From Sulfurospirillum multivorans DSM 12446 (GTDB lineage: Bacteria > Campylobacterota > Campylobacteria > Campylobacterales > Sulfurospirillaceae): a stretch of 64,000 nucleotides of DNA. How positions within the stretch are numbered: the stretch's first letter is position 1; each line of letters opens with the position of its first letter. A model generated the notes under the pieces. The model was not told where the DNA came from. It did no database searches and saw only the letters and a program-made list of their open reading frames with translations. The position numbers and the translations under genes are program-made. Of this stretch, positions 1 to 64,000 are shown piece by piece. Location: positions 2,365,654 to 2,429,653 of the forward strand of contig NZ_CP007201.1 of the NCBI RefSeq assembly GCF_000568815.1, written 5' to 3'.

Positions 1-403
1 GCTCTGCCATCGAGGCAAAAAGAGGTGATGTTGAGGGCATAAATAGCCCAAAACGTTTTTTGACCTCTAAAATTTCCATGCCAAGCGGTGCGCGTAAAAC
101 ACCCACATCCCAAAAGGATTTTCGAATGACAATGCGCAACGCTTCACTGCCATCACTCAAACTTATTTTCGAAATGTCAGTCACCTTACCATCCAAAGGC
201 GCAATTAAACAACGCTCATCATCTTCTTCGGCAATACGTTCAGGATTGCGGTAGCTATAAAGTGTTCCTGCAAAAATTAGAAAAAACACCCATGATAAAA
301 ACGAGAGTGCGTAAAAAAGGAGGAAAACCATAAACGCTAAAACGACTTGGTTCCATCCCTCTTTTGCAATAATGTGTGTTGAAGTAAACGACCCGTTACG
401 CAT
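1..403 (-). CDS. Phosphatidylserine decarboxylase-related membrane protein (partial, C-terminus outside window)
   Basis: Reading the minus strand from an ATG at 403 gives an open frame of 134 codons that runs off the window edge. A hydrophobic stretch at about residues 22-46 is followed by a soluble part with APLDGKVTDIS near residue 62, typical of the beta-chain region of phosphatidylserine decarboxylase-like proenzymes. The self-cleavage site would lie outside the window, so activity cannot be judged. The start overlaps the ftsH stop by 8 bp, so the two are probably co-transcribed. In Campylobacter jejuni, as I recall, a Psd-like gene also follows ftsH. The family is fairly sure; the substrate (phosphatidylserine or a related lipid) is inferred. 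Confidence 0.8.
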   Translation of the reverse strand, partial: MRNGSFTSTHIIAKEGWNQVVLAFMVFLLFYALSFLSWVFFLIFAGTLYSYRNPERIAEEDDERCLIAPLDGKVTDISKISLSDGSEALRIVIRKSFWDVGVLRAPLGMEILEVKKRFGLFMPSTSPLFASMAE

Positions 404-2363
404 CGGTCTTAGGTTCTTCTTCAGAAATTTTTGACTCGTGTCGCACGAGGGGAGCTTTGAGCTTTGAAGGAATGTTAAATTCAATTTCAAATGCTTCAAT
501 GACCGCACGTAACTGAACGCCATCAATCGTCTCATACTCACTCAGTTTGGACACAATGCGCTCAATACACTCACGATACTCTTCTAAACGCTCCTTCACA
601 ATAACGTAGCGCGCTTGAAGCGTCTCTTTAATGTGCTCATCCAGTTTTTCAGCCATTTTTTCACTGTAATCTTTACTAGTTCCACCATTTAAAAAAACAT
701 TACGCTGTTTTTCAAGAACCATCAATCCTGCAACATCGCTCATTCCGTAAATGCTGACCATCGATTTGATAATGTCTGTTGCACGCTCTAAGTCATTGCC
801 TGCACCTGTTGAAATTTCGCCTAAGAAAACCTCTTCCGCCGCACGACCGCCCAAAAGCACATCGACTTCAGCAATCAGCTCATGCTTTTGCATTAAAAAT
901 TTATTCTCTTCGGGTGTATTAAGCGTATAGCCAAGGGCTGCCAATCCTCGTGGGATGATAGAAACCTTCGAAACTCTCTTCGCTCCCTTGGTTGTCTCCG
1001 CAATCAAAGCATGACCACTTTCATGATACGCTACGATGCGTTTCTCCTCTGGATTAATGCGTCTACTTTTTTTCTCCAAACCTGCAATGGCTCGTTCAAC
1101 TGCATCAACTAAATCAATTTGCTCTACATGATCTTTATTTTTACGTCCACCAAGAAGGGCTGCTTCATTAATAATATTAGCAAGATCCGCACCTGCAAGA
1201 CCCGCTGTTAACCGTGCAATCTCTTCAAGATCAATATTTTTACCAAGCTTGATATCCGCACTGTGTACTTTTAAAATATCTTTCCTGCCTTGGAAATCGG
1301 GCTTATCAACCAATACTTGTCTGTCAAAACGACCAGGTCTAAGAAGTGCTGCATCCAAAACTTCGGGACGATTCGTTGCGGCAAGGACAATAACCGGTGA
1401 TTTATCGGAGCTAAAGCCATCCATTTCGGCGAGCAGTTGATTGAGGGTTTGTTCTCTCTCATCATTACCACCCATCATACCGTTCGCAGCTCTACTTTTA
1501 CCAATGGCATCAATCTCATCAATAAAGACAATAGCCGGAGCCTCTTTTTTAGCGTTTTCAAAAAGATCCCTCACACGACTTGCACCCACACCCACAAACA
1601 TCTCGATAAAACTTGAACCTGAAACAGAGAAGAAAGGAACACTCGCCTCTCCTGCAACCGCTTTGGCAAGCAGGGTTTTACCCGTACCTGGAGGGCCTAC
1701 TAACAGGACACCTTTAGGAATTTTAGCGCCTAAACTCATGTAGCGATCCGGGAACTTAAGGAAATCAACAATCTCTTTCACTTCCTCTTTGGCCTCTTCC
1801 ACACCTGCGACATCTTCAAATTTCACTTTTGGTTTTTCTGAATTGACAAGCTTTTTACTGCTTCCCATGCCGAGGATGCCACCACCCATATTTTTTTGCA
1901 TTTTGTTTGCTAAAAACATCCAAATACCAAAGAAAACAAAGACAGGAAGCACCCATGAGAACAGAATCTCGGTTAAGATGTTAGACTCATTGTAACCACC
2001 ATAGCCCACTTTTTTCTCATCCATCAAAGGAATAAGGGTGCTATCTTCTCCCACTTTTTTGACCACATACACTGTTTTTTGAGCACCTTCAGGTGAAAAT
2101 GCTTTGATCGTGGTTTGACCAATGGCAACATAACTGATTTGATTATTGCGAATGAGCTCTTTGAGTTCATAATAACTAATATTTTTAGTCGCGCTGTTTT
2201 GCCCACTAAACGTAGCACCCACAGCAGGGTCAGAAACCGTCGTAAAATTTTTAAATAAAACGACGATGACAATGGCAAAAATTGCGAACATTAAAAGTGG
2301 ATTTTGATTAAAAAAGTTATTTTTCTTTTCGTTTTTGTTATCGTTTTGATTATTTTGACTCAT
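396..2363 (-). CDS. ftsH: ATP-dependent zinc metalloprotease FtsH
   Basis: This is the membrane-anchored AAA+ protease that removes damaged membrane proteins and short-lived regulators. Two membrane segments (about 23-40 and 131-153) flank a periplasmic domain. They are followed by the AAA module with Walker A GPPGTGKT (223-230), Walker B IVFIDEID (278-285) and the second region of homology with RPGRFDR (342-348). The zinc-protease motif HESGH is at 447-451. The length of 655 residues is normal and nothing is missing. The start directly abuts the prmA stop, so it belongs to the cheY-prmA-ftsH unit. Confidence 0.97.
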
Positions 2364-3191
2364 CTAATTCCTTTGTAGCACGAGTGTAAACCACTCTTCT
2401 TTTTGATACTTTTCAACCAATTTCATCGAAGAAAACTTACTTTCTACTTTATCGACGTATTTATCTAAAATGCCAGAGAGTATCAATAATCCACCCTCTT
2501 TGACTGCTTTTTGCAAGTCACTGGTGAGCATAATCAGTACATCCGCGATAATATTGGCAACAACAATGTCATACTCTTTGTCACGTTTTTGAACCGAACC
2601 GGTCCAAATGCGATTAAACTGCTCTTGATTGAGCTTAAAATTTTCCGTTGCGCTATCTGTCGCTTGTGCATCCGTATCGCACAGATCCACAATGGCACCA
2701 CATTTTCGTGCCGCAATGCTTAAAATGCCACTACCGCACCCAACGTCTAAAAGTTCATTGCCTTCTTTGACATAGTTTTGCAATAACATCAGACAACCGT
2801 ACGTTGTTTCATGGTGTCCTGAGCCAAACGCAAGGGCTGGATCAATAATAATATTTTTCTTACCTGCAATGCCCTCCACCCAGCTTGGATGAATGTAAAA
2901 ATCGTTTACATGTAAAGGTTGTACAGAGTTTCGGTACTGTGCTATCCAATCTTCATTCTCTTTCACCAAAAGCTGTGTATCAAGCTTGATCTCTTTGCCT
3001 AAGGATTTGGATAACTCTTGAGCAAACGTCTCCACGCCAAAAAGAAGCATCTGCAAATCTTCTTCACTGCGCAAGATAATCGTACCATTGGCTTCTTCAA
3101 TAGCCTCATCGCTGAGACTTAGAATAAAATCAAGAAAAAGTGAATATTCACTCTGCGGGGTTATTTGAAGTTCGTTATAGGTTTTTTCCAT
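2364..3191 (-). CDS. prmA: Ribosomal protein L11 methyltransferase
   Basis: PrmA methylates ribosomal protein L11 using S-adenosylmethionine. The protein has 275 residues. The conserved DPALAFGSGHHETT stretch (117-130) precedes the SAM-binding loop DVGCGSG (149-155), and VVANIIADVL further on is the usual NI-type catalytic motif of PrmA. An N-terminal substrate-recognition domain fills the first ~100 residues. It sits between cheY and ftsH with no intergenic space on the ftsH side. A perfect TTTACATGTAAA palindrome at 2905-2916 encodes the LHV of PLHVNDF. Confidence 0.93.
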   Translation of the reverse strand: MEKTYNELQITPQSEYSLFLDFILSLSDEAIEEANGTIILRSEEDLQMLLFGVETFAQELSKSLGKEIKLDTQLLVKENEDWIAQYRNSVQPLHVNDFYIHPSWVEGIAGKKNIIIDPALAFGSGHHETTYGCLMLLQNYVKEGNELLDVGCGSGILSIAARKCGAIVDLCDTDAQATDSATENFKLNQEQFNRIWTGSVQKRDKEYDIVVANIIADVLIMLTSDLQKAVKEGGLLILSGILDKYVDKVESKFSSMKLVEKYQKEEWFTLVLQRN

Positions 3192-3196
3192 TCAAA

Positions 3197-3562
3197 TTAA
3201 CCTAAAACATCCTCAAGTTTTTCTTTAAGAACTTGTGGGGTAAAAGGTTTAACGATATAGTTGTTGACACCCGCTTTAAGCGCTGTAATCACTTCTGCCT
3301 TACCACCCTCAGTTGTGACCATGATGATAGGCATACCTTCATATTTTTTTTCAGCTCTAACTTTACGAACCAAATCCAACCCATTCATCTCAGGCATGTT
3401 CCAATCGGTAATCAGCACATTAATATCCGGTGTGCGCTCCATGATCTGCCAGGCTTCCACACCATGTTCTGCTTCCAAAACGTCATCAAATCCTAATCGC
3501 TGTAAGGTGTTCTTAATAATACGGCGCATTGTCGAGCTATCATCTACTACAAGCAGCTTCAA
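3197..3562 (-). CDS. cheY: Chemotaxis response regulator CheY
   Basis: This is a single receiver domain that carries the chemotaxis signal from CheA to the flagellar switch. The acidic pocket (D7, D8), phospho-acceptor D53 in VLITDWNMPEMNG, T83 and K105 in YIVKPF are all present. I place the start at the TTG at 3562, because AGGAG lies 5 nt upstream and the protein then begins MKLLVVDD like other Campylobacterota CheY proteins. The GTG two codons earlier (3568) is too close to that ribosome-binding site. It lies at the head of a cheY-prmA-ftsH run; 68 bp separate it from hisA upstream, room for its own promoter. Confidence 0.95.
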   Translation of the reverse strand: MKLLVVDDSSTMRRIIKNTLQRLGFDDVLEAEHGVEAWQIMERTPDINVLITDWNMPEMNGLDLVRKVRAEKKYEGMPIIMVTTEGGKAEVITALKAGVNNYIVKPFTPQVLKEKLEDVLG

Positions 3563-3601
3563 TGTCACTCCTTTTGTCGTTAAGTTATTGCTATGGGTTA
3601 A

Positions 3602-3630
3602 ATTCTAACCAAGTTTAGTTTGAACTTAGT
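3602..3630. promoter_or_regulatory. cheY leader: weak -10 box and TTAGTTT direct repeat
   Basis: In the 68-bp gap between hisA and cheY, the minus strand carries TAGAAT (3602-3607) as a possible -10 box for cheY. Just beyond it the plus strand reads TTTAGTTTGAACTTAGTTTAA, two TTAGTTT copies about one helical turn apart. No convincing -35 is visible. A role as operator is only a guess. Confidence 0.3.
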
Positions 3631-4356
3631 TTAAAGCGTTTCTTTAGCGATATACGCAAAAGCTTCACGCAAATCTAAGCTCCCCTCATAAAATGCTTTT
3701 CCCACGATGACACCAGAAACCTTGTGGCTCTGCTTCAACGAGATAATATCGTCTAAATTCTTTAATCCTCCACTCGCAATCGTGGCAATGCCTGAAGCTT
3801 CTGCGATGGCAAGTGTAAAATCAAGATTGACCCCACTGAGCATTCCATCACGCCCGACATCGGTGCAGATGATCGCTTCAACCCCTGCATCGGCAAACGC
3901 ACGTGCCAAATCCGTCGCTTTCATCGTGGATTTTTCAGCCCAACCTTCTACGGCGACATACCCATCAATAGCGTCAATACCAACGACCACACGGTATTTT
4001 TGTGCCATTTCTTTGACAAAAGCGGGGTTTTTCAAAGCGATGGAACCTAAAATGACGCGATCAATGCCTAACGCCACATAGCGGCGAATCGTCTCTTCAT
4101 CACGAATCCCGCCACCCAGTTCCAGTTTTAAACGACAATTTTGACGAATTTTTTCAATTTGCTCAAGGTTTTTAGGCTCGCCTGCGAATGCCCCGTTTAA
4201 ATCAACCAGATGCACCCATGTTGAGCCCATCTCTTCAAACACCTTTGCCACTTCCCAAGGCTCATTCGAGTAAATTTTAGCACTCTCCATCAGCCCTTTG
4301 GTAAGGCGTACGGCTTTGCCATCTTTCAGGTCTATCGCTGGTAAAATATCCATCAT
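3631..4356 (-). CDS. hisA: Phosphoribosyl-formimino-AICAR ribotide isomerase
   Basis: HisA opens the ribose ring of ProFAR in histidine biosynthesis. The 241-residue TIM-barrel protein has the catalytic Asp of PAIDL (D9), the phosphate-binding LGGGI and GSIA segments, and VGIDAIDG near 125-132 carrying the second catalytic Asp. Two ATGs lie in tandem (4356 and 4353). The second is better spaced from GGAG, so the true product may be one residue shorter. It overlaps the hisH stop, so the two histidine genes are translationally coupled. Confidence 0.95.
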
Positions 4357-4964
4357 AACTCCACAAAATTCTTTAAAATTGCCAATCCATTGGCATGGGA
4401 TTTCTCAGGGTGCGGCTGAAAACCAAAGACATTGTTTTTTTGAACCGCACTGGGAAATTCATACCCGTACATTGTTTTACCAATGGTGTATTGATCATCA
4501 CACTGCGCATGAAAACTGTGCACAAAATAGAGGTAAAACGACTCGGGCATCCCTTTAAACAAAGGTGTCTCTTTCTTTACATGTAATTGATTCCAGCCCA
4601 TGTGTGGTACTTTGAGACGTTGATCAAACCGTGAAGTATCAAACTTCACGATCTCTCCTTCGATCAAACCAAGCCCTGCACAATCACCAAACTCAACACT
4701 GCTTTCAAACAGCAGTTGCATGCCAAGGCAAATGCCTAAAAGCGGTTTGCCTGAAATAGCAAACGCTCTTACTGCCTCATCAAGATTTCGCTCTTTTAGG
4801 CAGCCCATCGCATCTTTAAAAGCACCAACTCCTGGTAAAATGATCTTATCAAATTTTGAAACCGTGTCAGCATCTTTGACAATTTCAACCGCAACACCAA
4901 GCTTTTCAAACGCATTGGTAACGCTTCGAAGATTGCCCATATTGTAATCAATCAATCCTATCAT
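4353..4964 (-). CDS. hisH: Imidazole glycerol phosphate synthase, glutaminase subunit
   Basis: HisH releases ammonia from glutamine for HisF in histidine biosynthesis. The class I amidotransferase triad is complete: C79 in GICLGMQ, H185 and E187 in QPHPEKSH. The length of 203 residues is normal. It overlaps hisA downstream and the pglG-like gene upstream by 4 bp. The cyclase partner hisF is not in the window. A TTTACATGTAAT copy at 4576-4587 encodes LHVK in NQLHVKKE. Confidence 0.95.
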
Positions 4965-5866
4965 GAATCTCTCTTTTGCGGAATAGATTTAAGGTAAAAC
5001 GCAAGCCCAAAGAGAAGGAATGTCACACCTCCAAGCAGATAAACCGCGTATAAAATGTGCGCCGCGTCAATAATTGCAAATTTAAAGACGAGCATTAATG
5101 CCTCAATGGCAAGGGCGATAATGATGGAGCCTAAAAAACGCACCATCGTTTTGTGCATGCCTCCACCTTCATCTTTTTCATTTCGACCTAACACTTCCTC
5201 TTCAAAGATCGTTTTCACCAGATCAAAAATGGCTAAAGAGAGTGTGACCAAAATGGTTGATTCAAACATCGCTTTAATATCAAGAAGATTAAACTCAAAT
5301 CCATGCATAAACAAGCTACGCATCCCATTAAAAAGTAACAGAAGAGCTATCGCCAATAAGCAAAGCGAAAAAACGGTATAGATCACTTGGGAACTTTTTC
5401 CAAAAACAGACTGTAACGACGAAGGGTGGGCAATTTTTAAAATGTGCTCCAAAGAGACATCGATACAGGCAATAAATTTTAAAATCCCTTGCTCATCATA
5501 AATAGGATAAGAGGCTGTCACTGTTAAATCGTTGGTCAATGTTGAAGGATACGGGTCGCTTAAAACACAACGTTTTTCGCGCACAGCACGATAATAATAG
5601 GACTTGCCACTACGATTTTGTCCCAGTCCTCCCTTGCGGTGTGGATCATCGGTGATGTTATTGATGACCTGATCGCCTTTGTTATCCAGCAAATAAAGGG
5701 CTTCAAACTCTTCCACTTCGTGGACAATTTTATCTAAACTCGCGCTGATGACATCCAAATTGGGTTCAGGCATACGGTTCGGGATATTGCGCGTAAAGAG
5801 ATAGCACAAATACGCTCTTGCTCTGGTTCTAACTTCAGAAAATTGCTGAATCTCACGAATAACCAT
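4961..5866 (-). CDS. pglG: PglG-like membrane protein with N-terminal Cache/PDC sensor fold
   Basis: The first ~145 residues resemble a Cache (PDC) sensor: a helical start, then GKSYYYRAV, DPYPS, VTASYPIYD and FIACIDVS in the usual order. Four hydrophobic segments follow (about 161-180, 200-220, 241-263, 270-292). Size and position near cheY match PglG of Campylobacter, a protein of the N-glycosylation locus with no established enzymatic role. Unlike ordinary Cache receptors it has no N-terminal membrane segment or signal peptide, so the side of the membrane on which the sensor sits is unclear. A ribosome-binding site (GGGAAG) supports the start. Confidence 0.75.
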   Translation of the reverse strand: MVIREIQQFSEVRTRARAYLCYLFTRNIPNRMPEPNLDVISASLDKIVHEVEEFEALYLLDNKGDQVINNITDDPHRKGGLGQNRSGKSYYYRAVREKRCVLSDPYPSTLTNDLTVTASYPIYDEQGILKFIACIDVSLEHILKIAHPSSLQSVFGKSSQVIYTVFSLCLLAIALLLLFNGMRSLFMHGFEFNLLDIKAMFESTILVTLSLAIFDLVKTIFEEEVLGRNEKDEGGGMHKTMVRFLGSIIIALAIEALMLVFKFAIIDAAHILYAVYLLGGVTFLLFGLAFYLKSIPQKRDS

Positions 5867-5898
5867 ATCGCTTCCCTTTTGTTTTTTTCGTATTGTAA

Positions 5899-8061
5899 CT
5901 AAATTTTGAGCCGATAGACTTTAGCGTATGCCTCTAAACTAATCGGTTCGAAAAATCGTTCGTCATAATTTTCCAACACAAAGAGTTGAATGTAGCTCGA
6001 ACGGAACATCGCTTCATCAAGAATCAAAAACGTATTGTACGCTTGCATGTAAATAATCGAAAAAAGCCCATCAGGATGGATGATAGTTTGCTCTTTAACC
6101 AGTTTAAACTCAGGCGTATACGCTGTTTGGATAAAGTTTTTAACAGGCACTTCTTGATTACCAATTTTAAGCATTCCTTTGGCTTTATCTAACACAACAC
6201 CGCCGCTGAAATTAAGCAAAGAACCTGTATCTTTAACCTGTGAGGTTTGAAAGAAAAACGGCTGGCGCGTCATCTTTCCACTCATAAGATCCATACCACT
6301 AAATTGCGCGACCGTTGGGAAAATACTCATCATACGGTATGGCAGGTAGAAATAAATTTCGCGTGTTTTAGCCGGTAACGAAAGAGGCGTTTGAAGCGCA
6401 TCCAGAAAATCATTGGCATCTTTAAAACCATAATCCAAGCTCATTTGAGCCGTGTTGTTTATAATTTTAGACTGTTGCTCTTTAGCTTTGGTCTCATTCT
6501 CTTCGGCCGTGATAAATGCTTTTTCCGTGTATTCTACTTCCAAACGAGCAAGCTTCGCCGCACTTTCTTGATCGTTGGTTAACATAAAACTCACAGGGAA
6601 ATTGACATCGCCACTGTGCTTACCACCATCAATCAATGTTTTCGTATCAGCGTAGTAGCGCAAAGGATAGCCATAGTCCCACCACGCAACAATATAATCG
6701 TCTCGACCTGCAATGTTTCGAAGCGAATCGAGCTGTTCCACTTCGGTTTTATTCATCACCGTTGGCACACGATAATCGATTACATGTAAAAGGTTTGGGT
6801 ACAAAACTCCAAGACTTGAGAGGATCACAAAGCTCGATTTAACCAGCCCTCCAAGCCGCTCATTGATAAACACTCCCGTGATATAAGCGCTACATGTAAA
6901 AAGCAAATACGCCATCCCCAAAGCACACACCGGCACAGCATAAATCGTAAAACGAAGTCCTCCCCAAAGGGCTAAAAAGCCAAGCCCTAACAGTGGCAAG
7001 CCTAAAAGCATCGCAGGGTATTTTTTGACCATCAAAACGTAGCCAATGAGAGAGAGAATAAACGTGATCGTATGCCCACTAATGCGTTCTGCAAAGGTGA
7101 TAAAGTCAATTTGACCCGCTTCGCGTACGGTTTGCATTACGGAGAAAAAGTGCAGCGGTAGCACGTCTGGACTCATCTCAATCGCATCTTTAAAAACATA
7201 CCCTTTGAGCTGTGCCCAAATCGGTGCCAATCCCCCTGTTACAAAAAAGAGCGCTATAGCCAACGCTAAAAAATACCCGATGTATGTGTCCCAATGCTTC
7301 TTTTTAAAACTCACATAAATGCCAATGACAACTACCAAGCGTACTATATTTGGCAATCCCATCATCGCAAAAAGCATAATCGTTAAGAGTTTGAAATGAA
7401 AAATATTTTTCCGATCAAAGAGGAGCGCATACGCCAAGATCAATCCAAAATACGAAAATTCCAACGAGTAGCTTTGAGGATACCACCAACGATAGGCAAT
7501 AATTTCTAATGCTGTGATTAAAAGGTATTTTTCTTCTTTCGTTCGTAAGGCTAAAATCAGCGACCATAACAGAAATGTGGGGAAAACAATATTGAGCATA
7601 TCGGTATCGTAATAGCCAATCATCGTTCGGTTGTAATAACTCACCGCAATCGAAGCAAGAAGTGCCGCTAAAAACCCCATCTCAATCATTTTAAAATGGT
7701 GTGCGATTAAGATAATTGGCACCACAATTAACGAGCCTAAGAGAGAAGGCATATAAAAAATTGTTGTTTCTAATGAGAACGGAAACAGTTTAACCGCAAG
7801 GTAAGTCAACCATGAAGCCGCTTCATTGACAGGAGAAAGCGCATGTTTTTGCGATATGCCATACAAAAGATCTCTTGCCCCCTCCGCCCAAAAATAGCCA
7901 TCATTCGTGTTAATCATAAATTGCCCAGCAAATTTAAAACTTTCATAGTCGCTAAACTGATAAACCCAAATCAAACGTACGCAAAAACTAAATGCAAAAG
8001 CCAGTACAATAAGACTTGTAATAACATAGGTGCTTTTTTTATCTCTTAAATCTTGATTCAT
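5899..8061 (-). CDS. pglB: Undecaprenyl-diphosphooligosaccharide-protein glycotransferase (STT3 family)
   Basis: PglB transfers a lipid-linked oligosaccharide to asparagine in exported proteins on the periplasmic face of the membrane. About a dozen N-terminal membrane helices are followed by a periplasmic domain. Catalytic features known from Campylobacter PglB are present: the first-loop Asp of NDGYF (D54), the YYDTD pair (D152, D154), E313 in TVRE, WWDYG at 460-464 and an MxxI element in YRMMSIF. The C-terminus KVYRLKI is also Campylobacter-like. The length of 720 residues is normal, so it should be active. Two TACATGTA copies lie in it, at 6780 and 6891. It lies between pglF and pglG; the rest of the pgl glycan genes are not here. 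Confidence 0.95.
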   Translation of the reverse strand: MNQDLRDKKSTYVITSLIVLAFAFSFCVRLIWVYQFSDYESFKFAGQFMINTNDGYFWAEGARDLLYGISQKHALSPVNEAASWLTYLAVKLFPFSLETTIFYMPSLLGSLIVVPIILIAHHFKMIEMGFLAALLASIAVSYYNRTMIGYYDTDMLNIVFPTFLLWSLILALRTKEEKYLLITALEIIAYRWWYPQSYSLEFSYFGLILAYALLFDRKNIFHFKLLTIMLFAMMGLPNIVRLVVVIGIYVSFKKKHWDTYIGYFLALAIALFFVTGGLAPIWAQLKGYVFKDAIEMSPDVLPLHFFSVMQTVREAGQIDFITFAERISGHTITFILSLIGYVLMVKKYPAMLLGLPLLGLGFLALWGGLRFTIYAVPVCALGMAYLLFTCSAYITGVFINERLGGLVKSSFVILSSLGVLYPNLLHVIDYRVPTVMNKTEVEQLDSLRNIAGRDDYIVAWWDYGYPLRYYADTKTLIDGGKHSGDVNFPVSFMLTNDQESAAKLARLEVEYTEKAFITAEENETKAKEQQSKIINNTAQMSLDYGFKDANDFLDALQTPLSLPAKTREIYFYLPYRMMSIFPTVAQFSGMDLMSGKMTRQPFFFQTSQVKDTGSLLNFSGGVVLDKAKGMLKIGNQEVPVKNFIQTAYTPEFKLVKEQTIIHPDGLFSIIYMQAYNTFLILDEAMFRSSYIQLFVLENYDERFFEPISLEAYAKVYRLKI

Positions 8062-8069
8062 ACCGATCC

Positions 8070-9800
8070 CTAGTGTGCATTATGATTAAATTCAGGAACA
8101 ATCTCTTTTAATTTTGCTATTTTATCGTTACATGTAAACAGTTCTTCGATATCAGTACAGAGTTTATCAATCGCATACGGTGTTTTGTTTGTGACCATAA
8201 TTGACTCATAGGCTGTCTTTTTATCGCTCTCATGGATGAGTAACTCTTCATACAGTTTTTCACCAGGACGAAGCCCTGTAAATTCAATCACAATCTCTTT
8301 TTTACCCGAGAGATCGATCATTTTTTGTGCCAAATCAGCAATTTTGACAGGCTCTCCCATATCCAAGATAAAAAGCTCTCCGTTCTCGCCGATAGCCCCT
8401 GTTTGAAGCACCAATTCACACGCTTCGGGAATGAGCATAAAATAACGCGTAATTTCAGGATGCGTTACCGTAATAGGTCCGCCTTTTTCAATTTGCGCCT
8501 TAAACTTTGGAATCACAGAACCGCTACTGCCAAGAACATTGCCAAAACGAACAGCTACGATGTGTGTTTTTTTCGCATCCACATTTTGAGCATAAAGTTC
8601 GCAAATGCGTTTGGTCGTCCCCATAACGTTCGTTGGTCGTACCGCTTTATCGGTAGAGATTAAAATAAATTTTTGAACTCCATGCTTGATCGAAAGATCA
8701 ATACAAATTTTTGTTCCTAAGACATTGTTTAAAATGCCCTCTTCCACATTGGATTCGACCAAAGGAACATGTTTGTAAGCAGCTGCATGCACGACAATTT
8801 CAGGTTTATACGTATCAAAAGCTTTATCCATTAAGGATTCATTCAGCACACTTTGCATAATCGGTACCAATTTATCGCTTTGCAACTCTTCCATCAATTG
8901 ATACAGATTAAATTCACTGTGATCAATCAAGATGAGCTTTCTAGCTCCATATTTAAGGCATTGGCGAACAATCTCACTGCCAATACTTCCCCCAGCTCCC
9001 GTGATCATAACTGTTTTACCCTTGATAAACTGCGAAATTTTCATTTTATCAAGATCTTTAGGATGCCTTGCTAAAAGATCCTCAACCGTAATCTCTTTAA
9101 GTTGATGGGATAAAAAAGTATCCGATAAAATCGTATCTAAGGAAGGTAAGATTTTAATCTCATGAAAATAAGGTCTGAGCTCTTCATAAATTGCATTGAT
9201 GTTTTTTGCAGATGTGGAAGGGATCGCGATTAAAAGAAGATCGTATTTATTTTCACTCAATTTTTCTTTGAGCTCATCTTTTGAGATAATACGAACACTA
9301 TCAATGCTACGCTTTTGAAGCCTTATGTCATCATCCACAAAATAACGCATTTTATACGCTGTATTGCGGTACTCTTCTTCAAGTTTTAAACCTGATTTCC
9401 CCGCACCATAAATCACCAATGTTTTATCTTTATGGGTACGACTATGGTTGATCCAAAAATAGTAGAGGTACATCACAAAGGTGATCGAAAAAAGATAAAA
9501 GAAAAGCTCTGAGAGCATGAGCGATAAACGAACATGGGTATAAAACAGTGGCGCATAAACACAAAAGGCGACAATATAAACAAGACTTTTCAATAAAAAA
9601 GTCTTTTGTGTCACTTTTGACCAAGAGAGTGAATAGTCTTTAAAAAGAAATATGGAAGCGATAATACGTACAACAATGACCACACCAATCACTTCAAATT
9701 GCACAGGATAATGAAAAATCCAATAGGTCCATAAAAAGGTAATGAATGTTAATGTGATGATGACTAAAAGATTTAAAATGCGTTTATCAATTGCAAACAT
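8070..9800 (-). CDS. pglF: UDP-N-acetylglucosamine 4,6-dehydratase, membrane-bound (PglF/WbpM type)
   Basis: The enzyme makes UDP-4-keto-6-deoxy-GlcNAc, the precursor of bacillosamine, QuiNAc and FucNAc. Four N-terminal membrane helices (to about residue 125) and a CoA-binding-like Rossmann domain (YGAGKSG) precede the catalytic SDR domain with TGAGGSIGSE near 265. The active-site segment is STDKAVRPTNVMGTTKR, where Met-x-x-x-Lys replaces Tyr-x-x-x-Lys as in this family. The tail IVPEFNHN strongly resembles PglF of Campylobacter. Because a WbpL-like transferase and a WbpV-like reductase follow in the array, it may also serve O-antigen synthesis, as WbpM does in Pseudomonas. Confidence 0.92.
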   Translation of the reverse strand: MFAIDKRILNLLVIITLTFITFLWTYWIFHYPVQFEVIGVVIVVRIIASIFLFKDYSLSWSKVTQKTFLLKSLVYIVAFCVYAPLFYTHVRLSLMLSELFFYLFSITFVMYLYYFWINHSRTHKDKTLVIYGAGKSGLKLEEEYRNTAYKMRYFVDDDIRLQKRSIDSVRIISKDELKEKLSENKYDLLLIAIPSTSAKNINAIYEELRPYFHEIKILPSLDTILSDTFLSHQLKEITVEDLLARHPKDLDKMKISQFIKGKTVMITGAGGSIGSEIVRQCLKYGARKLILIDHSEFNLYQLMEELQSDKLVPIMQSVLNESLMDKAFDTYKPEIVVHAAAYKHVPLVESNVEEGILNNVLGTKICIDLSIKHGVQKFILISTDKAVRPTNVMGTTKRICELYAQNVDAKKTHIVAVRFGNVLGSSGSVIPKFKAQIEKGGPITVTHPEITRYFMLIPEACELVLQTGAIGENGELFILDMGEPVKIADLAQKMIDLSGKKEIVIEFTGLRPGEKLYEELLIHESDKKTAYESIMVTNKTPYAIDKLCTDIEELFTCNDKIAKLKEIVPEFNHNAH

Positions 9801-10771
9801 TATTCAAACTTCTTTCGTTTATCCACCATCTTCACAGCACCGTAAAGCACTAAAATTGCTACCATAAAATACCCCATTGCGTTGCTTGGTTGAGTGAACG
9901 CACTATACCCTAAAATCAATAAAACAAGATTAATTCCAAGTGCAAAAAAGACAACGCGATCATGCAAAATGCCACTTTGTACCAAACGCTGATAAGCATG
10001 CTTACGGTGCGCTTGTGAAAGTTTTTCGTGATTTTTGTATCGACGTATAAGCGTGAGGGTTGCATCAAACCAAAAAAGACCAAAAAGAATAATCCAAATA
10101 AAAATGGAAAATCCACTGTTTTGATAATAAAGGGCAAAAATAGCAACCGTATAACCCAAAAGTGTACTGCCAACATCACCCATGAAAATTTTAGCCCTAT
10201 GCCAATTCCAAACTAAAAACCCAGCGACAGAAGCTACTAAAATTAAGAAATGATCCCCTCCGAACAAGAGCCATCCTGCGATGGCTAAAAAGATCGCTTC
10301 ACTTCCAGCATAACCGTCAATGCCATCCAAAAAATTATAGAGGTTGATAAACCACATGATTCCCAAAAAAGCTAAAACATTGGTTATCAATGGATTTTCA
10401 ATCATCCAAAACCCAAAATCAATTTGCTCAAGTCCACCAAGTACATAAAGCCCTGCAACACTGACACCCGCTTGCACCAAGAGCCTTAATTTTGGCGATA
10501 ATTCATACAGATCATCAAAATAACTTACAACCGAGAGCAAACTTCCACACAGTAGCGCATAAAATAAGGTGGGCTCAATTTCTTTACATGTAAAAAGATA
10601 AACAAGCCCTAAGAACCATGTCACAGCAATAGCAATGCCTCCACCATGCGGTGTTGGTGTTGTATGAGAGCTACGCTCATTAACTGTGGCAAGTAATGAT
10701 TTTTTAAGAGCATATGTGCGAATAAGGTAGGTTAAAAAAAGTGAAGCCATAAAGATAAAAAGATAAATCAT
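9800..10771 (-). CDS. Polyprenyl-phosphate N-acetylhexosamine-1-phosphate transferase (WecA/WbpL family)
   Basis: This polytopic membrane enzyme should attach the first sugar phosphate to undecaprenyl phosphate. Family motifs appear in order: an early Gly-rich PHGGGIA, FDDLYELSP with the Mg-binding Asp pair, NLYNFLDGIDG, MGDVGSTLLGY and the cytoplasmic HRKHAYQR. The His-rich loop is typical of WbpL-type enzymes that prefer QuiNAc or FucNAc rather than WecA proper. It overlaps pglF by 1 bp and the upstream epimerase gene by 4 bp. It is unrelated to the small monotopic PglC that starts the Campylobacter N-glycan, so this locus uses a different initiating enzyme. Confidence 0.9.
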   Translation of the reverse strand: MIYLFIFMASLFLTYLIRTYALKKSLLATVNERSSHTTPTPHGGGIAIAVTWFLGLVYLFTCKEIEPTLFYALLCGSLLSVVSYFDDLYELSPKLRLLVQAGVSVAGLYVLGGLEQIDFGFWMIENPLITNVLAFLGIMWFINLYNFLDGIDGYAGSEAIFLAIAGWLLFGGDHFLILVASVAGFLVWNWHRAKIFMGDVGSTLLGYTVAIFALYYQNSGFSIFIWIILFGLFWFDATLTLIRRYKNHEKLSQAHRKHAYQRLVQSGILHDRVVFFALGINLVLLILGYSAFTQPSNAMGYFMVAILVLYGAVKMVDKRKKFE

Positions 10772-11625
10772 TGCACAGTACCTTGTATCATCATGGCAAT
10801 ACCTTCCTGCGTCGAATAAGGGTTTTTGAAATGTAAAACTTCTTTTGTCCTGCTGTTATCTACGGCTAAACTCTCAAATAATCTTTTATAAAAAGAGGGC
10901 TTAACCCATTTTAGAAATCTCGCAAACAAAGGTAGTTGGATCAAAAAAAGTTTTTTCTTTTTAGCTTTGGCAAGTTCTTGTATTAACTCCGTAGTCGAAA
11001 GAGGTACATCATCACCTGCTAAAAAGATACCGCCTTTGCATTGATCTATAATCGTATCAAGTAATGCACATAAATTCCCAATAAAAACGAGACTCCGTTT
11101 ATTATCAATACCATCTAGAGGCAAGAGTGGCATTGTGTCAATCAGTTTGATCAAATTGTGCATATTTGCTTTAACACCACTACCATAAACAATAGGCGTA
11201 CGGATAATAGAAACAACAAAATTTTCATCAGCCAATTTTTGAAGCTCTTGCTCAGCTTTCAATTTAGTTCTACCATAAGCATCTTCAGGGAAACATGGGC
11301 TTGTTTCGGTATATGCAATAGCACTCTCTTCACCATACACTTTAACCGTACTCATAAAAATAAACTGTTTAACGCCATTCTCTTTTGCTTTATGCGCTAA
11401 CTGTAGCGTCTGATCAACATTGACTTTCTCATAAGCCATATCACTTGCTCCGCCCATCTGATGCACTAATGCGGAGAGATGAATGACTATCTCCACATCG
11501 TTTACATGTAAAGTTTCCACCTCATCATTGACAAAAGAAAAAGGCTGAATAGCATATTTTGAAGCATACTGCTTTTGAAAATAACTCCCAATAAAGCCAC
11601 GAGCTCCTGTTAATATAAGATTCAT
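10768..11625 (-). CDS. NAD-dependent epimerase/dehydratase, WbpV-like
   Basis: This is an extended SDR enzyme of about 285 residues with TGARGFIGS at the N-terminus, the FMSTVKVYGE strand and catalytic YGRTK. The order WbpV-like, WbpL-like, WbpM-like matches the Pseudomonas O-antigen module that makes UDP-QuiNAc and loads it on the lipid carrier. A 4-keto reductase or epimerase acting on UDP-4-keto-6-deoxy-HexNAc is therefore the best guess. I chose ATG 11625 because it forms an ATGA overlap with the preceding gene; an in-frame start at 11658 would add 11 residues inside that gene. TTTACATGTAAA lies at 11501-11512. Confidence 0.8.
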   Translation of the reverse strand: MNLILTGARGFIGSYFQKQYASKYAIQPFSFVNDEVETLHVNDVEIVIHLSALVHQMGGASDMAYEKVNVDQTLQLAHKAKENGVKQFIFMSTVKVYGEESAIAYTETSPCFPEDAYGRTKLKAEQELQKLADENFVVSIIRTPIVYGSGVKANMHNLIKLIDTMPLLPLDGIDNKRSLVFIGNLCALLDTIIDQCKGGIFLAGDDVPLSTTELIQELAKAKKKKLFLIQLPLFARFLKWVKPSFYKRLFESLAVDNSRTKEVLHFKNPYSTQEGIAMMIQGTVQ

Positions 11626-12536
11626 TTTTGACCGCCAAAAATACTTATCAAAAGGCACGCAAAGAAAAATAAATATTTATCTTTGGGCTTCCTTCGACAT
11701 TTTTGTGCATGCCAAGCGAGCTTAAAAAAGCCAATTTTATCTAAAGGCGACCATTCCTTCACAAACGGTTGTTCACCCATGCCTATAATAATAGCAATTG
11801 TTTTCGCTTGAGCAATTGCACCACCAAATAAAATTTTTTTCAAGCGATACAAAAAAGCTTTCAACCCTTGATTGACGCCAACTTGATTGTTTGTATGTTG
11901 ACGATATCGCATACTTGGCTTTTCCTCAATTACCCAATGAAAACCATTAGCTCTTGCATATGCATAGCAAAACCAATCATGCAACCATAGAGTATTAACC
12001 AAATCCCATTTTTGACAAATACACTGCTTTACATGTACTGCTAAAGCCTGTGTTAGAACATAGGTACATCCAGGACCTGCTGCTTCAAAGAGGTAATCAT
12101 ACTGACATTGTGGCTGTGACTTTACAATCAACTTTTCACGTCCATCTTCCCAAAAGGCTAAGACATTGCTAGAATATCCATCAGATTTTGTTTCATTTAA
12201 TTTTTGGATTGCGCGACTTAACTTATCTTGGTACCAAATATCATCCTGATCTGCAAAAGCAATAAAATCATACGGCGTAAAATCAACATCACGAATAAGA
12301 CGAAAGAAGTTTTTTGCGGCACCTCCAAAACGACCTATATCCTCTAATATCATTATTTGAGAGTTATCGGGATAAGACGCTTCTATCCATTCTCGTGTTC
12401 CATCGCGTGATGTATCAATACTAAGAAAAATCGTTACCTCAACATCTTTTTGATTTAGAATACTGTCAATCTGCTCTTTTATGTAGGCTTTCCCATTGTA
12501 AGCCGCTAGCAAAATAGCAATAGCAGGGTTAGTCAT
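11622..12536 (-). CDS. Glycosyltransferase family 2
   Basis: The GT-A fold starts with AILLAAYNGKAYIKEQIDS, followed by the nucleotide-sugar Asp of FLSIDTSRDGT and the metal-binding FADQDDIWY (DQDD in place of the usual DxD). The C-terminal part is of the rhamnosyltransferase type (LHDWFCY, RYRQHTNN). The acceptor and donor cannot be told from sequence. ATG 12536 is preceded by AGGTG at proper spacing; a GTG at 12545 would add three residues. It lies in the run of transferases that assemble the surface glycan and overlaps its neighbours at both ends. Confidence 0.87.
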   Translation of the reverse strand: MTNPAIAILLAAYNGKAYIKEQIDSILNQKDVEVTIFLSIDTSRDGTREWIEASYPDNSQIMILEDIGRFGGAAKNFFRLIRDVDFTPYDFIAFADQDDIWYQDKLSRAIQKLNETKSDGYSSNVLAFWEDGREKLIVKSQPQCQYDYLFEAAGPGCTYVLTQALAVHVKQCICQKWDLVNTLWLHDWFCYAYARANGFHWVIEEKPSMRYRQHTNNQVGVNQGLKAFLYRLKKILFGGAIAQAKTIAIIIGMGEQPFVKEWSPLDKIGFFKLAWHAQKCRRKPKDKYLFFFACLLISIFGGQK

Positions 12537-13626
12537 GCTTTTCACCTAAAAGGATTTCAAAAAGTTCTTGCCATGTATGAGAAGCAATACCTTTTGGCTT
12601 TTCATTCACATGAGGTTCATACACCAATGTTTCATCGATATACTGTTTGATTAAATTGGCTAAAGAAAAGGCATCTTGTGGCGGAAAGAATTGCACTTTA
12701 TCATATGAGCCCACCGTTTCATGCGCATATTCCAGATCAGCAGCAAAGATTGGTTTTTGAAACATTTTAAATTCACTGATTGGCAATCCCCATGTTTCAA
12801 GTTTAGAAGGGAAGATCAAACCATCTGCTAATTGATACAAACTGAACACTTTATCTCTACTCTGAAGTCCTATGAATTTTAACTCAGGAATTGAACCATA
12901 GTGTTGAACAATCCATCGCGAATATCTATTTTCGGTACCATCAACTGTTACGATAACTTCAAGCTTTGCTTTATACTTATCCTCTAAAAGCAAAATTGCT
13001 TCGGCAATGATTTCTATGTTTTTGAAAACTCTCGGAAAAGTAGGATAGAAAAAAATATGCTTTTGGTTTTGAGAAGATATCATAGGCTCTGTTTTTAAAA
13101 CAATGTTTGGATAAGCAACAACGCAATTTCGAATCGGATACATTGCTCTAAATTTTTGACGAAGCCACTCTTGTTGAACAATAACAAAGTCATTTTTTTC
13201 GATATTGATCCTGTACAGCCATTTATAAAACCAACAAAAAAGTGCAAATTTTGGATCTAAGAACAACTCTTTTTTTGTAATCTTAAAAAAAGGCGATGGG
13301 TTATGACAATAGACTGCTCGTATTGAAGCTTCAACATTAGGGGTAATATCATGAAGAGACAACCAAAGATATGGTTTTAACACTTTAGATAACTTTTTAA
13401 AATACACATACTCATAGTAAAGTCGATACACATAAGACTTCGTTGATTTCGGAAATTCGATAAATTCAATGTTTGGAAAAGAAGGGAAAAGCTCTTTACT
13501 GTGCACCAAAGCATAAATTTTATAGGTTTTGGTTAAATGACCATCCAAGGCTTTGAGACAATCTTGAAATATAGAGAGTGGACCACCTTGTATAAAGTTA
13601 ATCCCAGAAATTATAATCGTTTTCAC
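12529..13626 (-). CDS. Glycosyltransferase, GT4-like (GT-B fold)
   Basis: A 365-residue protein with a divergent N-terminal domain (GINFIQGGP) and a recognisable C-terminal half. HIFFYPTFPRVFKNI opens the donor domain, and FPSKLETWGLPISEF holds the E-x7-E motif of retaining GT4 enzymes. The likely start is GTG, in a GTGA overlap with the acyltransferase stop downstream in the array. The gene is AT-rich and has no close signature for a given sugar. The role, adding a residue to the lipid-linked glycan on the cytoplasmic side, is inferred from context. Confidence 0.85.
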   Translation of the reverse strand: MKTIIISGINFIQGGPLSIFQDCLKALDGHLTKTYKIYALVHSKELFPSFPNIEFIEFPKSTKSYVYRLYYEYVYFKKLSKVLKPYLWLSLHDITPNVEASIRAVYCHNPSPFFKITKKELFLDPKFALFCWFYKWLYRINIEKNDFVIVQQEWLRQKFRAMYPIRNCVVAYPNIVLKTEPMISSQNQKHIFFYPTFPRVFKNIEIIAEAILLLEDKYKAKLEVIVTVDGTENRYSRWIVQHYGSIPELKFIGLQSRDKVFSLYQLADGLIFPSKLETWGLPISEFKMFQKPIFAADLEYAHETVGSYDKVQFFPPQDAFSLANLIKQYIDETLVYEPHVNEKPKGIASHTWQELFEILLGEKHD

Positions 13627-14216
13627 ACTCTAACCCACTCATTTTTTTCAAAATCAAATTGCTTAATCACTTTGGCAGGAGATCCTAGTGCAATGCTAAA
13701 AGGCGGTATATCTTTCGTGACAACAGACATCGTACCAACGATACTTCCTTTGCCTATCGTAACGCCAGGTAAAATAGATACAAATTCACCTATCCATACA
13801 TCTTCTTCAACAATGACGGCAGAAGAAGAAAGAGCCCGCTCAAGAGGAGGAACCAAAGGAGAAGTGTGAATATGATTAGCGCCATAACTTCCATGATTAT
13901 GATCCGTAATAAATACTTTACTCGCAATTAAAACACGATCTTTTATCGTAATAGATTCAATTGCAGCAATATGCACATAGTCATTTATCTGAACATCATT
14001 TCCTACATGTAAAACTATTTTGGGTTCACTTGGGAAGGCATCTAAACGGCACCCAACACCTGTTGTGAGTCTTTTCCCAAGATTCATATAGCGACGGCCT
14101 CGGACATAAAAAGGTAATCGAATAATCCGACTCTGCTGATAAAACAATTTCGTATAAAGATAATTCATCATTAATCGAAGCGAAAACTTATTTAAGTAGT
14201 ATGAAAATAATTTCAT
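13623..14216 (-). CDS. Acyltransferase with left-handed beta-helix (hexapeptide repeats)
   Basis: Hexapeptide repeats (VGNDVQINDYVHIAAIESITI, then VWIGEFVSILPGVTIGKGSIVG) form a trimeric beta-helix like maltose/galactoside O-acetyltransferases. The catalytic His is likely in DHNHG. It probably O-acetylates a sugar of the O-antigen. An N-terminal hydrophobic-basic stretch precedes the helix. ATG 14216 overlaps the upstream stop as ATGA; 14234 is an alternative start six codons earlier. It is one of two such enzymes in the array, the other being at 16220. Confidence 0.85.
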   Translation of the reverse strand: MKLFSYYLNKFSLRLMMNYLYTKLFYQQSRIIRLPFYVRGRRYMNLGKRLTTGVGCRLDAFPSEPKIVLHVGNDVQINDYVHIAAIESITIKDRVLIASKVFITDHNHGSYGANHIHTSPLVPPLERALSSSAVIVEEDVWIGEFVSILPGVTIGKGSIVGTMSVVTKDIPPFSIALGSPAKVIKQFDFEKNEWVRV

Positions 14217-15103
14217 TGTTTTAATAATTTCCATCCGTCCATTAGTGCTCGTAACAGTTCTTTACGCTCTTTTGATCCATATTGAACATATTTAATAATT
14301 CGTGTTGAATAAAAATAGAATAAGGAGATCATTTTTTGCATCAAATTAAAATTTTTACCAATAAAATAGAGGCGATTACGTGTTGTATAATAGATAGAAA
14401 AAAGACTGTTTGCACCACCTGTGCTAATGCTAACCTTATGCTGTACAATTGCTTGAGGAAAATATACGATTTTATAACCCGCTAATTGTGCTCTGTAAAT
14501 AAAGTCTGTATCATCATAATAGACAAAATATTTTTCATCCATCATGCCAACTTTATGAAAAACTTCACAAGAGAGCAACATAAAACATGTTGGCGCAAAT
14601 CCAATATATTCAATACTATTATAGTCTCCAACATCTTCTTCTTGATTACCCCTCATAGGTGTTAGTGCCTTGTATGTCAGGATTTCCCCACCTGCCATCC
14701 ATAATTTTGATGTGCCATAATAATAAATTTTTGGCACAATAATTGGCTCATGTTTGGTTTGGGCATAATCCACCATCAATGAAATGGTCTCTTCTGGAAA
14801 TTCAATGTCATTATTGAGTAAAAGTATATAATCACACTGCTCTTCTAATGCTTTGAAAATACCTTGATTATTCCCTTTTGCCACGCCTAAGTTTGCATTA
14901 TTATTGATAAATTCGACAGGGATTGCATAATCCTTAGATAATCGCATTGCTTCATTGAGAGCATCATCATTGGGTGAATTATCAATCACATACAGTACAT
15001 AATTCGTATAAGTCTGTTTTGAAAGACTTTCAAAAAAACCTTCCAAAACTTCTATACCATTATAGAGCACTGTTACAAGTCCTAATTTAGGTAATACACT
15101 CAT
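14213..15103 (-). CDS. Glycosyltransferase family 2, rhamnosyltransferase-like
   Basis: The 296-residue protein shows the GT2 pattern LVTVLYNGIEVLEGFFESL, VIDNSPNDDA, LLLNNDIEF (with the DxD-like NND) and the late YVYYDDTDFIYRAQLAGY block. These features are shared by bacterial rhamnosyl- and related transferases. The linkage cannot be deduced. It is coupled by ATGA overlaps to the acyltransferase downstream and to the SDR gene upstream. It is cytoplasmic or peripherally membrane-bound. Confidence 0.87.
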   Translation of the reverse strand: MSVLPKLGLVTVLYNGIEVLEGFFESLSKQTYTNYVLYVIDNSPNDDALNEAMRLSKDYAIPVEFINNNANLGVAKGNNQGIFKALEEQCDYILLLNNDIEFPEETISLMVDYAQTKHEPIIVPKIYYYGTSKLWMAGGEILTYKALTPMRGNQEEDVGDYNSIEYIGFAPTCFMLLSCEVFHKVGMMDEKYFVYYDDTDFIYRAQLAGYKIVYFPQAIVQHKVSISTGGANSLFSIYYTTRNRLYFIGKNFNLMQKMISLFYFYSTRIIKYVQYGSKERKELLRALMDGWKLLKQ

Positions 15104-16230
15104 TTATAGAGCCCTTTTTCTTTCATTTCAACAATACTTTTTTCATAATTATCTTCCATAATTTCCTGATTCTCAACCCATGATGTGAATCTTTTAATAC
15201 CCTCTTCAAAAGAAACTTTTGGTTTAAAACCAAGTTTTTGCTCTATTTTTGTTAAATCCGCATAGTTATGTCTAATATCACCTAAACGGTAATTACCTGT
15301 TATAGTGACTTTTGAATCACTTTGATACGCATTGATCAACGTCTTTGCAACGGTTAAGACATCAATGGCTTGCCCCAGTCCAACATTAAAGACTTCACCA
15401 TTAGCTTCATCTTTTTCGATGCCTAAAATGGTAGCATCAACCACATCATCCACATACACAAAATCTCTGCTTTCTAGCCCATCTTCAAAAATAGCAATAT
15501 CATTGCCATTTTTAATTCGTGTTGAGAATATGGAAAGTATGCCAGTATATGGATTTGAAAGTGACTGCCCTGCACCATAGACATTTTGATACCTAAAGGC
15601 AACAGAAGGAATACCTAAAGATTGCCCCATCAACATAAACATTTGCTCTTGAACATGTTTGGTAATGCCATAAATAGAAGTAGGATGGATTTTACTCTCT
15701 TCATCGGTTGGCTGTAAAGTAACTTCATGTTGACAATAAGGACATTGAACACCAAAATTCCCATGTGCCATATCATTATCAAGTCTCGCAATAGGATAAA
15801 CTGTACCATGTTCTTTACATGTATACTTTCCTTCACCATAAATCGCCCGTGAAGATGCAACAACAATTTTTTTGACACTATGTGTTTCATTTGCCAAAAT
15901 ATCTAAAAAGATAGAAGTACCTTTGACATTAACATCGGTGTATTTTTCTATCTCATACATGGATTGTCCCGTGCCTGTTTCAGCAGCTAAATGCACCACT
16001 ACATCAATGTTTTCTAATGCTTTTTTCCAATCATCATAATTTAAAACCGTACCGTGAATAAAGTTGGCTTTGTCTTTAATAGAGTGATATAAAGGAGAAT
16101 TTTCACTGTGAATTTGAGGCGAAAGATTATCAAGAACTGTAACGCTATAACCTTTTTCAATCAACTTTAAACTTAAATTTGAACCGATAAAACCTGCTCC
16201 ACCTGTGATTAAGATATGTTTATATTTCAT
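15100..16230 (-). CDS. NAD-dependent epimerase with zinc-ribbon insert (dTDP-L-rhamnose 4-epimerase-like)
   Basis: An extended SDR with GGAGFIGS near residue 11 and catalytic YGITK. Between the central strands lies an insert with TCKEHG (C-x2-H) and, about 30 residues later, CPYC (C-x2-C), followed by PTDEES. This looks like a small zinc ribbon. As I recall, such an insert marks dTDP-L-rhamnose 4-epimerases (dTDP-6-deoxy-L-talose synthesis), so that is the favoured activity. ATG 16230 has AAGGAA about 10 nt upstream; the ATG at 16251 lies further inside the preceding gene. The rmlC/rmlD genes needed to make its putative substrate are not in the window. Confidence 0.8.
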   Translation of the reverse strand: MKYKHILITGGAGFIGSNLSLKLIEKGYSVTVLDNLSPQIHSENSPLYHSIKDKANFIHGTVLNYDDWKKALENIDVVVHLAAETGTGQSMYEIEKYTDVNVKGTSIFLDILANETHSVKKIVVASSRAIYGEGKYTCKEHGTVYPIARLDNDMAHGNFGVQCPYCQHEVTLQPTDEESKIHPTSIYGITKHVQEQMFMLMGQSLGIPSVAFRYQNVYGAGQSLSNPYTGILSIFSTRIKNGNDIAIFEDGLESRDFVYVDDVVDATILGIEKDEANGEVFNVGLGQAIDVLTVAKTLINAYQSDSKVTITGNYRLGDIRHNYADLTKIEQKLGFKPKVSFEEGIKRFTSWVENQEIMEDNYEKSIVEMKEKGLYK

Positions 16231-16876
16231 CTTTAAAATTTCCTTTAGCATCTGTTTTTTCCCACTGTTTTGTTATAACATCATAACGTTTTACAATCTT
16301 TGCAGGGATTCCAACAATGACACAGTAATCAGGAAATTCACCTCTGACTACGGCGTTGGCACCTACCACACAATGTTTCCCGAGAATAGTACCTGCTTGA
16401 ATTTTGACGCCACTTCCAAGAAAACAATTTTCACCAATTTTTGTTTTCTTTACATGTAAAGCTTGCTGTGCGATGGGAACATTCAAAGTTTGATAGTTAT
16501 GGTCTATGTCAGTTATCATAACATCGAATAAAAGCGTTGTATTTCTCCCAACTATTAGCTCATCTGCAGCCGTTATATGACATCGCTGTTCTATCGAAAC
16601 ACCTTCTTCAAGAATCAGATGTGGTGTAAAGATTTGATTGCCTTTTTGGGCGATACACTCAAGCCTTGCATGGTCACGAACAATCACACGATCTTTAAGT
16701 GTGATATAGTGAGCATTTTTGAGTAACAATGGATTTTTAATAATGCACGATTTTCCCAATGCTTTTAATGCATACTTATACAAAGTATACGTTTTGACTT
16801 TTGCCCATACTAAAGCAAGATAATTGCATTTTTCATAAAAAGGTAATTGCAAAAAGAGCATTATTTTTTGAATCAT
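16220..16876 (-). CDS. Acyltransferase with hexapeptide repeats (WbbJ-like)
   Basis: The 218-residue protein has repeats such as ITLKDRVIVRDHARL and GENCFLGSGVKIQAGTILGKHCVVGANAVV, forming a left-handed beta-helix, with DIDHN carrying the likely catalytic His. The fold and the C-terminal cap match WbbJ/NodL-type O-acetyltransferases. It most likely acetylates a sugar of the surface polysaccharide. It overlaps the upstream glycosyltransferase gene by 4 bp. A perfect TTTACATGTAAA at 16449-16460 encodes ALHVKKT, right beside the beta-helix. Confidence 0.85.
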   Translation of the reverse strand: MIQKIMLFLQLPFYEKCNYLALVWAKVKTYTLYKYALKALGKSCIIKNPLLLKNAHYITLKDRVIVRDHARLECIAQKGNQIFTPHLILEEGVSIEQRCHITAADELIVGRNTTLLFDVMITDIDHNYQTLNVPIAQQALHVKKTKIGENCFLGSGVKIQAGTILGKHCVVGANAVVRGEFPDYCVIVGIPAKIVKRYDVITKQWEKTDAKGNFKDEI

Positions 16877-17697
16877 GCCATATTTTCCAAAATAAGATCA
16901 CGATGCTTATCATTAGCTTCTTCAATGGTTGCTGTGGATAAATCATGATTTTTCTCATACACTTTCATATTTTTCACAAAAGCATAAAAAATCATTAATA
17001 GCGTTAGAGAAAGCCCCGCGAATCCTGCCTTGTAACCTTTTTTTAAAATATACTGTTTTAGAAAGTAGTATCCAACTAAAGCCAAAGGATACCATAGTCC
17101 TTTTTTCTCGGTATAACCAAAGCGCATTTCAGTCTCAGTATATCTATTAATGACATTCAGATACGATGCTGCCGTATTACTAATAAAATGATGTACAAAA
17201 AAAGCACCTTCTAAATAATAAACTTTCTCCGAAGGAACAATACATTTACCAAAACCATGAATAGGATTGTCGGTAAAATCAATCGCATGCTTTTTAAATA
17301 TTTTATTGGTGCGAGCATTAAAAGCATCATGACAGAATTGACCATAAAAATAATTTTTACGATCAATGCTAATCACTTCATAACGATTAGATGCAATAAT
17401 TTTTTGAATTTCAACCAATGTTTTTTGATCAAGCATTTCATCTGCAAAACCAAAATACAACCATTCCGTCGAAATTTGATCGTAGAGAAAATCTACCAAT
17501 TCCTGATTTTCAACATATTCATATTCTTTTTCTCTTGTAAATACTTTGCACCCATAACGATGCGCTATTTCTGTCGTTTTATCGGTTGATTTGTTATCTG
17601 CTAGTAGGATTTCACCAAATTGTTGAAAGTTCTTTATAACGCGCTCAATACGCTTCTCTTCATTAAACGTAAAAATAACAAATGTAAGATTATTCAA
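16873..17697 (-). CDS. Glycosyltransferase family 2 (WaaE/KdtX-like)
   Basis: The N-terminus FVIFTFNEEKRIERVIKNF and LLADNKSTDKTTEIA, then WLYFGFADEML, follow the pattern of small GT2 enzymes related to LPS core beta-glucosyltransferases (WaaE/KdtX). The C-terminal part carries an amphipathic or membrane-associated segment near 200-240. I favour TTG 17697 as start, because AAGGA lies 7 nt upstream. A GTG at 17703 is too close to it. The gene overlaps the flippase gene by about 8 bp. The sugar is not predictable. Confidence 0.82.
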   Translation of the reverse strand: MNNLTFVIFTFNEEKRIERVIKNFQQFGEILLADNKSTDKTTEIAHRYGCKVFTREKEYEYVENQELVDFLYDQISTEWLYFGFADEMLDQKTLVEIQKIIASNRYEVISIDRKNYFYGQFCHDAFNARTNKIFKKHAIDFTDNPIHGFGKCIVPSEKVYYLEGAFFVHHFISNTAASYLNVINRYTETEMRFGYTEKKGLWYPLALVGYYFLKQYILKKGYKAGFAGLSLTLLMIFYAFVKNMKVYEKNHDLSTATIEEANDKHRDLILENMA

Positions 17698-18943
17698 TTT
17701 CACATCCTTTTTTGTATTTATAAAATACTAAGTAGATCATATAGATAACGACGCCTAACTGCGAAAATATAATAGGAAGACCGATTGTCCAAACTGAAAA
17801 AATATTCAAAAAATATAAAAATCCAAAAGAGACGATAAACGTTATTAACCCTGCCCATGAGGCTACAATCGTTTTTGCGGTTAAGTTATGAATCATAAGA
17901 TAAATAGATAGACCACCTATTATCATATTGCTTCCTTCCGCTAATATCCCATAAAAAATTAAATAGGAATATTGAGAAAAAAATGAGTTTGTTAGTAGTG
18001 TAACAATTTCTTTTGAAAAAAATGTACTAACCAAAATGACTACTAAAATAACACCAAATGCTATTTTAGTATATCCAAAGATATCTTTTCCATTTGTTTT
18101 ATAGAGATTTGGAACAAATAATTGTGAATAAATAACAGATGCTGCATTCATGCCACTTTGCCCCACATTTGATACGGTTGTATATAACCCCATAATTTCA
18201 ATATAGCCTAGCGGCGCCAACAATACCCTATAGCCCTGCATTTGGATCCAATTGATAATGGCGCTAATGGATATAGGATATGAAAAGTGAAAGACTTCTT
18301 GAGAGCTAAACGTAGCTTTTTCAGGTATTAAATACTCTTCTTTTTTCCGTAAAAGTAAATATAAAATGACACTTATACAAAAAGTTGCTAATATCGTTGC
18401 CACTAATAAAAGAACTGCTGAAGCATTAAAATATTGAATCAGTAATAAGAAAAAACTTATCTTTATAAATCCTTCTCCAACAAGTGTATAAATGGCATTT
18501 CGCCTATAATCCAAATTATTTAAAAAGCCACGGACTACTGTATTAAAATAGAATAATGGTGATAATAAGAAAATGAGTAATACAGTAAAAAGTAAAGAAG
18601 AATCAATAAAAAATATTGTACATTCAGTAAGCACCATTAAAAATACAACAATATAAAATATCTGTTTATTAAGTGGTAAAAATGACCTTAATGATTTTTG
18701 TGCTGACTTTAAATAATGTAACTTTGATTGCTGAAAATAATCTAAAGGAACTAATAAAAAAGCATTGATTGAATATGAAAGCGTAACCAAAAGATAATAT
18801 ATTCCTAACTCATAAACACTTAAATAGTTTGAATACAATTTCAAAAATACGAGTTGCAGTACAATACTGAGACTTCTAAAAAATATAATTTCAAAAAATA
18901 CTACTTTATTGATCGTCATGCTCAATAACTTGTAATATAACAT
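17690..18943 (-). CDS. Polysaccharide biosynthesis flippase (Wzx-like, MOP superfamily)
   Basis: A 417-residue protein that is almost entirely hydrophobic, with about 12 membrane helices and few charged loops. This is the pattern of Wzx O-unit flippases, which move lipid-linked repeat units across the inner membrane. No motif is decisive because the family diverges quickly. The gene is clearly more AT-rich than its neighbours, which is common for wzx genes and hints at horizontal transfer. Either ATG 18943 or ATG 18919 could be the start; no strong ribosome-binding site is seen before either. No separate Wzy or Wzz is evident in the array. Confidence 0.8.
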   Translation of the reverse strand: MLYYKLLSMTINKVVFFEIIFFRSLSIVLQLVFLKLYSNYLSVYELGIYYLLVTLSYSINAFLLVPLDYFQQSKLHYLKSAQKSLRSFLPLNKQIFYIVVFLMVLTECTIFFIDSSLLFTVLLIFLLSPLFYFNTVVRGFLNNLDYRRNAIYTLVGEGFIKISFFLLLIQYFNASAVLLLVATILATFCISVILYLLLRKKEEYLIPEKATFSSQEVFHFSYPISISAIINWIQMQGYRVLLAPLGYIEIMGLYTTVSNVGQSGMNAASVIYSQLFVPNLYKTNGKDIFGYTKIAFGVILVVILVSTFFSKEIVTLLTNSFFSQYSYLIFYGILAEGSNMIIGGLSIYLMIHNLTAKTIVASWAGLITFIVSFGFLYFLNIFSVWTIGLPIIFSQLGVVIYMIYLVFYKYKKGCEIE

Positions 18944-18972
18944 TTAGAAATATAAATAATCATCGACAAAAT

Positions 18973-20307
18973 TTATCTCTTAGAAATAATGAAATCACAA
19001 ATTTTCTGAATCATATACGCTATAGCATCATCGCCCATTCCAGGGTAAAGTCCAATCCAAAAACTATCATTCATAATCTTGTCTGTATTTGGAAGTAACC
19101 CTACAGTTCTATAGTCTTTATCTTTTTCAAGTGACTCAAATAGGGGATGTCGTAGCATATTACCAGCAAACAGATTGCGCGTTTGAATATTGTTGTTTTC
19201 AAGGTATTCGACGAGATCATTACGAGAAAACTTCACACCTTCCTTCAGTGTCATTATAAAACCAAACCAGCTTGGATCACTCAGTGGTTGCGTCTCAACA
19301 AAGGTTAATTCTTGAACATCTTTGAGTCCATTGTAAAGCTTTTTAAAATTCTCTTTCCTTTTTTCGACGAAACTAGGGAATTTCTCCAGTTGCGCACATC
19401 CAACGGCTGCTTGCATGTCTGAAACTTTGAGATTAAAGCCAAAATGGCTATAGACGTATTTATGGTCATACCCTTGAGGTAAACTTCCAAACTGCTGGAT
19501 AAAACGACACCCGCACGTATTATCTACCCCACTCTCACACCAACAATCTCTTCCCCAATCACGCATAGAAAGCATAATCTTTTTAAGAAGCGGATTATCC
19601 GTATATGTTGCGCCACCTTCACCCATCGTCATATGATGCGGTGGGTAAAAACTACTCGTTCCAATATCTCCCCATGTGCCGGTGAGTTTACCATCATACA
19701 TAGAACCAAGGGCATCACAATTATCTTCAATGAGCCAAAGATTGTGTTTATCACAAAAGGCTTTGACAGCCTTGATGTCAAAAGGATTTCCTAACGTATG
19801 CGCTATCATCACTGCTTTTGTTTTTGGGCTCAGTGCTTGTTCTAACTGTGTAGCATCAATATTAAAGTGTGTGAGTTCCATATCTACAAAAACAGGCACT
19901 GCACCATATTGGACAATAGGAGCTACAGTGGTTGGAAAACCCGCAGCTACGGTGATGATTTCATCGCCACGTTTGACTTGTCTCTCTTTGAGCAAGGGTG
20001 ATGTCAGTGCATAAAAAGCCAACAAATTGGCAGAACTGCCACTATTGACTAAGAACGCCCATCTTACATGTAAAAACTTTGCTAACTCTTTTTCAAACTT
20101 TTTCGAATAATCCCCATACGTTAACCAAAAATCAAGGGAACTATCAACCAGATTGACCATCTCTTTTTCATCAAAGACACGTCCTGCATAATTAACGCGA
20201 CTCTCTCCTGCAACAAAGGGTTTATTTTGGCTTTTTTTATGAACAAGTTCATAATACTCTTTAGTTTTTTCTAAAATTTCTTGTTTGAGTTGCTGTTCTT
20301 TTGTCAT
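18973..20307 (-). CDS. rfbH: CDP-4-keto-6-deoxy-D-glucose 3-dehydrase (E1)
   Basis: The PMP-dependent iron-sulfur enzyme removes the C3 hydroxyl of CDP-4-keto-6-deoxyglucose on the way to 3,6-dideoxyhexoses. It is a DegT/StrS-fold protein in which the usual catalytic Lys is replaced by His: SSFYPPHHMTMGEGG, His at 224/225. The [2Fe-2S] cysteines show the typical C-x-C-x7-C-x-C spacing (C255, C257, C265, C267). These two traits separate RfbH/DdhC from sugar aminotransferases. It lies with rfbF, rfbG and an rfbJ-like gene, but the electron donor E3 (RfbI/DdhD) is not in the window. The length of 444 residues is normal. Confidence 0.95.
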   Translation of the reverse strand: MTKEQQLKQEILEKTKEYYELVHKKSQNKPFVAGESRVNYAGRVFDEKEMVNLVDSSLDFWLTYGDYSKKFEKELAKFLHVRWAFLVNSGSSANLLAFYALTSPLLKERQVKRGDEIITVAAGFPTTVAPIVQYGAVPVFVDMELTHFNIDATQLEQALSPKTKAVMIAHTLGNPFDIKAVKAFCDKHNLWLIEDNCDALGSMYDGKLTGTWGDIGTSSFYPPHHMTMGEGGATYTDNPLLKKIMLSMRDWGRDCWCESGVDNTCGCRFIQQFGSLPQGYDHKYVYSHFGFNLKVSDMQAAVGCAQLEKFPSFVEKRKENFKKLYNGLKDVQELTFVETQPLSDPSWFGFIMTLKEGVKFSRNDLVEYLENNNIQTRNLFAGNMLRHPLFESLEKDKDYRTVGLLPNTDKIMNDSFWIGLYPGMGDDAIAYMIQKICDFIISKR

Positions 20308-21176
20308 TCTATATCCTGTAAAATTCTTTTTATTCCATCTTCAATTACAACTTTTGGTTGCCAACCTAATTGTTCGAGCTTTGAAATATTTGCTTGCATC
20401 ATCATATTTTCATTTTCACGATAAGGGATAGCTCCAAAATTTAGTTTTGTAGAAATATCTTTTTTTCTTTTGAACTCTCTTACAATTTGATTTACAAACT
20501 GTCTTACTTCAATACTCTCTCCTGTTCCTAACTCAAATTCTTCAAAACTTGAAAAACAATTCATATTTTTTAGAATTATTTCATATGCATTAACGATATC
20601 AGAGATATAAATAAAATCTCGTTTTTGAGTACCTGAAGTTAAATCTATTTTCTCTACATTTTGTTTTAGTTGATGAATAAACCAATAGATAAATTTATTT
20701 TCATCATCTTTTACTCCATACATATGTTCTATCTTCACATTAATCATCTTAGTATCTGAACTTGATAAAAATTTCATCCAATCAACCAATTGGTTTTTTG
20801 AAAGTGCATACATCGTAATATTTTTATCAAGCAACGTATCAGTATTGATAAAGGCTTTAACTTTTACATGTAAAGATTCTTCTAGTAACTTTAATCCAAA
20901 TAATAAATTTGTTTCTACAATTAAAGAGGGTTTTGTATCTTTTCTTCCATAATTTGTAACCGTATTAATCACAACATCAATAATATGGTTTTGAAAAATT
21001 TCTGACAAATCTATTTTATCACTATCATAGCAATGGATTTTGTCCAAATAATCTTTTATTCTAAAAGTATCTGAAGTTGATCTTTTTAAGGCAACAACCG
21101 TATATCCTTTTTCAATAAAAAACTTTAAAAGGTGACTTCCTAGAAACCCTGTTGAACCACTTAATAAAACCGTCAT
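20304..21176 (-). CDS. CDP-dideoxyhexose synthase-like SDR (abequose/paratose synthase family)
   Basis: This is an SDR of 290 residues with LLSGSTGFLGSHLLKFF and catalytic YALSK. Its place directly between rfbG and rfbH, and the short RfbJ-like architecture, suggest the final 4-keto reduction that yields CDP-abequose or CDP-paratose. Which stereoisomer is formed cannot be read from the sequence. The coding sequence is AT-rich like the flippase. It overlaps the rfbH start by 4 bp, and only 3 bp separate it from the rfbG stop. TTTACATGTAAA occurs at 20863-20874 (SLHVKVK). Confidence 0.78.
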   Translation of the reverse strand: MTVLLSGSTGFLGSHLLKFFIEKGYTVVALKRSTSDTFRIKDYLDKIHCYDSDKIDLSEIFQNHIIDVVINTVTNYGRKDTKPSLIVETNLLFGLKLLEESLHVKVKAFINTDTLLDKNITMYALSKNQLVDWMKFLSSSDTKMINVKIEHMYGVKDDENKFIYWFIHQLKQNVEKIDLTSGTQKRDFIYISDIVNAYEIILKNMNCFSSFEEFELGTGESIEVRQFVNQIVREFKRKKDISTKLNFGAIPYRENENMMMQANISKLEQLGWQPKVVIEDGIKRILQDIE

Positions 21177-21179
21177 AAA

Positions 21180-22274
21180 TTATATTGCCCACTCAATTTT
21201 TTTACATACAGCATCACTAATATAATGTTCTAAATCGTGTTGTGTCAAAATTATATTTTCTTCATAGAAAGATCTATACCATTTTACGGTCTTCTCAAAT
21301 GTTTTTTTGCTATCCCAAACGTCCTTCCAATGAAGCTTTATATGCGCTTTTGAACAATCTAATTTCAAAAGACTAGCCTCATGAAGCTGATTCGGTACTT
21401 GATTGATCTCATAGTCAATTTTATCCCAATGTTGTTTTACATGTAAAACAACCTCTTCAACGCAAATACTTCCTTCATCACTTGGTCCAAAGTTCCAAGC
21501 CTCTCCAAATGCTACTTTTTCTTCAAGAAGTTTTTGCCCTACTTGCAAATAGCCACTAAGAGGCTCGAGCACGTGTTGCCAGGGTCTGGTTGCTTTTGGA
21601 TTGCGAATACTCACTTTTTTACCTTGTGAAACAGAGAGCATAATATCTGTTATCAATCTATCGTGAGCCCAATCGCCTCCACCAATCACATTACCGGCTC
21701 GGCACGTTGCAAGCAGTGTCTGATGCGATTTTTTATATTCATTGATATTAAAATAAGAGTTTCGATAAGAGGTTGCTAGCAAATCGGCACACCCTTTGGA
21801 GGAACTGTAAGGATCATACCCACCCATTGGGTCATTTTCGCGATATCCCCAAACCCATTCTCTGTTTTCATACGCTTTATCACTGGTGATATTTACAATC
21901 GCTTTAAGCTGATGTTTACGACATGCTTCAAAGACTTTAAGGGTTCCTATCACATTAGTTTCATAGGTTTCTATTGGATTTACATACGAAGGTCTGACTA
22001 ACGCTTGCGCAGCAAGATGAAAAACGATATCTGGCTTGTAGGTATCAAATGTATGATCGAGCTTTTCTAAATCTCTTATATCTCCAATAACAGAGACGAT
22101 ATCCAATTTTAAAAGTTCAAGATGATTAGGAGTTGTAGGAGCAGATAGAGAATAACCTATAACATTAGCACCCATTTGTTTTAGCCAAAAAACAAGCCAC
22201 GAGCCTTTAAAGCCTGTATGTCCTGTGACTAAAACGGTTTTATTTTTATACATTCCACCAAAAAGATGTTGCAT
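21180..22274 (-). CDS. rfbG: CDP-glucose 4,6-dehydratase
   Basis: RfbG (DdhB) converts CDP-glucose to CDP-4-keto-6-deoxyglucose. Signatures are VTGHTGFKGSWLVFWL at the NAD site, TSDKAYENREWVWGYREND with the catalytic Asp-Lys pair, and YSSSK. The C-terminal RPWQHVLEPLSGYL is characteristic of this family. I set the start at ATG 22274, which overlaps the rfbF stop as TAATG and has GGAAAG 7 nt upstream; another ATG exists at 22289. With rfbF, rfbH and the rfbJ-like gene it forms a CDP-dideoxyhexose set. Confidence 0.95.
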   Translation of the reverse strand: MQHLFGGMYKNKTVLVTGHTGFKGSWLVFWLKQMGANVIGYSLSAPTTPNHLELLKLDIVSVIGDIRDLEKLDHTFDTYKPDIVFHLAAQALVRPSYVNPIETYETNVIGTLKVFEACRKHQLKAIVNITSDKAYENREWVWGYRENDPMGGYDPYSSSKGCADLLATSYRNSYFNINEYKKSHQTLLATCRAGNVIGGGDWAHDRLITDIMLSVSQGKKVSIRNPKATRPWQHVLEPLSGYLQVGQKLLEEKVAFGEAWNFGPSDEGSICVEEVVLHVKQHWDKIDYEINQVPNQLHEASLLKLDCSKAHIKLHWKDVWDSKKTFEKTVKWYRSFYEENIILTQHDLEHYISDAVCKKIEWAI

Positions 22275-23047
22275 TACCAAACTTTCCATGGTGCTTTGCC
22301 ACTATCCCAAAGCTTTTGCAATTCTTGTTTATCTCTTAATGTATCCATCGGCTTCCAAAAACCATTATGTTTGAATGTAAAAATTTCACCATCTTTGGCT
22401 AAATTTTGAAGAGGAGTTTGCTCAAAAATAGTATCATTACCCTCTGTAATATAATCAAATACTTTAGGCTCACAGACAAAAAATCCTGCATTAATCCATC
22501 CACCATCGCCTTTTGGTTTTTCAAGAAAATGGGTAACTTGGCTGTTATCTGCAATATTCAGAGCGCCAAATCTTCCATCTGGCTGTGCACTTGTCATTGT
22601 CATGGCTTTACCATGAGATTTATGAAAGGTTACAAGTTCTTCAATATTTATATCACTTACGCCATCACCATAAGTAAGCATAAAAGGCTCATTGCCAATA
22701 AAATCTTGAGCTCTTTTAACTCGTCCACCTGTCATACTTTCAAGACCTGTATCAAGAAGTGTGACTTTCCATGGCTCACTGGAATTGTTGTGTACTTGCA
22801 TAGAGCCATCAGACATATCTATCGTAACATCACTCTGGTGTAAAAAATAATTTGCGAAGAATTCTTTAATATAATAACCTTTGTAGCCAAGCAGTATTAC
22901 AAACTCATTAAAACCATAATGAGAATATATTTTCATAATATGCCATAAAATTGGTTTGCTCCCGATATCTACCATAGGTTTTGGGCGAATATCAGTCTCT
23001 TCAGAAAGTCTCGTACCAAATCCACCTGCTAATAGCAACACTTTCAT
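22274..23047 (-). CDS. rfbF: Glucose-1-phosphate cytidylyltransferase
   Basis: RfbF (DdhA) makes CDP-glucose from CTP and glucose-1-phosphate. The nucleotidyltransferase motif [14 protein letters not shown] and the following RPKPMVDIG are canonical for this family, as are [10 protein letters not shown] and [10 protein letters not shown]. The length of 257 residues is typical. It overlaps fcl upstream by 4 bp and rfbG downstream by 1 bp, so the first two steps of the CDP-sugar pathway are coupled. Confidence 0.96.
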
Positions 23048-24012
23048 TTTTGTAGTCCTTGCGATACAAAAAGCTCATAAACTGTCTTAATCCCCTCATC
23101 CAATTCCATCTTATGGTTCCAACCCAAAGCATGTAATTTGGAAGAATCGCAGAGTTTCAACATGGTTCCATCAGGTTTTGAAGTATTGTAAATAAGCTTT
23201 CCTTCATACCCAATCACCTTTTGGACTAATTCTGCTAATTCTTGAATACTAACCTCTTTGCCTGTGCCAATATTAATATGCGTATTGCGAACCTCTTTTT
23301 TATCTTTCGCAACATCTTTAAAATCAACTTTTTCCATGATAAAAACACACGCATCTGCCATATCTTCAGAGTATAAAAACTCTCTTCTTGGTTTTCCGCT
23401 TCCCCAAATTTCAACTTCTTTGTCCACACGTTGCTTTGCTTCGTGAATTTTGCGAATAAGCGCAGGGAGAACATGGGATGTTTGAAGATCAAAATTATCA
23501 TTAGGTCCATACAGGTTGGTTGGCATGACAGAGATAAAGTTAGTGCCATATTGAAGATTATAACTCTCGCACATTTTGATACCTGCAATTTTGGCTATGG
23601 CATAAGGCTCATTGGTATATTCAAGCTCATTCGTAAGTAAAGATTCTTCATTCATTGGCTGTGGTGTATTTTTAGGGTAAATGCAGGTTGAGCCTAAAAA
23701 GAGCAATTTTTTTACACCTTGTACATAGCTTTGATGAATGACATTATTTTGAATCTGTAAATTCTCATAGATAAAATCCGCTCTATAGGTATTGTTTGCG
23801 ACAATCCCCCCAACTTTGGCAGCTGCTAAAAAAACATACTCTGGTTTTTCTTGCTCAAAAAAACTTTTGACGGCTTCTTGATGGGTCAAATCAAGCTCGG
23901 CATGGGTTCGTGTAATGATGTTTGTATACCCTTTACATGTAAGGTTTTTCACAATCGCAGAACCCACAAGCCCTCGGTGCCCTGCGACATAAATTTTGCT
24001 GGTTTTATTCAT
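23044..24012 (-). CDS. fcl: GDP-L-fucose synthase
   Basis: Fcl (WcaG) epimerises and reduces GDP-4-keto-6-deoxymannose to GDP-L-fucose. It shows [25 protein letters not shown] and catalytic YAIAK, all typical. The start is set at ATG 24012, giving an 8-bp overlap with the upstream gene; a TTG at 24024 is a weaker choice. Its partner gmd lies just upstream, separated by the MNT-HEPN gene, and a GT10 fucosyltransferase-like gene lies at 39527, so fucose probably ends up in the surface glycan. Confidence 0.94.
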
Positions 24013-24475
24013 GAGGCATCTCAACTTTATAGTTATTTTTCAAATTTTCAAAAATATGTTTTAGCGTATCGAACTGTGCGAAGATATCATTAATCGCTTG
24101 ACTCATCGCTTCAGGCTCATCATCATATTGATGGGCAATATTATTTCTAACTTTTCTTAAAAGTATCCAATCTTCAGCACTGGTAAGAATTTCTCTTTTT
24201 TCTAGTTCATGCAAGAAATCTAAAAAACTTAACTTTTGAAAATCAGGATTGTAATTTTGCAAAATTAGTTTGAAGATTTTATCGCCTATCGTATCTTGTA
24301 GCTTTGAAAATCTAAATAAAAATTGATCGATATTTTTCACTTCTTCATCTGTTAAATTGCTATATTGATGATGAGAAAGGGGTAATATCTCTTTCGTTAC
24401 GTCATAAGCTTTTTTCATTCTTTGTAAATGCTTTTCACATTCTTGAAAATATTTTTGAAGTTTAATTTGATCCAT
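24005..24475 (-). CDS. Possible internal translation product: HEPN domain alone
   Basis: In frame inside the fused gene, ATG 24475 (codon 97) is preceded by AAGGTGG with 8 nt spacing, one base from the ideal Shine-Dalgarno sequence. The product would be 156 residues starting [10 protein letters not shown], the size of a free-standing HepT-like protein. The Met falls exactly at the domain boundary. Whether ribosomes use it is unknown; the site may just be a relic of two once separate genes. Confidence 0.4.
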
Positions 24476-24763
24476 ATTTAATTCCACCTTGTGCTTGTGA
24501 ATCTCTTGCTCTATGAGCCTTGTATCATCTCTTTGAAACACTATATCAACTTTTTGCTCGCCTATTTTTTCTTCAAGTTTGATTAAAAACACGGTTTTTT
24601 TTGAGTAGATATCTTCACTATAAGGAACATCCAAAAAAAGGTCAATATCACCACCTTTTTGTGTATCGTCTGCACGACTACCAAAAAGATATATTTTTCC
24701 CTGTCCAAATACCTCTTTAAATGTCATAACAATAGATTCGACTTCAAAAAATGATAAACGCAT
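24005..24763 (-). CDS. Fused nucleotidyltransferase-HEPN protein (MntA-HepT-like, single chain)
   Basis: Residues 1-95 form a minimal nucleotidyltransferase: [17 protein letters not shown] gives the GS motif (G28, S29), D39 and D41, and D73 in KVDIVF is the third acidic residue. Residues from about 97 are all-helical and end in RNNIAHQY (R206, H211, Y213). This is the R-x4-H-x-Y motif of HepT HEPN ribonuclease toxins, whose Tyr is AMPylated by the MntA antitoxin in known systems. Normally toxin and antitoxin are separate genes; here they are in one frame. An internal ATG at 24475, preceded by AAGGTGG, could also yield the HEPN part alone. It is inserted between gmd and fcl. A toxin role is inferred. 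Confidence 0.8.
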
Positions 24764-24771
24764 GTTTGTCC

Positions 24772-25890
24772 TTACTCAAAATAACTCATAATTTTATAGC
24801 CACCCTCTTTGAGGTAGACATCTTTGGTCATCAGTTTAAGATCAGATTTCATCATATCATTGACCAAATCTTCAAGATTGTGCTCCCTCGTCCATCCTAA
24901 CTTTTGCTCTGCTTTACTTGGATCACCCAAAAGCAGATCAACTTCGGTTGGTCTAAAATAGCGTGGATCAACGGCTACAACCTCTTTACCGATTTCAACG
25001 TGATAGAGTGGATTTAAACACGATTTTACAACACCCATTTCATTCACACCTTCGCCTTTAAACTCAAGCTCAATGCCACAGTATCCAAACGCCATGCGTA
25101 CAAAATCACGCACCATTGTTGTTGTTCCTGTTGCAATCACCCAGTCTTCTGGCTCTGGAGCTTGAAGGATCATCCACATCATACGCACGTAATCTTTTGC
25201 ATGACCCCAATCACGTTTTGCGTTAAGATTGCCAAGGTAGAGTTTATCTTGCAATCCAAGCGCGATTTTACTCGCTGCTCGTGTGATTTTACGGGTTACA
25301 AAGGTCTCTCCACGCACAGGAGATTCGTGATTAAATAAAATGCCATTACACGCAAACATACCATACGCTTCTCTGTAATTCACCGTAATCCAATAGGCAT
25401 ACATTTTAGCCACAGCATAAGGACTTCTAGGATAAAACGGAGTCGTCTCTTTTTGAGGCGTTTCTTGCACTTTTCCGTAAAGTTCTGAGGTACTGGCTTG
25501 ATAGATTTTTGTTTTTTTCTCTAAGCCTAAAAGACGCACCGCTTCTAGGATACGAAGCGTTCCTGTACCATCCGCATTCGCAACGTATTCAGGTGTTTCA
25601 AATGAAACAGCCACATGACTCATCGCCGCAAGATTATAGATCTCATCAGGTTGTGTCTCTTGGATGATACGCGTTAAATTCATACTATCAGTCATATCGC
25701 CGTGATGCAAAATGAGATTTCTATTTTCAACATGGGGGTCTTGGTAAAGATGGTCGATTCTATCGGTATTAAAGAGTGAACTTCGTCGTTTGAGACCATG
25801 AACGATATACCCTTTTTTGAGTAAAAATTCTGCTAAATAACTTCCATCTTGTCCTGTTATACCTGTAATAAGTGCTACTTTTTGATTCAT
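24772..25890 (-). CDS. gmd: GDP-mannose 4,6-dehydratase
   Basis: Gmd makes GDP-4-keto-6-deoxymannose, the precursor of GDP-fucose and related sugars. The NADP site [15 protein letters not shown], the catalytic [17 protein letters not shown] and YAVAK, and [14 protein letters not shown] are all typical, as is the length of 372 residues. It overlaps the manC start region upstream by 4 bp. Together with manC and manB it forms a complete route from fructose-6-phosphate-derived mannose to GDP-fucose once fcl is included. Confidence 0.97.
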
Positions 25891-27218
25891 ACATTTTCCC
25901 TTTTATAATCATCTTCTATTCTTACAATATCATCTTCGCCCGTGTAGCTTCCCACTTGCGCTTCAATCAGCACAATAGGAATTTTACCCTGATTTTCAAG
26001 GCGGTGAATCTCTCCTGCTTTAATATACGTCGATTCATTCTCTCTTACGATGTACGTCTTATCTTCCACTTGAACCGTTGCCGTTCCACTGACCACGATC
26101 CAGTGTTCATTTCGGTGGAAATGCTTTTGAAGACTCAGCCTTTTACCGGGTTTAACCATAATTTTTTTAATTTTATAACCCGGTTTATCTTCTAAAACAC
26201 TGTAGGTTCCCCAGGGTCTATGCACCGTTGCATGGGTTGTTGTCAGCTCAAGATTTTCTTTTTTGAGCCTCGTTACAATCTCTTTAACCTTTTGGGAACT
26301 CCCTTTTTGGCTAATCAACAGTGCATCTTCAGTGTCAATTACAATCAGATCATGCACATCAATGAGGCTGACATGTTTGTTGGACATAATAAAATTATTG
26401 CTCTCATCATTGTCTAATTCATGGCAAAGTGCATCGAAACTTCCCACATCGCTCCAACCGATATCACTGGGTATCACTTTCACTTTTTGGCTTTTTTCCA
26501 TCACCGCATAATCAATGCTATCTTCAGGAATCAAGAGCATATCCTCATGAAGAATACGAATCATCCCATCACTCTTAGCATGCTCATACGCTGTTTTACA
26601 TGTAAGAAAAATTTCTGGAGCATACGCTTCAAGCTCGCTCAAAAATACACCCACTTTAAAGCAGAACATGCCACTGTTCCAGTAGTAATTGCCCGCTTCA
26701 ACATACATCTCTGCCGTTTTACAATCGGGTTTTTCATGAAAAGCTTTGACATCGGTGCCACTTGCTTCAATATATCCAAACCCTGTCTCAGCAAAGGTGG
26801 GTTTGATACCAAACGTCACTAAAAAACCTTCTTTAGCTAAGATTTCAGCTTCCACAATCGCTTTTTCATACGCTACTTGGTTTTTAATCAAATGATCGCT
26901 TGGTGTTACTAAAATAATCTCTTCTTTACCTAAAGCCATGCAGGCAAGTGCAATAGCAGGAGCCGTATTGCGACCGATGGGTTCGAGTAAGTAACGATTA
27001 TTGACTTTTTTAAGCTCTTCAAGTTGATCGAGCGCTAAAAAGTATTGTTCCGTGTTAGAGACAATCAATTGCTCCCTGCAAAGAGTGCTATTGCGCTCAA
27101 TCGTTAACTGAAAAAGCGATTTATGATTGAAAAGTTTTACAAACTGTTTGGGCATCAACGTACGACTAAGAGGCCATAGTCTTGTGCCACTTCCTCCGCA
27201 AAGTATTAAGTTAATCAC
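25887..27218 (-). CDS. manC: Mannose-1-phosphate guanylyltransferase / mannose-6-phosphate isomerase
   Basis: A bifunctional type II enzyme of 443 residues. The N-terminal nucleotidyltransferase has [19 protein letters not shown], and the C-terminal cupin from about residue 335 has [18 protein letters not shown] and [16 protein letters not shown] with metal-binding histidines. It supplies GDP-mannose to gmd. It lies 11 bp from the ugd stop. TTTACATGTAAG at 26595-26606 encodes LTCKT. Confidence 0.95.
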
Positions 27219-27229
27219 ATTTTTCCTTT

Positions 27230-28396
27230 TTAATCTTTACCAAATAGATCCCTCGTATACACTTTTTCTTTGACATCTTCAAGTTCAGGCATTAAACGAT
27301 TCGCCACAATGACATCGCACATTTTTTTAAACTCATCTAAGTTTTTAACCACGCGTGAATGAAAAAAGCTCTCCTCTTCCAAAACTGGTTCATACACAAC
27401 GACTTCAATTCCCTTAGCTTTAATACGTTTCATCACACCTTGAATCGAAGAGGTCCGAAAGTTATCACTTCCTGCTTTCATAATAAGACGGTAAATACCT
27501 ACAATTTGAGGGTTTTGCTTCACAACAGATTCCGCAATGAAATCTTTACGCGTACTATTGGAATCCACAATAGCGCGAATAAGATTATTAGGCACTTCAT
27601 TGTAGTTCGCTAAAAGTTGTTTAGTGTCTTTGGGCAAGCAGTATCCACCATAGCCAAAGGAAGGGTTGTTGTAAAAATTGCCAATGCGAGGGTCTAAACA
27701 AACGCCTTCGATGATCTCTTTGGTGTTCAATCCATGAATCTGCGCGTAGGAGTCAAGCTCATTAAAAAAGGCAACGCGCATGGCGAGGTAGGTGTTGGCG
27801 AAGAGTTTGATGGCTTCGGCTTCGGTTGATTCTGTAAACTCAATCGCAATATCTTTTTTTAAAGCGCCCTCTACGAGTAAGGCTGCGAATTTTTGTGCTC
27901 GTTCGCTCTTCTCTCCCACCACAATACGTGAAGGGTAAAGATTGTCATACAAGGCTTTACCTTCACGTAAAAATTCAGGAGCAAAAATAATGTTTTGAGT
28001 ATTGAAACGCTCACGTACACTTTTGGTATACCCCACAGGAATGGTTGATTTGATCACCATCGTTGCGCTCGGATTATAGGTCAAAATATCCTTAATGACA
28101 CTCTCAATCGACTTTGTATTAAAATAATTCGTCTCAGAGTCATAGTCTGTTGGTGTTGCGATGATAATAAACTCCGCATTTTCATACGCCTCTTGTTTAT
28201 CCAACGTTGCTTTAAAATGGAGTGGTTTTTCTTTCAAGTATTCTTCAATCTCTTTATCTTCAATCGGAGAGATTTTGGCATTGATCATCTCTATTTTTTC
28301 AGGAACAATATCGAGAGCGACCACTTCATGATGTTGTGCCAATAAAATACCGTTCGAAAGCCCGACATACCCTGTTCCAACAATGGCTATTTTCAT
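27230..28396 (-). CDS. ugd: UDP-glucose 6-dehydrogenase
   Basis: The enzyme oxidises UDP-glucose to UDP-glucuronate with NAD. The N-terminal Rossmann motif [11 protein letters not shown] and the catalytic Cys253 in [14 protein letters not shown] are clear. Of 388 residues, it belongs to the shorter bacterial group. A UDP-hexose dehydrogenase of another specificity (for example UDP-GlcNAc or UDP-ManNAc) cannot be fully excluded, but the overall sequence fits Ugd. It sits between the DNA ligase gene and manC. Confidence 0.92.
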
Positions 28397-28409
28397 TAAA
28401 TTATCATCC

Positions 28410-29228
28410 TTATATCTCTTCTTTCATTCGCATATACACAGGAAACCGTGGCTTTCCGCCTTTAGTTAGCTCTTGAAATTTATAGGTGATCTTCGAGCCA
28501 ACGGAGGGAGGATTTTTGCGCTCAGTGTCACTGAAACCTGAGCCGATATCAAACATCACACCTTCATCGTTTTTACATGTAAGCGAACCAAAACTGTTTT
28601 TATACTTTCCCTCACCCTTATGATGCTCCACAACTTCGCATTCTGCATCTTGGAAACTTTTTACTTTCAGGCTGTTTGGGTCGCGCTTAGAAACGTACTT
28701 GCTATCAGGATGGCGAACCACAACGCCCTCACCTCCACCTTTTTCAACCTCGGCAAGGAAGCTTTTAAGTGCTTCATTATCTTTACATGTAAACTGTTTT
28801 GCAATTCTAAGATAATCCGCTTGATTGAGTTTGAGATAATACTCCAACTTCACTAAACGCTGGATCAAACCGCCATTTTCATGAGGAATATCAAAGGCGT
28901 AAAACGCGATAGTTTTCCATCCATCGTGCGGCTCTTTTTTCCTGACGATGGAGATGATATTTTCAAAATCGCCTCGTTTACTCCAAAGCTCACCATCCAC
29001 AGCAAAAGGAGGAAATCCTTCGGTAAACCAAGCAGGAGCGGCAAGTTCAATACCGCCACGGGAGATCAGTTTTTGCCCATCCCAGTAGGCTCTCACGCCA
29101 TCCATTTTCTCACTCATAAGCCACCCTGAGACATCTTGCCCATTCCACTCTTGCAACAGCAGCAGTTCAGGATTCGCGCCAAACAGCGCACTTATCAAAA
29201 CGAGCCACGAGAGAATCAATCGCTTCAT
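28410..29228 (-). CDS. Periplasmic ATP-dependent DNA ligase (Lig E type)
   Basis: A minimal ATP-dependent ligase of 272 residues with an N-terminal signal peptide ([18 protein letters not shown]). The nucleotidylation Lys is K41 in [11 protein letters not shown], and motifs [21 protein letters not shown] and SLKVKSF follow, with an OB-fold C-terminal part. There are no extra domains. Secreted Lig E enzymes occur in proteobacteria that are often naturally competent, and are thought to seal nicks in incoming or extracellular DNA. The gene abuts rfbB and stands out among sugar genes. It carries two TTTACATGTAA copies (28572, 28782). Confidence 0.92.
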
Positions 29229-30251
29229 TTAGACCTCAACCGTATATTTTTTCAAATACCATTGAATCGTTTTAAGAATGCCCGATTCAAAGTTCTCTTC
29301 CGCTTCCCAGCCCAGTTTAGTCTCGATCTTCGTCGCATCAATCGCATAACGTCTATCATGCCCTGCTCTATCTTCGACAAAACTGATTTGCTCTTTGTAC
29401 GAGGTCGCTTTGGGTTTTAAGGTATCTAGGATTTCACAGATTTTATGCGCGATATAGAGATTATCTCGCTCATTGCGTCCACCGATATTATACGTTTCAC
29501 CTCTGTTTCCTTCATGAAAGACAAGGTCGATTCCTTTGCAATGATCTAAGACATACAGCCAATCGCGGATATTTTGACCATCGCCGTAAATCGGAATGGG
29601 TTGATTGCTTAGCGCTTTTCGTATGATGGTAGGAATGAGTTTTTCATCGTGTTGTTTAGGGCCGTAGTTATTGGAACAATTGGTGATGACCGTATTCATT
29701 CCATAGGTGTGATGGTAGGCTCGTACAATCATATCACTTCCTGCTTTGGACGCGGAGTAAGGCGAATTAGGTGCGTAAGAGGTAGATTCTGTAAAAAGCC
29801 CCGTAGCACCAAGGGTTCCATACACTTCATCGGTAGAGATATGATGAAAACGACACTCCTCGTATCCCTCTTTCAACACAAAGGGTTTTCCCATCCAGGT
29901 TTTATACGCCACATCAAGGAGCGTAAACGTTCCATTGACATTGGTTTCGATAAAAACGCCTGGATTTTTAATGGAGTTATCCACATGGCTTTCTGCGGCA
30001 AAGTGAATCACGCCTTGGATAGAATATTTTTCAAACAAGGATTCGACTAAAGTACGATCACAAATATCACCCTCTACAAAGGTGTAACGAGGTTCATCTG
30101 CAACTTCACTGAGGTTTTCTACGTTGCCCGCATAGGTGAGAAGGTCTAGGTTAATGAGGTGATACTCTTGGTATTGATCTAAAAAATAAGGGACAAAGTT
30201 TGAGCCGATAAACCCTGCACAGCCAGTAACTAAGATGTACTTTTGACTCAT
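29229..30251 (-). CDS. rfbB: dTDP-glucose 4,6-dehydratase
   Basis: RfbB (RmlB) converts dTDP-glucose to dTDP-4-keto-6-deoxyglucose. [23 protein letters not shown] and catalytic YSASK are all typical, as is the 340-residue length. It overlaps rfbA by 4 bp. The downstream rhamnose steps rfbC and rfbD are not in the window, so the product may feed rhamnose synthesis encoded elsewhere or another 6-deoxy sugar. Confidence 0.96.
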
Positions 30252-31111
30252 TTAACCAACTCCTTAAGGTATTCACCGTATCCATTTTTACTCAGAGGTT
30301 TTGCAATCTCTAAGACTTGTTCTTTTGTGATCCATCCATAATGATACGCGATCTCTTCCAAACAAGCAATTTTAAAACCTTGGCGTTTTTCAATCGTTTG
30401 GACAAACAATCCCGCTTCCAACAGACTCTCATGCGTTCCCGTATCAAGCCAGGCGAAACCACGACCTAACACTTCTACATGTAAATCGCCTCGTTTAAGA
30501 TAAGCTTCATTAACATCGGTAATTTCAAGTTCGCCTCGATGAGAAGGTTTAACCGCTTTAGCGATCTTAATCACATCGTTATCGTAAAAATAAAGTCCCG
30601 TCACGGCAAAAGGTGATTTGGGGTTGAGAGGTTTTTCCTCAATGCTAATCGCTTTTTGATTTTCATCAAACTCCACCACACCAAAACGCTGTGGATCTTT
30701 GACCTTATACCCAAATACAATCGCACCTTTTTCGAGCTTGGCGGCATTTTGCAACAATGGTGTAAAGCCTTGACCGTAAAAGATATTGTCCCCTAAAATA
30801 AGACAAACGCTATCATCGCCTATAAATTCTTCACCTAAAAGAAACGCTTGCGCCAATCCATCGGGGCTGGGTTGAATTTTATACGAAAGCGAAAGACCCC
30901 AACGTGAACCATCGCCAAACAGATCTTCAAACTTGCCAATATCCTGAGGGGTTGAGATAATCAAGATTTCGCGAATACCTGCTAACATCAAAACAGAGAG
31001 CGGATAATAGATCATCGGTTTATCATAAATGGGCAACAACTGTTTGCTAATCGTTTGCGTCACAGGATACAGTCTCGTTCCGCTTCCGCCTGCTAGGATG
31101 ATGCCTTTCAT
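30248..31111 (-). CDS. rfbA: Glucose-1-phosphate thymidylyltransferase
   Basis: RfbA (RmlA) forms dTDP-glucose. The N-terminal [16 protein letters not shown] and the later [17 protein letters not shown] and [13 protein letters not shown] are canonical. I set the start at ATG 31111, which gives 287 residues starting MKGIILAGG and overlaps the manB stop closely; an upstream in-frame start at 31141 would add ten unconserved residues. Confidence 0.96.
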
Positions 31112-31112
31112 A

Positions 31113-32483
31113 TTAGTGAAGCTCTGCTTTAGCGTACGCAATCAGCTCGTTGAGTTTTTTCTCGTACAATTTTGCATTATCCGCATTCGTCGATTCAAAA
31201 CGTGTGACAAGGACTGGCGTTGTATTGCTCGCTCTCACCAAACCCCAACCATCGTTAAAGATAACCCTGACACCATCAACATCGACAATCTCTTTGATGG
31301 CAGGAAAGTCTTTTGGAGGGTTTTTCAAAAGCTCTTTGACTTTGTCAACTAAGGGGAATTTTTCACTCTCATTGGTCTCAACTTTAAGCTCTTCGGTAGA
31401 ATAAACGACGGGTAGTTTTGCGATCTCAGCATCCACATCCAAACCATTTTTAACCATTTCAATCATACGAAGTGTGGCATAAATTGCATCGTCATAGCCA
31501 AAGTAACGGTCATTAAAGAAGAGGTGACCACTGACTTCCGCTGCAAAATCAGCGTTCGTTTTAGCGATCATCACTTTGAGGTTACTGTGACCCGTTTTGT
31601 ACATAATCGCCCGCCCTCGTTTGTTGATCTCATCGTACATCACTTGAGAACATTTGACTTCGCCAATGACCGTTGGATTTTTCATGGCACTGGAGAAAAG
31701 AATCGCCATGATGTCACCTTTGACATTGTTGTGTTTGGTCAAAAATGCCAATCTATCAGCATCGCCATCATAAGCAAACCCAAGCGCATACTCGCCTTCA
31801 AGCTCTTTTTTAATGTCTTTGAGATTTTTCTCAACCGTTGGATCGGGATGATGATTTGGGAAAGTACCATCAGGATCGGTGTACAAACCTTTACATGTAA
31901 AGTCTAAAGCTTTGAAAACATCTTGGACCACAACGCCTGCAACGCCATTGCCACAGTCATAGACAAACGGCTGTTTGAAGCCTTTAAGGTGGTCAAACTC
32001 TTTGATAAGATAGGCGATATAACGCTCTTTCGCATTGATAAACGCAGAACTTAGGTCATCTTCAATTTCAGTATCATAATTGGCAATAATCTCACGACCA
32101 AGTGCGTAAATATCTTCACCAAAAAACGGTTTTTTATCAATCGTGATTTTAAAGCCATTGTATTCACTTGGGTTGTGAGAACCTGTAATCATAATAGACG
32201 CATTAGGCGTTACACCATTAAAATCTTGAAAGTTACTAAAATAATTAACCGGTGTCGCGACAAGTCCCATTGTAAGAACTTTACAGCCAGCTTTGTTAAG
32301 TCCGCTTGTGAGATACTCACACAAAATCGGTGAATGCGAACGCGCGTCATACCCAATCGCAACATTTTTGCCCACTTTGACAATCTGTTTTCCTAAAAAA
32401 TACCCAATTAATTTGACTGTCTGCTCGTTCAACTCTTTTTCGTAAATACCTCTAATGTCATACTCTCTAAAAATCGTTTTCAA
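31113..32483 (-). CDS. manB: Phosphomannomutase/phosphoglucomutase
   Basis: This hexose phosphate mutase of 456 residues interconverts 6- and 1-phosphates and so feeds rfbA, rfbF and manC. The active-site phosphoserine loop is [15 protein letters not shown], the metal-binding loop is GDADR, and the sugar-specificity loop EVSGH follows; this pattern fits the AlgC/ManB dual-specific group. It overlaps the exonuclease gene by 4 bp. TTTACATGTAAA lies at 31890-31901. Confidence 0.94.
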
Positions 32484-33268
32484 TGGTTCTCCTTGTACAA
32501 TTCTTCTTCAATTGCGATGCCAAAAACATCCGTATAGGACTTATGGACCCGTAAATTTTCCTGCATTGTAACCAATGCACGCTGATAATCCTCTATAATG
32601 AGGTTCCCTTTGAGCAGTTCATACTTCAAAAAAAGCCAATAGGTATTGAGTACATCGCTCTCGCAATACTCCTTAATTTTATCAATTTCACCTGCATAAA
32701 AAAGCTCTAACACCTGATCGCCATGCACATCATACTTGCCAGGAAGTCCAACCATCGAGCAGACGTGATCAAGTTTAAGCCCGCGTACTGCGCCAAATTC
32801 GCACAAGTGATCTAACAAATCCACATGAAAACGATCTGAATAACGCGCACGGTAATTTTCCCATTTATTTTTATTTAACTCTTTGTTGTCTTGCTCAAAA
32901 TAAGCGTTACATGTAAGATTGTATTGCATCGCGCGAAGCATCAGAAGTGGCATATCAAAACTACGCCCATTAAAACTCACCAACTTTGGATTGTGTTTGT
33001 TGATGAAGCCTAAAAAGCTTTTGATCATCTCCTGTTCGCTGTTTCCCTCAATGCTACTCACCTTGCGAAAGATGCCAAAATCATCAGCAATAACCGCCGA
33101 AATCGCCACAATTTTATGAAACGACAGCGGTAAAAAACTGCTTCCACTCTTCTGCTCTTGCTCTTTTTGCGCTAAAAGTGAGACCTCAAGATCGTCTCCT
33201 TCAAGGCTCAGGACGCTTCGAATTAGCTTGGTATCAGGGATAGTTTCAATATCGAACACACAGATCAT
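32480..33268 (-). CDS. Predicted 3'-5' exonuclease of the DNA polymerase B exonuclease-like family
   Basis: The protein begins CVFDIETIPD, the DxE motif of DEDD exonucleases. FNGRSFDMPLLMLRAM (motif II) and YCESDVLNTYWLF (motif III Asp) complete the acidic set. The central GAVRGLKLDHVCSMVGLPGK matches the bacterial family related to the proofreading domain of PolB. Its task is unknown; repair or RNA trimming are possibilities. It is the first gene of the long minus-strand array, just after the divergent promoter region, though it has no evident link to glycan synthesis. Confidence 0.85.
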   Translation of the reverse strand: MICVFDIETIPDTKLIRSVLSLEGDDLEVSLLAQKEQEQKSGSSFLPLSFHKIVAISAVIADDFGIFRKVSSIEGNSEQEMIKSFLGFINKHNPKLVSFNGRSFDMPLLMLRAMQYNLTCNAYFEQDNKELNKNKWENYRARYSDRFHVDLLDHLCEFGAVRGLKLDHVCSMVGLPGKYDVHGDQVLELFYAGEIDKIKEYCESDVLNTYWLFLKYELLKGNLIIEDYQRALVTMQENLRVHKSYTDVFGIAIEEELYKENH

Positions 33269-33331
33269 TAAGTACCTCTTTGGCTCAGTTTAGCTACAAT
33301 TTTACCTTAATTCAATTTTGAAAGTGATGAG
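33269..33331. promoter_or_regulatory. Divergent promoter region between exonuclease gene and lpxL-like gene
   Basis: This 63-bp AT-rich gap separates two divergent transcription units. On the minus strand TAAAAT (33299-33304) is a candidate -10 for the long array; on the plus strand TACAAT (33295-33300) is a candidate -10 for the lipid A gene. No -35 elements stand out, which is common in Campylobacterota promoters. Confidence 0.4.
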
Positions 33332-34222
33332 ATGAGAATTTTTTTGGAATACTACGCCCTCAAAGGTGTTCTACTCTTAACCAAATTGTTGCCAATACCT
33401 TTGATTTATGGGTTTTGTAAGCTATTAGCAACACTTTTTTTTACGCTCGATAAGCGAAGACGTACCATTACCCTCCAAAACTTAGCCCTTGCCTACCCCC
33501 ATAAAACAGAAGACGAACGCTACACATTGGCAAAAAATATTTATAAAAGTGTTGCCATCAGCATTGCAGAAATGCTTCTTATGATGCACCAACGACTCGA
33601 CATCGATGCCATGGTTTCAAACTATGAAGAAGCGCTTCATGAGTTAAAGCTCTATTTTGACGATGTAAACAGAGGTAAACTCCTTCTTACCGCACATTTT
33701 GGTAACTGGGAATTGCTGGCACACTTTCTCGCAAAACATGGCTATCCTATGGTCGTCATCGGGCGTAAAGGCAATAATCACCTCATTGAAGAGCACATCA
33801 CAACCCCTTTTCGTACACGCTATGGCAACACGCTTGCCCATAAAAGCAAAGCTATGGCGGCCATTGTGCGTGTCTTAAACCAAAAAAAAATCGCAGGAAT
33901 GCTGATCGATCAAAAATCAGGTGGCTCCAGTAGCATTAAAATCAATTTCTTTGGTCACCCTGCCGATACTATCAACTCGATTGGACTGCTTAAGCTTCGT
34001 TATGATCCTTCTGTTGTCCCACTTTTTATGGCGCGTCAGAGCGATGGGCGATACAAGCTCATCATCGGATCAACCCAAGAGATTGTGTTGCCAGAAGAGC
34101 TTAACGAAACAGAGCACATTAAACGTCTCACCCAACACTACAACGACATCATTGAAGCGGTTATCAAAGAGTATCCTGAGCAATGGTTTTGGATGCACGA
34201 TCGCTGGAGACTCTTTAAGTGA
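33332..34222 (+). CDS. Lipid A biosynthesis acyltransferase (LpxL/HtrB family)
   Basis: The enzyme adds a secondary acyl chain to Kdo2-lipid A precursors at the inner membrane. The catalytic box is HFGNWELL (H-x4-E type) near residue 118. A membrane anchor (about 8-35) precedes it, and IAGMLIDQKSGGSS and late WFWMHDRW are family hallmarks. The length of 296 residues is normal. It opens a three-gene plus-strand unit with an ELM1-like gene and a glycosyltransferase gene, linked by GTGA and ATGA overlaps. Confidence 0.92.
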   Translation: MRIFLEYYALKGVLLLTKLLPIPLIYGFCKLLATLFFTLDKRRRTITLQNLALAYPHKTEDERYTLAKNIYKSVAISIAEMLLMMHQRLDIDAMVSNYEEALHELKLYFDDVNRGKLLLTAHFGNWELLAHFLAKHGYPMVVIGRKGNNHLIEEHITTPFRTRYGNTLAHKSKAMAAIVRVLNQKKIAGMLIDQKSGGSSSIKINFFGHPADTINSIGLLKLRYDPSVVPLFMARQSDGRYKLIIGSTQEIVLPEELNETEHIKRLTQHYNDIIEAVIKEYPEQWFWMHDRWRLFK

Positions 34223-35112
34223 CCCTGCTCATTTTAAGTGATGGGCGTATGGGGCACCTCAACCAGTCAATCGCCCTTGCCAAACACCTTGGAGCACACT
34301 ACGAGATACGTTCTGTGCACTTTACATGTAAAGCGTACAAACTGCTCTCTTACCTGCTGGATCGTCTCAAAATTTACACTTCTTCTTTGTTTAAACTGGA
34401 TCAGCCTCTAACGCAAAACTACGATTGTATCGTCTCTACAGGTTCAAGCACGTATTATGCGAACAAAACGCTTGCTCGCGCTCTTGGCATCAAGTCGATT
34501 ACGATGATGCTTCCGCAAAGTTACCGTTATGATTTTGATCTGATCTTTGCACAAGCACACGACCATCCACCTAAGCAAACTAACATCATTCCCTTGCCTG
34601 CCAATTTTAGTTACGTGGAACCTAAAGGACTTTTTGCACCTAAAGGCAAATCGGTGGGGATTATTATCGGTGGAAATAATGCGCTTTTTAGGATGGATAA
34701 AGCCCATCTCAAAAGCCAACTGGACTTTATCTTTGAACAGTTTCAAGGCTATGAAATCGCTGTAACCACGTCACCAAGGACACCTAAAGAGATTGAAAAG
34801 TTGGTGGAAAACTACCCTTTTGCGTACAGCGTGATTTTTTCAAATACTAAGATCAATCCCATTGCCGATTTTGTAGCGCATTGTGAGGTCGTTTTCATCA
34901 CGATTGACTCCACGTCGATGATCAGCGAAGCGATCAGTTATGGCACCTCATGCGTTGAGATACTGCCACTGGGAAAAACGCAAAACAATAAATTTTTCAC
35001 GATGACCCAAACCCTTGAAAAAGAGGGATATCTGCACCTTTTTGATGGCACTCTCGCTCATAATAGTCGAAAAATAGACTTTAACCACTACGCACAAAAG
35101 GTAAACGCATGA
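34219..35112 (+). CDS. ELM1-like protein (mitochondrial fission ELM1 family), putative LPS-core glycosyltransferase
   Basis: A 297-residue protein with LILSDGRMGHLNQSIALAKHL at the start, STGSSTYYANKTLARALG, and a late VFITIDSTSMISEAISYGT block. This is the pattern of the ELM1 domain family, which has a GT-B-like fold but no proven reaction in bacteria. GTG 34219 overlaps the lpxL stop as GTGA. Its place between a lipid A acyltransferase and a core glycosyltransferase suggests a part in core assembly. TTTACATGTAAA at 34321-34332 encodes HFTCKAY. Confidence 0.8.
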   Translation: MTLLILSDGRMGHLNQSIALAKHLGAHYEIRSVHFTCKAYKLLSYLLDRLKIYTSSLFKLDQPLTQNYDCIVSTGSSTYYANKTLARALGIKSITMMLPQSYRYDFDLIFAQAHDHPPKQTNIIPLPANFSYVEPKGLFAPKGKSVGIIIGGNNALFRMDKAHLKSQLDFIFEQFQGYEIAVTTSPRTPKEIEKLVENYPFAYSVIFSNTKINPIADFVAHCEVVFITIDSTSMISEAISYGTSCVEILPLGKTQNNKFFTMTQTLEKEGYLHLFDGTLAHNSRKIDFNHYAQKVNA

Positions 35113-36212
35113 AAATCGTTCAACTCATCCCAGAACTGAATGAAGGTGGCGTAGAGAGAGGGGTCGTTGAGCTCTCACGCGAATTGGTGAAGAGAGGATT
35201 TGAGAGTGTTGTGATCAGCAACGGCGGCAAATTGATCGAACAATTAGAACGTGATGGATCGTTACATGTAAAGGTCAATGTCTGCTCCAAAAACGTTCTC
35301 ACTGCACCTTGGCGTATCTGGAAACTCTACCAAGCCCTTCAAAATATCAAGCCCGATCTTTTACATGTAAGAAGTCGCGTGCCTGCGTGGATGGTCTTTT
35401 TTGCCAATAAACTGTTGCACCTTCCCATCGTTTCAACCGTACATGGCTTTAACTCGGTCAATCGCTACAGCGCCATTATGGTTAAAGCAGATCAGATTAT
35501 CTGTGCAAGCTCTTTTTTAATCGATCACGTCATCCAACATTTTCATGCCGATCCTTCCAAGATTCACCTGATTCCAAGAGGGATTGACTTTAACTATTTC
35601 AATACCCATGAATTAGATACGAAGTTTATGGAGACCTTTCAACACGAGCATCATTTAACCCATAAGCGTGTTATTTTGCATGTGGCACGCATTACACACT
35701 GGAAAGATCAAGCCACTACGATTCGCGCTTTTTTAGAGCTTCGTGCGAAGAGAGATGACATCAAGCTCTTTTTTGTGGGCGGCATTGATCCTAAGCGTCT
35801 CTCCTATTTTGAGGAACTTCAACGTTTAGTTTTCGATTCTGATTTTGCGAAAGATATTGTTTTTCTAGGAAGCCAATCCAAAATGAAAGAGCTTTACGCA
35901 TTAGCGGACCTTACGATCTCCGCTTCCACCAAACCCGAAACCTTTGGACGCGCTAATGTCGAGAGCCTTGCGATGGGCGTACCCCTTTTGGCAACACCGA
36001 TTGGTGCGACACAAGATTATATTAAAGAGGGCGAAACAGGATTTTTCTTTGAGCCAAAAAATCACACTTCGTTAGCAAGTCTGATGCAAAAAGCACTCGA
36101 ATATCCCTTTGATAAACAGAAAATTCAAGCGTTTGCCAAAACCCATTTTTCGCTCGAACAGATGGTGGAAAAAAATGTGGCGATTTACACCACATTCTCT
36201 TCTGATTTATGA
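35109..36212 (+). CDS. Glycosyltransferase family 4, LPS core
   Basis: The GT-B enzyme has EGGVERGVVELSREL at the acceptor domain and ILHVARITHWKDQATTI at the start of the donor domain. KPETFGRANVESLAMGVPLLAT contains the E-x7-E signature. Its 367 residues are typical for a core or O-unit transferase using a nucleotide-activated sugar with retention. It overlaps the ELM1-like gene by ATGA and converges with waaL, sharing a few bases at the 3' ends. It carries two palindrome copies (35261, 35360). Confidence 0.9.
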   Translation: MKIVQLIPELNEGGVERGVVELSRELVKRGFESVVISNGGKLIEQLERDGSLHVKVNVCSKNVLTAPWRIWKLYQALQNIKPDLLHVRSRVPAWMVFFANKLLHLPIVSTVHGFNSVNRYSAIMVKADQIICASSFLIDHVIQHFHADPSKIHLIPRGIDFNYFNTHELDTKFMETFQHEHHLTHKRVILHVARITHWKDQATTIRAFLELRAKRDDIKLFFVGGIDPKRLSYFEELQRLVFDSDFAKDIVFLGSQSKMKELYALADLTISASTKPETFGRANVESLAMGVPLLATPIGATQDYIKEGETGFFFEPKNHTSLASLMQKALEYPFDKQKIQAFAKTHFSLEQMVEKNVAIYTTFSSDL

Positions 36213-37415
36213 AGGCCTCTTTTCCTGCAAATATGCCTTTTGATAATTGAAAATCATCACAAAGACAGAAATTGATAAGATCATAAAGAAGGACCACGTT
36301 CCACTTGAGAGCGAAAATCCACTATTGAGGAGCGAGAAAGAGTACCACACGCCCATACTTCCAATTAAAACAACAGGACCTGAGCGGTAGACTATTTTTG
36401 CAATTGTAAAAAGTAAGAAAAGGGCAAATGCAATTCCTACAAGACCTTGTTCTGCTAGAATATCCATCCAGGGGCTATGCGCATGAAATTGTCCTTCTCC
36501 CGTTTTAGGATTAATCTCATGGCTTTCAAAAGAGTCTTTGTAATATTCAAACTGCCTATCGCGAAAATTTTTAAAACCAACCCCTAAAATTGGGTTATCT
36601 TTAAACTCTTCAAAGGCCGTTAGCCAGATGGAAACGCGTGTATGCTTTTGATCTTCAAAAGGATGTGCCAATGTTAAGATGCGTGCTTGCAATTGAGGTG
36701 TCATAGAGACAACAACCGCTGAGATGACTAAAAAACTGCCTAATGCCATAAAGGCCCATTTACGGTACGGGCTGACCCAGGCAATGAGTGGTAAAAAGAT
36801 GGCGAGTAAAAGAAGTGGCCCTCTTGCGCCTGATAAAGGCATCGTTAAAAGCATACCCATCAGTACCACACCATAGAGAAGATACTCTTTTGTTCTCTGT
36901 CCCTTCAGTGCTAATAAAGCACCAAAAAAACCGATCCAGAGAGGAAAAACGTAAGCAAAAACTCTATTGTGACCAATCAAATCCGTCACACGTGAGGCTT
37001 GGATTGGTGTGCCCAAAAGATTAAAACCGATGATAAATTGAATAAGAGCATTCGCTACAATAAACAAAATAACAATCATCTGTACACGTATGTAACGATC
37101 GATGTACGCTTTGTTTATAAACGTTGATTTGATGGCAACATAAAGCAAACACCATAAAAAAACCTGAAGTGCGCTACGCATAGCACTGTAGGGATTTACG
37201 GCCCACAGTGCACTGCTAAAGATGTATGAACACCAACATGCTAAGGCAATAAAAATAGGATCATTAAAAACATCCCAACGCCTTTTTACAATCACATCAA
37301 TCAAAAAAACCAAAACGATTACCCCAGTCACAGCCTTATAAGACTTTCCAATGAAAAAGCTAAGGGAGAGTAGGTAAAACAGATATTCTAAAATTTTATC
37401 GCGATTTATTGCCAT
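36207..37415 (-). CDS. waaL: O-antigen ligase family protein
   Basis: A 402-residue membrane protein with about ten helices and one long periplasmic loop after LGVGFKNFRDRQFEYY, ending in GQFHAHSPWMDILAEQGL. The His in this loop is typical for WaaL-type ligases, which join O-antigen to lipid A-core in the periplasm. An Arg-bearing GARGPLLLL segment also fits. Wzy polymerases share the same domain family, so the gene may instead be a polymerase; the location among core genes favours the ligase. A good minus-strand promoter lies just upstream, so it is its own unit. Confidence 0.82.
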   Translation of the reverse strand: MAINRDKILEYLFYLLSLSFFIGKSYKAVTGVIVLVFLIDVIVKRRWDVFNDPIFIALACWCSYIFSSALWAVNPYSAMRSALQVFLWCLLYVAIKSTFINKAYIDRYIRVQMIVILFIVANALIQFIIGFNLLGTPIQASRVTDLIGHNRVFAYVFPLWIGFFGALLALKGQRTKEYLLYGVVLMGMLLTMPLSGARGPLLLLAIFLPLIAWVSPYRKWAFMALGSFLVISAVVVSMTPQLQARILTLAHPFEDQKHTRVSIWLTAFEEFKDNPILGVGFKNFRDRQFEYYKDSFESHEINPKTGEGQFHAHSPWMDILAEQGLVGIAFALFLLFTIAKIVYRSGPVVLIGSMGVWYSFSLLNSGFSLSSGTWSFFMILSISVFVMIFNYQKAYLQEKRPS

Positions 37416-37450
37416 GGGTATCCTTTATGCCGCGTTAACTGTGCGCAGGA

Positions 37451-37479
37451 ATTATAGCATATTGAAAAAACTCCTGCAA
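37451..37479 (-). promoter_or_regulatory. Sigma-70 promoter of waaL
   Basis: On the minus strand TTGCAG (37474-37479) and TATAAT (37451-37456) are separated by 17 bp, and TGC precedes the -10 box, giving an extended -10. This is the clearest sigma-70 promoter in the window. It would start transcription about 30 bp upstream of the waaL ATG. Confidence 0.7.
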
Positions 37480-37523
37480 ATGTTCTGCACACTTATTTTA
37501 GGTCGTTATCATTGAAAATGGGT

Positions 37524-37529
37524 TATACT
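37524..37529 (+). promoter_or_regulatory. -10 box for the glycosyltransferase gene at 37564
   Basis: TATACT lies 34 bp upstream of the start codon, followed by a GAGGAT ribosome-binding site just before ATG 37564. No matching -35 is visible. Confidence 0.45.
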
Positions 37530-37563
37530 TGAAACTCTAAACTTATTTTATTGAGGATATTTG

Positions 37564-38538
37564 ATGCTTCACTATCTTTTTAGACACAATAAAGATTATT
37601 CACGTTTTAATATTATCAAACACCTCTTAAAAGATGTTACATGTAAAAATGATATTTTTATGTTATTGCCTTTCTCCAAGAACCAGTTTTTCAAACATTT
37701 TTTTAAACGTAACCGCATTGTCAATGATTTTTTTATCTCAAACTATGACACCTACGTCTATGATAGAGAAAAAATCAGCAAATACAATCCAAGAGCATGG
37801 TGGAAATACCTTCAAGATTGGGTTAATTTTAAATTCTCAAAATATCTTTTATCCGACACTCAAGCACATTTTGACTATTGGCAGAAACTGTTTGGAACCT
37901 TCAAAGGAGAGCATTTTGTATTACCGGTTTTGGCAGATACCTCTCTTTACTATCCTGCAAAAGACCCACGCATAGATGAACCAAAACGTATTTTATTTTA
38001 TGGCTCTTTTATCCCTTTGCATGGGATTGATATTATCTTAAAAGCTTTTGCACTGCTTGAAAAAGAGCAGATTTCCTTTCAAGCGCAGGTGATCGGCAAA
38101 GGTCAAATGTTTGCAGCAATGAAAGCGTTACATGAAAACCTTCATCTTTGCAATGTCGAAATGAATGGTCTTTTTATGAATGAGCAAGCACTGGTTGATG
38201 AGATACGAAAAGCCGACATCGTTCTTGGTATCTTCGGACATAGCCAAAAAGCTTTTTCAGTGATTCCCAATAAAGCATACCAAGCACTTGCCTGTCAAAA
38301 GGCACTGATTACGATGACGACCCCTACAATGTATGAATTTTTTAATGATCATGAAATCCTCATGTGTCCCAATACCCCCGAAGCGTTAGCAGAGGCGATG
38401 AAAACACTGATCAACGACACGGCATTATTGCAGCAATATCAAACCAATGGCTACCAAGCCTTTAACATGCTCTATGAACAGACGCAAAAACGTTTTGCAC
38501 ATTTTATTCATACGATAGATCAATCATTGGATTCATAG
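37564..38538 (+). CDS. Glycosyltransferase, GT4-like
   Basis: The protein of 324 residues has a basic, aromatic N-terminal domain without strong motifs. Its donor domain starts at RILFYGSFIPLHGIDIILKAF and contains VLGIFGHSQKAFSVIPNKAYQAL, where the usual E-x7-E is modified to a K/N-rich version. It is probably a core or O-antigen transferase. ATG 37564 is better placed after GAGGAT than the TTG one codon earlier. The gene is followed by a 26-bp perfect palindrome. Confidence 0.8.
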   Translation: MLHYLFRHNKDYSRFNIIKHLLKDVTCKNDIFMLLPFSKNQFFKHFFKRNRIVNDFFISNYDTYVYDREKISKYNPRAWWKYLQDWVNFKFSKYLLSDTQAHFDYWQKLFGTFKGEHFVLPVLADTSLYYPAKDPRIDEPKRILFYGSFIPLHGIDIILKAFALLEKEQISFQAQVIGKGQMFAAMKALHENLHLCNVEMNGLFMNEQALVDEIRKADIVLGIFGHSQKAFSVIPNKAYQALACQKALITMTTPTMYEFFNDHEILMCPNTPEALAEAMKTLINDTALLQQYQTNGYQAFNMLYEQTQKRFAHFIHTIDQSLDS

Positions 38539-38551
38539 AGCCAATGACGCT

Positions 38552-38577
38552 ATCAAACGTTACATGTAACGTTTGAT
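38552..38577. repeat. 26-bp perfect palindrome centred on TTACATGTAA
   Basis: ATCAAACGTTACA is followed at once by its exact reverse complement, between two plus-strand glycosyltransferase genes. The centre is one of only two intergenic copies of the TACATGTA motif. As a hairpin it would have an 11-bp stem and a CATG loop, but no T-run follows, so a classical intrinsic terminator is doubtful. Confidence 0.9.
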
Positions 38578-38626
38578 GTGATACCATTTTCGACCATCTT
38601 AACCAACTCTAAAGGTATTTAAAACG

Positions 38627-39514
38627 ATGAATTTAGCTGTTATCAAATTTAGTGCTCTTGGCGATATTGCTGAGAGTTTACCTGTTTTAAGAGCGTTCAA
38701 ACAGACTCCAACCATTATTACGTCGCCCCTTGGCAAAGCTTTGCTGCAAGATGAATTTGATGATTTTATGCTTTTATCCAATAAAAAAGCACTCACCCTG
38801 GCTAAACTGATTTGGGAAATTCGAAAACAGAAGTTTGATTGGTTGGTTGATTTACAAAACAACGATCGAAGTCGTTTGATTGATTACCTCTCTAACGCTA
38901 CACGTATTGCGAACCATGACACCATTGTACTGACACAAAACATTAACACGATTTTATATCAAATTGCACAAAAAACGTCACTTGTTAACCCGTTAGATAC
39001 GACCTTTGTACTTAAAGAGCGCTCTTACATTGTCTTAAATTGTGGTTCAAGCCCCAAGTGGTCTTCCAAGCGTCTTCCAGCTCATAAATGGCACGAGATC
39101 AGTGCCCTACTTTATGAGCGATTTCACCTCCCCTTTATCCTAACGGGTGACGTCTCAGAGAAGGAATACGTTGAAGAGATATTAAAATCAATCGTCGGAG
39201 AAAAAAAGAGTGTTGCAGGGAAAACGACGCTTCAAGATCTCAAAAAAATTCTGAGTGAGGCTTTCTTAACGGTTTCCACCGATTCGGGTCCTATGCATCT
39301 ATCTGCTGTTCAAAAAACACCGACTATTGGTCTTTTTGGACCGACAAACTGGATTAAAGCAGCCCCTTATGGACCGTGGTCAACTGCGGTATATGATACG
39401 CACTTTTATGCGGATGCGATACCGCCAAAGAGAAGTTTGATGGAACACGATCACTATTTTGATCACATCAGTATCGATCAAGCGTTAGTCACATTGTCGG
39501 CGTATCTTGTGTAA
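38627..39514 (+). CDS. LPS heptosyltransferase (GT9 family)
   Basis: It shows the GT9 hallmarks: N-terminal AVIKFSALGDIAESLPVLRAF, YIVLNCGSSPKWSSKRLPAHKW for the donor site, and VSTDSGPMHLSAVQKTPTIGLFGPT near the end. The enzyme transfers heptose from ADP-heptose to the inner core. At 295 residues it is short for WaaC or WaaF; which heptose it adds is not clear. ADP-heptose genes gmhA, hldE and gmhB lie just beyond on the other strand. Confidence 0.9.
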   Translation: MNLAVIKFSALGDIAESLPVLRAFKQTPTIITSPLGKALLQDEFDDFMLLSNKKALTLAKLIWEIRKQKFDWLVDLQNNDRSRLIDYLSNATRIANHDTIVLTQNINTILYQIAQKTSLVNPLDTTFVLKERSYIVLNCGSSPKWSSKRLPAHKWHEISALLYERFHLPFILTGDVSEKEYVEEILKSIVGEKKSVAGKTTLQDLKKILSEAFLTVSTDSGPMHLSAVQKTPTIGLFGPTNWIKAAPYGPWSTAVYDTHFYADAIPPKRSLMEHDHYFDHISIDQALVTLSAYLV

Positions 39515-39526
39515 GCAATTGTTTCG

Positions 39527-40540
39527 TTATGCACAAATGGTTTTCATAAAACCTTCTATTCTAAACCAAAAAAATCGCATCAAGTCGCTCAAGTGCCGCA
39601 CTCTCATCACTCTTCTTGAATAGATTTTTTGATTGGGCACCAAGATGGAAGGTTCTGAGTTTTGCACGATTTTGTCGATCATCGCAAGTAAATTATACTC
39701 CTCAAGAACGCGTCTACGTGCCTCTTTCACCGCCTCAAAACGCCTTTCATATTCTCCCTCGTGTTCTATAATTTCCTTAATTTTCGCAATGGAGCCTTCA
39801 ATATCGTGAATATCGATTTGAATCACGCTCTCTTTGGGAAAATAGTCATACACATTTGGACACCCACAATAAATGGGGACACACCCTCCTAAAAACGCAT
39901 CCGCAAGCTTTTCAGTCCAAACGTGTTTTTCAATATGGTTTTCAATGGCAACATGAAATTCATACGGGTCTAAAGCATCTGCTTTAAGATCAATCCACTT
40001 AAATCCTTTGCCAAAACGTTCAAGTTCAGGCATCGCTTCTTGCAATTTCTGGGTAAAGTCATACCGCAACTTGTGCATGGTATGCCCTTGTTGCTTGTTG
40101 GAGCAGACGGTTGATATTTTTTTAGTTTTAGTAGGGTTTGTTACGCGAAGGATTTCATCATACGTTTTGCCATAAAACCAGGTATTGCCCGTTTGTGAAC
40201 GAATCGCATTGGGATGCGGTAACGTTTTCTCACCATGGTTGGTGATGAGATAGTGAAACTGTCCTGCAAATGCTCTACCATAGTAACTAATGGAACTAGG
40301 CTCCGTCGTCACAAGAATGGTATTCTCTCTGGGGCACTGCAGTGGCTCTATCTTATGAGGGACAATGCTGGCAATATCATCAAGGACAACGAGCCAATCG
40401 TAATTTTGATCGAGTGGATCAAACGTAAATTGGCACTTTCCCCAAGTTCCCTGACTGTGAGGTATCTGTTTTTTAAAGGTGCTCTCTTGATTACTACGGC
40501 TTCCTCGCTCTGTTATCTTAACGCGAATATAGGTCTGCAA
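39527..40540 (-). CDS. Fucosyltransferase-like glycosyltransferase (GT10 family)
   Basis: The 337-residue protein has VTTEPSSISYYG early, then FHVAIENHIEKHVWTEKLADAFLGGCVPIYCG followed by NVYDYFPKES. This is the alpha-1,3-fucosyltransferase signature, in which the acidic and Lys residues bind GDP-fucose. The C-terminus is short and basic-aromatic, a possible membrane-binding tail, without the heptad repeats known from Helicobacter enzymes. The start is a TTG at 40540, just after the gmhA stop, with AGGG upstream. gmd and fcl in the same window would provide the donor. Another nucleotide sugar cannot be excluded. Confidence 0.85.
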   Translation of the reverse strand: MQTYIRVKITERGSRSNQESTFKKQIPHSQGTWGKCQFTFDPLDQNYDWLVVLDDIASIVPHKIEPLQCPRENTILVTTEPSSISYYGRAFAGQFHYLITNHGEKTLPHPNAIRSQTGNTWFYGKTYDEILRVTNPTKTKKISTVCSNKQQGHTMHKLRYDFTQKLQEAMPELERFGKGFKWIDLKADALDPYEFHVAIENHIEKHVWTEKLADAFLGGCVPIYCGCPNVYDYFPKESVIQIDIHDIEGSIAKIKEIIEHEGEYERRFEAVKEARRRVLEEYNLLAMIDKIVQNSEPSILVPNQKIYSRRVMRVRHLSDLMRFFWFRIEGFMKTICA

Positions 40541-40548
40541 TGCTTGCC

Positions 40549-41124
40549 CTACCCATTCGTTTTAAAGTGAGTATCGATCGCTTGGCAAATAATATGCCCG
40601 ATCATAATGTGCATCTCTTGAATACGCGGTGTATCCTCACTTGGGACAATGATGTTTATGTCGCAAAATTCACTCATAACACCCCCATCTCGTCCGCTTA
40701 AACCGATGGTACGACATCCCATATGTTTGGCTAGGCTAAGCGCTCGTACGACATTTTTGCTATGCCCACTGGTCGAAATACCGATGAGTACGTCGCCTTC
40801 TCTTGCTAAAGCTTCCACTTGGCGGTCATAGATACGATCAAATCCATAGTCATTTCCAACAGCCGTTAAGACAGAGGTATCCGTTGTCAGAGCAATTCCG
40901 GCAAGTCCTCGCCGCTCAATTTTATAACGCCCACTCAGCTCTGCCGCAATATGTTGCGCATCAGCAGCACTTCCACCGTTGCCACACAGTAAGATTTTAT
41001 TGCCATTTTTCAGCGCTTCAATCGCAATGATAGAAGCCGTATAAATATGGCTTTGTAAATTCAAAAGTGTTTTTTCAACGACCTCTTTATGCGCCTGAAT
41101 TTCGTTGTAAATCATCTCCATCAT
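40549..41124 (-). CDS. gmhA: Phosphoheptose isomerase
   Basis: GmhA converts sedoheptulose-7-phosphate to D-glycero-D-manno-heptose-7-phosphate, the first step to ADP-heptose. It is a single SIS domain with [33 protein letters not shown] and [11 protein letters not shown], which include the active-site residues. ATG 41124 gives 191 residues, the family length, and has AGGAC upstream; an open reading frame extends back to 41190, but this part is translated hairpin repeat DNA. Confidence 0.94.
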
Positions 41125-41144
41125 TCTATTGTCCTTTTGCCTTC

Positions 41145-41211
41145 GTCTATGCTCATGCTTCGCATAAAGACTTTGGTTCCGAGCTGACAAAAGTGAAGCA
41201 GTTCACTTTTG
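41145..41211. repeat. Hairpin-rich spacer between hldE and gmhA
   Basis: A 10-bp perfect stem (CAAAAGTGAA, loop GCAG, TTCACTTTTG; 41188-41211) includes the hldE stop codon. A second, smaller ATGC-TTC-GCAT hairpin lies at 41155-41165. No T-run follows the first on either strand, so it is not an obvious terminator. It may tune gmhA expression within the operon, or be a diverged copy of the hairpin family seen at 44325, 47144 and 50941. Confidence 0.6.
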
Positions 41212-42630
41212 TTTATCATCTCTCATCCTCTCAATAATGCTAGTCGTGCTTTTGCCCTCAATAAATTCAACCAATCGTACCTCTTTGGCAATGTTACTTC
41301 CCACAACTTCCTTGCCTTCGTAATCAGCCCCTTTAACCAAAATATCGGGTTTAAGGACAGAAATAAGCTCAAGTGGGGTATCTTCTTCAAAAGGAACAAC
41401 GTAGCTGACCGATTCTAAACTAGCTAAGATGTACGCTCGGTCTTCTAAAGTGTTTATAGGTCGATGCTCACCTTTTAGTCGCTTGATCGAATCATCAGCA
41501 TTCAGCCCAACAATAAGCACATCGCCAAAGCTTCTGGCAATCTCAAGGTACTTCACATGCCCTACATGTAAAATGTCAAAGCAACCATTGGTAAAGACAA
41601 TTTTTTGATGTTTTTTGGTTTGAAGAAGGCGTGTGATCTCTTCGATGCTTTTAAGTTTACTCTCAGCCGTTGCACTTCGAAGGCTATGCTCATACGCATC
41701 AATTTCATCCAGCGTGACGGTTGCACTTCCAAGTTTTCCCACAACTACTGCGGCCGCTTTATTGGCAAAAGATGCCGCTTCTTGAATACTTTGCCCAGAA
41801 GCATACGCATACCCTAAAGCTGCCAGTACGGTATCGCCAGCACCCGTAACATCGTACACTTCACGTGCAACGGTTGGCATTTTAAGAAACTGCTCACCAA
41901 AGATTGCCATTCCATCTTCCGAGAGCGTTATAATGGCGTACTCAAGATCCAAACTCTCTTTGAGTAAAGTTCCAGCTTTGTGCAAGCTTTCATCATCGTT
42001 TATAGCAATTTTGGTAGCAAGACTTGCCTCTTTTTTATTGGGCGTAATCAGCGTCGCTCCACTGTATTTGTGGTAATCATCCCCTTTGGGATCGACAAAA
42101 ATAGGCTTTTGATATTTTTTGGCAAGCTCAATCACTTTACATGTAAAGTTTGGTGTCAAAACACCTTTGCCATAATCGGAGAGTAAAATGACATCTACTT
42201 TGGGTATATACGCAACGCATTGCGCTAAAAGTGCTTCTGCTGAAGTTTCAGTGATGTCATCTTTGGATTCGCTATCATAACGCACTACTTGTTGATGAGA
42301 GGCAATGACACGGCTCTTCTTACTGGTTTTGCGACCCTCTTGCACAACCATTCCAGCTGTGTCAAGACCTTGAAGTAAAAGCGTTTCAAGCAATTCTTTC
42401 CCATTTAAATCATCCCCAATCACACTTGCAACACTGACATGCGCACCTAAACTCACCAGATTGTTGACCACATTGCCAGCCCCACCAAGGACGGTACTTT
42501 CACGCTGTATATCCACCACTTGAACCGGTGCTTCAGGAGAGATGCGTTCGCATTTACCCCAAAGGTAATGATCTAACATCATATCGCCGATAACTAAAAT
42601 ATGAGGCTGTGTTGTGCCGTTTCTTTTCAT
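41203..42630 (-). CDS. hldE: Bifunctional heptose-7-phosphate kinase / heptose-1-phosphate adenylyltransferase
   Basis: HldE (RfaE) carries out two steps of ADP-heptose synthesis. The N-terminal ribokinase-like domain (to about 315) has GGAGNVVNNLVSLGA and DVTGAGDTVLAALG with the catalytic Asp. The C-terminal cytidylyltransferase-like domain has FTNGCFDILHVGHVKYL with the HxGH motif. The length of 475 residues is normal. The 6-epimerase gene hldD, often neighbouring in relatives, is missing here: only 26 bp separate hldE from gmhB. Two TACATGTA copies fall in the gene, one encoding part of the HVGH motif itself. Confidence 0.96.
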   Translation of the reverse strand: MKRNGTTQPHILVIGDMMLDHYLWGKCERISPEAPVQVVDIQRESTVLGGAGNVVNNLVSLGAHVSVASVIGDDLNGKELLETLLLQGLDTAGMVVQEGRKTSKKSRVIASHQQVVRYDSESKDDITETSAEALLAQCVAYIPKVDVILLSDYGKGVLTPNFTCKVIELAKKYQKPIFVDPKGDDYHKYSGATLITPNKKEASLATKIAINDDESLHKAGTLLKESLDLEYAIITLSEDGMAIFGEQFLKMPTVAREVYDVTGAGDTVLAALGYAYASGQSIQEAASFANKAAAVVVGKLGSATVTLDEIDAYEHSLRSATAESKLKSIEEITRLLQTKKHQKIVFTNGCFDILHVGHVKYLEIARSFGDVLIVGLNADDSIKRLKGEHRPINTLEDRAYILASLESVSYVVPFEEDTPLELISVLKPDILVKGADYEGKEVVGSNIAKEVRLVEFIEGKSTTSIIERMRDDKQK

Positions 42631-42656
42631 GCAGTACTCTTAGTGGTTTCTTTTGA

Positions 42657-43163
42657 TTATTTAATGAAATTAATTGTATCCAAAAGAAAATTAACGCAAT
42701 ATTTAGCCTTTGGTGAGTGCTCACATCCAAGAAGGATTGTCTGCTCAATCCCAGCCCCATGTGCCGCTTCGATGTCGCTTGGTTTATCGCCAATCATCCA
42801 CGAGTGTGTCACATCAATATCAAACGCCTTAATAGCTTCTTCAAACATGCCACTTTTAGGCTTTCGACATGCACAATTTGTTTCTGGCGCATGCGGGCAG
42901 TGGTAAACCGCATCGATTGAGATCTTTACATGTAAAAGTTCTTGACGCATCCATGACGTTAGTTTTTGAAAGTCTTCTTCGCTGTAATACCCTCGTCCGA
43001 TGCCTGACTGGTTGGTGACGATGATGAGCAGATACCCTAGTTTTTGAAAATGTCTCAACGCTTCAAAAACGCTTTCGCAAAATTCAAAATCTTCGATCTT
43101 AGAGACATAGGCTTTATCGATATTAATGACACCATCACGGTCTAAAAATACCGCCTTTTGCAT
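42657..43163 (-). CDS. gmhB: D-glycero-beta-D-manno-heptose-1,7-bisphosphate 7-phosphatase
   Basis: A HAD phosphatase of 168 residues with FLDRDGVINID (nucleophile and acid Asp), IVTNQSGIGRGYYSEE, and the zinc-binding CPHAPETNCACRKP cluster that is special to GmhB and histidinol phosphatases. In this heptose operon GmhB is the sensible choice. The gene starts right after the TPR protein stop. TTTACATGTAAA lies at 42925-42936. Confidence 0.94.
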   Translation of the reverse strand: MQKAVFLDRDGVINIDKAYVSKIEDFEFCESVFEALRHFQKLGYLLIIVTNQSGIGRGYYSEEDFQKLTSWMRQELLHVKISIDAVYHCPHAPETNCACRKPKSGMFEEAIKAFDIDVTHSWMIGDKPSDIEAAHGAGIEQTILLGCEHSPKAKYCVNFLLDTINFIK

Positions 43164-43868
43164 CTATTCTCCCAACTCTCTGGTAATATCGCTGAGCAAA
43201 TTGGTGTATTCCAAGTAACCAAACCTGTCTTTTTGGGCGATTAAAGCGTTTTTGGCTTTGGAAAAAAAGATCTTTGCCTCTTCGCGGTTTTTAAGATCGT
43301 ATGCTAAAAATTTTCCCATGTAATAGTTCGCGTAAAGGTGCGTTGGCTCTTTGGCAAGCACTTTTTGAACCTCTTCAATCGCAGTGTAAATTTGTAAGTT
43401 TTTTTGAAGGGAAAGGGCGAGTTTGAGGCGAATCATATGCTGAAACCCATCCACTTGGATGCTTTTTTTGTACATTTGCGCGGCTTCATTGAAAATGCCC
43501 ATTTCATAATAACCGTCACCAAGCTTATTCCAAATCTCTTTATCGTTGGTTTTCGCCGCTTGCTGTTTGAGGTTGGTCACTTTAAGCGCAAAAGGAAGTA
43601 CCGTTGCAATACGGCTGTTTTGAACATTGTGCGGATCAATCGAGTAGGCATCGACTAAGATTTCAAAACCTTTGGCAATTTTGCCAAGTTTGAGGTAAAT
43701 ATTGGCAAGCTGAAGCATGCACGTTGTATTGGTTGGTTCACTGGCAAGAATGATTTCAATCGACTCTTTTGCTTTTTGTGTATCCGTACGTTCAACTTCA
43801 CACACACTGTGCGTTGCACCCATTAAACCACTTAAAACACAGACCCATGCGACTATCCCTCGAAACAA
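43164..43868 (-). CDS. Exported TPR-repeat protein of unknown function
   Basis: A TTG at 43868 with AGAGG 5 nt upstream gives a protein that starts with a signal-like sequence (MFRGIVAWVCVLSGLMGATHS). Four to five tetratricopeptide repeats follow, e.g. TTCMLQLANIYLKLGKIAKGFEIL and WNKLGDGYYEMGIFNEAAQMYKKS. An ATG at 43910 would also be in frame, but it lies within and upstream of a TATAAT box (43900-43905), so it would not be transcribed from that promoter. TPR proteins are protein-binding scaffolds; here the partner is unknown. It is the first gene of the heptose operon. Confidence 0.78.
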   Translation of the reverse strand: MFRGIVAWVCVLSGLMGATHSVCEVERTDTQKAKESIEIILASEPTNTTCMLQLANIYLKLGKIAKGFEILVDAYSIDPHNVQNSRIATVLPFALKVTNLKQQAAKTNDKEIWNKLGDGYYEMGIFNEAAQMYKKSIQVDGFQHMIRLKLALSLQKNLQIYTAIEEVQKVLAKEPTHLYANYYMGKFLAYDLKNREEAKIFFSKAKNALIAQKDRFGYLEYTNLLSDITRELGE

Positions 43869-43899
43869 ATGAACCTCTATGCACTGTAAGATGGGCTCG

Positions 43900-43905
43900 A
43901 TTATA
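43900..43905 (-). promoter_or_regulatory. -10 box of the TPR-gmhB-hldE-gmhA unit
   Basis: TATAAT on the minus strand, 32 bp upstream of the TTG start at 43868. A weak TTTTCA lies 17 bp upstream (43923-43928). Confidence 0.5.
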
Positions 43906-43980
43906 CCCAACTTTTACAGAAATGAAAATAGAACTTTCGATACGCAGGGAAAAACTAAGCAGGGTTAAAGTATGGTTGGT

Positions 43981-43986
43981 TATAAT
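43981..43986 (+). promoter_or_regulatory. -10 box of the cytochrome c gene
   Basis: TATAAT on the plus strand, 32 bp upstream of the GTG start at 44018, with AGGGG as ribosome-binding site between them. No clear -35 is seen. Confidence 0.5.
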
Positions 43987-44017
43987 TTTTCACACACAAC
44001 TTAAAAGGGGTATCTAC

Positions 44018-44314
44018 GTGAAAAAAATTTGCACAATTTTAGCAATTGCGGCAGTAACAAGTTTGATGGCAGCCGATGGCGAAGCGATCTACAAATCGAA
44101 GTGTTTTTCCTGTCATGGAGACAAAGCTTCTAAAGCAGCCTTAAATAAATCACAAATCATTGCCGGTTGGGATGCAGCGAAAATTATTGCATCGGTTAAT
44201 GGCTATAAAAATGGTGAGGGTGGCCCAATGAAAGGTGTCATGAAACCAATCGCAAGTGGTCTAAGCGAAGACGATCTTAAAGCCGTTTCTGCAACGATTG
44301 CTTCCTATAAGTAA
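44018..44314 (+). CDS. Periplasmic monohaem cytochrome c (c553-like)
   Basis: GTG 44018 with AGGGG upstream starts a 98-residue protein: signal peptide (MKKICTILAIAAVTSLMA), haem-binding CFSCH near residue 30, and a downstream Met (GGPMKGVMKP) as likely axial ligand. Small class I cytochromes of this kind carry electrons in the periplasm, often to a cbb3 oxidase, which fits the ccoS and ccoI genes next door on the other strand. An in-frame extension to 43769 exists but runs antisense through the TPR gene and is not real. Confidence 0.92.
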   Translation: MKKICTILAIAAVTSLMAADGEAIYKSKCFSCHGDKASKAALNKSQIIAGWDAAKIIASVNGYKNGEGGPMKGVMKPIASGLSEDDLKAVSATIASYK

Positions 44315-44324
44315 GCCTATTATT

Positions 44325-44393
44325 ACACGCTACAAGGGCAAAGCTCTTGTAGCTACGTTGCACTAGGCACTAAAGCTTGCCTCTTCGAGGCAG
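44325..44393. repeat. Intergenic two-hairpin element, copy A
   Basis: ACACG (44325-44329), a 23-nt hairpin with 10-nt arms and loop AAA (CTACAAGGGC / GCTCTTGTAG, one G-U), then CTACG (44353-44357). A second hairpin TGCCTC-TTC-GAGGCA (44378-44392) is followed by a T-rich stretch. It lies between the convergent cytochrome c and ccoS genes, so it may also act as a terminator. It fills most of the 143-bp spacer. Confidence 0.75.
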
Positions 44394-44457
44394 AGTTTGT
44401 TTTCGTTTTCTCTCACTTACTCAAATTCTTGCTTTTGGATCTCCACAGATCATCTTC

Positions 44458-44697
44458 TTAATCAGGAGGCGCATAGCCTTTCTCTCTTTTGTGCTTCTCT
44501 TTTAAAATATCGGCTTTTTTACGCTCCATCATGACCGCATCCCTCAAAGCTTCTTCACTGTCAAACTGCGCACCATCAATAAACTTTTTATGGTCATCAA
44601 ATTGACCGCTACGAATGCCCCACAAAAGCGCCCACAAACCAAAAGCTCCTAAAAGTGTGGAAGCCCCTAGCATCATCCCAACAATCCAACCATCCAT
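44458..44697 (-). CDS. ccoS: Cytochrome oxidase maturation protein, cbb3-type (CcoS)
   Basis: A 79-residue protein with one N-terminal membrane helix (about 4-27, rich in Gly/Leu), then FDDHKKFIDGAQFDSEEALRDAV, the typical short tail of CcoS. CcoS is needed for cofactor insertion in cbb3 oxidase. It follows ccoI with 2 bp spacing, the standard order. The oxidase structural genes are not in the window. Confidence 0.93.
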   Translation of the reverse strand: MDGWIVGMMLGASTLLGAFGLWALLWGIRSGQFDDHKKFIDGAQFDSEEALRDAVMMERKKADILKEKHKREKGYAPPD

Positions 44698-44699
44698 TC

Positions 44700-47123
44700 T
44701 TACGACCTTTTTAAAACGTTTTTAATACGCATTGAATTTCCAACCACCACCAAAGAGCTTAGCGACATCGAAAGTGCTGCGAAAAGAGGGATAACGTGTC
44801 CGCTCATTGCCAAAGGGATCGTGATGACATTGTACAGCAGGGAAAAGAGCAGATTCTCTTTGACCACGCGAAGGCTCTTGCGCGCTATCACAAAAGCTTC
44901 ATACAAGCTATTGACACTGTCATTGGTCAGTACAACGTCGCTGACATCGACCGCGACATCCGCGCCACTTCCCATGGAAATGGCAATCTCGCTTTGAGAA
45001 AGGGCTAGCGTGTCGTTGATGCCATCTCCTGCCATGACCACTTTTTTACCCTGTTTGCGCAACGCTTCGATGTAGTCCGCTTTTTCATGCGGTAAAAGGG
45101 CGGCTTCATACACCTCAATGCCCACTTCTTTGGCTATCGCTTGGGTCACGCTGAGATGATCGCCACTGAGCATCACGATCTCAAGGCCGAGTTTTTTAAG
45201 CGCCTCAATGCTCTCACGCGCTCCTTCTTTCAAGCTGTCCCTGAGTCCAAAAATAGCCACTAAATTGCCATCGATGGCAAAAAAGTAGTGGCTTAAGGGT
45301 TCAAGCGTGGAAGGAATGTGAAGTTCAACACCCTCTTCGTACATCATTTTAGCATTGCCACCCAAAAGCGTATGCCCCTCAAAAAGAGCTTTCACCCCTT
45401 TGGCTTCCACGGTTTTGACCTGTTCTAAATGCTTTACATGTAAAGACTCCTCAGAGTCTTTCAGGAAGCTTGCAATGCCTTGACTGATGGGATGCGTGGA
45501 GCTAGAGACCAACGCGTACAAAAGGGAACGATCAAAACTTTGCACATACGCTGTTTCAACCACTTCTGGCTTGCCTTTGGTAATCGTTCCTGTTTTATCC
45601 AAAACGAGTGTGTCGCATTTTGCCATGCTCTCAATAAATCCCGCCTCTTTAAATAAAATGCCTCGCTTCGCCGCCAAACCAAGCCCCACCAAGGTTGCCA
45701 CTGGCGTTGCTAAAGAGAGTGCGCACGGGCACGCAATCACGATTACTGAGATTGCAACGATCAAGCCTGTCTCAAAGGAACCACTCTGGTAAAACCAAAA
45801 AAGCAGGGTTGAAAACGCCAAAAAAAGAATGGTACGTGAGAAATACCCTGAAATTTGATTGGCGAGTTTTTCGATCTTTGGCTTTTTATTCATCGCATCT
45901 TCAAGCAAGGTGACCAATTTGGAGAGCATCGAAGAGGAGAACGTATTGGTCGCTTGGTAGCGAATGACACTGTCTAAACAGATGGAACCGCTGAGGATTT
46001 TATCGCCTTTTTGGGATAAAATGGGGATAGATTCGCCATTCAGCCTTGAGAGATCAAACGAGCCTTCTCCTTCTACAATGAGTCCATCGATCGCTACTTT
46101 ATCGCCTGCTCGAACTTCAATGATCTCTCCAATTTCAACCGAATCCACACTCGTTAAAATCTTCTCATCACCTTTAATGATCATCACTTCACTCGGCATC
46201 GCACTTCCAAAAGCATCTAACGTATCGACCGCTTTTTTCTTCGTTAACACTTCTAAATACTTGCCTGCAAACACAAAGGTAATAATCATCGTCACCGAGT
46301 CAAAATAGACCTCAGCACTGCGCGTAAACATCGCGTAGAGCGAAAAAACATAGGTCAGTGTCGCACCCGTGGCAACCAAAAAATCCATCGTCACATAACG
46401 ATGCTTGATGCCATAATACGCCCCTTTAAAATAGACAGAACCCGTGTAAAAGAGTGTAGGCGTTGCCAAAATAAACTCAGCAAAGTTCAAAATGCTTTTG
46501 ATGTTGCTTTCCATACCTGTAAAATACCCCGCATACTGCGCAATGGCGATCCACATCACGTTCATCGTCGAAAAAACACCCACGAGCAGCTTGGAGTAGT
46601 ACTCTCTGCGTTGTGCCGTAGCGCGCTCTTCTCCACTTTTAGGATCGTACGGATACGCGTTGTACCCGATGCTCCGAATCGTTTCAATGATCTGGGAAAG
46701 CTTAATAACCGCGCCATCCCAAACGATCTTGGCTTTGTGATTGGTGTAGTTGATGGAGACTTCAACAATGCCCTCTTGTTTGGAGAGCACTTTTTCATTC
46801 AGCCAGACGCACGCACTGCAATGAATACCTTCGATAATCAGCGCAATTTCATTCAAACCCTCTTTGTTTATTTTGACGTATTTAGAGATAAAACCATCTA
46901 AATCAAAGCGGCTGGTATCATCCAAGTTAACTTTAGGAGGCTCGAGTGTTGTTTCATCGCCCATTTTGGCGTAAAACGTATCGAGTCCTTCGTCTTTTAA
47001 GAGGTGGTAAACCCCTTGGCATCCTTTGCAACAAAAAAATTTGGGAGTTTCAAAAGTTGTATCTTGAAGTAACACAGAGGCGTTATATTCTAGATGACAG
47101 TGGTCGCAACGTCGTTTGCTCAT
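44700..47123 (-). CDS. ccoI: Copper-transporting P-type ATPase of cbb3 oxidase assembly (CcoI/FixI)
   Basis: An 807-residue P1B ATPase. The N-terminus has a Cys-rich metal-binding module (CDHCHLEY, FFCCKGCQGVY) and an HMA domain with GIHCSACVW. Eight membrane segments hold the CPC motif in VIACPCALSLATP. The phosphorylation site is LDKTGTITKG and the hinge is GDGINDTLAL. The Cys-rich front module and the adjacent ccoS mark it as the CcoI type, which delivers copper for cbb3 oxidase, rather than a detoxifying CopA. TTTACATGTAAA at 45433-45444 encodes SLHVKHL. Its leader contains hairpin element B. Confidence 0.94.
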   Translation of the reverse strand: MSKRRCDHCHLEYNASVLLQDTTFETPKFFCCKGCQGVYHLLKDEGLDTFYAKMGDETTLEPPKVNLDDTSRFDLDGFISKYVKINKEGLNEIALIIEGIHCSACVWLNEKVLSKQEGIVEVSINYTNHKAKIVWDGAVIKLSQIIETIRSIGYNAYPYDPKSGEERATAQRREYYSKLLVGVFSTMNVMWIAIAQYAGYFTGMESNIKSILNFAEFILATPTLFYTGSVYFKGAYYGIKHRYVTMDFLVATGATLTYVFSLYAMFTRSAEVYFDSVTMIITFVFAGKYLEVLTKKKAVDTLDAFGSAMPSEVMIIKGDEKILTSVDSVEIGEIIEVRAGDKVAIDGLIVEGEGSFDLSRLNGESIPILSQKGDKILSGSICLDSVIRYQATNTFSSSMLSKLVTLLEDAMNKKPKIEKLANQISGYFSRTILFLAFSTLLFWFYQSGSFETGLIVAISVIVIACPCALSLATPVATLVGLGLAAKRGILFKEAGFIESMAKCDTLVLDKTGTITKGKPEVVETAYVQSFDRSLLYALVSSSTHPISQGIASFLKDSEESLHVKHLEQVKTVEAKGVKALFEGHTLLGGNAKMMYEEGVELHIPSTLEPLSHYFFAIDGNLVAIFGLRDSLKEGARESIEALKKLGLEIVMLSGDHLSVTQAIAKEVGIEVYEAALLPHEKADYIEALRKQGKKVVMAGDGINDTLALSQSEIAISMGSGADVAVDVSDVVLTNDSVNSLYEAFVIARKSLRVVKENLLFSLLYNVITIPLAMSGHVIPLFAALSMSLSSLVVVGNSMRIKNVLKRS

Positions 47124-47143
47124 AGTACTCTTTCATATTTTTT

Positions 47144-47228
47144 ACACGCTTTTCAAGCAAAGCTTGAAAAACTACGCTAACCGCTATGGTACTGAAGCTT
47201 GCCTCATAGTGAGGCAGAAACTTTTTTT
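47144..47228. repeat. Intergenic two-hairpin element, copy B (ccoI leader)
   Basis: ACACG (47144-47148), a hairpin TTTTCAAGC-AAA-GCTTGAAAA (47150-47170), then CTACG (47172-47176). A second hairpin TGCCTCA-TAG-TGAGGCA (47200-47216) and a T7 run (47222-47228) follow. The spacing between ACACG and CTACG equals that of copies A and C. It lies in the 243-bp region between the divergent ccoI and EAL genes, downstream of the presumed ccoI promoter and so within the ccoI leader RNA. Confidence 0.75.
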
Positions 47229-47241
47229 GTCATTAAATATT

Positions 47242-47247
47242 ATTATA
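47242..47247 (-). promoter_or_regulatory. Candidate -10 box of ccoI-ccoS
   Basis: TATAAT on the minus strand, 119 bp upstream of the ccoI ATG. It would place element B inside the 5' untranslated leader. No good -35 is visible. Confidence 0.4.
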
Positions 47248-47249
47248 GC

Positions 47250-47279
47250 GTGACTTTTTTGTGATGAACCTGATAGAAT
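47250..47279 (+). promoter_or_regulatory. Candidate promoter of the EAL gene
   Basis: TGATAGAAT is an extended -10 (box at 47274-47279), with GTGACT (47250-47255) 18 bp upstream as a partial -35. Transcription would start near 47286, so the palindrome CTTACATGTAAG at 47325-47336 lies in the leader, or in the coding part if GTG 47310 is used. Confidence 0.4.
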
Positions 47280-47324
47280 GGTTGGCTTTATTTTTTTTTC
47301 AAAACCTTTGTGCTAAAGTGCGTC

Positions 47325-47336
47325 CTTACATGTAAG
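47325..47336. repeat. Intergenic copy of the TACATGTA palindrome (CTTACATGTAAG)
   Basis: A perfect 12-bp palindrome between the presumed EAL-gene promoter and the preferred TTG start. It is one of only two copies not inside a clear gene. Confidence 0.8.
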
Positions 47337-47366
47337 TGTACGCATCATTGGGTCAAGGGAAGGCGT

Positions 47367-48785
47367 TTGGAGAATACTAAAAAGCTCTATCTAAAAACAG
47401 GATTTTTTCTAACACTGATCTTATGCCCTATTTATATCGCTATTTCGTATCATTATACGTTTCTTGCGTATGCTTTGCTGAGTGTGATTAGTACGCTTTG
47501 CTTCTTTTTTGTTACAAAATTACAAAAAAGCAATGCCCATCTTCAAAGCGAACTGCGCAAAAATCTCTACATCGATCTCAACACGAAACTTCCCAATCGA
47601 CTCAAGCTCTTAAAAGACAACAAAAAACTTGACCCCAACATTGATTCGACGTTGATTATTATCAACATTGACTCGTTTCAAAACACAAACAACTTTTACG
47701 GTCACAACTTTGGCGACAATTTTCTCAAAGTGATCGGTGAATGGCTTTTCCACAATCTTCCCCCCGTGGATGCCACCCTCTATAAATTTGAAGCCGACAT
47801 TTACGCCATTTTGATTCGTGTCCCTTTTAGTGAATACAACCTCAAAAAATACCTCAAAAAGATCTCGATGAAAATCACCAAAGATCGCATCATTTGTGAA
47901 GAGGTTGAAGTCGATACAACACTTTCCATCGGCGCGCATCAAGGCAAAAAGAATATTCTTAAACTCGCTTCGATCGCCTGTAAAGAGGCTAAAAACAAAC
48001 GCTTGCCCTATATGATTTATGAGAAAAGCAGCCTCAAAGAAGCAGAGTACCATCACAATATGATGATGAACCACACCCTCAAAGAAGCGCTTGCCAAAGA
48101 CTACGTCATCCCTTTTTTCCAGCCCATTTTGAACCTTCACACCAATGAGATTGAGAAGTTTGAGACACTGATGCGGATCAAAAAAGAGGATGGAACCTAC
48201 TATCTGCCTGCTGAGTTTTTAGACGTTGCGAAACACTCAAAGATCTACTCAAAACTTTCGATGGCATTGATTCAAAAGGCGTTTGAAACCTTTCAAATCT
48301 CCTCCAATAGCTTCTCCATCAACCTCTCTTACCTCGATATGACCAACCTTGTTACCACCACCTTCATCATCGAAAAGCTCGAAGAGTTTAATGTGGGACC
48401 TTGGGTTATTTTTGAGATTTTGGAGAGCGATGGTATTGAAAATTACGAAGCGATTGCCAAATTTATTGACCAAGTGAAGTCGTATGGGGCGAAGATTGCG
48501 ATTGATGATTTTGGCTCAGGGTACTCCAATTTTGAACGATTGACGGAGCTTAGGGTTGATTTTATTAAGATTGATGGAAGTTTGATTAAAAATATCCATC
48601 AAAATGAAGAGACCAAGATTATCGTTAAGACGATCGTCAACTTTGCCAAAGAGCTCAACATCAAAACGATCGCAGAGTATGTTCACTCCAAAGAGGTTCT
48701 TGAGTGTGTTCAAGAGATCGGGATTGATTATGCGCAAGGCTTTTACATCGGCAAACCAAACCCTAAACTTCCCATCAATGCGTGA
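47367..48785 (+). CDS. Membrane-bound GGDEF-EAL protein, c-di-GMP phosphodiesterase with degenerate GGDEF
   Basis: Two membrane helices (about 12-29 and 33-50) are followed by a GGDEF-like domain in which the signature is replaced by FEADIY, so cyclase activity is unlikely. The EAL domain keeps the expected catalytic pattern: FETLMR (ExL), INLSYL, FEILES, IDDFGSGYSNF, FIKIDGS, TIAEYV and QGFYIG. It should therefore degrade c-di-GMP. I prefer TTG 47367 (473 residues) because GGGAAGG precedes it; the GTG at 47310 would add an unlikely Cys/His-rich start. The 3' end overlaps the convergent transporter gene by 11 bp. Confidence 0.85.
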   Translation: MENTKKLYLKTGFFLTLILCPIYIAISYHYTFLAYALLSVISTLCFFFVTKLQKSNAHLQSELRKNLYIDLNTKLPNRLKLLKDNKKLDPNIDSTLIIINIDSFQNTNNFYGHNFGDNFLKVIGEWLFHNLPPVDATLYKFEADIYAILIRVPFSEYNLKKYLKKISMKITKDRIICEEVEVDTTLSIGAHQGKKNILKLASIACKEAKNKRLPYMIYEKSSLKEAEYHHNMMMNHTLKEALAKDYVIPFFQPILNLHTNEIEKFETLMRIKKEDGTYYLPAEFLDVAKHSKIYSKLSMALIQKAFETFQISSNSFSINLSYLDMTNLVTTTFIIEKLEEFNVGPWVIFEILESDGIENYEAIAKFIDQVKSYGAKIAIDDFGSGYSNFERLTELRVDFIKIDGSLIKNIHQNEETKIIVKTIVNFAKELNIKTIAEYVHSKEVLECVQEIGIDYAQGFYIGKPNPKLPINA

Positions 48786-49677
48786 GAGCCTCTTTTTTCT
48801 TTACATGTAAACAGAGATAAATCCCACCAAAGATCAAAACAACGCCCCCTAAATGGTACCACTCTAAACGTTCCCCTAAAAAAATATAGGCTAAAAAACT
48901 GCCAAACAGTGGCATCAAATGGGTAAATTGCCCTGTTTTATAGGCTCCAATGTGCGCAATGCCTTTGTGCCACAGGTAATACGAAAGAATCGACGTAAAA
49001 ATCACCACATACGCAATCACCCACGTGTACTGCGTGATAATCGCCATTTCGCGCTCCAAAGAGTACCCTTGCGCCACGTAAAAGGGTAAAAGCATGGGCA
49101 CACCCAAACTCACCGTGGTGATAAAAAACTCCATACTGCTCAAGCTTTGAGGGCGAAATTTGACCAAAACACTGTAACTCGCCCAACAAAGCGATGAAGC
49201 GATCACCCAAAAATCACCAGGATTGAGACTTAAAGAGTGAAGGCTCATCACATTGCCTTTGAGCACTAAAAAGACGACACCCAGCGTTGAGAGCACGATG
49301 CCTAACATCTGCTTGTGTGAGATGGTGGATTTGAGGATCAGCGAAGAGAGAAACACAATGATGATGGGAATGGAGGAGTTAATCAGCAGCGCATTCGTTG
49401 CGGTTGTGTGTTGTAAACCAACGTATAAAAGTGTATTAAAACTCGCAATACCAAGGGCTGAGAGGAGAAGTAAAATGCCAAAATAGCTTTTTAGTGCTGC
49501 CCAAATACGCTTTACATGTAAGAGTAAAAACGGAAACATCAGAAGCCAAACACCCAGCCATCTAAAAAACGCTAACTCTAAGGGCTCAATAGCGCCTGCG
49601 ACAAAACGCCCGAGGACAAAGTTGGCGGACCAAAAGAGTACACACAACACCAAAAGTAGATAAACGTGCATTTTCAT
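48775..49677 (-). CDS. Drug/metabolite transporter (EamA family)
   Basis: A 300-residue membrane protein with ten predicted helices in two EamA repeats. The first begins LFWSANFVLGRFV and the second DFWVIASSLCWASYSVLVKF, showing the typical internal duplication. Members export amino acids or other metabolites; substrate cannot be predicted. Two palindrome copies encode LHVK here, one at the very C-terminus. A TATAAT box (49695-49700) lies just upstream. Confidence 0.9.
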   Translation of the reverse strand: MKMHVYLLLVLCVLFWSANFVLGRFVAGAIEPLELAFFRWLGVWLLMFPFLLLHVKRIWAALKSYFGILLLLSALGIASFNTLLYVGLQHTTATNALLINSSIPIIIVFLSSLILKSTISHKQMLGIVLSTLGVVFLVLKGNVMSLHSLSLNPGDFWVIASSLCWASYSVLVKFRPQSLSSMEFFITTVSLGVPMLLPFYVAQGYSLEREMAIITQYTWVIAYVVIFTSILSYYLWHKGIAHIGAYKTGQFTHLMPLFGSFLAYIFLGERLEWYHLGGVVLIFGGIYLCLHVKKKEALTH

Positions 49678-49694
49678 CCTTTTTATGAAGCGTG

Positions 49695-49721
49695 ATTATA
49701 ACAAATATAACGCCATTGCAA
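49695..49721 (-). promoter_or_regulatory. Promoter of the EamA transporter gene
   Basis: On the minus strand TATAAT (49695-49700) is preceded by TTGCAA (49716-49721) at 15 bp, a slightly short spacing. Confidence 0.45.
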
Positions 49722-49771
49722 CAGATCAGGGGTAGACTTTTAATCATGAAAGATCTTTTAAGGAGGATCCA

Positions 49772-50941
49772 ATGCTGTACCAACTTAATGTGCGAGAACT
49801 CACCTACGTGCTCTGCGAAGCACTTGATTATGTAGGAATTGATGACATCATGCACGGCAAACGTGTCGCGTACATTGCGTGTGAAATCGGTAAACAACTG
49901 GGCTGGAGAGAGTCAAAACTTGATAAAGTGATGATGATGGCGATGCTGCATGATTGTGGGGTTTCATCCACGGGCGTACATCATGCAATTGTGAGTCAAT
50001 TAGATTGGGAAGATTCTTACGTGCATTGCGCCAAAGGGGCTAGTTTACTCAAAGAAGTGCCTCTTTACAGCGATTATGTCGAGGTCATCGCGTTTCATCA
50101 CACCCATTGGAAAGCATTCTGTCCCTATGTCAATGAAGAGATCAAACTCTACGCCAATCTGATTTATCTAGCGGATCGTATTGATGCGCTGCGTTCTCAA
50201 TTTGGAGCGCATCTGTACCACGAAAAAGAGACGATTCGTTCCATCATTCAACATCATACACCTTCGATGTTTTCGCCCCTGCTCTGCGATGCGTTCAAAG
50301 AGGCGTCTCACACGGAATTTTTTTGGTACTATTTAGAATCAACGGCACTGCCGTATTACTTCAAAGAGTGGGTTGATCAAGGCGAAATTCAAGCAGTACC
50401 CTTTGATATTTTGAAAAAAATAGCTTTAATGTTTTCAGGTATCGTCGATGCAAAAGAGTCGATGCAAAAAGAGCGCACCTTAAATGTGGCGTCTCTTGCG
50501 CGCTACATTGCGCGCCTTGCAGGACTTTCGTTGCGTGACCAAGAGTGTCTCGAACTCTCCGCACTCTTGCACGATCTAGGCAAACTGCGCATTCCAGATA
50601 ACATTGCCACCAAAACAGCGCCATTGAGTGATGAAGAGTCTATTCATCTGCGACGCCAAGGATTTGATGCGCAGATTATTTTAGGGCAGATCAAAGGGTT
50701 TGAAAAAATTGCTAAGATCGTCGCCATGCACCACGAGCCGCTCTATAGCAAACGACTCTTTCCCACCAAAAGCGAAACGTATGCCACACCCCTAGAAGTC
50801 ACCATTTTAACCATTGCGACGACCTTTGAGCGTGGGCAGAGCGAAGAAGCGTCTGTGTTGCTTGAACAGATGGTGGAAACGTATCAGTTGGAAAAGAGCA
50901 TTATCTCAAACGTCGAAGCTTACTGCTCACTTTCATCGTGA
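49772..50941 (+). CDS. Double HD-domain protein with C-terminal degenerate HD-GYP domain
   Basis: The N-terminal half has HGKRVAYIACEIG, MLHDCG and FHHTHW, an HD phosphohydrolase. The C-terminal half has ALLHDLGKLRIP and AMHHEPLYSKRLFP, the arrangement of HD-GYP c-di-GMP phosphodiesterases, but the GYP tripeptide itself is not kept. Two HD modules in one 389-residue chain suggest a hydrolase acting on c-di-GMP or another nucleotide. AAGGAGG is placed ideally before ATG 49772. Hairpin element C begins at the last base of the stop codon. It is not linked by operon to its neighbours. Confidence 0.82.
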   Translation: MLYQLNVRELTYVLCEALDYVGIDDIMHGKRVAYIACEIGKQLGWRESKLDKVMMMAMLHDCGVSSTGVHHAIVSQLDWEDSYVHCAKGASLLKEVPLYSDYVEVIAFHHTHWKAFCPYVNEEIKLYANLIYLADRIDALRSQFGAHLYHEKETIRSIIQHHTPSMFSPLLCDAFKEASHTEFFWYYLESTALPYYFKEWVDQGEIQAVPFDILKKIALMFSGIVDAKESMQKERTLNVASLARYIARLAGLSLRDQECLELSALLHDLGKLRIPDNIATKTAPLSDEESIHLRRQGFDAQIILGQIKGFEKIAKIVAMHHEPLYSKRLFPTKSETYATPLEVTILTIATTFERGQSEEASVLLEQMVETYQLEKSIISNVEAYCSLSS

Positions 50942-51024
50942 CACGTTTTTAAAGCAAAGCTTTAAAGACTACGTTAACACTGAGTAATGCTTGGCGCAAT
51001 GCCCACGCACCCTTGGTGCTTTTT
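50941..51024. repeat. Intergenic two-hairpin element, copy C
   Basis: ACACG (50941-50945), a hairpin TTTAAAGC-AAA-GCTTTAAA (50948-50966), then CTACG (50969-50973), the same 28-nt spacing as copies A and B. GCTTG follows at 50989, then a final hairpin with T-run listed separately. The arms differ in sequence from A and B but stay complementary. Confidence 0.75.
51007..51024 (+). terminator. Rho-independent terminator after the HD gene
   Basis: GCACC-CTT-GGTGC followed by TTTTT. It is the last part of element C and 66 bp downstream of the HD-gene stop. Confidence 0.65.
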
Positions 51025-51107
51025 ACTTCTGTTTTGCAAAAAGTCTATTGCTTTCTCAGTCAAATTCTCTAACTTTTTAAATTAAGAGTTGATTTATCCG
51101 AGTTAGC

Positions 51108-51113
51108 TATAAT
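51108..51113 (+). promoter_or_regulatory. -10 box of tpx
   Basis: TATAAT lies 36 bp upstream of ATG 51149, with AAAGGA as ribosome-binding site. No -35 at good spacing was found. Confidence 0.5.
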
Positions 51114-51148
51114 TTTCACATCTATATATCTTTTCTAAAGGAAACACC

Positions 51149-51697
51149 ATGGCATCAACCAAACTCAAAGGCAATTCAGTAGCGCTATCAGGCACAGAAA
51201 TTAACGTTGGCGATAAAGCACCCGTTGTTACACTTGTAGCAAAAGACCTCAGTGAAATCAAAGTCGGTGGCGCAAGCGAGAAAACGCAAATCATCGTCAT
51301 CGTTCCTTCACTTGACACAGCCGTCTGTGCACAAGAGACACGTACGTTTAACACCAAAGCTGCGGCTATGTCTGACGCAACTGTCATTGTTGCTTCGATG
51401 GACCTTCCTTTTGCAATGGGACGTTTCTGTACCACAGAGGGCATTGAAAACCTTCAAGTTGGTAGTGACTTTAGAGACAAAGCACTTGCAAGCGCGTATG
51501 GCGTTTTAATCGCGGATGGCCCACTTAAAGGTCTAAGTGCAAGAGCTATTTTTGTTGTGAGTAAAGAGGGAAAAGTGATTTACAAAGAGATCTGCCCTGA
51601 AATTACCGAAGAGCCAAACTACGAAGGCGCACTTTGCGCACTTAAAGAGACTTCAGTTCCAAGTGACGGACACAAATGCGGTTGTGGCGCACGCTAA
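51149..51697 (+). CDS. tpx: Thiol peroxidase with C-terminal Cys-rich tail
   Basis: Tpx reduces hydrogen peroxide and alkyl hydroperoxides with thioredoxin. The peroxidatic Cys60 sits in SLDTAVCAQETR and the resolving Cys94 in GRFCTTEG, the atypical 2-Cys arrangement of Tpx. The last ~15 residues (SDGHKCGCGAR) extend beyond the usual ~168-residue length and add two cysteines. This tail may bind metal or take part in redox exchange, but this is unproven. Single gene with its own promoter. Confidence 0.94.
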   Translation: MASTKLKGNSVALSGTEINVGDKAPVVTLVAKDLSEIKVGGASEKTQIIVIVPSLDTAVCAQETRTFNTKAAAMSDATVIVASMDLPFAMGRFCTTEGIENLQVGSDFRDKALASAYGVLIADGPLKGLSARAIFVVSKEGKVIYKEICPEITEEPNYEGALCALKETSVPSDGHKCGCGAR

Positions 51698-51946
51698 TTA
51701 GCTAACTCTTGCTTCCTCTTGTGTCTGCCAAAGCCATGAGAGGAGCTTCTTCATGTGATCCACTTGCTGCGCATCGATCTTTTCTTCAGGTAGTGTTAAA
51801 ATCATCTCCATCAACGCTCTGTTTTGTAAAAAAGCGATATTGTACAGCGCTCCTTTTTCCATAATCTTTTCTAAAAAAGCCCTGTTTTCAAGCTCCGCAA
51901 CACTCTTTTGCACACGTTGATAGTGCGACAATCCTCTGTTTATCAT
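51698..51946 (-). CDS. Small hypothetical protein, 82 residues
   Basis: I do not recognise this protein. It is hydrophilic and probably all-helical (RVQKSVAELENRAFLEKIMEKG, LSWLWQTQEEARVS), without cysteine or membrane segments. It overlaps pgeF by 4 bp at its start, so it is likely a real gene co-transcribed with ribE and pgeF. Its stop directly abuts the tpx stop on the other strand, which supports that the gene fills the space precisely. Confidence 0.65.
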   Translation of the reverse strand: MINRGLSHYQRVQKSVAELENRAFLEKIMEKGALYNIAFLQNRALMEMILTLPEEKIDAQQVDHMKKLLSWLWQTQEEARVS

Positions 51947-52620
51947 AACGCAATCACTCCTGCAAAACGTCCTGTGATTTTATCTCTTCGGTAGGAAAAA
52001 TAGTGGCTATCGCAACAAGTACACACCTCTGAAATCATTATATTTTCCCGCTTGATGCCCATGTCCAAAAACGCTTGAAGATTGGCACCTTGCAAATCCA
52101 AAAAGTATTTTCCACTCTTTACATGTAACGCTGTTTCAAATCCTTGGGTTGCCTCGTATCCCACTTCATAACAGCACGAACGAATCGAAGGTCCCATCCA
52201 AATGGTAAGCTCTTCCATTCGTGTCCCAAAGCTTTCAGCCATTGTACGAGCACACTTTGGCCCAACCTGTAAAAGCGTTCCAACCCTCCCCGCATGCGCC
52301 ACACCAATGGCGTGATGCCTTTCATCGTAGTACAAAATAGGAATGCAATCTGCCACCATCACCGCAAGCGCGATGTCTGAGAGATCGGTGATCATCGCAT
52401 CACACGTTGGCATCTCATCGCCACGGTGGATCTGCGTGATCGTATCACCATGCACTTGATCCATAAACACCAATTTTGAAACGCCCAGCTTTGCTTTTAA
52501 AATCTCCCGATTTTGGTTTACATGTAAAGCCGTATCGTTTACATGTAATCCAAAATTAAGACTCTCAAACGGCGCTTCGCTCACACCTTCAAAGCGGTTG
52601 GTAAAAAAATGCTGCATCAA
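51943..52620 (-). CDS. pgeF: PgeF/YfiH family purine nucleoside-processing enzyme (multicopper-oxidase-like fold)
   Basis: The family (YlmD, YfiH, FAMIN-like) is described as purine nucleoside phosphorylase/deaminase, and in E. coli as a peptidoglycan-editing factor. VADCIPILYYD and GVAHAGRVG hold the conserved Cys and His of the active site; the usual HAGWRG is changed to HAGRVG. The length of 225 residues is normal. It overlaps the ribE stop by 4 bp. It carries three palindrome copies, two of them only 21 bp apart (52517, 52538), giving LHVNDTALHVN. Confidence 0.9.
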   Translation of the reverse strand: MMQHFFTNRFEGVSEAPFESLNFGLHVNDTALHVNQNREILKAKLGVSKLVFMDQVHGDTITQIHRGDEMPTCDAMITDLSDIALAVMVADCIPILYYDERHHAIGVAHAGRVGTLLQVGPKCARTMAESFGTRMEELTIWMGPSIRSCCYEVGYEATQGFETALHVKSGKYFLDLQGANLQAFLDMGIKRENIMISEVCTCCDSHYFSYRRDKITGRFAGVIAL

Positions 52621-53225
52621 TAAATCGCCATAATGCGATCCACGCTGTTCCAGTCGAGTCCCTCTTTTTTAGAAAACATGTGATGAAGGTAGCGTGCAAA
52701 CATATCGGTCTCCACATTCACACGTCGCCCTAGTTTATACGTGCCAATCAATGTCTGCGCTAATGTGTGTGGAATGATTGTCAAACGGAAACTTTTTTCG
52801 TTCACATCATTCACCGTCAAACTCACGCCATCGATGGTAATGCTCCCCTTTGGAATCACATAAATGAGCTGTTTTGTAGGAATACTCACCTCAATGTCCA
52901 GCCCATTTTCTTTTTGATTCAGCTTCTCAATCACACCCACACAATCCACATGCCCTTGCACCATATGCCCATCAAGTCGGTCTCCCAAAGCAAGGGCTGG
53001 TTCAATATGCACCTTACCTTTCAGGTTTTCAACCGCCAGCAAAGATCGACTCTCCTGTGAGAGTTCCACGCTAAACCCACCTTCAAAAAGGGAGATAACG
53101 GTCAAGCACGCACCATTAATCGCAATGCTATCGCCAATTTTAGGTTTATACGTCGCACGAAGCGTTAAAATAGGAGTGGTATAGCTGAGCACTTCTGCAA
53201 ATTCTCGAATCAACCCTGTAAACAT
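52617..53225 (-). CDS. ribE: Riboflavin synthase alpha chain
   Basis: The enzyme converts two lumazine molecules to riboflavin. It has the tandem lumazine-binding repeats, MFTGLIREFAEV at residue 1 and HMVQGHVDCVG in the second barrel, with SLTVNDV and the conserved GACLTV. The length of 202 residues is normal. A TATAAT box lies upstream at 53257-53262. No FMN riboswitch-like structure is visible in the 32 bp between that box and the start. Confidence 0.95.
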   Translation of the reverse strand: MFTGLIREFAEVLSYTTPILTLRATYKPKIGDSIAINGACLTVISLFEGGFSVELSQESRSLLAVENLKGKVHIEPALALGDRLDGHMVQGHVDCVGVIEKLNQKENGLDIEVSIPTKQLIYVIPKGSITIDGVSLTVNDVNEKSFRLTIIPHTLAQTLIGTYKLGRRVNVETDMFARYLHHMFSKKEGLDWNSVDRIMAIY

Positions 53226-53256
53226 TTTTTAACCTTTTTACTCTTTCTGTACTTTT

Positions 53257-53262
53257 ATTATA
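53257..53262 (-). promoter_or_regulatory. -10 box of the ribE-pgeF unit
   Basis: TATAAT on the minus strand, 32 bp upstream of the ribE start. No good -35 is visible. Confidence 0.45.
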
Positions 53263-53344
53263 ACGCTTTTATCATTGAACTATTCTAAGAGAGCAAAAGC
53301 CCTAAAAAAGGCATTTCAAAAAGTTTTTCTTAAAAAAATATTAG

Positions 53345-53350
53345 TATAAT
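53345..53350 (+). promoter_or_regulatory. -10 box of the chemoreceptor gene
   Basis: TATAAT on the plus strand, 32 bp upstream of ATG 53382, with AGGAGA as ribosome-binding site. Confidence 0.5.
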
Positions 53351-53381
53351 CGTTTAAAATGTTCTTGCAGGAGATACCGTT

Positions 53382-55333
53382 ATGAAGAATTGGACAATTG
53401 CGCAAAAGATTTACATTCCTCTCTTTGGAGGGCTCTTTATTGGACTTATTCTGATACTTTTTACGTCATATCTAAGCATTCAAGGGATCGAGAAAGACGT
53501 GTTGCCAAAGAAAAAGGCGAACTCAGTGTCTATGTCAAAAATCAACTCGAAGCCCAATACGACGTTGCGCTGACCAACGCGATTACCATTGCGTCTAATT
53601 ACTACGTGATCGAATCACTTCTCAACAATGACCGTGACATTGCCATCAAAGGGCTTAAAGAGCTGACCAAGCTCTACAAAGAGAAGACCGATTTTAAAGA
53701 GGCGCAGATTCACATTCACACGCAAGACATTAAAAGTTTTCTCAGAGAGTGGATGCCCAAAAAATTTGGTGATGACCTCTCGGGTTTTCGTCATACCATC
53801 AAAAAAGTCAAAGAGACCAAACAGCCACTCACCGCCATCGAAATGGGTGTTGCGGGCATGTCGTTGCGAGGTGTTGCTCCCATTGTCAAAGATAACGCGT
53901 ATTTAGGTTCTGTCGAATTTATCGACACCTTTGATGCCGCGGTTCAAAATGCCAAAGACGATATTGGGGCGAGTGTGCTCTTTTTGACCGAGAAAAAACA
54001 GCTCAACCTCAGCGCCACCGCTAAAGACGCACTTCTTGCCAAAGACACCGCCCTTTCTCAGAAAAAAGAGATCACCGATATGAAACTCTTTGAAGAGATC
54101 AAAGACCTTGATCTTAACGCTAAAGGTGCTAGCTTTTTTACCCCCTCTTATTTTGTCGTCAGAGACGAGCTCAAAGCCTTTGATGGAAGCAAAGCAGGTG
54201 AAGTGTTAATCGCTAAAAAAATTACTGCCGTCAAAGCGGTTGTGCATGAAGCGCAATCGGCTGTGATTAAGCTCATCATGACGATGGCGATCATTACACT
54301 ACTGGTTATGGCGATGCTGATCGTGACGCTTAAAAAATCGGTGATTGCCCCTGTTAAAGAGCTTAAAATGCGCGCTGAAAACCTCTCCAGTGGCGATGGC
54401 GATCTGACCAAAAAAATGGAGATCAAAAGTGGCGATGAGATAGGTCTCACCTCCATTGCCTTTAACCTTTTCATCGATAAAGTCAGAAATACCGTGAGCA
54501 TGGCAAAATCTTCGAGCAATGAGAATGCCTCCGTTGCCAATGAACTCAGCTCCACAGCCCTTGAAGTCGGGCGTAGAGCAGAAGAGACCTCGTTGATCGT
54601 CAATGCAACCAATGACATGTCTCGCACCATCAAAGAAGAGCTATCCCTCTCACTGCAAAAAGCCAAACAGTCTGAAGTAGAGATCTCCGAAGCGCATACA
54701 AAGCTGACAAATGCTAAAAATCAGATCTTAAAACTTGCCAACCACGTAGAGACCAGTGCGAGCACCGAAGTGGAATTGGCACGCCAAATTTCACAGCTGA
54801 GCAATGATGCAGACCAAGTTAAAGGGGTTTTAACGGTGATCTCCGACATCGCCGATCAAACCAATTTACTCGCTCTCAATGCCGCCATCGAAGCGGCGCG
54901 TGCGGGGGAACATGGTCGAGGCTTCGCCGTGGTTGCCGATGAAGTCCGTAATTTAGCCGAACGTACGCAAAAAAGCCTCACAGAGATCAACGCGACGATC
55001 AATGTCATTGTCCAAGCGATTAATGACGCCAGTGATCACATGAAGGTCAATTCACAAAGCATGGAAAACCTGACGAAAATTGCGACGGAAGTGGAGAAAA
55101 ACATCAACGAAACCGCCGTGATTATGGACAATGCAACCGTTTCGAGTGAAAACACCGTGCATGATTATATTAACACGGGTAAAAAGATTGATGACATTGT
55201 CATTAAAATCGAAGAGATCAACACGATTACGGTGAGCAACACGCGCAGTATGGAAGAGGTCAGCAGTGCAACCGAGCATCTCAGCGACCTCACCGAAAAG
55301 CTCAACAACGTTTTAGGAAATTTTAGAACTTAG
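53382..55333 (+). pseudogene. Methyl-accepting chemotaxis protein, frameshifted near codon 41
   Basis: ATG 53382, with AGGAGA at good spacing, starts a normal receptor N-terminus ([17 protein letters not shown], then a membrane helix to about residue 32). After GIEKDVL the frame goes on to a stop at about 53571, while the rest of the receptor is read in the -1 frame from [17 protein letters not shown] to the end. That part has a Cache-like sensor domain, a second membrane helix, HAMP, and the signalling hairpin with [38 protein letters not shown] in two consecutive stretches. One base seems missing near 53502-53506. It could be a real mutation, a sequencing error, or slippage at the A5G tract 53511-53516. 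Confidence 0.85.
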
Positions 55334-55335
55334 AG

Positions 55336-55358
55336 GCAAGAAGCATTACGCTTCTTGC
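55336..55358. terminator. Possible bidirectional terminator between chemoreceptor and pxpC genes
   Basis: A perfect 9-bp stem GCAAGAAGC-ATTAC-GCTTCTTGC lies between the convergent genes and includes the pxpC stop codon in its loop. T-runs are short (TTT after the stem on the plus strand), so termination may be weak. Confidence 0.45.
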
Positions 55359-56275
55359 GCTTTAAAAAAGGTGTAAAAGGCTCTCATTGCCCTTTGCGCC
55401 TCCTTCAAACTTACCTCTTTAAACTTCACGTTTCCACCCGCTTTGAGTTGCGCGAGTTTAAAACAGTCCACGGCGATAACGGAGCCGATTTTAGGATACC
55501 CCCCAATCGTTTGGCGCTCTTTTAACAGCACGATCGGCTCACCATGGCTGGGCACTTGCACCGCACCATAACAGATGGGCTCGGAGAGAATTCCTGTGTG
55601 AGTGGGCACAACTTTTTCGCCACTGAGACGGTACCCCATGCGATCGCCCTCGCCTTTGAAGGTATACACACTGTTGAAAAATGTCTCTTGCGATTTGGGA
55701 TCAAACATCGCTTCTTGGTAGCCTTTGACCAGACGCACGGTGATGGTATCAGGGTATTTTGGGATAAATTTTCGCTCCAGTTTTCGTCGATCCACAGGAC
55801 ACCTGTTTCCAAAGGTGTGCAACAGATCTCCACTTTTGAGCTTACGTCCTTCAACCCCTCCCAACCCCTCTTTCAAACTGGTGGAATAACTTCCATACGC
55901 AAAAGGCGTTTGAAATCCTCCCGCAACGGCGATGTAGGCAAATTGCCCTTCGTTGGCAAAATCAAAGGCAATCACATCCCCACGCCTCAGCAGATGGGTC
56001 TGCCACAAGGCGATCTTATGTCCGTTACATGTAGGCTGCATATTAGCCCCACAAATCGCGATGCACATCTCGCTTCTGGCTTTAAACGAAGCACCGCCCA
56101 TGGCGATCTCAATGGCAGGTGTGTTAAACGCATTGCCCACAAGAAGATTCGCATACCCAAATGCCATCTCATCCATCGCACCACTTTGCGTCAAGCCAAT
56201 GTCACTAAAACCCCGACGCCCCGCATCTTGAATCGAGCTTTGAAGTCCGCCGTTTTCAACGATAAAACCGTTCAT
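55346..56275 (-). CDS. pxpC: 5-oxoprolinase subunit C (biotin-dependent carboxyltransferase-like, KipA)
   Basis: With PxpA and PxpB it opens 5-oxoproline to glutamate with ATP. The N-terminus FIVENGGLQSSIQDAGRRGF and SGAMDEMAFGYANLLVGN are hallmarks, as is GYPKIGSVIAVD near the end. The length of 309 residues is typical. The start overlaps the pxpB stop by 4 bp. An allophanate-hydrolase-like role, as in urea carboxylase systems, is less likely because pxpA is present. Confidence 0.93.
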   Translation of the reverse strand: MNGFIVENGGLQSSIQDAGRRGFSDIGLTQSGAMDEMAFGYANLLVGNAFNTPAIEIAMGGASFKARSEMCIAICGANMQPTCNGHKIALWQTHLLRRGDVIAFDFANEGQFAYIAVAGGFQTPFAYGSYSTSLKEGLGGVEGRKLKSGDLLHTFGNRCPVDRRKLERKFIPKYPDTITVRLVKGYQEAMFDPKSQETFFNSVYTFKGEGDRMGYRLSGEKVVPTHTGILSEPICYGAVQVPSHGEPIVLLKERQTIGGYPKIGSVIAVDCFKLAQLKAGGNVKFKEVSLKEAQRAMRAFYTFFKAQEA

Positions 56276-56955
56276 AGCTCACCTCCTAGCTTTAAAAATT
56301 CCTCTTTGGAGATGGATTCATAGCGGACATGATCGCCTACATGTAAAAGGGAAAGCCCCTCATACGAAGCATCAAACATCGCCGTGGGGGTTCGCCCCAG
56401 CACTTTCCAGCCTCCTGGGCTTTGAGTAGGATACACCGCGGTTTGGCGATCGGCAATGGAGACACTGCCTTTGGGAACCGCCTTTCTTGGACTCGCTAAA
56501 CGGGGCGTCGCCAAACGTTCATCGATCTCGCCAAGGTAGGCAAATCCTGGTGCAAACCCAATCGCATAGACCGTGTACAACCCTTTTACATGTAAAGCGA
56601 TAATCTCCTCCACACTGAGGTTTTTTTCCTGCGCCAACAGCTCCAAATCAAGCCCAACTTCACGCCCATAATAGACCGGAATCGTGATAATTTTAGGCTC
56701 GCTAAGGGTAAGCGCTTCTGCTTGATGGATGCTATTTTCGATGATCTCACAGACCGTATCAAAATCAAAACGCATCACATCGTAACTCACCATCAACGAC
56801 GCGTAGGAGGGAATGATCTCGTAAAAGCCTTCTTGGTTCTTTGCTTTAAGCGCTTGATAGGCTTTTTGCACCTCTTGGGAGATCAAAGGATCGATTGTGG
56901 TTCCAAAATAGACAATAGCGGACGATTCTGAGGCAATGGCATAACGTCTACTCAC
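56272..56955 (-). CDS. pxpB: 5-oxoprolinase subunit B (KipI family)
   Basis: A 227-residue protein with IPVYYGREVGLDLELLA, YAIGFAPGFAYLG and PTQSPGGWKVLGRTP, all characteristic of PxpB/KipI. It acts in a complex with PxpC. Both genes overlap by 4 bp, and pxpA upstream overlaps too, so the three are translated together. Two palindrome copies lie in the gene (56337, 56585). Confidence 0.94.
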   Translation of the reverse strand: MSRRYAIASESSAIVYFGTTIDPLISQEVQKAYQALKAKNQEGFYEIIPSYASLMVSYDVMRFDFDTVCEIIENSIHQAEALTLSEPKIITIPVYYGREVGLDLELLAQEKNLSVEEIIALHVKGLYTVYAIGFAPGFAYLGEIDERLATPRLASPRKAVPKGSVSIADRQTAVYPTQSPGGWKVLGRTPTAMFDASYEGLSLLHVGDHVRYESISKEEFLKLGGEL

Positions 56956-57683
56956 ATGCTTTTCCTAAGGGTTTCTACCATGGTAACGGCTTCTTCATTG
57001 TCGCCATGCACACATAAGGTATCGGCTCGAAGAGCGATCTTTTTCCCCGAAATCGTCTCTAGAACGCTCTCTTTTTGAAGCAGTTTCAAACGCTCAATGA
57101 CTGTTTGAACGTCATGCAACACGGCACCTTTTTGCGTTCTTGGTACTAAAAGACCGTTATCATCGTACGCACGATCGGCAAACACTTCATAGATCAGCTC
57201 TAAGCCAAGCTCTTTGGCAATCGCTTCTTGCTTGGAAGTATCCACCATGGAGAGAATCATCAGTTTGAGTTTTGGATTTACCCGCGCTACGGCGGTTGCT
57301 ACGGCTTTAAAGATGCGCTCATCTTTCATCATATCGTTGTAAAGCCCACCGTGCGGTTTGACGTAGGAAAGTGTTGCGCCATTGGCCGTTGCAAAGCCTT
57401 GGAGTGCGCCAATTTGGTAAATCACCATCGACTCAACTTCATCCAAAGAGCAAACCATGCTTCGTCTACCAAACCCCATCAAATCAGGATACGCAGGGTG
57501 CGCACCAATGCTCACGCCATGCTTCAACGCCAATTTAATGGAACGATCCATGATGAGCGGATCTCCCGCATGAAACCCACAGGCAAAATTTGCCATATCG
57601 ACATAAGGCATTATCGCCTCATCCAACCCCATTTTCCACGAGCCAAAACTCTCGCCCGCATCACAGTTTAATTTTATACTCAT
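56952..57683 (-). CDS. pxpA: 5-oxoprolinase subunit A (LamB/YcsF family)
   Basis: The 243-residue protein has KLNCDAGESFGSW at the N-terminus, CGFHAGDP, GAHPAYPDLMGFGRR, and KPHGGLYND, which is the full LamB/YcsF pattern. It starts 4 bp inside the dctM stop, so transporter and enzyme are coupled. The presence of all three subunits suggests that 5-oxoproline, or a related lactam, is the transported substrate. Confidence 0.95.
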   Translation of the reverse strand: MSIKLNCDAGESFGSWKMGLDEAIMPYVDMANFACGFHAGDPLIMDRSIKLALKHGVSIGAHPAYPDLMGFGRRSMVCSLDEVESMVIYQIGALQGFATANGATLSYVKPHGGLYNDMMKDERIFKAVATAVARVNPKLKLMILSMVDTSKQEAIAKELGLELIYEVFADRAYDDNGLLVPRTQKGAVLHDVQTVIERLKLLQKESVLETISGKKIALRADTLCVHGDNEEAVTMVETLRKSM

Positions 57684-59014
57684 CCGATCATCCTATTGGG
57701 TAAATAAAAGACTATTTCTGGGAACAATGTTACCATAGCCGTAATTAAAACCATTATAAGGAAAAAGGGCATTGTTGCTCGAATAATAAAGCCTATTTTT
57801 TCACCAGAGATGCTCTGAATGACAAAAAGGGAAAAGCCAACAGGCGGTGTGATCTGTGCCATCTCCACCATAAAAACTAAAAAGATGCCAAACCAAAGGG
57901 CATCAAACCCTGCCAACGTGACAATAGGAAGGACTATAGGCAGTGTCATAACGACCATGGAGATGCCATCTAACATCATCCCAAGAATGATATACATGAT
58001 CGCTATAACCACAACAAGCATCAAAGGCGTTAACCCCATAGAAGCGATAAATTCACTGATGGCACGCGCAATACCTAAAAAACCGACGACTTGCGATAAA
58101 AAGCCCGCTCCTGCGATGATGAAGCTGATCATGACCGTGGTTTTAATGGTATTGGCAAGCGCTATTTTGAATATAGCAAAACTAAAGCTTTTAAAATAGA
58201 GCGCAAGTAAGATCGAAAAAAACACTCCCAAAGCCGCGGCTTCCGTTGGTGTAGCAATACCAGCATAGATACTTCCAATCACCACGGTAATGAGTAGTAA
58301 CACGGGGAAAAGCTCTTTAAGAGACGCCGCTCTTTGCGCCCAGGTGAAGTGTTCTTTGCTGGCAGGAACAACACCTTTATCCAAAAATGCCACCACCATA
58401 ATATAAAGAGAATACGACGTTGCCAGTAAAAGACCAGGAAGGATGCCTGCAATAAACAGTCGACCAATAGAGACATCCGCTAAAACGCCGTAAATAATCA
58501 TAATAAGACTCGGAGGAATCAAAAAGCCTAGCGTTCCACTGCCAGCCAGTGAGCCAAGGGCTAGAGATTTGCTGTAGCCTCTTTTATGCAATTCATCCAA
58601 TGTGATCTTTCCAACCGTTGCTGTGGTCGCCGCAGATGAGCCAGAAACAGCCGCAAAGAGGGAACATGCCGCCACATTGATGTGCAGTAATCGCCCAGGA
58701 ACACTGCTAAGCCAAGGGACCAAACCATTAAAAAGTTTGTTGGAGATAGAAGAGTAGTGCAAAAGCTCACCCATTAAAATAAACATCGGCAAGGATGCAA
58801 GCGACCATGAATTCATAGAATCATAAATAGAACCCGCAAGTAAATTGCCTATCTTGTTGATAATACTAATGGCAGGAGGAAGGTGATGGTCATAAATGAG
58901 CATTCCAAAAATACCTGTGAGAAAAAGTGATGCCCCAATCCAAATAGATGAGAGTAAAAAGAGAAACATAACACCAATCAGCACAGCGGATAATAATAGT
59001 GGATCAGCAATCAT
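57680..59014 (-). CDS. dctM: TRAP transporter large permease (DctM)
   Basis: A membrane protein of about 444 residues with a dozen helices, including AAVSGSSAATTATVGKITLDEL, GSLAGSGTLGFLIPPSLIMIIYG and ATPTEAAALGV, classical DctM motifs. It forms the sodium-driven channel. ATG 59014 overlaps the dctQ stop by 11 bp and has GGGAC upstream; 59044 is an earlier in-frame alternative. Confidence 0.95.
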   Translation of the reverse strand: MIADPLLLSAVLIGVMFLFLLSSIWIGASLFLTGIFGMLIYDHHLPPAISIINKIGNLLAGSIYDSMNSWSLASLPMFILMGELLHYSSISNKLFNGLVPWLSSVPGRLLHINVAACSLFAAVSGSSAATTATVGKITLDELHKRGYSKSLALGSLAGSGTLGFLIPPSLIMIIYGVLADVSIGRLFIAGILPGLLLATSYSLYIMVVAFLDKGVVPASKEHFTWAQRAASLKELFPVLLLITVVIGSIYAGIATPTEAAALGVFFSILLALYFKSFSFAIFKIALANTIKTTVMISFIIAGAGFLSQVVGFLGIARAISEFIASMGLTPLMLVVVIAIMYIILGMMLDGISMVVMTLPIVLPIVTLAGFDALWFGIFLVFMVEMAQITPPVGFSLFVIQSISGEKIGFIIRATMPFFLIMVLITAMVTLFPEIVFYLPNRMIG

Positions 59015-59495
59015 GATGTCCCATCCTTTGGAGTATAAATGCAATCACCGCCATACTAAACAGTGCAAAACCTAAAGGCAGTGCCAGTTGGGGTATAAAA
59101 AGTGGGGTAGCCGATACTCCCTCAGAAACAACGCCTGTTTGGTATGAATCCCATGCCAGCAATACTGTACGATAAAAAATAAACAAAAGTAACCCAACGG
59201 TGCTCAGACCAGCAAAGATATCAACCCAAGAAGAAGCTTTGGTCGATAATTTAGCCGTCAGAAAGGTAATACGAATATGCCCATCTCGTAAAAACGTATG
59301 CCCAAAACCAAAACAGACAAGGGCTAAGTAGAGATATCCACTGTACTCATCCGCACGCATCGTCGAGGTGTTAAAAAAATAACGCAAGGTTATCTCGACC
59401 AAGATCAAAGCCACAAGCATGATCAATAATGTTGAAGCGATAAAAACTCCCCCAAGGGAGAGTTTTCGCGCAGTCTCAATGAAAAAATGTCTCAT
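59004..59495 (-). CDS. dctQ: TRAP transporter small permease (DctQ)
   Basis: A 163-residue protein with four membrane helices and the conserved RADEYSGYLYLALVCFGFGHTFLRDGHIRI split across the second and third helices, as in other DctQ subunits. It pairs with DctM. It overlaps dctP by 4 bp. Confidence 0.92.
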   Translation of the reverse strand: MRHFFIETARKLSLGGVFIASTLLIMLVALILVEITLRYFFNTSTMRADEYSGYLYLALVCFGFGHTFLRDGHIRITFLTAKLSTKASSWVDIFAGLSTVGLLLFIFYRTVLLAWDSYQTGVVSEGVSATPLFIPQLALPLGFALFSMAVIAFILQRMGHHDC

Positions 59496-60451
59496 TGTTT
59501 TTTATATTCCGTAAAGATTTTTTTGATCATTGGATCAGCATCCATCAGATACGCATCCAGCATTTTTTGAGCAACCGCATCCAACTCTTTTTTAAGCTCA
59601 GGGCTTGCCTCTGTGATCTTAACGCCATTATCGGAGATCAATTTTAGTGCTACAGCATCTTCTGTTTTACTGGCTTCCCACTGCGATTTTTCAATTTTCT
59701 CAGCCGCTTTTAACAGCGCATCTTGTTGTGCTTTATCTAAGCTTTTCCAGTAATCTAGGTTAATCGTCACGGCTTGCAATGGATAGGCATAGTTAATTTT
59801 TGTAAAATCACTCAAAACTTCCCAAAATTTTCCATCTTTTCCAGAAGCCGAAGAGGTGACCACTGAATTTACCATGCCCGTGCTAAGTGCTGAATAAACT
59901 TCACCCCATGGCAATGCCACAGAACTTCCTCCCACTATGGTGATAAAATCAGCCGAGTTTTTATCGTAAGTTCTGGTTTTAAGATCACTAAAATCCGCTT
60001 TAGTATTCATCGGTTTTTTAGTGTAGAGCCCACTCGGCGGCCAAGAGACGGCGTAGAGCATTTTTTGATTCCATGTGGCGGCGGCTTTTTCATACGCAGG
60101 CTTTGAGATTTGATAGAGTTTATACGCGTCATCATAAGAATGTGCTACAAACGGTAACGCAGAAATACCAAACACCTTACCTCCACCTGCTGTGAAAGGG
60201 ATGAACATATCTGTCATGGCAACCGTGCCATCTTTGACCGCTTGAAGCGGGCTACCTTTCACCAGTGAGCCTCCCGCATGAACCGTGATTTTCACACTGC
60301 CTTTGGTGTACTCATCCACCAACGCTGCAAACTGTTCTGCACCCTTTGTATGGACGTTGTTTGCTCCATAAATGGCGTTAAGATCCATTTTAATTGTGGC
60401 CGCCATCAAGGCGCCAACCGTACATGAAAGAAGAACCAATTTTCGTAACAT
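59492..60451 (-). CDS. dctP: TRAP transporter substrate-binding protein (DctP)
   Basis: A periplasmic receptor with a signal peptide (MLRKLVLLSCTVGALMAA). DMFIPFTAGGGKVFGISALPF and DLKTRTYDKNS are typical; the Arg of LKTRTYD normally binds the substrate carboxylate, which would fit 5-oxoproline. AAGGAG lies before the ATG. It is the first gene of a dctPQM-pxpABC unit; the two-component genes lie directly upstream on the same strand. Confidence 0.94.
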   Translation of the reverse strand: MLRKLVLLSCTVGALMAATIKMDLNAIYGANNVHTKGAEQFAALVDEYTKGSVKITVHAGGSLVKGSPLQAVKDGTVAMTDMFIPFTAGGGKVFGISALPFVAHSYDDAYKLYQISKPAYEKAAATWNQKMLYAVSWPPSGLYTKKPMNTKADFSDLKTRTYDKNSADFITIVGGSSVALPWGEVYSALSTGMVNSVVTSSASGKDGKFWEVLSDFTKINYAYPLQAVTINLDYWKSLDKAQQDALLKAAEKIEKSQWEASKTEDAVALKLISDNGVKITEASPELKKELDAVAQKMLDAYLMDADPMIKKIFTEYKKQ

Positions 60452-60531
60452 ACTGCACTCCTTAAAAAAGTTTTGAACACATCTTAACAGAGTGCGGTGA
60501 GAAAAAAGTGGGGAAAAAAGAGCTGTATTGC
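60452..60531 (-). promoter_or_regulatory. Presumed promoter region of the dctPQM-pxpABC unit
   Basis: This 80-bp gap follows the response regulator gene. The minus strand has TAAGAT as a weak -10 candidate and A/T-rich tracts, but no clear -35, sigma-54 or inverted operator. It is the only place where the adjacent regulator could act before dctP. Confidence 0.35.
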
Positions 60532-61209
60532 TTAAAAAATAAGCCGATACCCTTCTTGGGGGAGATTCTCTAAAAACTCTATTGTTACCTTTTTACGCAA
60601 ATCTTTAATAAACGTTTTAAGGGCTTCGCTGCTCATGACTTTTCCATCCCAAAGGGTATCTTCGATCTGTGCATAGGTTGTAATTTTTTTCTGATTCTGT
60701 AGCAATAAAAGCAAAAAATCTTTCTCTCGTTTGTTGAGGCTAATTTCAAGCTCTTTCAAAAACAGTTTTCGCTCTAATGGAGAGAATAAAAGATCCCGTC
60801 CTAGTTTGATACGCCCAATCAATTTGCCATCCAGTGCGCGTTTAATGCCCTCTAAAAGGCGCTCAGCATTGGCTGGTTTGAGAATAAAATGATCAATTTT
60901 AAGATTAATCAGCTCCATTAAATACTCCTCTTTACTGTACGCGGTCAGCATAATAATAGGCGTTTGTTTATCGTTTTGACGAATGGTTGCAACCAACTCC
61001 ACGCCGCTCATGCCATTCATCCCAATATCGCTAATAATCAAATCAGGATGGTGCGCCTCATAAAGCGCTAACCCTTCAAATCCATGACGTGCTTCATAGA
61101 CGGTTCCAAAATAGTAGGAGAGTGTCTTTGCCAATCGTGCACGAATGCCCTCCTCATCTTCAACACATAAAACGCTCATAGATTTTAATGCTTCTAAGGA
61201 TGCTTCCAT
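60532..61209 (-). CDS. Response regulator, receiver plus winged-helix DNA-binding domain
   Basis: The receiver has D61 in DLIISDIGMNG as phospho-acceptor, T89 and K111. The C-terminal OmpR/PhoB-type domain (from about 135) has KREKDFLLLLLQNQ, ALKTFIKDLRKKV and ends EGYRLIF. ATG 61209 shares its A with the TGA stop of the kinase gene, and AGGTG precedes it, so both are translated together. Its position suggests control of the neighbouring TRAP and pxp genes. Confidence 0.92.
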   Translation of the reverse strand: MEASLEALKSMSVLCVEDEEGIRARLAKTLSYYFGTVYEARHGFEGLALYEAHHPDLIISDIGMNGMSGVELVATIRQNDKQTPIIMLTAYSKEEYLMELINLKIDHFILKPANAERLLEGIKRALDGKLIGRIKLGRDLLFSPLERKLFLKELEISLNKREKDFLLLLLQNQKKITTYAQIEDTLWDGKVMSSEALKTFIKDLRKKVTIEFLENLPQEGYRLIF

Positions 61210-63086
61210 CACGACACCTCTACCCTAAATTTTGCCCCAAAAATGTCATTTTCCACTTCGATCTTTCCACCCATATTTTGCTCAATAATCATCTTCGCCA
61301 TGTAAAGCCCCAGCCCACTGCCTTTCGAAGCTTTTTTAGTCGAAAAGTAGGGTTCAAAAACCATTTTGAGATTGCTCTCCTTGATGCCACCACCATTGTC
61401 CATCACGCAGACCAAAGCATTGCCTTCTGGTGTGCGACCTATCTCCACCCAAATTTGAGGCTCTGGTACTTTTCGCTCTATTAAAATATCTTTCGCATTG
61501 AGGATCAAATTGAGAATAACTTGGGCGTATTCATTGGGGTATCCTTCAATTTTAGGTGAATCAAAAATCTTTACATGTAAAGCGATATGGGAGTTTTTCA
61601 AAACCGCTTGCGCTAAACTAAATGCCTCTTCACACGCCTTTTGAATCCAAAAGCTCTCTTTTGCTTTGGAAGGTTTAAAAAAATGCCTAAAATCATCAAT
61701 TGTCCGGGACATATAACTTAAGAGTTTATCCGCTTCCTTGGCACTTTCGTGTATCAGTTTTGTATCTGCTTTTCCAAATTTTGAAGCGGTTTCAAGCTCC
61801 ATAAAAATGCCTGAAACTTCACTCAAAGGCTGCCTCCATTGGTGCGCGATGATACTGAGCATCTCACCCATCTGCGCTAACCTCGACTGCTGAAGCAGTG
61901 CCATATCTTTTTGCTTTGACTCTTCGAGGGCTTTGTTGATCTTAAAGCGCAGTGTGGCATTAAACTCTTTGAGTGCTTCGGTTTTATGACGCACCCGTTC
62001 ACGATAACTCTCAAGCGCACGATTAATCTGCTTCGTTACCAAGTACGAGAGAAACCCCACGCACAGCATAGAGACAAGTGCTATCACAATCACACCAAAG
62101 ATATAGCGATCCATCTTCGCTTTCATCTCCTCTTTTTTTAAAGCAATCTCTTTTTGTACATCATCCCCATACACACCCGTCCCAACCACCCAATGCCATG
62201 GTTTAAACTGTGCCACATACGAGATTTTTTTAGACGGTGTCTCTTCATAAGGTTTACGCCAAAAATACTCTACAAAAGCCCCTTGATCCTCTTGTTCCAA
62301 AGCTTTTTTGACAAACGTTTGGATGATCGTATTGCCAGCCTGATCTTTGAGCAGTGTGTCATCTTTTCCAATGCTCTCTTCTCTAAAAGGGTGCGCTAAA
62401 AGGGTGTGCGTTGTATTGTGTATCCACATATATCCACCCTCACCATACCGTAAAGACTCACTCCAAGAGATCATCTCATCTTTTAGCCTTGAAGTAGCAA
62501 TATCCAGATACTCCGCCGCGCCAATACTCCATCCATAAGGCACTAATGGTTTGACATACACGCGCCTTGGTCGCCCTACTTCGCTGGTCGCATACCCTTC
62601 ATGTTTTAAAGCTTCATGTACCGCACTTTGAAGTCCTATGCGATCACCCAACTCTTCTAAAGGATAAAGAATATTTCCTTTCGCATCCAAGACAAAATAG
62701 TACCCTCGATGACCGCTTACATGTAAAGAAGAGAGCATCAGCAAAAGCTCTTGACGTAGGACTTGCAATGACTTGCTCTGCGAGCCTTTCGCAAAGAGAT
62801 TGATTCCCATCATGTGCACATCATCCACCCTATCTTTTAACTCCAAATCAATCGTACGATGCATCATTGAGAGATGATACTCAAAATACTGAAACACTTT
62901 TTGAATTTCATTGACCAATACCGTTTTTTGCTGGTGTAAAAGTTTTTGCTCTAACGCTTTGCTCTCGACATTCAGATTGGCACGCTCCATGGAGATAAAA
63001 AAGGAGAGTGTAAAGAGTGTTAAGAGCCCAATGGTCACAATAGGCGTTAGAAAAATAAGTTTTGCTAAATGCTTCTCTTTAAACAT
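61209..63086 (-). CDS. Sensor histidine kinase with tandem Cache-like periplasmic sensor
   Basis: An N-terminal membrane helix (about 10-32) is followed by a periplasmic part with two Cache-type units (GYYFVLDAKGNILYP and GGYMWIHNTTHTLLAHPF). A second helix near 335 and a coiled linker lead to the kinase core. The phospho-acceptor box is IIAHQWRQPLSE (His near 413), and the ATPase domain has NLILNAKD, DNGGGI and GSGLGLYMAK. Cache sensors often bind carboxylates or amino acids, which fits the TRAP substrate. Two palindrome copies lie here (61570, 62716). Confidence 0.93.
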   Translation of the reverse strand: MFKEKHLAKLIFLTPIVTIGLLTLFTLSFFISMERANLNVESKALEQKLLHQQKTVLVNEIQKVFQYFEYHLSMMHRTIDLELKDRVDDVHMMGINLFAKGSQSKSLQVLRQELLLMLSSLHVSGHRGYYFVLDAKGNILYPLEELGDRIGLQSAVHEALKHEGYATSEVGRPRRVYVKPLVPYGWSIGAAEYLDIATSRLKDEMISWSESLRYGEGGYMWIHNTTHTLLAHPFREESIGKDDTLLKDQAGNTIIQTFVKKALEQEDQGAFVEYFWRKPYEETPSKKISYVAQFKPWHWVVGTGVYGDDVQKEIALKKEEMKAKMDRYIFGVIVIALVSMLCVGFLSYLVTKQINRALESYRERVRHKTEALKEFNATLRFKINKALEESKQKDMALLQQSRLAQMGEMLSIIAHQWRQPLSEVSGIFMELETASKFGKADTKLIHESAKEADKLLSYMSRTIDDFRHFFKPSKAKESFWIQKACEEAFSLAQAVLKNSHIALHVKIFDSPKIEGYPNEYAQVILNLILNAKDILIERKVPEPQIWVEIGRTPEGNALVCVMDNGGGIKESNLKMVFEPYFSTKKASKGSGLGLYMAKMIIEQNMGGKIEVENDIFGAKFRVEVS

Positions 63087-63164
63087 AGTTCACCCAATAT
63101 TTATTTTAAGCTATTGTAGCAATTTTAAAGTGAACCCTACGCCTAATATACAGTCAATTCATAG

Positions 63165-63170
63165 TATAAT
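63165..63170 (+). promoter_or_regulatory. -10 box of mnmG
   Basis: TATAAT lies 36 bp upstream of ATG 63207; no good -35 was found. Confidence 0.5.
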
Positions 63171-63206
63171 GATTCAAACTATGTATGTATTGAAGGTATG
63201 AGTATT

Positions 63207-64000
63207 ATGAAATATGACGTTATCGTAATTGGTGGTGGACATGCGGGTATTGAAGCATCCTTAGCGTCCGCAAGGCTTGGGCATAAGACCCTTCTTATCT
63301 CTATTTTAGCAGAACAAATTGGTGCCGCTAGCTGTAATCCTGCTATTGGAGGACTTGCCAAAGGTCATTTGGTCAAAGAACTCGACGCGCTTGGCGGACA
63401 AATGGCGCTGGCAACCGATGCTGCAGGCATTCAATTTCGCACGTTAAATCTTTCAAAAGGCCCAGCAGTCAGAGGCAGTCGCGCGCAGATCGATATGGAC
63501 AGATACCGCATTTATATGCGTACCATCATCCTCAACACGGAGAACCTCAGTGTCGCCCAAGAAGTTGCGGACGAAATTCTCACCGAAGACGGCAAAGTCA
63601 CAGGCATCATCACCGCGATGGGCAACCACTACCACGCACAAAAAATTATCATCACCACGGGAACCTTTTTAAAAGGTCTGATTCACATTGGTGAATACAA
63701 ACACGAATCGGGACGTGTCGGAGAATTTCCCTCCATTAAACTTTCCGATTCCATCAAATCACTAGGGATTACGATGGGACGCCTCAAAACGGGTACGTGT
63801 GCACGCATCGATGCCAAAACGATTGATTTTTCCAAGATGGAGCTTCAACCAGGCGACGAGAATCCTCTTCCGTTTAGCTTTAGAACCGATCGTGCAAGCT
63901 TTAAACCATTTCAACTCCCTTGTTACATCGCTTATACGAACGAAGAAACACATACGATTATCGAAAGTAATTTTCACCGTGCCCCTCTGTTTACAGGGCA
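63207..64000 (+). CDS. mnmG: tRNA uridine-5-carboxymethylaminomethyl modification enzyme MnmG (partial, C-terminus outside window)
   Basis: The open frame runs to the window end. The N-terminus [18 protein letters not shown] is the FAD-binding signature of MnmG (GidA), followed by [32 protein letters not shown] and [12 protein letters not shown], all conserved. With MnmE it modifies U34 in certain tRNAs. ATG 63207 matches family starts; ATG 63198, three codons earlier in frame, is too close to GAAGG to be preferred. Confidence 0.95.

Follow-up and report, generated by a model that had tools for sequence, protein, structure and literature searches.

Short dispersed repeats with a covarying, crossing-helix core in Sulfurospirillum multivorans and other Campylobacterota

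Three intergenic spacers in a 64,000-nucleotide stretch of the Sulfurospirillum multivorans chromosome (G000:C1:2365654-2429653; hereafter, the window) share ACACG, 23 nt of changing sequence and CTACG, raising the question of whether a mobile repeat, an RNA element or something that is both lies behind them. A sequence-only reading had reported this motif at 44325, 47144 and 50941, and we found all three sites as described. The 10-nt arms said to pair around an AAA loop did so, with nine of ten Watson-Crick pairs at each site; only 31 of 200,000 random 23-mers drawn from the window paired as well. As the G of ACACG also pairs with the C of CTACG, the stem of this hairpin (HP1) is 11 bp long, with AAA as its loop. 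The features of the three sites are listed in Table 1.

Table 1. Features of the three element copies in the window (window coordinates)
Feature	Position	Detail	Basis
Type B copy 1	44325..44397	Spacer between cytochrome c (gene ends 44314) and the following gene, which runs on the opposite strand	R3 75.9 bits, E 8e-17
HP1 of copy 1	44329-44339 with 44343-44353	Loop AAA 44340-44342	Sequence; covariation across 22 type B copies
Second hairpin of copy 1	44378-44383 with 44387-44392	TGCCTC with GAGGCA	Sequence; covarying helix
Type B copy 2	47144..47221	HP1 side ~20 bp upstream of the heavy-metal ATPase start codon (47123, minus strand)	R3 86.5 bits, E 2e-19; conserved in G006
HP1 of copy 2	47148..47172		Sequence; random 23-mer comparison
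Putative pseudoknot-like unit 1 of copy 2	47176..47190	47176-47177 with 47183-47184, crossing 47180-47182 with 47188-47190	Type B covariation; coordinates assigned by reading this copy
Second hairpin of copy 2	47200-47205 with 47211-47216	TGCCTC with GAGGCA	Sequence; covariation in type B
Type A copy 3 core (HP1, two putative pseudoknot-like units, HP3)	50941..51023		R2 98.7 bits, E 4e-21
HP1 of copy 3	50945..50969		Sequence; covariation, mutual information
Putative unit 1 of copy 3	50973..50986	Pa 50973-50974/50979-50980 crossing Pb 50976-50978/50984-50986; outer Pb pair 50976-50986 is A-A, unpaired	Family-wide mutual information, pair counts
Putative unit 2 of copy 3	50987..51003	Pc 50987-50990/50996-50999 crossing Pd 50993-50995/51001-51003; outer Pc pairs imperfect	Mutual information, pair counts
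HP3 of copy 3	51007..51019	GCACC 51007-51011 with GGTGC 51015-51019, then a T run (terminator-like on the plus strand)
IS-like right end of copy 3	51028..51047	TAGACTTTTTGCAAAACAGA on the minus strand, 16/20 to the IS5-family end TAGACATCTTGCAAAACTCA

The exact pattern matched the genome 33 times, compared with 8 times for a reversed control, and a relaxed pattern yielded 59 extracted copies, or about 60 in the 3.18-Mb genome. The three window sites are thus confirmed as members of a dispersed repeat family, larger than had been described. HP1 is common to all copies of its two subfamilies, and CTAC stands at the HP1 base (columns 29-32; GTAG on the other strand) in nearly all of them. Type A (31 copies, including 50941) consists of HP1, YTAACRCTG, a hairpin with the loop TCGGC, and GCACC-TTT-GGTGC followed by T; it is a short element (~138-150 bp) without coding capacity, present in many dispersed copies. 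Type B (23 copies, including 44325 and 47144) consists of HP1, YTAGCCRCTATGGC and a GCCTC/GAGGC hairpin. Because the two types differ beyond HP1, the GCTTG and second hairpin that had been read in every spacer are homologous only between 44325 and 47144, whereas at 50941 GCTTG lies inside a different second hairpin. The proximity to respiratory and signalling genes is likewise real locally (cytochrome c, heavy-metal ATPase, GGDEF-EAL and HD-domain genes), but copies in the family as a whole lie in mixed gene contexts. In an HP1 variant (L204, L205, L206 and L201), the 3' arm contains an extra hairpin of ~17 nt (AAAACGAAGTTTC...); copies of this kind lie in the S. multivorans genome (G000) at 225824, 3083346, 965665 and 204897. 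A separate near-palindrome, TTTACATGTAA, occurs 46 times on both strands (30 sites, for example 2905, 10583, 20863 and 52517) in the 64 kb, with 0.1 expected from dinucleotide shuffles, and also recurs beside many element copies.

The claim that the arms covary was borne out across this genome, in comparisons of different genera and at sites orthologous between species, with values far above those of shuffles and slid controls. Within this genome, covariation scores were 0.217 versus 0.096 for alignment A1 and 0.431 versus 0.137 for alignment A2, above all 500 shuffles in each case, and covariation in both alignments collapsed when the partners were slid. The slid control and the changes between genera carry more weight, because shuffling leaves relatedness in place. 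Among 70 matches from the genus and other genera, 94.8% of pairs in the pseudoknotted structure were standard; double changes affected 21 of 28 pairs, and there were 352 double-change cells compared with 94 in shuffles.

The search model for type A (R2) was built from nested hairpins only, so that crossing pairs were absent from it. An unbiased mutual-information scan of 95 distinct sequences (effective number ~30) recovered the nested stems together with the column pairs 53-63, 36-46, 34-39 and 37-45, none of which is paired in R2. Pair counts were GC 80 and AT 13 at 53-63, AT 78 and GC 13 at 36-46, and TA 66 and CG 24 at 34-39. In other genera, 53-63 was GC in 25 and AT in 11 sequences with zero exceptions, and 36-46 was AT in 22, GC in 13 and TA in 1. 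Type B showed Y-R covariation at 33-34/41-42 and a GCC/GGC helix. With these short crossing helices, the core appears to hold two consecutive pseudoknot-like units, the simplest reading being two H-type arrangements at columns 33-46 and 47-63. Loop lengths are tight, and the crossing helices of a unit may coexist or alternate; by our reasoning, the loops in some cases seem to leave too little room for the two strands to fold equally well. Template switching in quasi-palindromes, and not selection, could partly account for the compensatory changes in HP1, but it hardly explains crossing helices of 2-3 bp.

Paired changes were also found in place, at orthologous sites. The 44325 site is filled in the closest relative, G006, by an identical copy and in G016 by a type B copy with two double compensatory changes in HP1; in G016 the flanks are ~74-77% identical and a type A insertion adjoins the type B copy. 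G006 also has a copy at the 50941 site, and HP1 pair 7-27 is A-T there but T-G in G000. Further in-place paired changes were found at L006, L017 and L013/L077.

The imperfect pairs differ between strands. On the strand read, A.C outnumbered G.T cells by 64 to 7 in the genus and by 48 to 5 in other genera. Without the two HP1 positions that define the subfamilies, the counts were 25 versus 7 (genus, p 0.002) and 41 versus 5 (other genera, p 4e-8), with p-values that are too small since cells are not independent, and a direction that is the same in the genus and in other genera. This excess of A.C over G.T would correspond to G.U or G.T pairs on the reverse strand, and the wobble pairs favour that strand as the one that may fold. 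The structure might instead be kept as DNA with no RNA role, as a cruciform or as single-stranded hairpins that are bound by protein or processed in transposition or replication. REP and IS200/IS605 elements provide precedents, and since single-stranded DNA also tolerates G.T better than A.C, RNA and DNA cannot be told apart by the wobble bias; a strand bias of 41 versus 5, however, would not arise from a symmetric duplex or cruciform, and the T run after HP3 is terminator-like. We regard retention purely as DNA as quite unlikely.

Mobility was assessed by comparing G000 with G006 (~95% identical at one locus) at 25 comparable sites on retrieved stretches. Eight of the 15 type A sites were filled in both genomes, and seven were without the element in G006. 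At most of these empty sites the size difference was 132-140 bp (~138 bp). Junctions were clean at L003, L005 and L018 and less clean at L009, L015, L016 and L024; as to a target-site duplication, all clean empty sites were at TA, but the position of the outermost bases shifts by as much as 3 nt. At L016 the situation is reversed, with a type A copy in G006 and an empty site in G000. Type A copies are therefore mobile. The nine type B sites comprised five with type B in both genomes, two with type A in G006 and two from which the element was absent without a clean junction. Type B looks older, since most of its sites are filled in both genomes and none has a clean empty junction. The two exchanges of type B in G000 for type A in G006 (L031/L089 and L023/L189, once inverted) suggest replacement of the element or reinsertion at a used site. 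Covariation and the empty type A sites together uphold the proposal of a selected structure, be it a mobile REP-like unit or an RNA element, with the amendment that mobility and a structured single strand are not exclusive.

A search for the type A ends turned up an IS5-family element of ~920 bp (NF033581, DDE_Tnp_4), of which G000 has five protein-level copies; the three compared were 99.9% identical and TA-flanked. Type A right ends matched the IS end at up to 19 of 20 positions, and 17 of 31 did so at 15/20 or better, compared with 0.2% of shuffles. The left end was weaker, with 11 of 31 copies matching at 12/16 or better; copy 3 is without a left end, and G006 retains the left hairpin at this site. 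Only 1 of 23 type B right ends matched the IS end. The match between type A ends and those of a resident IS5-family element makes type A MITE-like, with this element as a candidate carrier. The IS was found in three of seven sampled genomes of the genus (G000, G004 and G005) and not in the other four, some of which are rich in type A, and its presence does not track copy number (G008 has 74 element matches and no IS). It may thus be only the most recent carrier, and other related IS ends may exist in G000.

Another possible driver is a RAYT (Y1 transposase), which the sequence-only reading had proposed to look for: in a classical REP family, such an enzyme would recognize the GTAG-tagged HP1 on the reverse strand. 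GTAG does stand at the HP1 base in nearly all copies, a Y1 protein is present in single copy in 23 of 24 genomes of the genus (72 bits to NCBIfam REP_Tyr_transpos, below the cut-off of 80), and GTAG repeats have been reported from Sulfurovum sp. NBC37-1 (PMC3733652). Against this, there was no R2 or R3 match within 1.5 kb of 30 Y1 loci in the genus, and six complete element-bearing genomes (G039, G056, G099, G108, G112 and G148) gave no Y1 match. Y1 occurred in 25 of 37 element-bearing genomes and in 43 of 113 others; its length and NHYH motif, assigned by eye, resemble subclass 2.1, which is not REP-associated (PMC6006769). Moreover, what moves in type A is not a lone hairpin but a ~138-bp unit that has IS-like ends and sits at TA. 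With Y1 loci unflanked by copies and no Y1 match in several complete genomes that bear the element, the RAYT link was not supported, and we consider a RAYT decidedly unlikely as the driver. The Y1 protein itself (252 aa; L032:1462-2220, near 378549 of G000:C1) is conserved across the genus and has no flanking repeats.

The covariance-model scan, which had been suggested as a way to look for further copies, found them well beyond this genome. Type A gave 55 R2 matches in S. multivorans and was present in all 24 genomes of the genus, with 7-74 matches each, as well as, patchily, in 37 of 150 genomes (16 of 61 genera) of the order Campylobacterales; type B was present in 40 of the 150, also across 16 genera. 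In searches of more than 40 genomes, such as that of the order, copy counts are lower bounds. Within the 150-genome sample, type A was not found in other genera of the same family. In a named genome collection, a pattern for the A53/T63 variant matched 117 stretches, and all 80 matches listed came from Campylobacterota, the genera including Sulfurovum, Sulfuricurvum, Sulfurimonas, Hydrogenimonas, Nitratifractor and Sulfurospirillum. Outside the genus the core lacks IS5-like ends and its flanks differ, often with a different small hairpin beside HP1. Tandem arrays of the core with periods of ~95-110 bp were seen outside the genus at L152, L155, L174 and L176 (G157, G112 and G062), and one viral contig carried the type A core pattern (L359:5713-5740; IMGVR_UViG_3300032212_000702).

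Instead of a mobile repeat, the element could be a small RNA or a conserved RNA that regulates in cis, such as a riboswitch, leader or attenuator. The pseudoknot-like covariation, conserved unpaired bases and strand asymmetry would fit, and some copies, such as 47144, lie just upstream of a ribosome-binding site. However, the family-wide gene contexts did not support a dedicated cis-regulator: type A copies lay in 11 end/start, 9 start/end, 8 divergent and 3 convergent positions by crude longest-ORF gene calls, and wider sets showed a weak preference. A dedicated cis-regulator is disfavoured because the element has no consistent gene side or orientation; insertion polymorphism between close relatives also argues against this explanation, which we rate as unlikely, and the element has no Rfam family. 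In Rfam 15, no family reached its gathering score in the window and none matched the element at E up to 5 at five loci; an S15 leader match in L121 falls outside the element. We also considered a likeness of YTAACRCTG to the cleavage region of the twister ribozyme, and set it aside as Rfam gave no support.

Taking the dispersal, covariation and empty sites together, we consider it probable that these are short non-autonomous mobile repeats with a conserved structured core, MITE-like for type A in the genus, and that the core folds as a single strand, likely as RNA. The core would be laid out as HP1 with its CTAC base, unit 1, and then unit 2 and HP3 (type A) or another hairpin (type B). Type A would move in the genus as a MITE does, its ends presumably recognized in trans by an IS5-family DDE transposase. 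The core is probably kept because of its single-strand folding, and the folded form would most likely be RNA from the reverse strand. Such an RNA might act locally on the transcript that contains it, through stability, processing or termination. A bolder and more doubtful possibility, which we put forward tentatively, is a new class of dispersed structured RNA, with a tandem-pseudoknot fold confined to Campylobacterota and dozens of copies per genome, spread by different mobile ends and serving the whole genome as a module that acts either in trans or on transcripts of the host.

Accounts of small bacterial repeats usually centre on their ends or on a simple palindrome. The core described here is complex and has crossing helices, it is kept in tens of copies across genera, and close relatives show its recent movement. 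If the core is RNA, a well-sequenced phylum would contain a structured RNA that is uncharacterised and stands out by its copy number; if DNA, the question becomes what recognizes it. Either way, the family bears on how a selfish repeat maintains an elaborate structure.

A literature search that took in few subscription journals found nothing specific on such repeats in Sulfurospirillum or Campylobacterota. The BOX elements and SPRITEs of Streptococcus pneumoniae, likened here by description, are also dispersed, terminator-like or otherwise structured intergenic repeats. BOX elements are modular. They belong to a different phylum, and the present core is defined by covariation across genera. 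RUP of S. pneumoniae, a MITE of IS630-Spn1, is likewise a small, intergenic, non-autonomous repeat with ends like those of a resident IS and insertion at TA (PMC2229807); the repeats described here differ in their IS5-family partner, their pseudoknot-like core and the order-wide occurrence of that core with other ends. With GTAG-tagged REPs (Di Nocera et al. 2013, PMC3733652), GTAG at the base of a short-loop hairpin and alternative complementary stems are shared features, whereas HP1 is just one module of an 80-150 bp unit; HP1 may already be among the GTAG families of Sulfurovum sp. NBC37-1 treated there. The Correia/NEMIS elements of Neisseria are MITEs, 107-155 bp long and with TA termini, and RNase III cleaves their folded transcripts. 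The NEMIS fold is one long stem over the whole length of the element, whereas the element here has several separate hairpins and crossing helices. A small structured mobile repeat is thus a known kind of element; what is new in this family is a core with crossing helices that ranges across the order and has changed its ends.
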